A stretch of DNA of 44,820 nucleotides from Sedimenticola sp. (GTDB lineage: Bacteria > Pseudomonadota > Gammaproteobacteria > Chromatiales > Chromatiaceae), in contig JAPHUE010000105.1 in the NCBI GenBank assembly GCA_026196795.1, positions 1 to 44,820 of the forward strand, in the 5' to 3' direction. Positions 1 to 44,820 of this stretch are shown one piece after another. The notes under the pieces are model-generated. The model made no database searches, was not told the DNA's origin, and was given only the letters and a program-made list of their open reading frames with translations. A program made the position numbers and the translations under genes. How positions within the stretch are numbered: position 1 is the first letter of the stretch; the number at the start of each line of letters is the position of its first letter.

Positions 1-29
1 AAACGATCCCAATAGGGGGAAGGTCTCAC

Positions 30-1274
30 ATGTCTGGAAGAAGGGTTGTAGTAACTGGGCTCGGAATGGTTGCGCCAGTTGGGCATACAGTGAAGGAGGC
101 CTGGGAGAATATACTCGCGGGTAAGAGCGGTATTCAGCCGATAACTCATTTTGATATCGAGCCTTTCAGCGTACATTTTGGCGGTCCAATCTACGATTTT
201 GACGTCACACAATACGTACCCAAGAAAGATGTGCGGAAAATGGATAAGTTTATCCATTACGGTATTGCGGCCGGTTCGCAGGCCATTGAAGATTCCGGAC
301 TGGAAATAACCGATGAAAATGCCCCCCGTATCGGTGTGGCGGTCGGCGCCGGTATTGGCGGTATTACTGGCATTGAAAACAGCTACCATGCCTACCTGAA
401 TGGTGGCCCAAGAAAGATATCTCCGTTCTTTGTTCCTGCCAATATCGTCAACATGGTGGCCGGTAATCTCTCAATCAAATATGGATTGAGGGGGCCTAAC
501 TACTCCATCGTCTCAGCCTGCAGCACCGGTACCCATAATATTGGTGAAGCAACACGCCTGATTCGGCATGGCTATGTTGATGCCATGGTTGCAGGTGGTG
601 CTGAAATGGCAACCTCGCCTGTAGGACTGGGTGGGTTTGCTGCAGCACGTGCTCTCTCAACTCGTAACGATGATCCCCAAGCGGCCAGTCGTCCATGGGA
701 CAGAGATCGTGATGGCTTTGTGTTAAGTGATGGTGCCGGTGTACTGGTACTTGAGGAGTATGAGGCCGCAAAAGCGCGTGGCGCGAAAATCTATGCTGAA
801 ATAGTCGGTGTAGGAATGAATTCCGATGCCTATCATATGACTGCGCCATCGGTAGGTGGAGAAGGTGCCGGTGAGTGTATGCACCTTGCTTTACAGGACG
901 GCGGCATCAACCTGGATGAGGTTGATTATATCAATGCCCATGGCACTTCAACGCCTGCAGGTGATGTGGCGGAAACGCATGGCATCAAGCGGGCATTTGG
1001 CGACCATGCTTACAAATTGTGCGTCAGTTCAACAAAGTCCATGACGGGCCACATGCTCGGTGCGGCAGGTAGCGCGGAAGCGGTATTTACCGCATTGGCT
1101 ATCCGTGACCAGGTGGCACCACCAACCATCAATCTGGAAAACCAGGACCCTGACTGTGATCTTGATTATGTTCCAAATACAGCGCGTGCCATGAAAATAG
1201 ATGTAGCCATCTCCAACTCATTTGGCTTTGGTGGTACAAATGGTACGTTGGCATTTCGCCGTATGACCGACTGA
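30..1274 (+). CDS. fabF: Beta-ketoacyl-ACP synthase II
   Basis: KAS signature [16 protein letters not shown] with catalytic Cys, [11 protein letters not shown] and [15 protein letters not shown] His motifs; SD gggggaagg upstream. Confidence 0.97.
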
Positions 1275-1309
1275 TAAACACGCGGAGTTGTTCCGTGTCC
1301 CGCTTTGAT

Positions 1310-1338
1310 AAAAAACGCCTCTTTGTCAGGCGTTTTTT
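1310..1338 (+). terminator. Rho-independent terminator after fabF
   Basis: aaaaaacgcct-ctttgtc-aggcgtttttt stem-loop ending in a T-run, just after the fabF stop. Confidence 0.75.
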
Positions 1339-1412
1339 ATTTTCAGATAGGTAATTGTGTACGTTACAATCAGAGCTACTTGCGACTGAACAGATAACCC
1401 AGGGGATTTCAC

Positions 1413-2231
1413 TTGCTTATCAATGGAAAGCCTGAAAACAGTGTCTCAGCTACCGATCGTGGCTTTCAATACGGTGATGGTCTGTTTGAAACTCTCGCTG
1501 TACATGATGGACACCCCTGTTTATGGCACTACCATTTGGAACGACTCCATAATGGTTGTCAGCGATTAGGTTTTCCAGTACCTGATGATGCGCTGCTCTA
1601 TGATGAAGTGCTTAGAACGATCAATAACAGAATAGAGGGTGTCATTAAAATCATTGTGACGCGGGGTCCCGGTGGCAGAGGATACAGACCGCCTCAGGAT
1701 GCCACACCAACACGAATGATCAGTTGGAGTGAATCACCTCTCTATCCAGAAGACAATTATCAGCGAGGCATCATAACCCGGCTCTGTTCAACCCGCCTGG
1801 GGTGGAATCCTGCACTGGCAGGGATTAAGCACTTAAATCGACTTGAACAGGTCCTTGCTCGCTCAGAATGGAATGATCCATCAATTCATGAAGGCCTGAT
1901 GATGGATTCAGCGGGCTATGTGGTTGAAGGCACCATGAGTAATCTGTTTGTAATCCAGAATGGACGTCTGATTACGCCTGATCTCAGTCGCTGTGGTGTA
2001 GTGGGCGTCATGCAGGGAGTCGTCCTTCGCGCTGCTGAAGCGCTACATATCCCGGTGATTGTAGATAATGTAACACTGTCTGATCTATGGAATGCTGACG
2101 CACTGTTCGTTACCAATTCACTGATTGGACTCTGGCCGGTTCGTGAACTTTCCGGACAGGATTTTGATGTGACAGTGATACCGCAAGAGTTGCAGTCGCG
2201 TGTCATGAAACAGGCCTATGAAAATGACTAA
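1413..2231 (+). CDS. pabC: Aminodeoxychorismate lyase (class IV PLP aminotransferase fold)
   Basis: TTG start; RGFQYGDGLFETL, GIKHLNRLEQVLAR, EGTMSNLFVI motifs; lies directly before mltG/tmk/holB as commonly seen in Gammaproteobacteria. Confidence 0.9.
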   Translation: MLINGKPENSVSATDRGFQYGDGLFETLAVHDGHPCLWHYHLERLHNGCQRLGFPVPDDALLYDEVLRTINNRIEGVIKIIVTRGPGGRGYRPPQDATPTRMISWSESPLYPEDNYQRGIITRLCSTRLGWNPALAGIKHLNRLEQVLARSEWNDPSIHEGLMMDSAGYVVEGTMSNLFVIQNGRLITPDLSRCGVVGVMQGVVLRAAEALHIPVIVDNVTLSDLWNADALFVTNSLIGLWPVRELSGQDFDVTVIPQELQSRVMKQAYEND

Positions 2232-2281
2232 CAACGCGCACTCCGTATTCACTTCCACTAACTACCGGTAATCAGGACACT

Positions 2282-3280
2282 ATGTTACATCGCCTGTTTG
2301 GAATAACACTTATCGCCGGTAGTTTTGCTATTGCCTGGCTCTTGATGAGTATCAATGATTTCAGTTCAAAGCCACTGTCACTGCCTGATACTGTTATCGC
2401 CTATGAATTACCGCCGGGCTCTTCACTTGCCGCTGTTGCAAAGGATCTAGAGGCTAAAGGGTATCTGGACAGTGCCCTGTTTTTTAAATTAATGGTGAGA
2501 TGGGAAGGGCAGGCCAGTAAAATCAAGGCCGGTGAATATGACCTTCATGCTGGCATAACACCCAAACAGCTGATAAACCTGTTTGTCTCCGGCAAAGTGA
2601 AAAGCCACTCCTTTACCATTGTTGAAGGCTGGACATTCAAAGAGCTGTTAGCTGCCATAAACCGCCACACATCACTCAAACAGACCCTTGAAGGTCTTAA
2701 TAGGAAGGATGTCATGGCAAGGCTTGGCTATCCAGATATGGACCCAGAAGGACGATTTTTGCCAGATACCTATCATTTCCCAAAAGGGACCACAGATGTG
2801 GACTTTTTAAAGCGAGCCTATAAAGCAATGGAAACTTTATTGACCAAGGAGTGGGCAGAGAGGGAAGCGGGCTTGCCACTGAAAACACCCTATGAAGCCT
2901 TAATATTGGCTTCGATTGTGGAGAAAGAGACGGGACAGGCTGAAGAGCGGCCTGAAATAGCGGGTGTATTTGTTCGTCGTCTTCGTAAAGGAATGCTATT
3001 ACAAACAGATCCAACTGTTATTTACGGCATGGGCGATCGTTATAAGGGCAATATTCGCCGCCGTGATCTTCGTGAGGACACGCCCTATAATACCTATGTA
3101 CACAAAGGCCTGACACCCACGCCTATCAGCATGCCGGGCGCACATGCCATTAAATCTGTGCTCCATCCAGCAAAAGGTAAAACACTCTATTTTGTTGCCA
3201 AGGGAAATGGCTATCATGCCTTTTCTAAAACCTTGACAGAGCACAACAGCGCAGTTCGCAAATATCAATTAAAAAGATAA
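2282..3280 (+). CDS. mltG: Endolytic murein transglycosylase MltG (YceG-like)
   Basis: N-terminal TM; EGRFLPDTYHFPKGT, ASIVEKETGQAEERPEIAGVFVRRLRKGMLLQTDPTVIYG, PTPISMPG motifs. Confidence 0.95.
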   Translation: MLHRLFGITLIAGSFAIAWLLMSINDFSSKPLSLPDTVIAYELPPGSSLAAVAKDLEAKGYLDSALFFKLMVRWEGQASKIKAGEYDLHAGITPKQLINLFVSGKVKSHSFTIVEGWTFKELLAAINRHTSLKQTLEGLNRKDVMARLGYPDMDPEGRFLPDTYHFPKGTTDVDFLKRAYKAMETLLTKEWAEREAGLPLKTPYEALILASIVEKETGQAEERPEIAGVFVRRLRKGMLLQTDPTVIYGMGDRYKGNIRRRDLREDTPYNTYVHKGLTPTPISMPGAHAIKSVLHPAKGKTLYFVAKGNGYHAFSKTLTEHNSAVRKYQLKR

Positions 3281-3285
3281 AAAAG

Positions 3286-3936
3286 ATGACCATAAAAAAA
3301 GGTAAATTCATCACGGTTGAAGGCGGCGAGGGGGCTGGTAAAAGTTCCAATCTCGCTTTTATCCGCGATTTACTGGAACAGTCTGGATGCGAGGTTGTCT
3401 TTACCCGAGAGCCCGGGGGAACAGCTCTTGGGGAAGATATTCGAGATCTTTTACTCGGACATAAACACACCGGAATGGCCAGTGATACGGAGCTGATGCT
3501 GATGTTTGCTGCACGCGCTGAACACCTGAATCGACTGATTCTACCGGCATTAAACCAGGGGAAGTGGGTGCTTTGCGACCGGTTTACTGATGCCTCTTAC
3601 GCCTATCAAGGTGGGGGAAGAGGGATTGATATGAGTCGTATAAAACTTTTGGAGACTTGGGTTCAGAAGGGAGTTAACCCTGATCTCACACTCCTGCTCG
3701 ATCTGCCTGTTCAAACAGGATTAGATCGAGCCGGGCAGCGTTCAGAGCCTGATCGCTTTGAAGTCGAACAGACGGCCTTTTTTGAGCGTGTACGCACAAC
3801 CTACCTGGAGAGAGCACAACAAGAACCGGATCGATTTCAAATTATCGATGCCGCCGTAACGCTACCCCAGGTACAGGAACAGATAGGGCACGTAGTAAGC
3901 GCCTTCTTGCAGAAACGGGATATTGCTGATGAGTGA
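3286..3936 (+). CDS. tmk: Thymidylate kinase
   Basis: P-loop EGGEGAGKSSN, TREPGGT, DRFTDASYAYQGGGRG. Confidence 0.96.
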   Translation: MTIKKGKFITVEGGEGAGKSSNLAFIRDLLEQSGCEVVFTREPGGTALGEDIRDLLLGHKHTGMASDTELMLMFAARAEHLNRLILPALNQGKWVLCDRFTDASYAYQGGGRGIDMSRIKLLETWVQKGVNPDLTLLLDLPVQTGLDRAGQRSEPDRFEVEQTAFFERVRTTYLERAQQEPDRFQIIDAAVTLPQVQEQIGHVVSAFLQKRDIADE

Positions 3937-4933
3937 CACCCCAGTCATCAATAAGTGCACCCCGCTGCCTTGGCAGATGAATCAATGGCAACGCCTGTTT
4001 GAAGCCAAGAAAGATAATCGCTTACCCCATGCATTACTGCTTACGGGCAGTGCTGGATTGGGAAAATCTCACTTTGCTCACCTATTGGCCGCATCACTAC
4101 TCTGCAATTCCCTCCAGGAAACAGATACCCCCTGCGGTGTTTGTAAAGGCTGCAGGCTGGTTGATGCAGACACTCACCCAGACTACACACTCATTACCCC
4201 TGAGGAGCCGGGAAAAGCAATTAAGATTGATACAATTCGGCAATTCACCCAACGTGGATCGCTCACCAGTCAATCCGGTGGCTTTAAGGTGATTATTATT
4301 GAGCCAGCAGATGCATTGAACACAGCAGCCGCTAACAGCCTGCTAAAAACACTGGAGGAGCCGGTAGATCGAACGGTAATGATTCTGGTTTCAGCCAGTG
4401 CGGGTAAACTGCCTGCTACGATCCGCAGTCGCTGTCAGCAGTATCACTTCACGCCACCGACAGCTACCACAGCGGTTGCCTGGTTAAATGAGCACGTCAA
4501 TGATTCAGATCCCTCTCTGTTGCTATCACTCGCTTCAGGAGCCCCGCTGCTGGCCCTGAAATACGCCACTGAAGGGGCTTTGGCTGAACGAACCAAGATG
4601 ATTGAAGAGCTGACGGGCATATTCAAAAAAACCGATAACCCTATTTCAATCGCATTGCGTTGGAGCCAACTTGATCAGGGAAGCGTGGTAAAATGGTTTA
4701 GTGGTTGGGTGATTGATTTAATCCGGGTTAAGATTGGCTCAGAATCGGCCGCCATAATTAACATTGACCAAAGGGAACGCTTGCATGCGCTGTCCCGAAA
4801 GGTAAACTCTAAGAAATTGTATGCGCTGATGGATCGGCTGTTTGAAGCTAACAGAACCCTCGGTGCTCAGTTAAACACACAGATGCAACTTGAAAGCCTG
4901 TTATTGGACTGGGCTGATATTGGAGTTGAATGA
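3929..4933 (+). CDS. holB: DNA polymerase III subunit delta'
   Basis: P-loop TGSAGLGKSHFA, zinc motif CGVCKGCRLVDADTHPD, LLKTLEEP; ATG at 3929 overlaps the end of tmk. Confidence 0.95.
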   Translation: MSDTPVINKCTPLPWQMNQWQRLFEAKKDNRLPHALLLTGSAGLGKSHFAHLLAASLLCNSLQETDTPCGVCKGCRLVDADTHPDYTLITPEEPGKAIKIDTIRQFTQRGSLTSQSGGFKVIIIEPADALNTAAANSLLKTLEEPVDRTVMILVSASAGKLPATIRSRCQQYHFTPPTATTAVAWLNEHVNDSDPSLLLSLASGAPLLALKYATEGALAERTKMIEELTGIFKKTDNPISIALRWSQLDQGSVVKWFSGWVIDLIRVKIGSESAAIINIDQRERLHALSRKVNSKKLYALMDRLFEANRTLGAQLNTQMQLESLLLDWADIGVE

Positions 4934-4940
4934 GATAGGT

Positions 4941-5300
4941 ATGTCCGTGACTAATGCACCACCGGCAAGACAGGGTATTCTCTCTTTGACTATCAAGGAT
5001 AAGAACGCCCTCTATGCGGCTTATATGCAGTATGTGAAAAACGGTGGCCTGTTTATCCCCACCAACAAAAAATACAATCTGGGAGACGAAGTCTTTATGC
5101 TTCTAACCCTGATGGAAGAGACAGAACGCATACCTGTCGCTGGAAAAATCATCTGGATTACCCCGGTTGGCGCTGAAGGGAATAGGGCGGCTGGTATCGG
5201 TGTGCAGTTCAGTGACCAGGACGGCGGCATGGCACGAAACAAAATTGAGGGTTATTTGGCTGGCGCCCTTAAATCGGAACGCCCGACGCACACCATGTAA
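4941..5300 (+). CDS. PilZ domain protein
   Basis: ATG at 4941 (the listed ORF begins earlier inside holB); short protein with NGGLFIPT...LGDEVFMLL...GKIIWITP...GIGVQF; position between holB and tatD is typical of pilZ. Confidence 0.85.
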   Translation: MSVTNAPPARQGILSLTIKDKNALYAAYMQYVKNGGLFIPTNKKYNLGDEVFMLLTLMEETERIPVAGKIIWITPVGAEGNRAAGIGVQFSDQDGGMARNKIEGYLAGALKSERPTHTM

Positions 5301-5333
5301 AAAATGTTATCCCCGTAGTCACGTGAGTTTCTG

Positions 5334-6122
5334 ATGCTTGTAGATTCCCATTGTCATCTGGACAGGCTTGACCTGGCGGCTTTTGGCAACCAGTTTGAAA
5401 ACCTGATCGAAGCAACCCGACAATCAGGGGTCGGGCATATTCTGTGTGTCAGCATCGACCTGGAAAGTTATCCCAGCATGCTCAAACTAGTGGAAGACTA
5501 TCCAGACATATCCGTTTCTGTTGGCGTACACCCCAATGACCGTGATCGCCAGGAACCCTCACCAGAACAGCTGGTCGAGCTTGCCCAGCATCGAAAAAAT
5601 GTTGCCATAGGTGAGACAGGATTGGATTACTTTCGCAGCGAGGGTGATCTGGATTGGCAGCGGGAGCGTTTCAGGCAACACATTAGAGCCGCAAAACTGG
5701 CCCACAAGCCACTTATTATCCATACCCGTGCCGCCAAGGCAGATACGATTCAAATAATGCAGGAGGAGGGCGCTGAGCAGGCTGGAGGTGTCATGCACTG
5801 CTTCACAGAAGACTGGGCAATGGCAAAGCAGGCTTTGGATCTTGGTTTTTATATCTCTCTTTCAGGCATTATCACTTTCAACAGCGCTGCAGATTTGCGA
5901 GAAGTTGCGAAGAAAATACCTGCAGATCGGCTCCTGATTGAGACAGATGCACCCTATTTAGCCCCAATACCGCATCGAGGAAAACCCAATTTACCTATCT
6001 ATGTAAACCATGTGGCTGACAGGATTGCCGAATTAAGGGACATTTCAAGAGATTCACTTGAAGCGCAAACTGCTGAGAACTTCTTCAGGCTATTCTCATG
6101 CGCCAATCAAACTGCATCATAA
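5334..6122 (+). CDS. TatD family metal-dependent hydrolase (YcfH-like)
   Basis: VDSHCHLD, VGVHPND, IGETGLDYF, IHTRAA, GVMHCFTED, ETDAPYLAP motifs. Confidence 0.95.
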   Translation: MLVDSHCHLDRLDLAAFGNQFENLIEATRQSGVGHILCVSIDLESYPSMLKLVEDYPDISVSVGVHPNDRDRQEPSPEQLVELAQHRKNVAIGETGLDYFRSEGDLDWQRERFRQHIRAAKLAHKPLIIHTRAAKADTIQIMQEEGAEQAGGVMHCFTEDWAMAKQALDLGFYISLSGIITFNSAADLREVAKKIPADRLLIETDAPYLAPIPHRGKPNLPIYVNHVADRIAELRDISRDSLEAQTAENFFRLFSCANQTAS

Positions 6123-6144
6123 TTGCCCTATGTTGAGGGCAATT
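6121..6144. terminator. Bidirectional hairpin between convergent genes
   Basis: Perfect 9-bp inverted repeat aattgccct/agggcaatt at the convergent gene ends; it overlaps the final codons of the minus-strand gene. Confidence 0.5.
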
Positions 6145-6532
6145 GTTTAGGCTTGGAGTTTTCGTCCAGTCCAACATAGGTGAGTGAAGCAACCGCCACT
6201 CGACCCACCGTATGCGGGTCTCTATCGCGCTCAGCATAGACCTCAACTTTTATACGTATCGATGTATTACCTTTACGCTCAATCTCTGCATAACAACTCA
6301 CCAAGTCGCCGACATGAACCGGCTTCTCAAACTGAAAATCATGTACCGCTACCGTTGCAACCCGGGCATCCGCAATCTGCATGGCAATAATACTGCCTGC
6401 AATATCCACTTGAGACATCAGCCAGCCACCGAAAATATGGCCTGACGGATTGGTATCTGAGGGCATTGCCAGCACCCTGACTGTCAGCTGACGCTCTCCT
6501 GGATGGCGTTCTTCAATGGGATAATTGCTCAT
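6128..6532 (-). CDS. Acyl-CoA thioesterase (YciA-like hotdog fold)
   Basis: LAMPSDTNPSGHIFGGWLMSQVDIAGSI hotdog signature; 134 aa. Confidence 0.92.
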   Translation of the reverse strand: MSNYPIEERHPGERQLTVRVLAMPSDTNPSGHIFGGWLMSQVDIAGSIIAMQIADARVATVAVHDFQFEKPVHVGDLVSCYAEIERKGNTSIRIKVEVYAERDRDPHTVGRVAVASLTYVGLDENSKPKQLPST

Positions 6533-6587
6533 ATAGTTATTTACCTTATATTTATAATTAACAATATATTACTAGTTATTATTAATG

Positions 6588-7721
6588 TTAATTATTACTT
6601 AATATTTCATCCAATATTTGAATCGCATTTTCCAGTTTTTCTGGACTTGTATAAAAGTGTGGCGAAAATCTAATGCCACCTCCACGGGGTGCACAAATCA
6701 CACCACGCTGCATCAGCTCAGAATAGAGCGCCGCATGATCAGCTTTTTTCACACGAAATGTAACAATACCTGAAAGACGCTTTTCATCAGCACTACTGAT
6801 CAATTCCAACCGACGATGGTCATTAATCAAATTAATTAAACACGCCGTGTTGCGTAAAATGCTTGTTGAAATGGCCTCCAGACCAACTTCACGTATCAAT
6901 GAAAGACTACTGTTCAGGGCATGTGTACCCAGCATATTTGGACTACCACACTCAAAACGTCGGGCCGAGTTCGCGGGCGTTGTATCCAGGCTATCATAAT
7001 CCCCTGCTGATTCGATCATATGCCAGCCATACTGTTGGACTTTAAGTGAACTACGCAATTCTGGGTTGACGTAGAGTAGGGCAATGCCTTCTGGACCTAA
7101 CATCCATTTATGACCATCAGCCACAACAAAGTCCGCATGCACTTGTTGCAGATCGAACGGCAAAGCCCCCAAGCTTTGGATAGCGTCGACACAAAATAAA
7201 ATGGTGTTATCTACACAAAATTTACTCAACCTTTTCAGGTCCATCCTTAACCCGGATGCATACTGCACAGAACTCACACTGATCAAGCGCGTATTCTCGT
7301 CACAGTGAGCCAGCAGTGTCGTCTCAGGCTCATCTTCGGTAGTTAGATCAACAAGACGGCACTCTACACCGACTTCTTGCAACATCTGCCAGACAATGCG
7401 GTTGGAGGGAAATTCCTGACGGAAAATAACAACGTTATCACCCACGTTCCAATCCAGTCCGTTGGCAATTGTTGAAAGGGCTTCTGAAGTGCTTTTTTGT
7501 AGCGCAATGTTATCAACAGAATCTGCATTGATTAACCAGCGCAGATGCTCACGTAAATCCGCTTCTGTTTGCAACCATTTAAGGTAGCCTCGTGCACCCT
7601 GAGTACTATTCTCTTGTGCAAACTCTATTACAGACTGAGCCGTTCGTGCAGGCCAGGGGGCCACGGCCGCATGGTTTAGATAGATTATATTTTCATCAAT
7701 GGGAAATTCCGTGTTATACAT
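6588..7721 (-). CDS. Aminotransferase class V family PLP enzyme
   Basis: YLNHAAVAPWP, CVDAIQSLGALPFDLQ, VVADGHKWMLGPEGIALLYV (PLP lysine). Confidence 0.88.
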   Translation of the reverse strand: MYNTEFPIDENIIYLNHAAVAPWPARTAQSVIEFAQENSTQGARGYLKWLQTEADLREHLRWLINADSVDNIALQKSTSEALSTIANGLDWNVGDNVVIFRQEFPSNRIVWQMLQEVGVECRLVDLTTEDEPETTLLAHCDENTRLISVSSVQYASGLRMDLKRLSKFCVDNTILFCVDAIQSLGALPFDLQQVHADFVVADGHKWMLGPEGIALLYVNPELRSSLKVQQYGWHMIESAGDYDSLDTTPANSARRFECGSPNMLGTHALNSSLSLIREVGLEAISTSILRNTACLINLINDHRRLELISSADEKRLSGIVTFRVKKADHAALYSELMQRGVICAPRGGGIRFSPHFYTSPEKLENAIQILDEILSNN

Positions 7722-7802
7722 AAAGATACCTGTTCTCCTTAATCTCCAAGATTAACTAGTCTACACTCTCTAAAAATCTATCCTGAATAATAAAAGGTAT
7801 AA

Positions 7803-9071
7803 ATGAATAAAGTGGGCTCTACTGATGAAACAATATTTAATACTATCAAGGAATTAGAAAGTAAACTTAAAGCTTCTGAACAACGCTTGGAAGATCTCAC
7901 CCAAATAAGTACGGATTGGTTTTGGGAAACAGATGAGCAGATGCGTTTCACCCAGGTGAGTCATCGCTACTTTGAGATCACTGGTGTGCCATCAAGCAAC
8001 GTTATAGGTAAAACCCGGTTCGAATTAGTTCCCCTTGAAGAACAGCAGAGACTTCCAGGTTCCTGGAAAAAACATAAACAAGACATTGATGCACGTCGTC
8101 CATTTAGAAATTTCGAATACGGTATCACTGGCGTCAATGGCCTCACCCGGTACGTACGAATCAACGGCAGACCCGTCTTTACATCCGATGGTACCTATAA
8201 GGGTTACGTTGGTACTGGGACGGATGAGACTGATCGTATTGAAGCACAAATTGCATTGGAACAGACACAAATTGAGCTGCTTCAATCCGAAAAATTTGCA
8301 TCCATTGGCCAGCTTGCCGCAGGTGCGGCTCATGAAATTAACACACCGATCGGATTTCTTACCCTGAATCTACAAACACTCCAAGAATATGCTGCAGATT
8401 TACTGCGCTTAATAGACAAACAGCATGACATATTGGAGTTGAATCAATTAACAGACAATTCAGAACTAAGCATCCTCAGAGATGAGATTGATATTAACTT
8501 CCTTAAAAAGGATCTGCCTGAGTTGATTCAACAATCAAGTGACGGAATAAGTAAAATAAGCCATATTATCAAAGGCCTGCAAGAATATGCATCCCCAATA
8601 ACAGGTCATAATTTACACCGAACAACGGTAGACGTTAATAAACTTCTAGCAAAGGCCAGTGAATCCATCCTATTGCTCTGTAATGTTAAAAACATAACCC
8701 TTAAAACTAATTTCAATCAGTTACCTCTGATTCAAGGACAAGAGAATCAACTCAGGCAGCTATTTACCAGTTTGCTACAGAATGCAGAACAGTCAATCAA
8801 TGAGCATGGTGATATCGTCGTTTCAACCAGCATTTCCGACGACAAAACGAAGGTGAAAATAAATATAAAAGATTCTGGCTGTGGGATTGATTCACAAACA
8901 ATCAACAAAATATTTGACCCGTTCTTTACAACAAGAGAGGTTGGTAGTGGCACAGGGCTTGGACTATCAATGGCATACGGCATTGTTCAATCCCATAAAG
9001 GAACGATTACTGTAGAAAGCGAACCGAGTGTAGGCACCGTATTTTTCTTGGAATTGCCGATAGAGGGTTAA
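7803..9071 (+). CDS. PAS domain sensor histidine kinase (NtrB-like, no TM seen)
   Basis: PAS motif (LTQISTDWFWETDEQMRFTQVS), H-box AAGAAHEINTPIGFL, N box, DPFFTTREVGSGTGLGLSMAYGIV. Confidence 0.93.
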   Translation: MNKVGSTDETIFNTIKELESKLKASEQRLEDLTQISTDWFWETDEQMRFTQVSHRYFEITGVPSSNVIGKTRFELVPLEEQQRLPGSWKKHKQDIDARRPFRNFEYGITGVNGLTRYVRINGRPVFTSDGTYKGYVGTGTDETDRIEAQIALEQTQIELLQSEKFASIGQLAAGAAHEINTPIGFLTLNLQTLQEYAADLLRLIDKQHDILELNQLTDNSELSILRDEIDINFLKKDLPELIQQSSDGISKISHIIKGLQEYASPITGHNLHRTTVDVNKLLAKASESILLLCNVKNITLKTNFNQLPLIQGQENQLRQLFTSLLQNAEQSINEHGDIVVSTSISDDKTKVKINIKDSGCGIDSQTINKIFDPFFTTREVGSGTGLGLSMAYGIVQSHKGTITVESEPSVGTVFFLELPIEG

Positions 9072-9118
9072 AATAGAACCATCTATTAGTACGCATAATA
9101 TATATTATGTTAAATAAT

Positions 9119-9149
9119 GAACAGAGAACTTAAAGTGAATTCTCTGTTC
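9119..9149 (+). terminator. Putative terminator hairpin after the histidine kinase gene
   Basis: 10-bp perfect inverted repeat gaacagagaa...ttctctgttc; only a weak T-run follows. Confidence 0.45.
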
Positions 9150-9179
9150 TTTAAAGCACCACCCCTTTCACTACCCTCT

Positions 9180-9224
9180 ATAAAAAGAAACGCCACCACA
9201 CGCTATTGTTAGCGCGTGGTGGCG
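9180..9224 (-). terminator. Rho-independent terminator of the 9237-11105 gene
   Basis: cgccaccacacgct/agcgcgtggtggcg stem (one mismatch); on the minus strand it is followed by tttcttttta. Confidence 0.7.
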
Positions 9225-9236
9225 TAGATACAAAGT

Positions 9237-11105
9237 CTACCTTACTGCTGGTGGTACAGGCTGTGGATAAGGATACCGGACTGCGGGACCATAAACCGGT
9301 GGGCGCACACTGTAAGGGCCGTAATATGGCCGCATTGGCCATTGGTTATACTGTTGTGGATAGCGTTGGGGGCCATATCCCTGATAACTCGGTGCAATCG
9401 GCGTAGGCCTTTGTCTTGGCGCTGTTTGGACCTGACTTGGATTGCGCTTCACATTCGGTTGTGCCGCCGTTGGGTAACCATACCGATTATTCCGAGGTAT
9501 CGGTACCGGACGTGCTGTTGGCCTATTGTTTGGCGTGTAGGACCTGGACGGATTAGCTGTCGCGCCTCGATTCGGCTGAAAACTCGGCAACATTCTCGAC
9601 ATTACGCCAGGCATGACCGATAACGGTGCTTTTGGTGATTTTTCTGTGCCCTTTTCCTCTGCCACTGCCGGAGTCGATTTTAATTCACTGGCAATTGCAG
9701 AAGCGTCAGCCGATGTGGCCTCAGAACTGGTAACGGACGCTGTCGTGTTTACAACCGGCTGGTTACTATCTGTACCGGCCTGGCCATTTTTGCTTGTCTC
9801 TGAATTCCCCTTAACTTCTGCAGAGTCAGTTGATCCCGTTGCTGCTGTAGCCGCCTTGGCCACTTCATTAAGTAGAGCCCCAGCTTCGCCTTGAGCGCTG
9901 TCGATGCCATCAGTGGCCGTATCGTGAGCGATGATTGCCTGGGTAGCAGAAGCGGCCCCTTGCTCCATAACCTTGTCAGCAATCTCTTCTGTGGTGTCCG
10001 AACCCTTTAACATGGCCGTAAACTTTTCAACCAGGCTTGTTGGTTTCTCGTCAGTCACTGATTCAGAAACCAAGGCATTCTCTTTATCTATGGCAGGAGA
10101 ATCACTGGGTGTTTCTGTTATTGATAAAGCCACTGGCTCTTCTGAAGTGGCTTTATCCAGCGTTTGCTGCTGTTGCTCATCTACAGGTGCTTCACCGCTA
10201 GCGGCAGAGTCACTTTTTTTCGCCTGATCGGCCACCAGTGGCTGTTCTGGCGTTAGATCATTGGATGTAGCTGCAACTTCAGCGGTGTCTGATTCGGCTT
10301 GTTTCGCCCCTTCTTCCGAGCCTGGGGTGAGAGAGTTATCTGAAGCTGCGGGCGTCATACCCAGACTCTTTTCCTCACCTGCGGCAGTTGGCGATACGGC
10401 TTGCGGTGCCGTGGTGGCAATCTCAGGTGAATCCACCTCACCATTATTGGTGACATTACGAAAATAGAGTAATCCCGCCACTATAACGATGGTCCAGATA
10501 AAGGACTTCTGCCAGAAACCAAGGCCAGTGCTGGCAGCCGTGGCAGGTGGTGGCGTTTGATTATCAGGTGAATCAGAAGGCATGAGTCCCATCTCCTCTA
10601 ATCGTTTCTGAACGTTTTCATTTCGTTTGGGCGCAACAGGTTCCCCCGGACCGTCAGAAGACATCTCCGATACGCGCTCAACGTCTGGCTGAACAGTTTC
10701 AGCAGTGGCCGTAATAGCAGATTGCTCTGCATCACTAGCTGAGTTTTCTAAATCTGGTGTAGATTCTGCGTTGAGCTGGGTGTCAGGATCACTTACTGAT
10801 GTCGTAGCAACAGCAACCGCACTCTCCCCTTTTGACCCTTCAGTTGCAGGTTCAGATGGGTTAATCGTTGTCGTGTCTGTTGCCACAATCGTTTCAGTCG
10901 CTGCAATTTTCTGTTTTGGAGTAATAGAGCGCTTTCTAGCAGCCTTTTTCTTAGGTGCCGCTTTTTTCTTTGCAACAACCTTTTTCTTAGCAGCCGTTTT
11001 TTTTGCCGGTACCTTTTTTCTTACGGCTTTCTTCTTGGCTGGCGCTGGACTGGCCGCCTTTTCCGCATCGCTAGGTACCTGATTCTGATCATCCTCAGCC
11101 ATCAT
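9237..11105 (-). CDS. Hypothetical single-pass membrane protein with Lys/Ala-rich N-terminus and Pro/Tyr/Arg-rich C-terminus
   Basis: Continuous 622-aa ORF; AKKKAVRKKVPAKKTAAKKKVVAKKKAAPKKKAARKR tract; TM FIWTIVIVAGLLYF; low-complexity acidic/Ala/Ser linker; own terminator downstream. Confidence 0.75.
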   Translation of the reverse strand: MMAEDDQNQVPSDAEKAASPAPAKKKAVRKKVPAKKTAAKKKVVAKKKAAPKKKAARKRSITPKQKIAATETIVATDTTTINPSEPATEGSKGESAVAVATTSVSDPDTQLNAESTPDLENSASDAEQSAITATAETVQPDVERVSEMSSDGPGEPVAPKRNENVQKRLEEMGLMPSDSPDNQTPPPATAASTGLGFWQKSFIWTIVIVAGLLYFRNVTNNGEVDSPEIATTAPQAVSPTAAGEEKSLGMTPAASDNSLTPGSEEGAKQAESDTAEVAATSNDLTPEQPLVADQAKKSDSAASGEAPVDEQQQQTLDKATSEEPVALSITETPSDSPAIDKENALVSESVTDEKPTSLVEKFTAMLKGSDTTEEIADKVMEQGAASATQAIIAHDTATDGIDSAQGEAGALLNEVAKAATAATGSTDSAEVKGNSETSKNGQAGTDSNQPVVNTTASVTSSEATSADASAIASELKSTPAVAEEKGTEKSPKAPLSVMPGVMSRMLPSFQPNRGATANPSRSYTPNNRPTARPVPIPRNNRYGYPTAAQPNVKRNPSQVQTAPRQRPTPIAPSYQGYGPQRYPQQYNQWPMRPYYGPYSVRPPVYGPAVRYPYPQPVPPAVR

Positions 11106-11242
11106 GCTACTCCTGAATATTTTCTATATGGCAATTATCTTAGCAGGCTACCGCCCGAATTGTGGAGCGTCTATGCGCTGGATCAATCCCACCAGCAAGA
11201 GATGGGTGTTAATCTATTTGATCTATTTATGGGAGCATAGAT

Positions 11243-11989
11243 TCATACGGAGGCGATCCCGACAAATGTAGCGATAAGAGAGACAACCTGAGCCATGCCC
11301 TGACCGATATGCTTCTCTATTTCATCCATTGTGATGGGACCATCCCCTCGCCCGGCTGCCCAATTAGCTACAACAGCACAGCAGGCGTAGTCCAGCTCCA
11401 ACTCTCTGGCCAAGGCGGCCTCTGGCATTCCTGTCATACCGACCAGACTACAGCCATCTTTCTCTAATCGATTGATCTCCATCGCACTCTCAAGCCTGGG
11501 ACCTTGGGTTGCACCATAAACCCCATGCGGAACAATTTTAACTTTTGCGGTGTGCGCAGCCTTAATCAGAGTCTGTCGAAGTGTTTCGGTATAGGGCTGG
11601 GTGAAGTCAATATGGGTCACATGACTCAGGTCATTCTCGAAATAGGTGTGATCGCGGCCATAGGTGTAGTCAATTATTTGATCGGGGACGGCGATAACCC
11701 CAGGAGCCATATCCTCCCCAATACCACCAACTGCGGCCACACCTATTATGCTGTCAACTCCAATATGCTTCAGCGCCCAGATATTTGCGCGATAGTTCAC
11801 CTTGTGTGGGGGAATCGTGTGCGCCGTTCCATGACGAGGAAGAAAGACCACGTCATGCCCATTAAATATACCGTGTGTAAGTGGAGCTGAAGGTTCACCA
11901 TAGGGCGTATGAACCACTTCTCTACGAACAATTTCTAGTGTTTCTAGTTTGGTAAATCCGGAACCGCCAATTATCGCCAGTGCAGACAC
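11243..11989 (-). CDS. S-methyl-5'-thioinosine / S-methyl-5'-thioadenosine phosphorylase family (PNP/MTAP)
   Basis: IIGGSGFTKLE, FLPRHGTAHTIPPHKVNYRANIWALK, TQGPRLES, VGMTGMPEAALARELELDYACC; adjacent to nagZ. Confidence 0.9.
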   Translation of the reverse strand: MSALAIIGGSGFTKLETLEIVRREVVHTPYGEPSAPLTHGIFNGHDVVFLPRHGTAHTIPPHKVNYRANIWALKHIGVDSIIGVAAVGGIGEDMAPGVIAVPDQIIDYTYGRDHTYFENDLSHVTHIDFTQPYTETLRQTLIKAAHTAKVKIVPHGVYGATQGPRLESAMEINRLEKDGCSLVGMTGMPEAALARELELDYACCAVVANWAAGRGDGPITMDEIEKHIGQGMAQVVSLIATFVGIASV

Positions 11990-12018
11990 GTCGTTGCCTC
12001 GTACATAAAATTGAGTGA

Positions 12019-13065
12019 TTACAAATCAAGATTTAAAGACGGTGTAGCTTCGTACTGAGCAATCCATTCAATGGACTCTTTCCAGCGCTGATCCAGGTGC
12101 AGGGCATCGCGAGATATGGCTTTTCGACCATGCATACGAATAAGTCGCATCTGTGCTGCAGGGTTGCTGTAATCTTTTAGTGCATCCAGTACTTCAATCG
12201 CACCTGCAGGATTATTACAGACCAGCACCATGTCACAGCCCGCTTCAATTGCCGCCTTGGCCCGTTGAGCATAGCCACCCGCCTCCTCTGCTGCCGCCAT
12301 GGTCAGGTCATCACTAAAGATTACCCCTTTAAAACCCAGTTGCCCTCTCAGTACATCCTGTAACCAGTATTTTGAAAACCCGGCTAATTTAGAGTCGGAC
12401 TGATCGTAGATAACATGCGCTGGCATTATGGCTTCCATGCCGTAGTCAATCATGCGTTGAAACGGCAGCAGATCTTCCATCAAAATATCTGCAAAACGGC
12501 GATGATCCACGGGTAATTCATTATGTGAATCCTCAGTTACCCAGCCATGTCCGGGGAAATGCTTACCCACCGCGGCCATCCCGGCATCATGGACGCCCGC
12601 CATCCAGGCATGAGCCAATTCAGATACAACCAGTGGTTTGCGATCAAAGGCCCGATCACCGATCACACTACTTGCACCAAATCCAAGATCCAACACCGGA
12701 GCAAAACTGAAATCCACACCCACAGCACGTAATTCAGCCGCCATTAACCAGCCGACCTTTTGTGTGATTGATTTAGCTTTTTTACTATTCTGCTTGCTCA
12801 GTTCACCGAACCAGGCTGCAGGTGGCAGTCTTGAGAAGCCCTCTTTAAAACGCTGAACCCGTCCGCCCTCCTGGTCAACAGCAACAAGAAGCGGTGGCTC
12901 ACGCAAGCGATGGATGTCATCAATTAATGCGCTGATTTGTTGAGGTGACTGGTAATTTCGACTAAATAGAATGACACCACCCGCTGCCGGATGACAAAGC
13001 ATTTCTCGTTCCTGGCTGGTCAGTTGGTGGCCTTCTAGGTCCAGCATCAGTGGGCCGTGGGTCAT
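12019..13065 (-). CDS. nagZ: Beta-N-acetylhexosaminidase (GH3)
   Basis: VAVDQEGGRVQRF, GKHFPGHGWVTEDSHNELP, GVIFSDDLTMAAAE. Confidence 0.95.
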   Translation of the reverse strand: MTHGPLMLDLEGHQLTSQEREMLCHPAAGGVILFSRNYQSPQQISALIDDIHRLREPPLLVAVDQEGGRVQRFKEGFSRLPPAAWFGELSKQNSKKAKSITQKVGWLMAAELRAVGVDFSFAPVLDLGFGASSVIGDRAFDRKPLVVSELAHAWMAGVHDAGMAAVGKHFPGHGWVTEDSHNELPVDHRRFADILMEDLLPFQRMIDYGMEAIMPAHVIYDQSDSKLAGFSKYWLQDVLRGQLGFKGVIFSDDLTMAAAEEAGGYAQRAKAAIEAGCDMVLVCNNPAGAIEVLDALKDYSNPAAQMRLIRMHGRKAISRDALHLDQRWKESIEWIAQYEATPSLNLDL

Positions 13066-13077
13066 GGCTGTATATCC

Positions 13078-13108
13078 TTGGTCATTCTCAGTATCAATCG
13101 GTTATAAT
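13078..13108 (+). promoter_or_regulatory. Possible sigma70-type promoter upstream of the FliL-like gene
   Basis: Consensus TATAAT at 13103-13108; TTGGTC about 19 nt upstream (suboptimal spacing). Confidence 0.35.
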
Positions 13109-13160
13109 GTTAGATTACGTTTAGTACGGCATTACAGATTAAACCCATACGGAAGTAAAG

Positions 13161-13577
13161 ATGCGCCTTAGCTACCTGTTGTTTCTCTCGCTCCTGATAC
13201 TACCCATCACTCTTCTCGCAGAAGAAAAAGAGAACGAGGAGGCCACTGAAGAGGAAGAGCCAAAGGTTGCAGCCTATCATGAACTCTCTCCCTCATTTGT
13301 CATCAACGTGCAGGGGAAAGCCCGCTACATGCGTTGCGATGTGCAGCTAATGACCCGTAATGAGGAGCAGTTGGCAAATATTGCCCTGCATGCTGCGGCA
13401 TTACGCCACGAACTGCTGCTGCTTTTAAGCGATCAGAAAGGGCAGGATATCAAAGATACAAAAGGTAAAGAGAAATTGCGAAAGGTCGCGCTTAAAGCAG
13501 TGCAGGATGTAATGAAGAAAATGACCGGAAACGAGTCAATTGAAGATCTCTATTTCACCTCTTATTTTGTCGAATAG
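13161..13577 (+). CDS. FliL-like protein, exported
   Basis: Signal-peptide-like N-terminus, acidic linker, SPSFVINVQGKARYMRCDVQLMTRNEE...HAAALRHELLLLLSDQ...FTSYFVE resembles the FliL C-terminal domain. Confidence 0.75.
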   Translation: MRLSYLLFLSLLILPITLLAEEKENEEATEEEEPKVAAYHELSPSFVINVQGKARYMRCDVQLMTRNEEQLANIALHAAALRHELLLLLSDQKGQDIKDTKGKEKLRKVALKAVQDVMKKMTGNESIEDLYFTSYFVE

Positions 13578-13590
13578 CCGGATCACGGCG

Positions 13591-14091
13591 TTAAAAAGTT
13601 TCACGTATTTCTACCAAATCTCCCACTGATACCCGATCAAACAGATCAATCATATCTGAGGTGTTCATACGTATACACCCATGAGAGGCCACCTGTCCCA
13701 TGGGTTCACTAGCAGGGGTGCCGTGGATATAGATGAATCGACTCAAACTATCTACATTTCCACCGCGGTTTTTACCGGACTCTTTACCGGTTAGCCAGAG
13801 AATTCTCGCCAGAATCCAGTCGCGCTGCTTATTTGCGCGTGCCAGAGCGGGTGAATAGAGCTCGCCTGTATGACGACGTCCCACAAAAACCGCCTGTTCC
13901 GGTAAACCATGGCCAATTTTAAGCCTGATACGGTGGAGCCCGCGCGGTGTACAGCCACTCCCCTCTTCTTCACCCGGTCCATTCATTGCGGTAGAAACTG
14001 AATAGGTGGCCAACGTCTCTGTCGCAGACAGCAGTGTCAGCTGTTGACGCGCAAGATCAACCTGTAGCAATTTTGTATTTGACGTTACCAC
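13591..14091 (-). CDS. L,D-transpeptidase (YkuD) family protein
   Basis: IYIHGTPASEPMGQVASHGCIRMNTSDMIDLFDRV catalytic motif; GTG start overlapping the CYTH gene. Confidence 0.88.
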   Translation of the reverse strand: MVTSNTKLLQVDLARQQLTLLSATETLATYSVSTAMNGPGEEEGSGCTPRGLHRIRLKIGHGLPEQAVFVGRRHTGELYSPALARANKQRDWILARILWLTGKESGKNRGGNVDSLSRFIYIHGTPASEPMGQVASHGCIRMNTSDMIDLFDRVSVGDLVEIRETF

Positions 14092-14552
14092 GTTGAGAAC
14101 GGTTTTTTTACCAGGCAGGAGTTGTAGTAACGGGCATCACCAGAGACCTCTTCACCCGCCCATTCAGGTAGCTCAAATGGTTCGTTTTCATGTGTTAACT
14201 CAATTTCAGCCATGACCAGCCCACTGTTTTCACCGGCAAACTGATCTAGATCCCAGGTATGGTCTCCACAGCGCACCTTGTAGCGAGTCTTGTCAATAAA
14301 CGGCTGCTCTGCAATCTCTGCCAGGATTTTTTCCGCATCAGCTAGCGGGATTTCATACTCATATTCAGCGCGTGTAATACCTGTTGTGGCACTTTTTATA
14401 TTGAGATGCGCATGTCCTTTAGCAATCCTGACGCGTACGGTGGCATTGGGTTGATTAGCCACATAACCCTGTTTTAACACCGATTCCGAGATAACGTTAT
14501 CTTTCCATTTATCGTTAATTACCAGATATTTACGCTCTATTTCTATTGCCAT
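14085..14552 (-). CDS. CYTH domain protein
   Basis: N-terminal MAIEIERKYLV (ExExK signature), TVRVRI, KTRYKVRCGDHTWDLDQFAGENSGLVMAEIEL. Confidence 0.9.
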   Translation of the reverse strand: MAIEIERKYLVINDKWKDNVISESVLKQGYVANQPNATVRVRIAKGHAHLNIKSATTGITRAEYEYEIPLADAEKILAEIAEQPFIDKTRYKVRCGDHTWDLDQFAGENSGLVMAEIELTHENEPFELPEWAGEEVSGDARYYNSCLVKKPFSTW

Positions 14553-14554
14553 TT

Positions 14555-15889
14555 CTATTTTCTCTTTTCAAACAGGGCAATGGATTCCACATGGGCCGTA
14601 TGCGGGAACATATCCATCACACCGGCAGAAATCAATTCATAACCGTGCTTATGTACGAGTTCTCCCGCATCACGTGCCAATGTTCCAGGATAGCAGGAGA
14701 CATAGACAATACGTTTTGCCCCAAGTTTAGGCAGATGCTCAAGAACTTCCATTGCCCCTGACCGGGGAGGGTCTAACAAGACTTTTTCAAACTTCTCCCT
14801 CATCCAGGGCTCTTTTTCCAAGGAGTCGTAAAGATTGGCTGTGAAGTAGCGTGTATTGCCAATGCCGTTTCGCTCGGCATTTTCCCGGGCCCGGGCAACA
14901 AGGCCTGATTCACCCTCAACGCCAACGACGCCCGCTGCAGATCTGGCCATCGGCAGGGTAAAATTACCCAATCCACAGAATAGATCCAAAACATGATCGT
15001 CCGATTCAATAGCGAGAAGTTCCAGCGCATGAGCAATCATCAAACGATTCAGATCACTGTTGACCTGGGTGAAATCATTTGGGAGAAAATGCATGGCTAA
15101 ATCATAGGCAGGCAATTCATAAGTCAGATCTGCGGCCTCCCCACTCAATGGTGACACCGTATCAGGTCCGCCCGATTGGGTATAAATTGCTATAGCATGT
15201 GCTTCCCCAAACTTGAGAAGCAGTTGTTCATCATTTTTATCGGGCAGCGATAGCACTCGAAAAATCAGAACACACTGGGTATCACCCATCGCCATCTCAA
15301 TTTGAGGAACCTGCTCTTTGATGCTAAGTGATTCAATCAATGCGGCCAGTGGCTCAATTAAATGCCCCACCTTAGGATGGAGAACCTCGCAACGAGTCAA
15401 GTCAGCCACATAGGGTGACCCCCTCTCTCGAAAACCAACCAGCACTTTACCCTTTTTGATTACAAACTTTGCGCCAAGTCGTGCCTTTCTACGATAGCCA
15501 AATGTATTGCTATTGATAAGAGGTGGCAGAACTGACCCCGGAGTCACTTTACCAATGCGCTGAAAAGCATCCAGCAGGGCCTGCTGTTTTGATTCAACCT
15601 GTGCTTCCGCCGACATATGTTGCAACGAACAGCCACCACAAAGCCCAAAGTGTTCACAGTGCGGATCAACCCGCACAGACGATCGTTCATGAACCTCCAG
15701 CACCTCACCTTCATCAAACTTCTTCTGAACACGGGTGTATTTAAAGCTGACTGTTTCACCTGGCAATGCGCCGTGAATAAAGACTGCTTTACCATCGATA
15801 TGAGCAACACCTCGCCCATCATGGCTCAGTGCATCAATCGTTATAGTGACTGGATCTTGTGGCAGCTTCCGCCGTCTTGAACGTCCCAT
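14555..15889 (-). CDS. rlmD: 23S rRNA (uracil(1939)-C(5))-methyltransferase
   Basis: TRAM domain N-terminus, Fe-S cysteines CEHFGLCGGCSLQH, DLFCGLGNFTLPMA, LLDPPRSGA, YVSCYPGTLARD. Confidence 0.95.
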   Translation of the reverse strand: MGRSRRRKLPQDPVTITIDALSHDGRGVAHIDGKAVFIHGALPGETVSFKYTRVQKKFDEGEVLEVHERSSVRVDPHCEHFGLCGGCSLQHMSAEAQVESKQQALLDAFQRIGKVTPGSVLPPLINSNTFGYRRKARLGAKFVIKKGKVLVGFRERGSPYVADLTRCEVLHPKVGHLIEPLAALIESLSIKEQVPQIEMAMGDTQCVLIFRVLSLPDKNDEQLLLKFGEAHAIAIYTQSGGPDTVSPLSGEAADLTYELPAYDLAMHFLPNDFTQVNSDLNRLMIAHALELLAIESDDHVLDLFCGLGNFTLPMARSAAGVVGVEGESGLVARARENAERNGIGNTRYFTANLYDSLEKEPWMREKFEKVLLDPPRSGAMEVLEHLPKLGAKRIVYVSCYPGTLARDAGELVHKHGYELISAGVMDMFPHTAHVESIALFEKRK

Positions 15890-15922
15890 TAAACTTGTCT
15901 AACCCTCTCAACTTTTGTGCTG

Positions 15923-15953
15923 TAAAAAATCAACGGCAGCCATTCGGCTGCCG
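15923..15953 (-). terminator. Rho-independent terminator downstream of the YdbL-like gene
   Basis: cggcagcc-attc-ggctgccg perfect 8-bp stem; minus strand continues into a T-run (ttgatttttt). Confidence 0.7.
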
Positions 15954-15984
15954 CTGTCAATTTCCGCTGTTTAAGATAAGCAGC

Positions 15985-16590
15985 TTATTTCTGTACCCAG
16001 GCACCCTTGGCATTTTGATACCACCAACCTCTGGCGGCTTTCTCAACCCAGGTTCTGGCAAAGGTGGATCGTATTTCTGGCTCCCACTCGGGGTGGCCAT
16101 TAGCTTCGGCTATCGCTCGATAGAGATCACTGCGATCCTGGTTTTCATCACTGATCAGGCCCTGTACTTTATTCCGCTCTTTCAGTGAAATTGCTCCGGC
16201 ATCATGAATGGCAATCATAGCATCCCGGGTGAAGCCAACAGCACCACTATTATAGTGTGGAGTCAGTGCGCTGTTTCTCTTTTTCATACTGGCCTGAAGT
16301 TTTCTTACTGCGGGCGAACTGGCATTAAAGTCAGGCTGGGCCGCCTGTGCGGCAGGTATTAAAAAATCGAGCGTTTTACTGGCCAACTGCTGATAGAACG
16401 GCTGTTGAAGTGCGGCCCCTTTCTTTTCTGATTTCTTTTCATCATCGGATTGTGGCTTACCCAGTATGTCATCCACTATCCGCTCTGCTGCCTCTTCCGC
16501 CTGAGCCGCAGGAAAATAGATATTAATAGTGACGCAGGCTGCCAATAGGAACAGCAAACCAAACAAACTGCTTATTTTCATTACTTTCAT
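15985..16590 (-). CDS. YdbL-like (DUF1318) lipoprotein
   Basis: ATG at 16590 preceded by ggag; lipobox LLAAC; CVTINIYFPAAQAEEAAERIVDDILG; C-terminal WWYQNAKGAWVQK. Confidence 0.8.
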   Translation of the reverse strand: MKVMKISSLFGLLFLLAACVTINIYFPAAQAEEAAERIVDDILGKPQSDDEKKSEKKGAALQQPFYQQLASKTLDFLIPAAQAAQPDFNASSPAVRKLQASMKKRNSALTPHYNSGAVGFTRDAMIAIHDAGAISLKERNKVQGLISDENQDRSDLYRAIAEANGHPEWEPEIRSTFARTWVEKAARGWWYQNAKGAWVQK

Positions 16591-16620
16591 AAGGTTAACT
16601 CCTAATACCTTGAATTCCAA

Positions 16621-18690
16621 CTACTCTATTACGGGTGCCCCACCCTGTGATATCTGCTTCAATTTACTCACTAGTACGTGCCAGTCTGTCCTTCTATTGA
16701 AGCCCATAATATCGATTCTGGGTATACCGCCGCCTTTAACCAGATAATAACCTTTTTCTGCAGATTCGATACCTCCCATATGGCAGACACCGCTCTCCAA
16801 TCGACAACTTATCCCTATCCGGTCATAACCAAACTCTTCAAAAAATCTTAAAAAGCTACGTGATATAGCCCCAGAAACACCGGCTCCACCCAGATTAGAG
16901 ATATTGTCCACTGCCTTTTGATTGATTCGGTGTCGACTTTCATCATCCGGTGGTGTGGCAAAACGCGCATCAAATGATATTGGAGCCCAGTTTTCCAACC
17001 TAAGTCCATCCACACGACCAGCCAGCTTCCCAGTGATTTTACCAAACGAGAAGGCACGAGTGAGTGTTTCAAGGTCAATATTTTTCAACTCAAGGTTTGC
17101 TGTTAGTGCAGGTAATGAGCCAAACAGATCATCCAGCTTGAGTTGTTTAATCAATATATCACCATCAAAAATCTTGACGAGCGCAAGCCCCTCGACAGCA
17201 ATCTCACCATTTTCATAAGCAATACCCGGAATCATTCCCGAAAGTTGGCCCGAGAGAAGTGGCCAGCCAATGGCGTTACTGATCGCTTCCATTGAAATAG
17301 GGGTAAGATAGCCTTGAAACCTGACTTTTGGACCCAAATCACCCTTGGTGAGTTCAAATTTTTCGGCTTGGAGATTTCCATCCAGTATGGGTATTGAGGT
17401 GGACTCTAATAGTGAAATGCGATCACCTGACATATTCACTTGCAAAGACGTAGGGCCTAACGTGATCCCGCCAAAAAGATGCCCACCCTGCCAGCGAATC
17501 TGACTATTATCGGTCTCTTGATCAGACCAGTTCAACTTCCCGTTCAGATCATAGAGTGCAAATTGGCCTCTACCTTTGTCTGAACCCTGTAACCCCTGCT
17601 CCAAATGAATATGATCAAAGGTTAGAGCTAAATCAGACCTGGCTGTACTCTTCTTGAATTCGATGGCAACTTTCCCGGCCAACTCAATATCCTCAAAAAG
17701 CGGGTTGACCAGCACGGGTTGAAAATACGCTTTAAACAGCGCTGACAGATCCGCCGGAGAAGACCTGATCCCAACTGACTGAACATGTAGTGTATTCGCA
17801 AGCGATAACAGTGCCTCACCAGTAAACTTAAACAGTGGGTCCTGTCTGAAATCAATGGCTTTTAGGGCCAGTGCTTTAATTTTGGGTTGGTATGCCAGAT
17901 TGAACTGTAAGAAAACCGGGTGCTTTTTAGCCGACAGATAAAACTGGGGGGTAAGGAGCTCACCCGAGTTGAGTTTCAGCTTATGGGACCCCACCCAGCT
18001 ACCTTTTCTGTTTTCCACTTCACCACGCCATCCACCACTCAAACCTTCCCCAATATACTCGAAGGACTGGTCAGAAAAGCTAAGGTTATTGGCCTTAAGG
18101 TGCCATTCTGCACGGGTTACCCCGTTAAGGGTTCCATTGGCTTTGGTTGAGAAGTCGAGCTCGGCTTTAGTTGGAAAAGCCTCTAATGATGCGCTTAAGG
18201 CCGGGATAACGCCTGTTAAGCTGGCTAATTGTATTTGTTTCCCTTCTGCTATTAGATTCCAGTAATGCTTATTAATGTTGATTTTAAGCCCAAGAAAACC
18301 ATTGGAAAATTTTAAATTATTTGCATGTATTACATATAGTTGTGATTTTATTTTAATGTTTATATTTAAGTTTACTTTTTTTTGTCTTACTCCCATAAAA
18401 ACAAAATCGGCCACGCCTTTTTCGCAACTAACAGCTTCATCACTGAATCGGCCTCTTGTACAAACAAACCGAAATGCCTTAACGGACTGATCAAGTGCTG
18501 GGTGATAAAACTCTGAAGCGGTGATTGTGTACTGATCAGCGGGTGAGGCTAACTGAAGTTGGAGTGAGGCATCCTTGGCATACCAGCCATCACGACTGAC
18601 ATCGCCCAACAGGATGGTTATATTTTCCGTTGCGAGCAGTCCAGAAGCCGTTACCAGTAATAGACCGAGAACGATTGCCCGAAATGCCAT
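16621..18690 (-). CDS. YdbH-like / DUF3971-type intermembrane lipid transport protein
   Basis: Likely start MAFRAIVLGLLLVTASGLLA at 18690 (the listed 18834 start lies inside cysM); long beta-rich AsmA/TamB-like sequence; C-terminal DISNLGGAGVSGAISRSFLRFFEEFGYDRIGISCRLESGVCHMGG is typical of YdbH. Confidence 0.82.
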   Translation of the reverse strand: MAFRAIVLGLLLVTASGLLATENITILLGDVSRDGWYAKDASLQLQLASPADQYTITASEFYHPALDQSVKAFRFVCTRGRFSDEAVSCEKGVADFVFMGVRQKKVNLNINIKIKSQLYVIHANNLKFSNGFLGLKININKHYWNLIAEGKQIQLASLTGVIPALSASLEAFPTKAELDFSTKANGTLNGVTRAEWHLKANNLSFSDQSFEYIGEGLSGGWRGEVENRKGSWVGSHKLKLNSGELLTPQFYLSAKKHPVFLQFNLAYQPKIKALALKAIDFRQDPLFKFTGEALLSLANTLHVQSVGIRSSPADLSALFKAYFQPVLVNPLFEDIELAGKVAIEFKKSTARSDLALTFDHIHLEQGLQGSDKGRGQFALYDLNGKLNWSDQETDNSQIRWQGGHLFGGITLGPTSLQVNMSGDRISLLESTSIPILDGNLQAEKFELTKGDLGPKVRFQGYLTPISMEAISNAIGWPLLSGQLSGMIPGIAYENGEIAVEGLALVKIFDGDILIKQLKLDDLFGSLPALTANLELKNIDLETLTRAFSFGKITGKLAGRVDGLRLENWAPISFDARFATPPDDESRHRINQKAVDNISNLGGAGVSGAISRSFLRFFEEFGYDRIGISCRLESGVCHMGGIESAEKGYYLVKGGGIPRIDIMGFNRRTDWHVLVSKLKQISQGGAPVIE

Positions 18691-18697
18691 GATGCTG

Positions 18698-19591
18698 TTA
18701 CTCGGCAGGAAATACACCTGTGGAAAGATACCGGTCACCACGATCACAAATAATCGCGACAATGGTAGCGCTTGATACGGTCTTTGACAGTTGAAGCGCC
18801 GCAGCAACAGCACCGCCCGAAGAGATACCAGCAAAGATACCCTCCTGAGCAGCCAGATCGCGGGTGACCTGCTCAGCCGCTTCTTGTGTCACATCGAGTG
18901 TTAAATCCACCCGTTGCTGCTCAAAAATCTTTGGAATATAGGCTTCAGGCCAGCGTCTGATACCAGGGATACTCGCCCCTTCAGCAGGTTGTACCCCGAC
19001 AATCTGGACGGCGGGGTTTTGTTGTTTAAGGTACTGTGAAACACCCATTATAGTACCCGTAGTCCCCATGGCGCTGACAAAATGGGTAATTTCACCGCCT
19101 GTGTCCTGCCAGATCTCGGGGCCAGTCGATTCAATATGTGCCAACGGATTATCACTATTAGAGAATTGATCCAGGACCCTTCCCTCTCCCCTGCTTGCCA
19201 TTGACTCTGCAAGATCCCTGGCGCCCTCCATCCCCTCTTTCTCTGAAACAAGAATCAGCTTTGCCCCATAGGCTCGCATGGACGCACGGCGTTCAACACT
19301 CAGATTATCCGGCATGATAAGTATCATGCGATAGCCCTTGATGGCAGCCGCCATAGCCAGTGCGATACCGGTATTGCCGCTGGTTGCTTCGATCAATGTA
19401 TCACCGGGTTTAATTGCACCACGCTGTTCGGCATGATCAATCATACTTAACGCTGGCCTGTCTTTAACCGAACCCGCTGGATTATTACCCTCCAGCTTGA
19501 CCAGAATGGTGTTTGTGGTATTCCCTGGAAGTCGCTGTAGACGAACCAGTGGTGTATGACCAACAAATTGCTCAATTGTAGGGTATATCAT
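18698..19591 (-). CDS. cysM: Cysteine synthase B
   Basis: Likely start MIYPTIEQFVGHTPLVRLQRL at 19591; EGNNPAGSVKDRPALSMI (PLP Lys), EATSGNTGIALAMAAAIKGY, GTTGTIMGVSQYLK. Confidence 0.93.
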   Translation of the reverse strand: MIYPTIEQFVGHTPLVRLQRLPGNTTNTILVKLEGNNPAGSVKDRPALSMIDHAEQRGAIKPGDTLIEATSGNTGIALAMAAAIKGYRMILIMPDNLSVERRASMRAYGAKLILVSEKEGMEGARDLAESMASRGEGRVLDQFSNSDNPLAHIESTGPEIWQDTGGEITHFVSAMGTTGTIMGVSQYLKQQNPAVQIVGVQPAEGASIPGIRRWPEAYIPKIFEQQRVDLTLDVTQEAAEQVTRDLAAQEGIFAGISSGGAVAAALQLSKTVSSATIVAIICDRGDRYLSTGVFPAE

Positions 19592-19629
19592 GGGGCCTGC
19601 TTGCAGTAAGATCCTATTAAAAAAGGACA

Positions 19630-19644
19630 TTCTATAGTATAGAA
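19630..19644. promoter_or_regulatory. Symmetric sequence in the cysM/TonB-receptor divergent region
   Basis: Perfect inverted repeat ttctata-g-tatagaa, a possible operator. Confidence 0.3.
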
Positions 19645-19729
19645 CGGGTATAGTCTGATACAGACGTTTAATGACTTTATGAATCAGACAAGTCTATCAA
19701 TAACCTAAAGAGAACTAAACCGAAGCATC

Positions 19730-21736
19730 ATGAAGTATTCACGAACCCTTCCAATTCACTCCAAATGGTTTTGGGGTATTGGATTAGGTGCCTTCAGCGC
19801 CTTCTCCGTTAATGCAATGGATGCACTTTCAACCCCCCTTGATGAAGCGCTATTTTTCAGCGATATTCCGGTGGTTCTCTCGGCAACACGATTGAAACAG
19901 CCCCTAAACGACTCGCCAGCGTCAGTGACTGTTATTGATCGTGCCATGATTGATGCATCCGGCGCCATAGAGCTGGTTGATTTACTCCGGCTGGTACCTG
20001 GTTTTCAGGTGGGTTTCTATACCGGTTCAAAATTTACAGCCTCCTCACATGGCAATGCTGACCGATTTGCCCGAGACATGCAGGTGCTGATAGATGGTCG
20101 CTCAATATACGACCCCGTTTTTGGTGGCGTAACCTGGAGTGACCAACAACTGGATATGGATGACATCCAGCGTATTGAAGTAATCCGAGGCCCAAATGCC
20201 AGTACACACGGGTCAAACTCTTTTTCGGGTGTGATCAATATCATAACCCAACACCCCTCTGAACAGAGTGGTATTCGGGTTAAAACAGTAGTGGGTGATG
20301 GGGGACGGCGTCAGATCTACAACCGGTTTGCGGGAAGTGAGGGCAATCTCGCCTATCGGGTCGCACTTAAATATGATGAAAATGATGGTTATGAGACCCG
20401 GCATGACAGTTCAGATACTCGCTGGCTAGGTATACGCGGTGACTATCAGATCAACAGCCGGGATGCCTTGTTGTTTGAATTAGGCAAGAGCAGCGGAACG
20501 CGTGAAGATGGATTTCCAAATGATGCCCAACAACCCTTCAGACCTATCGAAGATACACACTCCTTCAAACAATTACGCTGGACCCGCAGCCTTTCTCCCG
20601 GCAATGATTTTTATCTTCAGTTCTATCACAACTATCAAAAAGTTGATGACAGTTTTTCTGATGCCACCACTTTTTTTCCACTTGATGTCTCACTCGGCTA
20701 TGGTTTCGACTCCCAGCGATATGACCTGGAGTTTCAACACACCATAGACCTCAATCCGACCCAACGGATGGTTTGGGGACTGGGCGCTAGAAGAGATGAA
20801 GGAAAAGGCATCTGGACATTTAAACGAAGTGACTGGATAACACGAGATCAATATAGGGCATTTGCTAATTTTGAATGGCGACTAAGAGAAAATCTGCTAC
20901 TCAATCTGGGTGGAATGTATGAAAAATATGAAGAAAAAAGCGGCGTCTTTTCACCGAAGGTTGCGGTTAATCTAAAGCTGGATAAGATGAATACCCTTCG
21001 ACTTAGTGCTACGCGTGCCTATCGCATGCCCACTTTTTGGGAAGACTTTTCAGACCAGTCGGTCGTGTTAACAGGCTCTATGACACCGCTGCTTCAGACT
21101 TATAAAACCACAACCAATCTACGACCCGAATATATAGAATCATTTGAGTTAGGCTATCTTGGTAGTTTTCAAGATATAGGACTTACACTCGACATGAAGC
21201 TTTTTCATGAAGAGATCAAAGATATGATTGCCGAGGCAAAAGCACTCAATGCACCTCAACAACCTTTCAGCTATATCAATAGTGGCAGCCTCAACATCAA
21301 CGGCTTTGAAATAGGTCTTCGCTGGGATCCGTCCCCACGTAGTATGCTCCATATCGGATACAGCCTCACAAATGCTTATGGGGATCAAATCAAGAAAACA
21401 CCACCCACACAATCCGATCATTATAGGATCCTCGATAGACGCGTTCCCCCATTAACCGTCAGCCTCCTTGCAAGCCATCAATTTGATTCTGGCATCAAGC
21501 TAAGCTCAGCTTATTACTATATGGATGAAATAAGCTGGGCCGGTGACGGTGACGATGTTCCGATTAACAGACGCTGGGATATTAAACTGACAAAACCCTT
21601 CGAATTTGAAAAGGCAGATGGAGAACTCTCCTTGATCTTACAAAATATTGGTCCTGACAATGATTTTCAGGATTTTCATGAAGAGAATGTCTGGGATGGC
21701 CGGGTTTTCCTGGAAGCACGACTGAACTGGCACTGA
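19730..21736 (+). CDS. TonB-dependent outer membrane receptor
   Basis: Signal peptide; plug domain (DIPVVLSATRLKQPLNDSPASVTVIDR, ELVDLLRLVPGFQVG, IQRIEVIRGPNASTHGSNSFSGVINIIT); beta-barrel ending in LEARLNWH. Confidence 0.93.
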   Translation: MKYSRTLPIHSKWFWGIGLGAFSAFSVNAMDALSTPLDEALFFSDIPVVLSATRLKQPLNDSPASVTVIDRAMIDASGAIELVDLLRLVPGFQVGFYTGSKFTASSHGNADRFARDMQVLIDGRSIYDPVFGGVTWSDQQLDMDDIQRIEVIRGPNASTHGSNSFSGVINIITQHPSEQSGIRVKTVVGDGGRRQIYNRFAGSEGNLAYRVALKYDENDGYETRHDSSDTRWLGIRGDYQINSRDALLFELGKSSGTREDGFPNDAQQPFRPIEDTHSFKQLRWTRSLSPGNDFYLQFYHNYQKVDDSFSDATTFFPLDVSLGYGFDSQRYDLEFQHTIDLNPTQRMVWGLGARRDEGKGIWTFKRSDWITRDQYRAFANFEWRLRENLLLNLGGMYEKYEEKSGVFSPKVAVNLKLDKMNTLRLSATRAYRMPTFWEDFSDQSVVLTGSMTPLLQTYKTTTNLRPEYIESFELGYLGSFQDIGLTLDMKLFHEEIKDMIAEAKALNAPQQPFSYINSGSLNINGFEIGLRWDPSPRSMLHIGYSLTNAYGDQIKKTPPTQSDHYRILDRRVPPLTVSLLASHQFDSGIKLSSAYYYMDEISWAGDGDDVPINRRWDIKLTKPFEFEKADGELSLILQNIGPDNDFQDFHEENVWDGRVFLEARLNWH

Positions 21737-21787
21737 GCAGGGTTAAACAGATTACAGGAATATCCCATTTACACGGAGGTTTTAGTA

Positions 21788-21844
21788 ATGTTTTACACAC
21801 ACTATCTAATGACAGGTATTTTCAGGTGCCCTCCCAAAGGGTAA
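21788..21844 (+). CDS. Putative 18-aa leader ORF ([18 protein letters not shown])
   Basis: ATG at 21788, 8 nt after a consensus GGAGG (21775-21779); overlaps the start of the next gene in a different frame. Confidence 0.4.
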   Translation: MFYTHYLMTGIFRCPPKG

Positions 21845-22821
21845 TTATTGACTATATCCTTTCGTGCCTGTCCTTAAGGACAGGCATAGGCCTGTTTGGA
21901 CAAGTTTTTTTTCTGCTTACGCTACTGATACCCACCACTGGCTTTGCTGCACAGACTACAATTCTTGTTCTCAGCAGTGGAGAGGCCCCCGTTTATAAAG
22001 TTATTGCTGAACAGCTAAAAACACAAATGAACAGCTCATGTGCGAGCCAGGCAGGGCCATGCAGAGACCGCAAGGTCTATGAACTGACATATGATGCGAA
22101 CAATGACAGCTTGGTGATACCTGCAAATACCAAGCTGGTTATTACTCTTGGGTTAAAAGCTGCTGAAGTAGTTCAGAGATTGAATACTGGACTGCCTACT
22201 GTTCATGCGCTCTTGCCTAAAAGCTCCGCCGATCTCTTACTAAGGTCAAGCAATCAAACGGCCATCTACCTTGATCAACCCTCTGACAGGCAGCTAAAAC
22301 TTGCCCGTCTCATCACAAAAACACCCCATATTGGATTACTGCTTGGAAAGAATAGCGCAACGATAGAAGTAGAATTTATTCGTAAAGCCAACGAGCAGTC
22401 GATCCCCGTCTCTTATCGAAATGTTATAGCTGAAGAAAGTGTAGGCCCCTTGCTTAAAGAGCTGCTCGAAGAGAGTAACATTTTATTAGCACTACCGGAT
22501 CCAACAGTTTTTAATCGTCGTACAATATTCAATATTTTACTCTCCAGTTACCACAATAAAGTACCTGTTATTGGCTTTTCATCTGCCTATGTTAAAGCTG
22601 GGGCACTGATCTCGGTCTTCTCTAAACCAGAAGAGATTGCCCTGCATCTGACAGAATTCAGCATAAAGTACCTAAACAGTGACACTACAGTTTTACCTAA
22701 TCCGGAATACCCCAAGTATTTCAGTGTTGAAATTAATCACAGCGTGGCAAGGTCCCTAGGAATATCTCTGCCAGATGAGCAAGAACTCATTCAATTTATG
22801 ACTGATAAGCCAGACAAATGA
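21826..22821 (+). CDS. ABC-type uncharacterised substrate-binding protein (ABC_sub_bind family), orphan
   Basis: Signal-peptide-like region ending TTGFAAQ; periplasmic-binding-type sequence ([65 protein letters not shown]). GTG start, no better in-frame start. Confidence 0.82.
21865..21886 (+). promoter_or_regulatory. Perfect 22-bp palindrome at the start of the substrate-binding protein gene
   Basis: tgcctgtccttaaggacaggca equals its reverse complement; competing acaggc-atag-gcctgt hairpin at 21880-21895; T-run at 21905-21912. Confidence 0.45.
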
Positions 22822-25595
22822 TACGAAGACATCGTCAATCGAGAATAAAGACCCGAGCTCTCCTTCTCGGAATCGTGCCAGCTGCAATTATGGCACTCAC
22901 GCTCACGCTTTACTTGGTAACAGCCCAGCTTGACAACCTCGACCTAGCATTTAAGGAGCGTGGCAATGCCATTGCACAAGAGGTTGCCGCGGCCAGTGTA
23001 TATGGCATCTTCAGTGGTGACAGGGAGTCACTCGCTGCCAACCTAAAACTAATTGCTAAAAGAAAAGACATCATCTCGATTATTGTTAATGATCCAAAAG
23101 GAAAATTGCTAACCAGCGTTGAAAAACAGAGCTTGGACAGTCAGTCTAATGATCATCAATCATCATTTTTTACCTCTTCAGTACTCAGTGGTTACCAGAG
23201 TGTCAACATCGCAGATTACCCCGATCAACTAGAGGCTAATGGTGATGCCTTAACACCCGTTATCATTGGCTCAGTCATTGTAGAGTTAGACCGTACACGA
23301 TTATTGTTACAACAGCACAGTTCCATTCGTAATAGTCTTATCATTAGCGTTATCGGTCTAATAGTCACAGGCTTTATTGCCCTTTTATTAAGCCATAAAA
23401 TAACTCGCCCACTCTCGAAACTGACTCAAGCTGTAATCCGAATGAAGCATGGAGATTTCTCTGTAACAGTTCCGGAATATTCAAAAGGAGAATTACGAAG
23501 TCTGGAGGAAGGTTTCAATGCTATGGCGAAGGAACTGAAGCACTCCCAAGAAATCTTGCAACATCAGGTTGATAGAGCCACAGCTGATCTGACACAGACA
23601 ATGGAGGCTTTGGAAATTCAAAATGTAGAGCTGGACCTTGCTCGAAAACGTGCATTAAAGGCAAGCCAAGCAAAATCAGAGTTTCTTGCCAGCATGAGTC
23701 ATGAAATACGGACACCTATGAATGGCGTCATTGGTTTTTCCAACTTATTAATGAAGACTAAGCTAACAGCGGAGCAACATGAACTTGCCGAAACCATCGG
23801 GAAGTCAGCCACTGGATTGCTGAGTATCATCAATACTATTCTCGATTTTTCTAAACTTGAATATGGAAAACTTGAACCAGAATATGCACCATTAGAAATA
23901 CGCACTTGCTTCGAAGAGCCCATTGCACTTTTAGCGCCAACAGCTCATGACAAACAGGTAGAGTTGGTATTATTGATCTATTCTGATGTGCCTGATCATT
24001 TGATTGGAGATGAAACACGCATCAGGCAGATACTGGTAAACCTGGTGGGTAATGCAATTAAGTTCACACATAAGGGCGAAATTATTGTGCGCGTCATGCT
24101 GGAGGATGAAACAGATGATACTTGTTTCATCCAGTTCTCAGTCACTGATACCGGCATTGGTATCAATGACCATATCCAGAAGGACCTGTTCACATCATTT
24201 CAACAAGGCAATAAAAATACCAGTAAAACCTATGGTGGAACCGGCTTAGGTCTAAGCATTAGCAAGAAACTTGCTGAATCCATGAAAGGGAGAATATCAT
24301 TAGAGAGTATAGAGGGTAAGGGATCTTGTTTTCGTGTAAGTCTGGCACTGCCCAAGTACAATATTAATAAACAAGATGCACATCCTTCCTTACTAGTCTC
24401 AAAAAAGTGCATGATTATAGATCAGCATGTCATTGCACAGCTATCTATTATCCATCGACTCGAAAGTCTCGGCATGATCGTTACTGAAGGAAACTGGCAA
24501 CATCTTGAGGCCAATATTATCCAGGAGCAAGATGTAGTTATAGCGGGTTTTTCTTCGGCTGAAATTAATTCAGGCATTGTGCCAGATAAAATACAATTAC
24601 TTAGACGATTTCACCCAAATAACCTGCTACTTCTGTTGAGTAGTTCAGATTTAACATCAATTCATTCAATCCATGAACTAGCTAATGCACCCTGTATTTC
24701 CAAGCCAACAAGTCAATCTGTTTTAGTACGAACGCTAGAGCATATTTTTCAATACGCCGATTTCCCAGATTCTGAATTTACACCCCTTATTCCTGATAGC
24801 GCACCTTCATTCAAAGGGAAACGTTTTATAATTGCTGATGATAACCCGATTAATCTACAGCTGATTTCGACCATATTGACGTCTTCCGGTGCCACTATTG
24901 TTGAAGCAGAAAATGGCATTGAAGTCCTTCGGGAATATAATAAAGCAAGGCCTGACCTTATAATAATAGACGTTCACATGCCTATTATGGACGGTAAAGA
25001 GGCAACAAGACGCATTCGTGAAATTGAGTCGGGTACGGATCAAACTCCAATCATTGCACTTTCAGCAGATATTATTCCTGAGCACCGCGATGAGCTATTA
25101 TCTTCAGGTGCAGATATCTACCTTACCAAGCCTATTGATGATAATAAATTGTGGGGGGTTATCAGCTCGCTTATCGGCACAGAACCATTAAGCAACACAT
25201 CCATTCAGACAATCACTAAAAATAATGAGACAGACCCGGTAACAGATAGAACATTACCTGTACGCGATATGGCTGAAGTTATGAGAATAACGGGTAATCG
25301 AGAAGAACTAGCCGTTGATATGTTTAATAATTTTATGGTTGATCTTCCAAAGCAGTTGGACTTACTCAATCACCATTTTTCAAACAATGACTGGAACATG
25401 CTTGGTGAGGTCGCCCATCGATTACATGGTGCATGTGCTGTTTGTGGTGTTCCCGCACTCAAATTCGCCATAGAAAAATTAGAACAGCTTGCAGGGCAGC
25501 AGTCGGAAACAGATATTTTAGCGGCATTACAGGACGTCACGGTTTGCTGCAATGATCTCTTTGCGATTGATAATTATACGAGCATTGAATCATAG
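22818..25595 (+). CDS. Hybrid sensor histidine kinase, BarA-like (CHASE8-like sensor, HAMP, HisKA, HATPase, degenerate REC, REC, Hpt)
   Basis: Two TMs, HAMP region, [36 protein letters not shown], receiver [17 protein letters not shown], Hpt [16 protein letters not shown] overlap with the upstream gene. Confidence 0.94.
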
Positions 25596-25636
25596 CCCTA
25601 TGCAACCTTTTGAATGCTTTAACATGAACACAAAGA

Positions 25637-26497
25637 GTGAGTAAATTGAGTGTAGATCAAGAAAAACTTGAACACCTGGTTGAACAGATGCCGACATTTC
25701 CCCAGAGCGCCCAGCGGGTAATGGAGATTTGTGCAGACATAAATTATTCTACACAGGAGCTCGTATCAATAATTGAGCGTGATCCCATAATAACACTCAA
25801 AGTATTGAAGCTGGTTAATTCTGCGTACTTTGGACTTTCGAAGAAAATCACTTCCATAAAACACTCCGTTGTTTATGTTGGCAGCAACACCATTAAGAAT
25901 ATTGCAATTGCCATTACCACAATAGGCATTCTGCCAAAAGTGGCACAAGCTGGCGTCAGCCGAACTCATTTTCTTACCCATAGCCTGACTACGGCTGTTC
26001 TTTCCAGACTTATAGGTCGTTCAAAAGGTATACCAGAAAACGAACTGACGAATTTCTATATCGCTGGGTTGCTACATGACATAGGCGTGATACTAACTGC
26101 TCAATTAGTTAAATCTGAGTATAAACAGGCTATTGATCTCGCTCGGACAGAGACACTCCCTCTACATATGGCAGAACAACAAGTACTTGATTTCAATCAT
26201 GCAGAGGCTAGTGCATTACTGGTTGAAAAGTGGCAATTTCCGGAAACTCTGGTAAGTTGCATCAGAAACCATCACAAAATTGACCTACTTGATAATCCCT
26301 CTGCAATGGAAAATGCGGTGTTTATTGCAAATCAGTTAAGTAAAATGATGGAAGATGATGAGAATCGTATTTCTGCTGTCGAGGCCATTCCAGAGGCTAC
26401 ACAACTATGGCTGGGCAGCCCAATCGAAACGGTTATTGAATCACTTCCTGATTTCTCTGGTGAGATGGAACGTATTAAAGCTTTCATGTCTTTATAA
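25637..26497 (+). CDS. HDOD domain protein
   Basis: MPTFPQSAQRVMEICAD, IIERDPIITLKVLKLVNSAYFGLSKKITSIKHSVVYVG, YIAGLLHDIGVI, IRNHHKID. Confidence 0.92.
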   Translation: MSKLSVDQEKLEHLVEQMPTFPQSAQRVMEICADINYSTQELVSIIERDPIITLKVLKLVNSAYFGLSKKITSIKHSVVYVGSNTIKNIAIAITTIGILPKVAQAGVSRTHFLTHSLTTAVLSRLIGRSKGIPENELTNFYIAGLLHDIGVILTAQLVKSEYKQAIDLARTETLPLHMAEQQVLDFNHAEASALLVEKWQFPETLVSCIRNHHKIDLLDNPSAMENAVFIANQLSKMMEDDENRISAVEAIPEATQLWLGSPIETVIESLPDFSGEMERIKAFMSL

Positions 26498-26511
26498 AAA
26501 GAGGACGTTCA

Positions 26512-27399
26512 ATGCAAATTACATTTTATGGTGTACGTGGATCAATACCTTCTCCTGGTCCTGACACTGTACGTTATGGTGGTAACACGACTTGCATTGA
26601 TGTCGTAACAGACAACGGTGACCGAATTATTTTGGATGGTGGTACAGGTATACGACAGTTAGGTCTCGATATGATGGACCAACTCCCCCTTTCATGCTCT
26701 ATATTTATTACCCATACTCATTGGGATCACATTCAAGGACTGCCTTTCTTTACGCCGCTCTTTGTACCCGGTAATAAAGTTGATTTTTATGGGGCATTCG
26801 ATCCCGTCTACATGAAAGATCTTCGAACTATTCTTGCGCAGCAGATGGAATACTGTTATTTCCCAATTCGTGAAAACGAGTTGAAGGCAACACTGAGTTA
26901 TAATTCACTCCAGGAAGGCGACAAAATAACAGTAGGCTCTGCCACTGTTACCTGTATCTTGCTCAATCACCCCGTATTGAATTTTGGTTATCTCATAGAA
27001 GCCGATGGTAAGCGGTTTTTCTTTACGGGTGATAACGAATCACCCATCAATATTTATAACCCTGAGGATGACGATTACGCAGAATTCCAGGGATTAATAG
27101 AAGAAAGAGAGTCTCATATTATCGATTTCATTCGGGGTGTTGACTGTATTGTCATAGATGCACAGTACACAAAAGAGGAGTACTTCAAAAATAAAGTGGG
27201 CTGGGGACATGGCTACTTTGAAAGCAGCATACGGCTAGCGGAGAAAGCAGAAATCTCCCAAGTTCACATCACTCATCATGATCCAACCAGAACTGACTCT
27301 CAGTTAGACTCTATCTTTAGTCAACTCGCGCAACAAGGTGCCATACCACAAGGCATGCATGTATCGCCAGCTAAAGAGAAATACACCATCTATCTATAA
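26512..27399 (+). CDS. MBL-fold metallohydrolase
   Basis: YGVRGSIPSPGPDTVRYGGNTTCIDV, ITHTHWDHIQGLPFF (HxHxDH), FFTGDNE, ITHHDPTRTDSQLD. Confidence 0.92.
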   Translation: MQITFYGVRGSIPSPGPDTVRYGGNTTCIDVVTDNGDRIILDGGTGIRQLGLDMMDQLPLSCSIFITHTHWDHIQGLPFFTPLFVPGNKVDFYGAFDPVYMKDLRTILAQQMEYCYFPIRENELKATLSYNSLQEGDKITVGSATVTCILLNHPVLNFGYLIEADGKRFFFTGDNESPINIYNPEDDDYAEFQGLIEERESHIIDFIRGVDCIVIDAQYTKEEYFKNKVGWGHGYFESSIRLAEKAEISQVHITHHDPTRTDSQLDSIFSQLAQQGAIPQGMHVSPAKEKYTIYL

Positions 27400-27449
27400 C
27401 AATAAATAAATCAAGATCAGTTACGGTGATTACGTTAAGGCGGTTGTTC

Positions 27450-27980
27450 TCAATTTCTGAAGATCATGCGCTTTTTAATGAACAGTTCCGCACAGACCAC
27501 TGCCAGGAGAGTAGCAAGATAGACCACATAAACACCGATCATTGTTTGTGGCATGGTATAGCCAAAGAATTGCCATTGAATCTCATCACAGAAACCCGTC
27601 GGTTGAAACAGCCAGGGTATCAACTCATCTAATTTAGCCCAGGATGGATAACTGGCAGCAAAATCACAGGTATTAGAAGCTGAAGGAAATAATTGAATCC
27701 CGGTATGCTTTAATGCTAAAAAAAGCCCCCACCCCGCACTACCTCCCCAGATAAGCATAGCAGTCCATCGAACTAACACCAGGGATGGATAGATCGCAGC
27801 AAATAACCCCGCTAGTAAAATACCAGCGACAGCCGTTCTTTCATAAACACAGAGAACGCAGGGGTCCAGTTTCATCTGATACTGGAAATAGAGTGCAGCC
27901 AATTCAAGAGATAAAGCCGTCATTGCGAGCAGAAGCCAAGGGGAGCGATGTACTGCAATACGTTTTAAATAAGGTAGCAT
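27450..27980 (-). CDS. dsbB: Disulfide bond formation protein B
   Basis: Four TM segments; CVLCVYERTAVAG; second Cys pair in CDFAASYPSWAKLDELIPWLFQPTGFC. Confidence 0.92.
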   Translation of the reverse strand: MLPYLKRIAVHRSPWLLLAMTALSLELAALYFQYQMKLDPCVLCVYERTAVAGILLAGLFAAIYPSLVLVRWTAMLIWGGSAGWGLFLALKHTGIQLFPSASNTCDFAASYPSWAKLDELIPWLFQPTGFCDEIQWQFFGYTMPQTMIGVYVVYLATLLAVVCAELFIKKRMIFRN

Positions 27981-28097
27981 TGATAAAAGTCTGAATTAAT
28001 CTAATTAAAGTAACTATTTGGGCGTAGCTCAAATAGTGTCGTATGGCCACACAGAGAGATGAGTCTACCATATACGTATCTTATTCGACCTCTAAAA

Positions 28098-29642
28098 TCA
28101 GCCAAAAGTGATCCCTTGTGCCAAAGGGATATCATTGCCGAAGTTAATGGTATTTGTTGTTCTGCGCATATAGTTTTTCCAGGCATCACTACCTGATTCA
28201 CGTCCACCACCGGTCTCCTTTTCACCTCCAAATGCGCCGCCTATTTCAGCGCCTGAGGTGCCAATATTGACATTCGCCAGCCCACAATCAGACCCAGTCA
28301 CAGAAAGGAATAGCTCTGCCTCTCTCAAATCAGTGGTAAAGATAGCCGACGAGAGGCCTTGTGGCACAGCATTATGAATTGCAATTGCATCACTGAATAC
28401 ATGATAACGGATGAGATAGAGGATTGGTGCAAAAGTTTCTTGCTTTGCTACATCAGCCAAGCTGTCGATCTCGATTATGGCAGGTCTGACATAAAACCCA
28501 TTCTCTTTATCCGCAAAGATCACACGCTCACCACCACAGATTAATCTACCACCTGCCTGCTTGGCCTCAGTAATGGCACTCTGCATCAAATTAAAGGCTT
28601 GTCTATCAATCAAGGGACCAACGAGTGTGGCCGGGTTGTTCGGATCACCAATAGGAAGCCCCTCATAAGTCACCTTTAGACGAGCAGCAAGATCATCTGC
28701 AATGCGTTCATGCACAATCAGGCGCCTAAGCGTGGTGCAGCGCTGACCGCATGTCCCTACGGCGGAAAATACAATCGCTCTAAGGGCTAGCTCTATTTCG
28801 GCTGAAGCAGATACGATCATGGCATTATTTCCACCCAACTCCAGCAACGACCGCCCCAGTCGCGCTGATACCGCCTTTGCCACTTTTATACCCATGGGCA
28901 CAGACCCCGTTGCGGACACCAATGGAATACGAGAATCTCTTGATAACTGTTCACCAACCGAATAATCGCCGACTACAACCTGTGAAAGCGCGCACGGGAA
29001 CTCAGGAAAATGGTTAAGGGACTCATCAATCAGCCGCTGACAAGCCAAGGCACAGAGCGGTGTCTTTTCAGATGGCTTCCATATCACGGTATCACCACAG
29101 ACAATAGCCAACATTGTATTCCAGGCCCAGACAGCCATGGGAAAATTGAATGCACTAATCACGACCACTGGCCCTAATGGGTGCCACTGCTCCATCATTC
29201 TATGATTAGGGCGCTCACTGACAATGGTTAAGCCGTGTAATTGCCTGGAGAGGCCGACGGCGAAATCACATATATCAATTACCTCCTGAACCTCACCCAA
29301 TGACTCCTGAAGTATTTTTCCACACTCAAGTGTAATCAGCTCCGCCAGCTGCAGTTTTCGTTCCCGAAATAGATTTCCCAACACACGGACAAAATCACCT
29401 CGCTTGGGTGCCGGTATTGTACGAATCTTTATGAAAGCCTCAGAAGCCCGTTGAATAGCTTGATCAACTTGAGCTTTTGAGGCCATATTAATAGTGGCCA
29501 CAGGAGAGCCGTCAATGGGACTGTACACCTGAAGCTTTTCACCTTCACCCTTGAGACGAGTGTTGCCTCCCATTACAGCGGCAATTTCACTCTGATTGGC
29601 GTGGGTGTAGATATCCAGTTGGTTTAATAACTGATTAATCAT
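28098..29642 (-). CDS. Aldehyde dehydrogenase, ALDH7-like (possible alpha-aminoadipate semialdehyde dehydrogenase)
   Basis: FNFPMAVWAWN, WKPSEKTPL, ELGGNNAMIV, FSAVGTCGQRCTTLRRL, EIGGAFGGEKETGGGRESGSDAWKNYMRR. Confidence 0.88.
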   Translation of the reverse strand: MINQLLNQLDIYTHANQSEIAAVMGGNTRLKGEGEKLQVYSPIDGSPVATINMASKAQVDQAIQRASEAFIKIRTIPAPKRGDFVRVLGNLFRERKLQLAELITLECGKILQESLGEVQEVIDICDFAVGLSRQLHGLTIVSERPNHRMMEQWHPLGPVVVISAFNFPMAVWAWNTMLAIVCGDTVIWKPSEKTPLCALACQRLIDESLNHFPEFPCALSQVVVGDYSVGEQLSRDSRIPLVSATGSVPMGIKVAKAVSARLGRSLLELGGNNAMIVSASAEIELALRAIVFSAVGTCGQRCTTLRRLIVHERIADDLAARLKVTYEGLPIGDPNNPATLVGPLIDRQAFNLMQSAITEAKQAGGRLICGGERVIFADKENGFYVRPAIIEIDSLADVAKQETFAPILYLIRYHVFSDAIAIHNAVPQGLSSAIFTTDLREAELFLSVTGSDCGLANVNIGTSGAEIGGAFGGEKETGGGRESGSDAWKNYMRRTTNTINFGNDIPLAQGITFG

Positions 29643-29669
29643 CGTATCTATTCCAATAGTAAGTCAGGA

Positions 29670-30761
29670 TTACTTTGTGCTTTGGTGAAAACAGGCTGCA
29701 AATCGATTGTTTATAAAATCGTCAAAACAGACTTGTTCTTGTTTTACATAGCCGTGATCCGGCAATTTTTTTTCAAAATATAGATCAAGCAGCGTACAAA
29801 GCCCGGAAGCAGTCGTGATCTGAATTGCTCCCCAATGTTCATCATTTATATCAGAATGATAGATTTTTCTGCTATCTGTGATCTGCATGAATTTTCCATC
29901 AATAATACCCGTTGCAGTAACCAGAATAAGTACAACATCCTGTCGTGTCACTGCCAGAGCTTTTTCGAATATCTGTTTAAGGAGTTCCCGCTGTTCACCT
30001 AGTTTCAGGTCATTAATAAGGAAATTCATCAAGTACTGATGTCCATTATACCGTATCGTCTTATAGGTAAGGTCAGATACCTTTCCCTGTAGTGTCTCAC
30101 ACAGCGTACCCAGCCCACCCGAGGTGTTGAATGCCTCATAGGAAGTGCCGTCCAGCGAAAAGGTTTCGAGTCCCTCTAACGGTGTAAGTTCAACATACTC
30201 TCCTGCACGAATTGCATGACAGGGATTACAGTATTCGTTTATCAGACCTTGTGTCGACCAGGTCAGGTTATACATCAAATTATTTGTAGGGAATTCAGGA
30301 AGTGCACCCACCCTCAATTTAAGATGATCCAACTGATCAAACTGTTGCGCCATATGAAAACCGATTATTCCGATAAAACCCGGAGCCAACCCGCACTGGG
30401 GAACAAAAACCTGACCGGCTACGGCTTGTTTCGCAATCTGTTTAATAGTATTGGTGGTTTCGATATCCTCTGTTAAATCAAAATAGCCAACCCCCGCCTT
30501 TGCCGCCGCTTCTGCGATAATCGGATTGATATCATATCCACAGGCCGAGACTACTGCCTCACACTCTCCTATATAGGAATCGAGTGCAGCTCCACTCGTT
30601 ATCTCCAGGACTTTTGTAGCTATATTTCTGGGTAGATTAGCCGCTTCGAGTACATGCCGATTCTGATCAGCAATGAGAATTGTGTAGTCACCGCTGTTAT
30701 ATAAGAGTTTGGCAATTGATGAGCCAATTCTACCCGCGCCGATAATAGCGATTTCATGCAT
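29670..30761 (-). CDS. Saccharopine dehydrogenase-like / lysine 6-dehydrogenase-like oxidoreductase
   Basis: Rossmann motif IAIIGAGRIGSSIAKLLY; PQCGLAPGFIGIIG; likely start MHEIAI at 30761; immediately upstream of the ALDH gene. Confidence 0.8.
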   Translation of the reverse strand: MHEIAIIGAGRIGSSIAKLLYNSGDYTILIADQNRHVLEAANLPRNIATKVLEITSGAALDSYIGECEAVVSACGYDINPIIAEAAAKAGVGYFDLTEDIETTNTIKQIAKQAVAGQVFVPQCGLAPGFIGIIGFHMAQQFDQLDHLKLRVGALPEFPTNNLMYNLTWSTQGLINEYCNPCHAIRAGEYVELTPLEGLETFSLDGTSYEAFNTSGGLGTLCETLQGKVSDLTYKTIRYNGHQYLMNFLINDLKLGEQRELLKQIFEKALAVTRQDVVLILVTATGIIDGKFMQITDSRKIYHSDINDEHWGAIQITTASGLCTLLDLYFEKKLPDHGYVKQEQVCFDDFINNRFAACFHQSTK

Positions 30762-30920
30762 CTCACCCTCTCCCGGTTTCAAGATATTTAGAGCAAGCGG
30801 GTTGTGATAGTATTTAGTTACTTAATACGAAGCTTAGCACTCCTTCAGCATTTCGCCGTGCATTATTCACAAGCTATCAACAGACAAACCGAACGCAACC
30901 GTACGATTAAATAACCACCC

Positions 30921-32387
30921 ATGAACAGATCTAAAACCATGATGCTGCAAGGCACTACTTCCGATGCTGGGAAGAGCACTCTTGTAGCTGCACTCTGCCG
31001 TGTCCTGAATAGACAGGGCCTGGCCGTAGCCCCTTTCAAACCACAAAATATGGCGCTCAATAGTGCAGTCACCCCCGAGGGAGGAGAGATTGGTCGCGCC
31101 CAGGCCGTACAAGCCCAGGCCGCCTGCCTGGAGCCGCATACTGACATGAACCCAGTACTACTCAAGCCTAATACAGATACCGGCTGTCAGGTCATCGTTC
31201 AGGGCCTTCCCGCACAGAACAATATGGAAGCCTGGGGCTATCATGAATATAAACCAAGGGTGATGCCGGCAATCCTTGAGTCATATCAACGTCTTTGCGA
31301 TCAGTACGAAGTTATACTCGTGGAAGGCGCCGGTAGTCCCGCCGAAATCAATCTTCGGGATAATGATGTGGCAAATATGGGTTTTGCTGAAACTGTAGAC
31401 TGCCCTGTTATCCTGATTGCTGATATTGATAAAGGCGGCGTCTTTGCCCATCTCGTTGGTACCCTTGCTCTACTCTCATCTACAGAGCAAAACCGCATCA
31501 AGGGTTTCATCATCAACAAGTTTCGGGGAGATTTGAGTATCCTCCAACCAGGGCTGGATTGGCTTGGAGCGTATACAAAAAAACCGGTATTAGGCGTACT
31601 GCCCTATTTGCCCGGTTTGCATCTTGAAGCAGAAGACAGTCTGACCAACTCCGGAATAGAACCCGTAATTGAGAAACCTCTGCGTGTTGTCATACCCTGG
31701 TTACAAAGAACCAGTAACCACACAGACCTCGATCCACTTGCATTACATCCACAGGTAGATGTGACATGGGTCGGGCCTGGAAAACCAATCCCTCCTGCTG
31801 ATTTAATTATCATGCCAGGCTCAAAAAGTGTACGTGCCGATCTTGATTACATTCGACAAAGTAAATGGCAAGAAGCAATCACAAAACACCTGCGTTATGG
31901 GGGGAAAGTGCTAGGCATCTGCGGTGGCTTTCAGATGTTAGGTGAGTTCATACACGATCCACTTGGTATCGAGGGAACCCCTGGTAGTAGTCCTGGGCTT
32001 GGACTTCTGTCGATGGAGACTACGCTTGAAAAAGAGAAACAACTGCGTTTGATAAGCGGCCACTTGTCACTTAATTCAGCCGCCGTTACTGGCTATGAAA
32101 TCCATATGGGGATTAGTCAGGGCGATGCCCTTGAATGTCCGCTGGTACTCACAGACCAGGGGACCGATGGTGCCGTGAGTGTCGATAATCAAATAGCAGG
32201 CACCTACCTGCATGGCCTGTTTGAATCGCAGGAGGCATGTAACGCCATACTCGACTGGTCCGGGCTTGAGGCACCTGACACACCAGATTATGAGGCATTA
32301 CGTGAAGCAGATATTGATAGACTCGCCGATGCCGCTGAGAAGCATCTTGATATTAAGAATATCATGGCACTAATAGATAACAGCTGA
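30921..32387 (+). CDS. cobQ: Cobyric acid synthase
   Basis: [45 protein letters not shown], glutaminase [20 protein letters not shown]. Confidence 0.96.
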
Positions 32388-32402
32388 TCAAGCTGATTTT
32401 TT
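32381..32402 (+). terminator. Terminator-like hairpin for cobQ inside the convergent gene end
   Basis: cagct-gatca-agctg stem followed by atttttt; encodes the last residues of the GGDEF-EAL gene on the other strand. Confidence 0.45.
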
Positions 32403-34577
32403 AAGATAGGGATTATGTGCATGAAGGCTATCAAAGCTGCGATGTGCGCCAGCATTAAATAGCACCTGAATATCGGCAGCTGATTGTGGAGGACAGAGGT
32501 AATATCCCTGGGCATAATGACAGCCCAATTTTGATAAGACGTCCAGTTGTTTCTGAGTCTCCACGCCTTCTGCAATAACAGACAGATCGAAGTCTCTTGC
32601 CAATTTAACGAGTGAACTGACCAGACGCTTTCCTTTTCCTTCAGGCTCCATCGAATGAACAAACTCTTTATCAATTTTCATGATATCAAAGCAGTAATTT
32701 TGCAGATATGTTAATGAGCTATAGCCTTTCCCAAAATCATCCGCACTTAAATTTACACCAAGCGCCTTAAGACCAGCCATATTTTTCTGGGTTGTCTCCT
32801 GATCTGTAATAAGAAGTGTCTCTGTGACTTCACAATGCAATTTTTCAGGAGCAAACCCGATGCTTTCAAGAATATCTCGAACGACATGAATGATTTTTGA
32901 GTGACTTACTTGACGCGCAGACAGATTAACTGAAACAAAAAAATCACCCTGAGGATCCAACGAAGAATTCCAACTAGCTACTTGTTTACAAGCAGTCAGT
33001 AAAACCCAGCCTCCAATTTGGTGAATGACGTCTGAACTCTCAGCAATCTGAATGAATTCATCCGGTGGTATGTTACCAAACTCAGGATGATTCCATCGGA
33101 GCAATGCTTCAAAACCTTTGATGGTCATTGATTCGATATCAATAATTGGTTGGTAATGAATTGATAATTCATTACGACTTAATACGGAATGCAAGTCATG
33201 TTCAATGCGAGTAGTTTTTTCTACTTTGGCATGCATTTCAGGTTCAAAAATATCTACACGCCCTTTTCCAAGTGCCTTCGCCCTGTACATTGCAATATCA
33301 GCATCACGTAGAATATCTTCAGATTGCTTATACTTTGAGTGACCAAAACAGATACCAATACTGGCATCAATCTGTATCTGATAACCAGCTAAGACAAAAG
33401 GCTCCTTTACGGAGTCCAATATTCTATTTGTAATCAACAAAACCTCTTCCGGATTAGATACATTATCAATTAGAAAGGTAAATTCATCCCCGCCCATTCT
33501 TGCAACAGTATCTGATGGCCTTAGAATTGCCTTGAACCGTAAGGCCATCTCTTTAAGTAATTGATCACCGATAGAGTGTCCATAGCTGTCATTGAGGTTT
33601 TTAAATCGATCAAGATCGACAAAACAGACAGCATATTGACGTTTCTTATCTCTGCTTTGCTTTGCCATTACAACGCTTAGCCGATCATCAAAAAGAAAGC
33701 GATTGGGCAGTGTTGTTAGCGAATCATAAAGCGCACTATGCTCAAGCTTTTCCAGAAGGCTTACCTGCTCTGTTTGTCTGAGGGAGGCATACACACCAAA
33801 ACCGAATAAACCCAATATGCCAATCACCCACACGGCACTATGGGTAATGACCATTGTATTAATAGTTTCTTTCGCCGCTTCAAGATAGTGTGTCATGGGT
33901 ATCGACACACTCACCCCACCCCTCAAGTCACCCTCTTTAAAACCGAGAAACCCATGACACTTTTCACAGCCTTTGGTCATATACATCGGCTTCATGTAAC
34001 GCATGAAGGGCTGACCATCAATCGTTGCAAGCTCGACTATTTCGGTCAGCATGGAGGACTCAAACTGATCAAGCGCATAATGTTCCCATTCATCGGCTTT
34101 GTTTATGGGATTAAGCGTTATTTTTCCCGTTATTTTGCCCTTAACCCCATAGCTATCCTCAAATTCAGAGGTTATTTGCCGAAGCATATAGGCGGGATTC
34201 ATCAAGGTCAGTTTTTCACCACTACCCGTGATGATATCTCTGTCCTTTAGGTGACTAAGGTAAGGATTTGGGGGGGTTCTTTCATTCGGCTTAACATAAA
34301 CACCACCGTGTTTACTGGCCCAGTGACGAAAGGCTTGATCTTTGTTCCAGTTAGCTCTGGCTTCACTGATGGCTAATTGATTTTTTTCTTTCTGGAGATT
34401 GGTAATATTCCAATCTAACGAATAACCAACCAATGCAGTCCAAAAGAGTAGTCCAAGAAGGAGTAATCGTCCTATGGGCTGTTTTACAAATGATGTTATC
34501 TGTTGATCAAGTGATTTCACTGTAGAATCTGATCTGGAGTTACCAAATGACCAGGAAACTGGGCTTCCTGTATCCAT
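32388..34577 (-). CDS. GGDEF-EAL protein with Tll0287/DUF3365-like heme-motif sensor
   Basis: N-terminal TM, KGCEKCHGFLGFKEGDLRGGVSVSIPM (CxxCH), second TM, RMGGDEFTFL, FEALLRWNHPE, DDFGKGYSSLTYLQ. Confidence 0.93.
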   Translation of the reverse strand: MDTGSPVSWSFGNSRSDSTVKSLDQQITSFVKQPIGRLLLLGLLFWTALVGYSLDWNITNLQKEKNQLAISEARANWNKDQAFRHWASKHGGVYVKPNERTPPNPYLSHLKDRDIITGSGEKLTLMNPAYMLRQITSEFEDSYGVKGKITGKITLNPINKADEWEHYALDQFESSMLTEIVELATIDGQPFMRYMKPMYMTKGCEKCHGFLGFKEGDLRGGVSVSIPMTHYLEAAKETINTMVITHSAVWVIGILGLFGFGVYASLRQTEQVSLLEKLEHSALYDSLTTLPNRFLFDDRLSVVMAKQSRDKKRQYAVCFVDLDRFKNLNDSYGHSIGDQLLKEMALRFKAILRPSDTVARMGGDEFTFLIDNVSNPEEVLLITNRILDSVKEPFVLAGYQIQIDASIGICFGHSKYKQSEDILRDADIAMYRAKALGKGRVDIFEPEMHAKVEKTTRIEHDLHSVLSRNELSIHYQPIIDIESMTIKGFEALLRWNHPEFGNIPPDEFIQIAESSDVIHQIGGWVLLTACKQVASWNSSLDPQGDFFVSVNLSARQVSHSKIIHVVRDILESIGFAPEKLHCEVTETLLITDQETTQKNMAGLKALGVNLSADDFGKGYSSLTYLQNYCFDIMKIDKEFVHSMEPEGKGKRLVSSLVKLARDFDLSVIAEGVETQKQLDVLSKLGCHYAQGYYLCPPQSAADIQVLFNAGAHRSFDSLHAHNPYLKKSA

Positions 34578-34721
34578 GTACTATTTATCAGCATCGATTC
34601 TCATTCTAGAGTCCGATGGGTTAAATGTTATATCGACCAGATTCTCTTTAGCTTAAACTGTTATCGTGATTAGTTGTCCTACTAATTTACAAACTCTATA
34701 TAATTGCGCTTACTTATTGTT

Positions 34722-35459
34722 TTATATAGCCATTTCTATTAGTCGCTTCATCTCTCTAACTGCGGAATCAAGCCCTGTAATAACCGCTCTAGAAATAATA
34801 GAATGCCCAATGTTAAGTTCTTGAATCATTGGGATTGCTGCAATGGGTAGGACATTGTGATAATCGAGACCATGACCTGCATTCATTTGCAGACCAAGAT
34901 TAGCCCCAAATTCAACCGCATTTTGTATCTGATGTAAGGCTTTATCACGTGCCAGACTGTTCGCCGAATCAGCATAATGGCCAGTATGAATCTCAACCGA
35001 GGGGACACCAATAGCTTTACTGGCCTCCAACTGTTTCTCATCGGCATCAATAAAAAGAGAGACCTTAATACCAGCCTCATTCAGCTCTAAACAATAATCC
35101 CGCAAATAATCTTTATTTCCGGCCACATCGAGCCCACCTTCAGTGGTCAGCTCTTCACGACGCTCTGGGACTATGCAGCAATCTGTCGGGCCAATTCTTT
35201 TTGCAATGGCTAGCATCTCCTGAGTTGCGGCCATTTCCAGATTCATCCGGGTCTGAAGTGTATCGATCAAGAGATTGACATCCCGGTCTTGTATGTGTCG
35301 GCGATCTTCGCGTAAATGGACTGTGATCAGATCAGCTCCAGCTTGTTCTGCAATTAAGGCCGCTTGAAGTGGCTCTGGATAGCGCGTTCCTCTTTGCTGC
35401 CGCAAAGTAGCGATATGATCAATATTTACACCCAGTAATTTTTTCATGTTCGTCTTCAT
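34722..35459 (-). CDS. pdxJ: Pyridoxine 5'-phosphate synthase
   Basis: [57 protein letters not shown]. Confidence 0.96.
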
Positions 35460-35490
35460 GCTATTAATATTCTAATATTTTCGCAGCGTT

Positions 35491-36210
35491 TCACTGCTTC
35501 TGATAGGCATAACGGAAAAGCTCTCGGCTTTTCAATGGCTTCTCCCCTAGGTAGAAGCCAAGAATGGTTCTGAGCAGTAGACGTGCTTCCCGCAACTGCA
35601 CAGGTAGGGATAAATTGCGTTCGCTCAATGATAGCAGTGTCTTGCCACTGATGGCATATTCATTATCGGCAGTAGTCGGGAGCAGTCCCCGCTCAGGTAT
35701 AAACTGATAGCAACGCTGATCATCAATTGGGTATTGGTCGTCAGCATCCATATTGAGATCAATGCCGTAGCCTAGCTCATCTAATAAATCCAGTTCAAAA
35801 TACCGTAACGCGGCTTCATCTATACCCTGTTCGGATAAGAGTCTAAGTTGGCTGGCATAAAGATGGAAAAGTTGTTCGTGCGGATCATTACGCTGGAGAA
35901 GTCGCATCAGTAGCTCATTTAAATAGAAGCCACAATAAAGCGATTTCCCAGTAAGTAGCTTGTTATGTCCGGCCTGTTCAAACAAAACCAGGTTTTTTAC
36001 CTCGCCCCTGCCACTCCAGCTAATCTGCAACGGCACAAAGGGTTGCAGTAGTGATGATGCAGTCTTACCCCTTCCTTTTACACCTTTTACAATGGCAGGA
36101 AACCGTCCCTGTGATTCAGTTAGGCATTCAACCAGCAGGCTACTGTTGGAATAGTCCCTGCGATGTAGCAGGTAAGCCAGTGATAGGTGATTTGATCCCG
36201 TCTTGTTCAA
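35491..36210 (-). CDS. recO: DNA repair protein RecO
   Basis: AYLLHRRDYSNSSLLVECLTESQGR, GFYLNELLMRLL; follows era and precedes pdxJ. Confidence 0.93.
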   Translation of the reverse strand: MNKTGSNHLSLAYLLHRRDYSNSSLLVECLTESQGRFPAIVKGVKGRGKTASSLLQPFVPLQISWSGRGEVKNLVLFEQAGHNKLLTGKSLYCGFYLNELLMRLLQRNDPHEQLFHLYASQLRLLSEQGIDEAALRYFELDLLDELGYGIDLNMDADDQYPIDDQRCYQFIPERGLLPTTADNEYAISGKTLLSLSERNLSLPVQLREARLLLRTILGFYLGEKPLKSRELFRYAYQKQ

Positions 36211-37106
36211 TCACTATAACCCAACCGTGACAGTGCACTTTCATCACTCGACCAGCTTTTTTTAACCTTCACCCATAACTGTAAGAATACCTTTTTATCG
36301 AAGAACTTTTCCATTTCGATTCTTGCCTGGGTCCCAACGGCTTTCAAAGCTTCGCCTTTTGAGCCAATAATAATATTCTTCTGCCCTTCACGCTCAACCC
36401 AGATCAGGGCATGAATCCGATAGAGATTACCCTCTTGTTCAAACTTCTCTATTTCAACAGTTAATGCGTAAGGTATCTCTTTTGCGTACCGCTGCGTCAG
36501 TTGTTCCCGAACCAATTCAGCTGCAAAAAAACGCTCAGATCGATCCGTAAGCTGATCTTCCGGAAAGTAAGCCGTACCCTCAGGCATGGCCGTTATGACC
36601 TGCTTCTCCAAAGATAAAATATTGTCACCTTTTCTGGCAGAGAGCGGAATCACAGACTGGAAATTAAAGCGATTTGCGGTGACTTCAAGAAATGGGAGGA
36701 GTTCTTCTTTATTTTTGACGGTGTCAACTTTATTGACCAGTAACAATACAGGAATATCAAGACGAGAAATCGTATTCAGGACAGCTTGGTCTTCATCTGT
36801 CCAGCGCAGCGCCTCCACAACAAACAGAATCATATCAACATCAGCAAGTGCTGAACGTGCCGTCCGATTCAGATAGCGATTCATGGCATGGTCGCCCCGT
36901 TTATGCAGGCCCGGCGTGTCTACATAAATGATTTGCCCCTCATCTGTGGTTTTTACACCGAGAATGCTATGTCGAGTTGTTTGTGGCTTGTGTGAGGTAA
37001 TGGCCAGTTTCTGTCCAATCAAACGATTGAGCAAGGTGGATTTCCCTACATTAGGCCGCCCAACAATGGCGCAATAGCCACAGTGGCTGGTTTGTACATC
37101 AGACAT
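36207..37106 (-). CDS. era: GTPase Era
   Basis: IVGRPNVGKSTLLNRLIG, DTPGLH, NKVD; C-terminal KH domain IIIGSKGEALKAVGTQARIEMEKFF. Confidence 0.97.
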   Translation of the reverse strand: MSDVQTSHCGYCAIVGRPNVGKSTLLNRLIGQKLAITSHKPQTTRHSILGVKTTDEGQIIYVDTPGLHKRGDHAMNRYLNRTARSALADVDMILFVVEALRWTDEDQAVLNTISRLDIPVLLLVNKVDTVKNKEELLPFLEVTANRFNFQSVIPLSARKGDNILSLEKQVITAMPEGTAYFPEDQLTDRSERFFAAELVREQLTQRYAKEIPYALTVEIEKFEQEGNLYRIHALIWVEREGQKNIIIGSKGEALKAVGTQARIEMEKFFDKKVFLQLWVKVKKSWSSDESALSRLGYSD

Positions 37107-37776
37107 TTTCGAGTAGCCTCAGAAATTGATTAGCCGCATCTTGCTCAGCTTTACGCCTACTGGTTCCGTGTCCTTCACTCGTTAAATCAAGTGCCTCTAC
37201 CTGACAGCTCACCGTAAAGCATTGGTCATGCTGCTCACCGGTAATACTGTCTATAGTATAGACAGGAAGCGGAAGTTTCTTTGACTGCAGCGTTTCCTGA
37301 AGTCGTGTTTTAGGGTCTTTCTGTTGTGATTTTTTTGAGAGCCCTGAAAGTTTTTTATCAAACAGGTTGAGTATGATCTGACGGGCACTTTCATATCCCC
37401 CGTCAAGATAGATTGCAGCAAACAGTGCCTCGACCGCATCAGCCAATATTGAACTTCGTGAATGACCACCACTCCTGAGTTCACCCGGTCCCAGGTTGAG
37501 GTACTGACCCAACTCCAATTCTCTGGCGATTTGTGCTAACGAGTCACCTTTAACAAGTCCCGCCCTGAGCCGACTCAATTCACCTTCTGCCGCATCAGGA
37601 AAGTGTGCAAAGAGGTAATCTGCAATAACAAACCCAAGAATGGCATCTCCCAAAAATTCGAGACGCTCATTATTAATACTACCAGCACTACGGTGAGTCA
37701 GTGCCGTATCGGCCAATCCCTGATTATTAAATTCATAGCCGATAGAACGGCACAAACGTTCTAGCGGTTCTCTCAA
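37099..37776 (-). CDS. rnc: Ribonuclease III
   Basis: ERLEFLGDAILGFVIADYLF, ILADAVEALFAAIYLDGG, dsRBD GTSRRKAEQDAANQFL. Confidence 0.97.
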   Translation of the reverse strand: MREPLERLCRSIGYEFNNQGLADTALTHRSAGSINNERLEFLGDAILGFVIADYLFAHFPDAAEGELSRLRAGLVKGDSLAQIARELELGQYLNLGPGELRSGGHSRSSILADAVEALFAAIYLDGGYESARQIILNLFDKKLSGLSKKSQQKDPKTRLQETLQSKKLPLPVYTIDSITGEQHDQCFTVSCQVEALDLTSEGHGTSRRKAEQDAANQFLRLLENV

Positions 37777-38150
37777 TTTGAAACCAGCTCCTTATGTTCG
37801 GCAAAAGTAATTAGTAGCTCCATGTTTCCAACCAGCTTTTTCTGTACCGTATAGTTGATGTCGACGGTCATTACACCCGGACTCTTCTTTACCGTAACAT
37901 GTTCACTTTGAAGATCATAAACGCCATTGATATCCAATCTTTTCATAATCATCTTTTTAACATCACGCGTTGAGCGCTTGGTAATCAAAGGTTCCTCTTC
38001 CAATGCCTCTACAACATCCTTAACAGTGAGATTTTCCAGATAGATCGGAATAATACGCAGGCCCAGCAACGCAAAAAAGATCACCAGAGCAATCACTGTC
38101 ATCCAACCGGTGAGTGTCATACCTTTTTGTTTTGAATGTAATCCGTACAT
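37773..38150 (-). CDS. DUF4845 family membrane protein
   Basis: QKGMTLTGWMTVIALVIFFALLGLRIIPIYLE; conserved position between lepB and rnc. Confidence 0.88.
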   Translation of the reverse strand: MYGLHSKQKGMTLTGWMTVIALVIFFALLGLRIIPIYLENLTVKDVVEALEEEPLITKRSTRDVKKMIMKRLDINGVYDLQSEHVTVKKSPGVMTVDINYTVQKKLVGNMELLITFAEHKELVSN

Positions 38151-38188
38151 CTCTCCCCCTGTTTATTATTTCGGTTCGTAACTATTGA

Positions 38189-39007
38189 TCAATCAATCCC
38201 ATTACCCAGACGATCCCAGGTAATTGGGAAATCCGGGCGATTAGAGTCCCAGCTCATCCAGATGGCAAACGCCTTGCCTACCAGCAGGTTTTCAGGCACC
38301 AAACCCCAGCAACGACTGTCATTACTGTTATCTCGATTATCACCCATGGCGAAATAGTGTCCTTCAGGCACGGTGAGCGGCCCTCGCATCAAGACCTGAC
38401 AACCATAACCAAAATCGGGGGCCATGGGGTTGATCAGGATCTCATGTTCTACATCGCCAAGTTGTTCCAGGTTGTTCAGTGCGCCAGTCTCTCTGACGCC
38501 ACTGCCTATCCCCGTATAGACACTGATATGTTGCTGAGACTGTGCCTCGCCATTCACATAAAGCGTCTTGTTACCATAACTGATGACATCACCGGGTATA
38601 CCTACCACTCTTTTAATATAGTCCACCCGGGGGTTTTGAGGATATTTGAATACAAAAACATCGCCTCGTTCAGGCAGATCAATTTCGATCACCTTTTTAT
38701 TCAGTACGGGAAGTCTTATACCGTATGAAAACTTATTCACCAGAATAAAATCACCGACCAGCAGAGTTGGCATCATTGAGCCGGATGGAATTCGAAAGGG
38801 CTCGACAACAAAAGAACGAAGCACCAAAACCGCCAGAATTACGGGAAAAAAAGAACGCGAGTACTCTACTAATAACGGTTCTTTGGCTTTTTCACCATCT
38901 ATTTTTTTGTGCTGCCGCTTGGGAGCAAAAAAAAGTGCATCTATTAGCCACACAAACCCGGTAATAAAGGTAGCGATGACAAGAAAAAGTGGGAAATCAA
39001 AATTCAT
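38189..39007 (-). CDS. lepB: Signal peptidase I
   Basis: FRIPSGSMMPTLLVGDFILVNKFSYGIRLP, RGDVFVFKYP, YIKRVVGIPGD, AMGDNRDNSNDSRCWGLVP. Confidence 0.97.
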   Translation of the reverse strand: MNFDFPLFLVIATFITGFVWLIDALFFAPKRQHKKIDGEKAKEPLLVEYSRSFFPVILAVLVLRSFVVEPFRIPSGSMMPTLLVGDFILVNKFSYGIRLPVLNKKVIEIDLPERGDVFVFKYPQNPRVDYIKRVVGIPGDVISYGNKTLYVNGEAQSQQHISVYTGIGSGVRETGALNNLEQLGDVEHEILINPMAPDFGYGCQVLMRGPLTVPEGHYFAMGDNRDNSNDSRCWGLVPENLLVGKAFAIWMSWDSNRPDFPITWDRLGNGID

Positions 39008-39069
39008 AGGCTATTCCGACCAAATGCAGAGCTACTTTCGGGCAAGCCGTAAGCATTCTTCGCATATTA

Positions 39070-40875
39070 TTAATTATCCTTGCCAACCCGTAAAACGGCG
39101 AGGAAAGCATCTTGAGGGATTTCGACCCGCCCAACTTGCTTCATTCGCTTTTTGCCGGCCTTCTGTTTCTCGAGCAATTTTCGTTTACGGGAAATATCTC
39201 CCCCGTAACACTTTGCAATAACATTTTTTCGAAGTGCCTTTACCGTGGTGCGGGCAATAATTTTACTCCCGATTGCAGCCTGAATCGCCACCTCAAACAT
39301 CTGCCGGGGTATCAGTTCTTTCATCTTGGCCGTGATATCGCGCCCACGCCCTTCACAGTTATCCCTGTGAACAATCAGAGACAATGCATCAACATGCTCA
39401 CCGTTAATCAAGATATCCAGTTTAACCAAATTCGCCACTTGAAAACGCTTGAATTCATATTCAAACGAAGCGTAGCCTCGACTAACTGATTTGAGACGAT
39501 CAAAGAAGTCTAAAACGACCTCATTCATCGGTAACTCATAGGTTACCTGAACCTGCCCAGCCAGATACTGTAGATTTTTCTGGACTCCGCGTTTTTCTAT
39601 ACAAAGCGTAATCACATTACCCAGATGGGCTTGTGGCACTAATATGTGCGCCTCAATAATCGGCTCTCGAATTTCGTCTATCAGATTGGGGGCCGGAAGA
39701 TTAGCGGGATTATCCACCATCTCTATCGAACCATCCGTTTTTGCCACTTCATATATAACGGTTGGGGCAGTCGTGATCAGATCGAGATCATACTCACGCT
39801 CAAGACGCTCCTGCACAATCTCCATATGCAGCATACCGAGAAAGCCGCAACGGAAGCCAAATCCAAGTGCTTGTGAAGTTTCTGGCTCATAATGCAATGC
39901 AGCATCATTCAGTTTTAACTTCTGTAACGCATCACGGAAATTCTCATAATCATCGGAGCTAACCGGATAGAGTCCAGAAAAGACACGTGGACGCATTTCA
40001 GCAAAGCCCGGTAAAGGTTTATCGGCTTTATTATCCGCTAAGGTCAATGTGTCACCTACAGGCGCACCATTGATCTCCTTGATGCCGGCAATAACAAAAC
40101 CGACTTCACCTGGGCCCAAGCTGGTTCTGTTTTCACGCTTGGGGGTAAACACACCCACTTTCTCGACCTGAAATGTCCGGCCTGAAGACATAATCAGCAT
40201 TTTATCTTTAGGCTTGATTCGGCCATTCATCACTCGTATCAGCGAAATGACACCCACATAGGAATCAAACCAGGAATCAATTATAAGTGCCTGCAGTGGC
40301 TTGTTTTCGTCTCCTACAGGTGGAGGAACAAAATCAACCAATTGAGCAAGCAATTCAGGGATACCAACACCTGTCTTGGCACTCACGCGAATAGAATTAT
40401 GTGCATCGAGGCCAATAATCTCTTCAATTTCTGTAATTACCCTGTCCGGCTCAGCGGCAGGCAGGTCGATCTTGTTCAGCACGGGAAGCACTTCAAGTCC
40501 CTGCTCAATTGCGGTGTAGCAGTTTGCTACACTTTGGGCTTCGACCCCCTGCGCAGCATCGACCACGAGTAGCGCACCCTCACAGGCAGCCAATGACCTG
40601 GAGACTTCATAGGAAAAATCTACGTGACCAGGTGTATCAATAAAATTGAGCTGGTAGGTCTCACCATTCGGGGCTGTATAGTTGAGTGTGACACTCTGAG
40701 CCTTAATGGTTATCCCTCGCTCACGTTCAATATCCATTGAATCGAGCACCTGCTCAGCCATTTCACGATCCGTGAGCCCGCCACAGAGATGGATAAAGCG
40801 ATCCGCTATCGTGGATTTGCCATGGTCAATATGGGCAATAATGGAGAAATTACGGATATGCTGAAGATCTGTCAT
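39070..40875 (-). CDS. lepA: Elongation factor 4
   Basis: [58 protein letters not shown]-terminal [32 protein letters not shown] start at 40875 preferred. Confidence 0.97.
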
Positions 40876-40949
40876 GAATTGATTACTGCGCAATGAGCCT
40901 TGAAAAGAGTTACTAAAGAATAAACTTTAAATTTACCTTGTAAGTAACT

Positions 40950-40984
40950 AAAAAAACGGAACTTTTATTACAAAAAGTTCCGTT
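40950..40984 (-). terminator. Rho-independent terminator downstream of the glutaredoxin-like gene
   Basis: Perfect 12-bp stem aacggaactttt/aaaagttccgtt with 6-nt loop; T-run follows on the minus strand. Confidence 0.7.
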
Positions 40985-41063
40985 ATATATGCAACGGGTG
41001 CTTCTATTATAACCAAGCCTACATGATACCCCAGTTTAGACGTTACTCAAATAGCCTCATACA

Positions 41064-41312
41064 CTATGCATCTATCTGATCCAGGTGTTTTTCCAGTGCG
41101 ACAGGGTCCAGGTAATAGTTGCAGATCACCTTCTCCCCAGCCGCAAGCACCGGGATGAGCAGGCCATACCGCTCCTTCAAGTCAGGATCCATGTCAATAT
41201 TTTCAAACTGAATCCCAAATGACCGCTGCTCCTGAATCTCCCGTAACTGATGCCACATATCTTCACAGAGGTGGCACCCGTCACGGTAATAGAAAGTCAA
41301 CGCATTAACCAA
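41064..41312 (-). CDS. Glutaredoxin-like (DUF836) protein
   Basis: LTFYYRDGCHLCEDMWHQL (CxxC), IDMDPDLKERYGLLIPVL; 82 aa. Confidence 0.9.
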   Translation of the reverse strand: MVNALTFYYRDGCHLCEDMWHQLREIQEQRSFGIQFENIDMDPDLKERYGLLIPVLAAGEKVICNYYLDPVALEKHLDQIDA

Positions 41313-41317
41313 TTCAC

Positions 41318-42760
41318 TTACTCTTTAGGTACTTGCAGCGCAATAAAACGGCTACCCGTTGCACGGTGAATCAGCACCGCAATGTTTCCACCCTTGGGTA
41401 GATCTTTTACCGCTTTCATGAAATCGCTCAGATTTGCTACACGAACCCGATTGATCATCTGAATAACATCACCCGGTTCAATACCTGCACTCTTAGCCGC
41501 ACCAGGAGCAACAGACTCAACGAAGACGCCTTTGACTCCCTCAAGCTTATGCTGATCTCTTATATCATCACTCAGTTCAACAACATTAATTCCAAGCAAG
41601 GCCACATTCTGCTTTAGCCGTGAGCGGTTATCCTCACTGGCCAAATCACCCTTCAGTTCCCCAATGTTTACGAATACCGTTTTCCGATCACCGTTGCGTA
41701 AAATTTCCAACTCAGCGGGTTTATCAATACGACTAGCACCCACCAAATGTTGCAGCATGGAAGAGCTTTCCAACTTGGTTCCATTGTATTTAAGAATCAC
41801 ATCCCCTGCTTCAATGCCGGCTTTTTCTGAAGGGCTGTCCGGCATCACCCGAGCGACCAAAGCACCATAAGGGTGTTTCATACCAAAGGATTCTGCTAAC
41901 TCACGTGTTACATCCTGAATCATTACGCCCAGCCAGCCGCGCCGCACATGACCACTATCTCTTAGCTGATCGACAACATTCATCGCCAAATCTATGGGTA
42001 TGGCAAAAGAGAGCCCCATAAAGCCGCCCGTTCGACTGTATATTTGTGAGTTGATTCCTACTACCTCACCATCCAGATTAAACAACGGCCCACCCGAATT
42101 TCCTGGATTGATCGCCACGTCAGTCTGAATGAAGGGCACATAGTTTTCATTTGGCAAACTGCGTCCCTTTGCACTAACAATACCAGCCGTTACAGAGTGA
42201 TCGAAACCGAAAGGTGAACCGATGGCCAATACCCATTCGCCCACTTTCAGATCACTGGTCTTACCGATTTTTACTTTAGGCAAATCCTTGGCATCTATCT
42301 TGAGCAATGCCACATCACTTGTTTTATCACTGCCAATCAGCTTGGCGATATATTCACGTCGATCACTCAGTCGGACCAGGATCTCGTCCGCTTCATTCAC
42401 CACGTGAAAATTGGTCATGATGTAGCCATCTTCTGAGATAATAAAACCCGACCCCAGTGAACGAGCATCAAACTCACGCGGCTCCTGCTGTGGCCCTCCG
42501 CCTTCGCCAAAGAAATGGCGAAAAAACTCATTGAGCGGACTTCCTTCAGGAAGATCCGGCATCTGAAACTCTCTGTTGAACTTATTACGCGTTGTCGTCT
42601 TGTGCTGCTTGGTACTGATATTGACAACAGAAGGGCTATGGGCTTCTACCAGTTCTGTAAAATCAGGCAGTGATCGCGCCTGAGTTACGGACGAAATAAA
42701 GAGCAGCGATAGAATAACTGAATAGTGAATAATGCTGCTTTTTGACAACAAAGCTTTCAT
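41318..42760 (-). CDS. Periplasmic serine endoprotease DegQ/MucD-like
   Basis: Start MKALLSKSSI at 42760; signal peptide; TNFHVVNEADEI, DVALLKI, NPGNSGGPLFNLDGEVVGINSQI triad; two PDZ domains; mucD position after rseC. Confidence 0.95.
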   Translation of the reverse strand: MKALLSKSSIIHYSVILSLLFISSVTQARSLPDFTELVEAHSPSVVNISTKQHKTTTRNKFNREFQMPDLPEGSPLNEFFRHFFGEGGGPQQEPREFDARSLGSGFIISEDGYIMTNFHVVNEADEILVRLSDRREYIAKLIGSDKTSDVALLKIDAKDLPKVKIGKTSDLKVGEWVLAIGSPFGFDHSVTAGIVSAKGRSLPNENYVPFIQTDVAINPGNSGGPLFNLDGEVVGINSQIYSRTGGFMGLSFAIPIDLAMNVVDQLRDSGHVRRGWLGVMIQDVTRELAESFGMKHPYGALVARVMPDSPSEKAGIEAGDVILKYNGTKLESSSMLQHLVGASRIDKPAELEILRNGDRKTVFVNIGELKGDLASEDNRSRLKQNVALLGINVVELSDDIRDQHKLEGVKGVFVESVAPGAAKSAGIEPGDVIQMINRVRVANLSDFMKAVKDLPKGGNIAVLIHRATGSRFIALQVPKE

Positions 42761-42791
42761 GAAATGCTCCTGTAATCTGTTACAGATGTTT

Positions 42792-43268
42792 CTAGTGAAT
42801 TCCATCAACAAACTGGATACTACTAGCCCGTCTGAGTATGACCGCCTGAAATGAACTGTTATGCTGATTCCGGCCGACAAACCGTTTCAACCCGTAAAGT
42901 CCACTTGCCAGACCCAGTAGACCGCAAATAATTGAGAGTGGTTCCGTAGATTGATATTTTAATAGTTCAGCTAACCACTGCCCAAAGAGCGCACCCATGA
43001 ATAGCGCAACAAGCGGAAAGATATAAAAAAGAAATGAGACGCGAGTAAGTACTGATTCATCCAGCCCAACAACGACCCGATCTCCAGGGACAGCCCCTAT
43101 GGGATTAAGCACCTCAACAATATTACGCCGATTACCAAACACCTTTGCTAATGCGGAAGTACCACAACTGCTTTTTGCCTCACAACTACCGCAGCTCGTC
43201 TGTCGCTGTGTCTCTACTTGTGCAAACTTCCCATGGGTAGCTTTGACAATGGCACTCTCTTCTATCAT
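42792..43268 (-). CDS. rseC: SoxR-reducing/RseC family protein
   Basis: Cys cluster CGSCEAKSSCGTSALAKVFG, two TMs, position after rseB. Confidence 0.92.
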   Translation of the reverse strand: MIEESAIVKATHGKFAQVETQRQTSCGSCEAKSSCGTSALAKVFGNRRNIVEVLNPIGAVPGDRVVVGLDESVLTRVSFLFYIFPLVALFMGALFGQWLAELLKYQSTEPLSIICGLLGLASGLYGLKRFVGRNQHNSSFQAVILRRASSIQFVDGIH

Positions 43269-43270
43269 TG

Positions 43271-44245
43271 TTATTGTTCGTTTATCCGTATGGAGCGAGC
43301 AATTCGCTCAACCGTAACGGCAGGAACCTCACCTACCGCAGTGACACTAAAGCCGCCAGTCTCACTACCAAAAGCATTTATGGTTCCCATCGCCGAACTA
43401 CCGCGCAGGCCTTCATCAAGGGCCTCCTCAATATATACAGACAACGAAGCCAGACCATCAGATAGGACGAAATGATCAATACTGCCATCACTCTGATCAG
43501 CGTTTCTTTTTGAATGCAGCGTGATAGCGAAACCTTTTGGCAGGTCGCTAAAAGACCAGGGAGTAGCACTGGAAGAAGTAACAGCTTGACGGGGTTTTTG
43601 CTGAACCCAATCGTAGTGCTCTTTTCCATCAAGTGAAATATCAGATATATCCCTGCTACTGGAGTGAACCTGTAACTGCGTAAACATTAACTGAGAGACA
43701 GCTTTGCCTGATACATCAAGCATATCTGTTTTAAGCGGTAAAGCGTTCTCAATATCGAGATAGACACGATACCCATAGCGATAATTATCACGCGGCATGA
43801 TGGCAACAACTCGAGCCGGGCGCCCAGCCACCCGCTCCTGGCCTAGCAGATGAAAATCATACAGATTTTCAAGTTGACTTATATCGACTGAAAAAATTGC
43901 CCGGAAACCTTCACCTGTTACACGCTTACCAATAGATATGGATTTCACATCTGGTGCAATACAGGTTACAGAGGCATTATCTCGAAATACCTCCCGTGCC
44001 ACCCCATTAAGTGAGATAAGACGCTCTTTTTCACCAGCCTGATCAGCCGTATGTACTATCCGCATGCTCTCAAGCTGGTCATTATGTAAGAAAACAAACG
44101 TGCCTTCGTAGCTAAGTGAATGAACCGCATTCACCATTCTCTGTAGCCAGACTCGAACATCTTCACCTTGGTTATCGGCAAGACCAGTTGTGGCACTGAC
44201 CACCAATAATAGAAAGACGCTAATACGATATACGCTCATAGGCAC
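43271..44245 (-). CDS. rseB: Sigma-E regulatory protein RseB/MucB
   Basis: MVNAVHSLSYEGTFVFLHNDQLESMRIVH, YRYGYRVYLDIENALPLKTDML. Confidence 0.94.
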   Translation of the reverse strand: MPMSVYRISVFLLLVVSATTGLADNQGEDVRVWLQRMVNAVHSLSYEGTFVFLHNDQLESMRIVHTADQAGEKERLISLNGVAREVFRDNASVTCIAPDVKSISIGKRVTGEGFRAIFSVDISQLENLYDFHLLGQERVAGRPARVVAIMPRDNYRYGYRVYLDIENALPLKTDMLDVSGKAVSQLMFTQLQVHSSSRDISDISLDGKEHYDWVQQKPRQAVTSSSATPWSFSDLPKGFAITLHSKRNADQSDGSIDHFVLSDGLASLSVYIEEALDEGLRGSSAMGTINAFGSETGGFSVTAVGEVPAVTVERIARSIRINEQ

Positions 44246-44820
44246 TATCTATCAGTATCGTAGCTAACAAAACTGGTATAGGGAATGACACCTATACCAC
44301 CCGGAGCCACGTACTCATTGTGATCAATCAAGTAACGATTAAGTTTTGATTCAACTTTCGGTTCTGACAAATTTTTCCAGCGGGAGCTGGATTGGATCAG
44401 ATAAGGAGCCTGGGTTTGGGGAGGTGTGTTTTCTACGACTAGTTGTGGCCCTGAATCAGATGGGGTTCCCGTTAATTGCGGAAACGCCATTACAGTGATT
44501 GCGGCGACGGATGCCGCTAACATGGCCCCACCCGCAGTCCTGAACCAACGAGAGCGAAAATTCACGCCGCTTTTTATCGGAATGGGTTGATCATGGGGTA
44601 TTGTCAGATGATCCCTGTCTATCTGATTCCGGACCCTGTCGGCAATTGATTCCGCTGATAATCTGACGGCTTCACCGCGCATGGCATCGCCAATCAGATG
44701 ATAACGATCCCACTTTTTCCGAAGCTCATCGTCAGCCTGAAGGCTATCCAGGGTGGGTTGGGCGAGCTTTGAGTCAAGCTCATTATCCAGCAGTGCGGAA
44801 ATCCGCTCATTGATATCATC
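44245..44820 (-). CDS. rseA: Anti-sigma-E factor RseA/MucA, truncated by the window edge
   Basis: Reverse-strand reading of 44683-44820 gives DDINERISALLDNELDSKLAQPTLDSLQADDELRKKWDRYHLIGDA in frame with the listed ORF; the gene continues past 44820. Confidence 0.92.
   Translation of the reverse strand, partial: DDINERISALLDNELDSKLAQPTLDSLQADDELRKKWDRYHLIGDAMRGEAVRLSAESIADRVRNQIDRDHLTIPHDQPIPIKSGVNFRSRWFRTAGGAMLAASVAAITVMAFPQLTGTPSDSGPQLVVENTPPQTQAPYLIQSSSRWKNLSEPKVESKLNRYLIDHNEYVAPGGIGVIPYTSFVSYDTDR

Follow-up and report, generated by a model that had tools for sequence, protein, structure and literature searches.

Why are a TonB-dependent receptor and a periplasmic binding protein encoded directly upstream of a hybrid histidine kinase, and do the two genes behind the kinase belong to the same system? 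These questions were raised by a five-gene block in a stretch of 44,820 nucleotides from Sedimenticola sp. (contig JAPHUE010000105.1), hereafter called the window. In the ORF list of the window, all five ORFs of the block were located on the plus strand. The first gene (19730..21736) encodes a TonB-dependent outer-membrane receptor of 668 aa with Pfam plug and beta-barrel domains, and the second (21826..22821) encodes a periplasmic binding protein of the PF04392 (ABC_sub_bind) type with a Sec-type signal sequence. The third (22818..25595) encodes a BarA/GacS-type hybrid histidine kinase with the Pfam domain order sCache_4-HAMP-HisKA-HATPase-REC-Hpt. It is followed by the genes for a single-domain HDOD protein (25637..26497; Pfam HDOD) and an RNase Z-like MBL-fold hydrolase (26512..27399; Pfam Lactamase_B_2 and HTHWDH). 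The intergenic gaps from the receptor to the MBL gene were 89, -4, 41, and 14 nt, the negative value being a 4-nt ATGA overlap (22818..22821, plus strand) of the binding-protein stop codon and the kinase start codon. No terminator-like site was found on the plus strand in the gaps of the block. The block is bounded by the divergent cysM (18698..19630, minus strand) and the convergent dsbB (27450..27980). These coordinates confirmed the layout described in the first-pass annotation, namely five tightly spaced plus-strand genes between those two neighbors. The ORFs and Pfam matches likewise confirmed that the block lacks an ABC permease and ATPase, and that the kinase has a periplasmic sensor region (sCache_4) and ends in Hpt. 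The window also encodes a GGDEF-EAL protein (32388-34577) between cobQ and pdxJ, and this place was kept in several species of the genus.

The genus was represented by nine genomes, the named records of which are Sedimenticola. The binding-protein gene was present in one copy in all nine, with the kinase gene directly after it; in G008, the contig stops within the kinase gene and the remainder is found on a separate contig. The anticipated co-occurrence of all five families was borne out for the receptor, binding protein, and kinase (the triad), which occur together genus-wide and in many Gammaproteobacteria, whereas the HDOD and MBL genes followed the kinase in four of the nine species (G000, G005, G002, and G008). 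The MBL gene was absent genome-wide from the other five species, all of which carry the triad, and in none of the other lineages examined did the triad loci contain the HDOD-MBL pair. In a genome of another genus (G023), an HDOD-MBL pair sharing 69-71% identity with the one in the window was located away from the kinase (L065, 5419-7173). Such a pair is perhaps a small mobile unit.

It had been supposed that the HDOD and MBL proteins act as outputs of the kinase, which would make the five genes a single dedicated pathway. The common strand, the short gaps in front of both genes (41 and 14 nt), and the retention of the pair in four species of the genus fit this idea. However, five species and the triad loci of the other lineages do without the pair, in G023 it lies apart from the kinase, and the kinase itself ends in Hpt and has a UvrY orthologue. 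We consider a single five-gene pathway very improbable, and the assignment of HDOD and MBL as kinase outputs found no support. Because the pair was found in only four of the nine genomes and lies elsewhere in G023, the core of the block is a three-gene module. Judged from this comparison of sequences, the block is a conserved receptor-binding protein-kinase module with a lineage-specific HDOD-MBL pair of different age. The tight arrangement of the first three genes is beyond chance, since it is kept across families; HDOD-MBL is kept only within part of the genus, and the two genes are later additions that are probably co-transcribed.

The identity of the kinase was examined from several sides. 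The best NCBIfam model was BarA with 656.7 bits; since this score is below the equivalog cut-off of 890 bits, the protein was classed as a kinase of BarA/GacS type at the BarA/GacS locus and not as an E. coli-type BarA equivalog. In E. coli, barA is located beside rlmD-relA. In the window, cysM and rlmD (14555..15889, minus strand), which are markers of the BarA/GacS locus, lie on one side of the kinase, and pdxJ-recO-era-rnc-lepB-lepA (34722..40893, minus strand), which form the other side of this locus in several relatives, lie farther out on the other side. At L176, all of these were found in one stretch, in the order lepA...pdxJ, kinase, binding protein, receptor, cysM, and rlmD. The BarA/GacS locus was found without the receptor and binding-protein genes at L184, L185, L187, and L186 and in E. 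coli, and in G019 and G010 the kinase gene directly adjoins cysM without them.

In the kinase tree, which was built by a quick method and has long branches and two outgroups, E. coli BarA nested among the triad kinases, apart from ArcB and TorS. Over the kinase core, the closest solved structure was 7z8n (1.2e-95), deposited as 'Histidine kinase', which we take to be GacS. Furthermore, all aligned kinases have kept H302, D718, and H861 of the E. coli BarA phosphorelay, and the corresponding residues of the window kinase are HisKA His 295 (SHEIRTP), receiver Asp 718, and Hpt His 867 (AHRLHG). On sequence grounds, the kinase is the BarA/GacS-type kinase of the classical BarA/GacS locus.

The first-pass annotation had remarked that the response regulator partnering the Hpt domain is not in the window. 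The kinase is not an orphan, however; besides its place at the BarA/GacS locus, the same genome carries a UvrY/GacA orthologue with 50% identity upstream of uvrC. At L045, L108, L123, and L180, which are triads outside the BarA locus, an adjoining UvrY-like regulator was found (26-27% identity to UvrY), and none was seen beside the cysM triads among the mapped loci. This distribution is consistent with kinases at the cysM locus using a UvrY/GacA that is encoded remotely. Of the nine genus genomes, seven yielded CsrA; the window's own, whose assembly is 78% complete, did not. The exact enteric-type UvrY box (TGTAAGN6CTTACA) was absent from all nine genus genomes, and an Rfam search over the window gave zero matches.

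In an even sample of 143 genomes of the class, E. coli BarA had a kinase match of 1e-130 or better in 14, and the binding-protein gene was adjacent to this kinase in 6 of these 14. At L138, the binding-protein gene comes after the kinase gene, not before it. The order receptor-binding protein-kinase, often beside cysM, recurred in 35 loci from a genome scan, most of them from Gammaproteobacteria; this set was selected by the binding protein and is biased as a sample of BarA. The scan used a narrower alignment, and the first alignment (A1) had contained no sufficiently conserved stretch. At L104 (8736-11600), the binding-protein gene is followed by what seems to be a broken kinase gene, with only a 500-aa ORF left.

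The receptor gene was found in nearly all triad loci. According to Pfam, the receptor has no STN (N-terminal signaling) domain, the feature by which a FecA-type transducer is recognized. Its nearest NCBIfam model was the TOL_0244 family with 214.5 bits, far under the cut-off of 645, and the closest solved structures were CirA and PhuR.

The binding protein scored 22.6 bits against ABC_sub_bind, slightly under the cut-off of 25.9, and a relative at L112 scored 45.8 bits. The fold of its AlphaFold model (pLDDT 90) matched L-Trp-bound 3lft, 3lkv, and CD0873 (6hnj). The start of the gene is uncertain, as it was placed at the GTG at 21826 and the best Shine-Dalgarno sequence with ATG (21775-21790) is in another frame. 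Within 21775-21830, the strong GGAGG Shine-Dalgarno sequence and the ATG at 21788 open a frame of 18 codons that is out of the binding-protein frame. The ORF of the nearest relative (L030) starts with MFY in frame. The start in the window may have been shifted by a local indel or an assembly error.

With such a fold, the binding protein and the receptor could be a nutrient uptake pair that uses a remote ABC permease and ATPase, the adjacency to barA being a transcriptional convenience. Candidate permeases are at hand, since each genus genome has 5 to 17 matches to BPD_transp_2 (PF02653). However, none of 30 BPD_transp_2 loci retrieved from genus genomes had an ABC_sub_bind-like neighbor, and no transporter gene was recognized beside the binding protein in the mapped loci, where part of the neighbors is annotated. 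Moreover, the partner gene encodes a membrane sensor, several with sCache_4, even with a GGDEF output. A permease search with PF06541 gave nothing; that family is probably not the one that goes with this type of binding protein, and PF02653 was used instead. The earlier claim that the binding protein stands outside a local importer was upheld both in the block and in the mapped related loci, where no permease or ATPase was recognized, and an uptake pair seems unlikely to us.

A partnership of the binding protein with the sensor is the reading that we prefer. The 4-nt overlap of the binding-protein stop and the partner start was observed at 31 of the 41 loci, two of which are from the same genome. 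The window's genome encodes one binding protein and one sCache_4 kinase. In a set of 55 genomes, 12 of the 19 that have the binding protein also had sCache_4, versus 0 of the 36 that lack it (Fisher 1e-7, kinship uncorrected). A diguanylate cyclase with an N-terminal sCache_4 takes the place of the kinase as partner in bins of Sideroxydans and Gallionella (3.6e-22 and 3.5e-11). GGDEF(-EAL) proteins preceded by PF04392-like binding proteins were found at L112 (7938-11020), L115 (6980-9651), and L117 (7767-10072). Since those of L112 and L115 carry sCache_4, the input unit of binding protein and sensor seems to feed c-di-GMP as well. Taken together, the overlap, the pairing with sCache_4 GGDEF proteins, and the restriction of sCache_4 to binding-protein genomes among the 55 suggest that the binding protein partners the sensor domain of the kinase; this appears to hold irrespective of the output.

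A loop of the sensor may mark the partnership. In the window kinase, this loop reads NIADYP around D133 (D133-Y134), and the D[YF] motif was found in 27 of 35 binding-protein-linked kinases versus 1 of 11 others. Three independent contrasts were available on the tree, and motif and binding protein went together in two to three of them (low power); hence, the association is a lead and not a proof. The motif is absent from the linked sensors of L045, L048, and L138 and from the GGDEF protein of L115. The predicted structure of the sensor is Cache-like (pLDDT 80), in which the D[YF] loop is long and of low confidence. Spearman coefficients of pairwise distances were 0.74 between the binding protein and the kinase core and 0.80 between the binding protein and the receptor.

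In G019, the kinase beside cysM (L071, 6836-9400) has two membrane helices, the entire periplasmic sensor is gone, and the receptor and binding-protein genes are both lost. This joint loss of sensor and binding protein would equally suit a negative regulator, that is, a binding protein that restrains the kinase until a ligand binds or releases it, in the manner of YfiR. A periplasmic partner, a Cache sensor, and tight co-translation serve such a role just as well. YfiR-YfiN type systems consist of periplasmic regulators of Cache/CHASE8 sensors. However, the fold of the binding protein is a ligand-binding one, unlike YfiR, and we hold a restraining role to be rather doubtful.

We return to the binding protein as a ligand-presenting partner of the sensor. 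In the model that we favor with moderate confidence as a whole, the triad would form the input side of the cell's BarA/GacS system. The receptor would carry a compound that is scarce or bulky through the outer membrane, and the binding protein, to judge from its fold, would capture the compound in the periplasm. The binding protein would then dock on the Cache-type sensor of BarA/GacS, perhaps through the D[YF] loop. As is familiar from this family, the phosphate would pass from HisKA His 295 to receiver Asp 718, Hpt His 867, and UvrY/GacA, and UvrY/GacA, encoded at uvrC, would control the Csr/Rsm system. By analogy with TorT and TorS, we infer that the binding protein presents its ligand to BarA/GacS. 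The first-pass annotation had already proposed import by the receptor and presentation by the binding protein; comparative support was gained from the triad, the overlap, the GGDEF pairing, and the joint loss in G019. To our knowledge, E. coli BarA and GacS work without such partners, and thus this kinase type does not in general require the binding protein.

In Gammaproteobacteria, genes for lifestyle, biofilm, and virulence are under the control of BarA/GacS as a master switch. E. coli BarA is reported to bind protonated acetate, and BarA to fall into pocket types across orders (PMC8639471); partner proteins are not mentioned in the passages concerned. The acetate-pocket residues given there were considered as a guide to the ligand; the triad kinases do not retain them as a complete set, and so no ligand was inferred. 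The ligand of GacS was called unknown in a 2020 review (PMC7695008), in which the words TonB and cysM do not occur. The literature searched, which covered few subscription papers, held no account of gacS or barA with a TonB receptor or a binding protein.

The arrangement of the triad at the barA locus suggests how BarA/GacS may receive its signal, and the idea is testable. The binding protein and the receptor of the barA locus offer a handle on this signal, as a soluble protein is easier to purify and to screen for ligands than a membrane kinase. We tentatively raise the further possibility, to which we give rather less than even weight, that the ancestral gammaproteobacterial BarA/GacS was a two-part receptor with a TonB-fed binding protein and that the partners were lost in E. 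coli and Pseudomonas. If so, the best-studied species have rebuilt or lost the upstream input of the switch, and the loss of the partners would go some way toward explaining why the signal of GacS has remained hidden.

Finally, the system was compared with known ones. It has the domain order, locus, phosphorelay residues, and UvrY/GacA orthologue at uvrC in common with BarA/UvrY of E. coli and GacS/GacA of Pseudomonas. It differs from them in the binding protein and TonB-dependent receptor encoded directly upstream, and its sensor loop carries the D[YF] motif, which is absent from E. coli BarA. With PF04392 proteins such as TrpX-type 3lft and CD0873 (6hnj), the binding protein shares the fold and a C-terminal conserved block, whereas it has no permease or ATPase, is linked to a sensor, and is only about 17% identical. 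YfiR-YfiN likewise joins a periplasmic partner to a membrane sensor, and GGDEF outputs are possible in both; the partner in the window, however, is a two-lobed binding protein and not YfiR. In TorT-TorS of E. coli, where torT lies beside torS, and in LuxP-LuxQ of Vibrio, a periplasmic binding protein presents the ligand to a hybrid kinase, and as in the window a periplasmic protein of binding-protein fold is encoded with the kinase. The window differs in its sCache_4 BarA-type kinase, its PF04392 binding protein, and the added TonB-dependent receptor. By this analogy, the system would be a BarA/GacS-type kinase with a two-part input, like TorT-TorS or LuxP-LuxQ.
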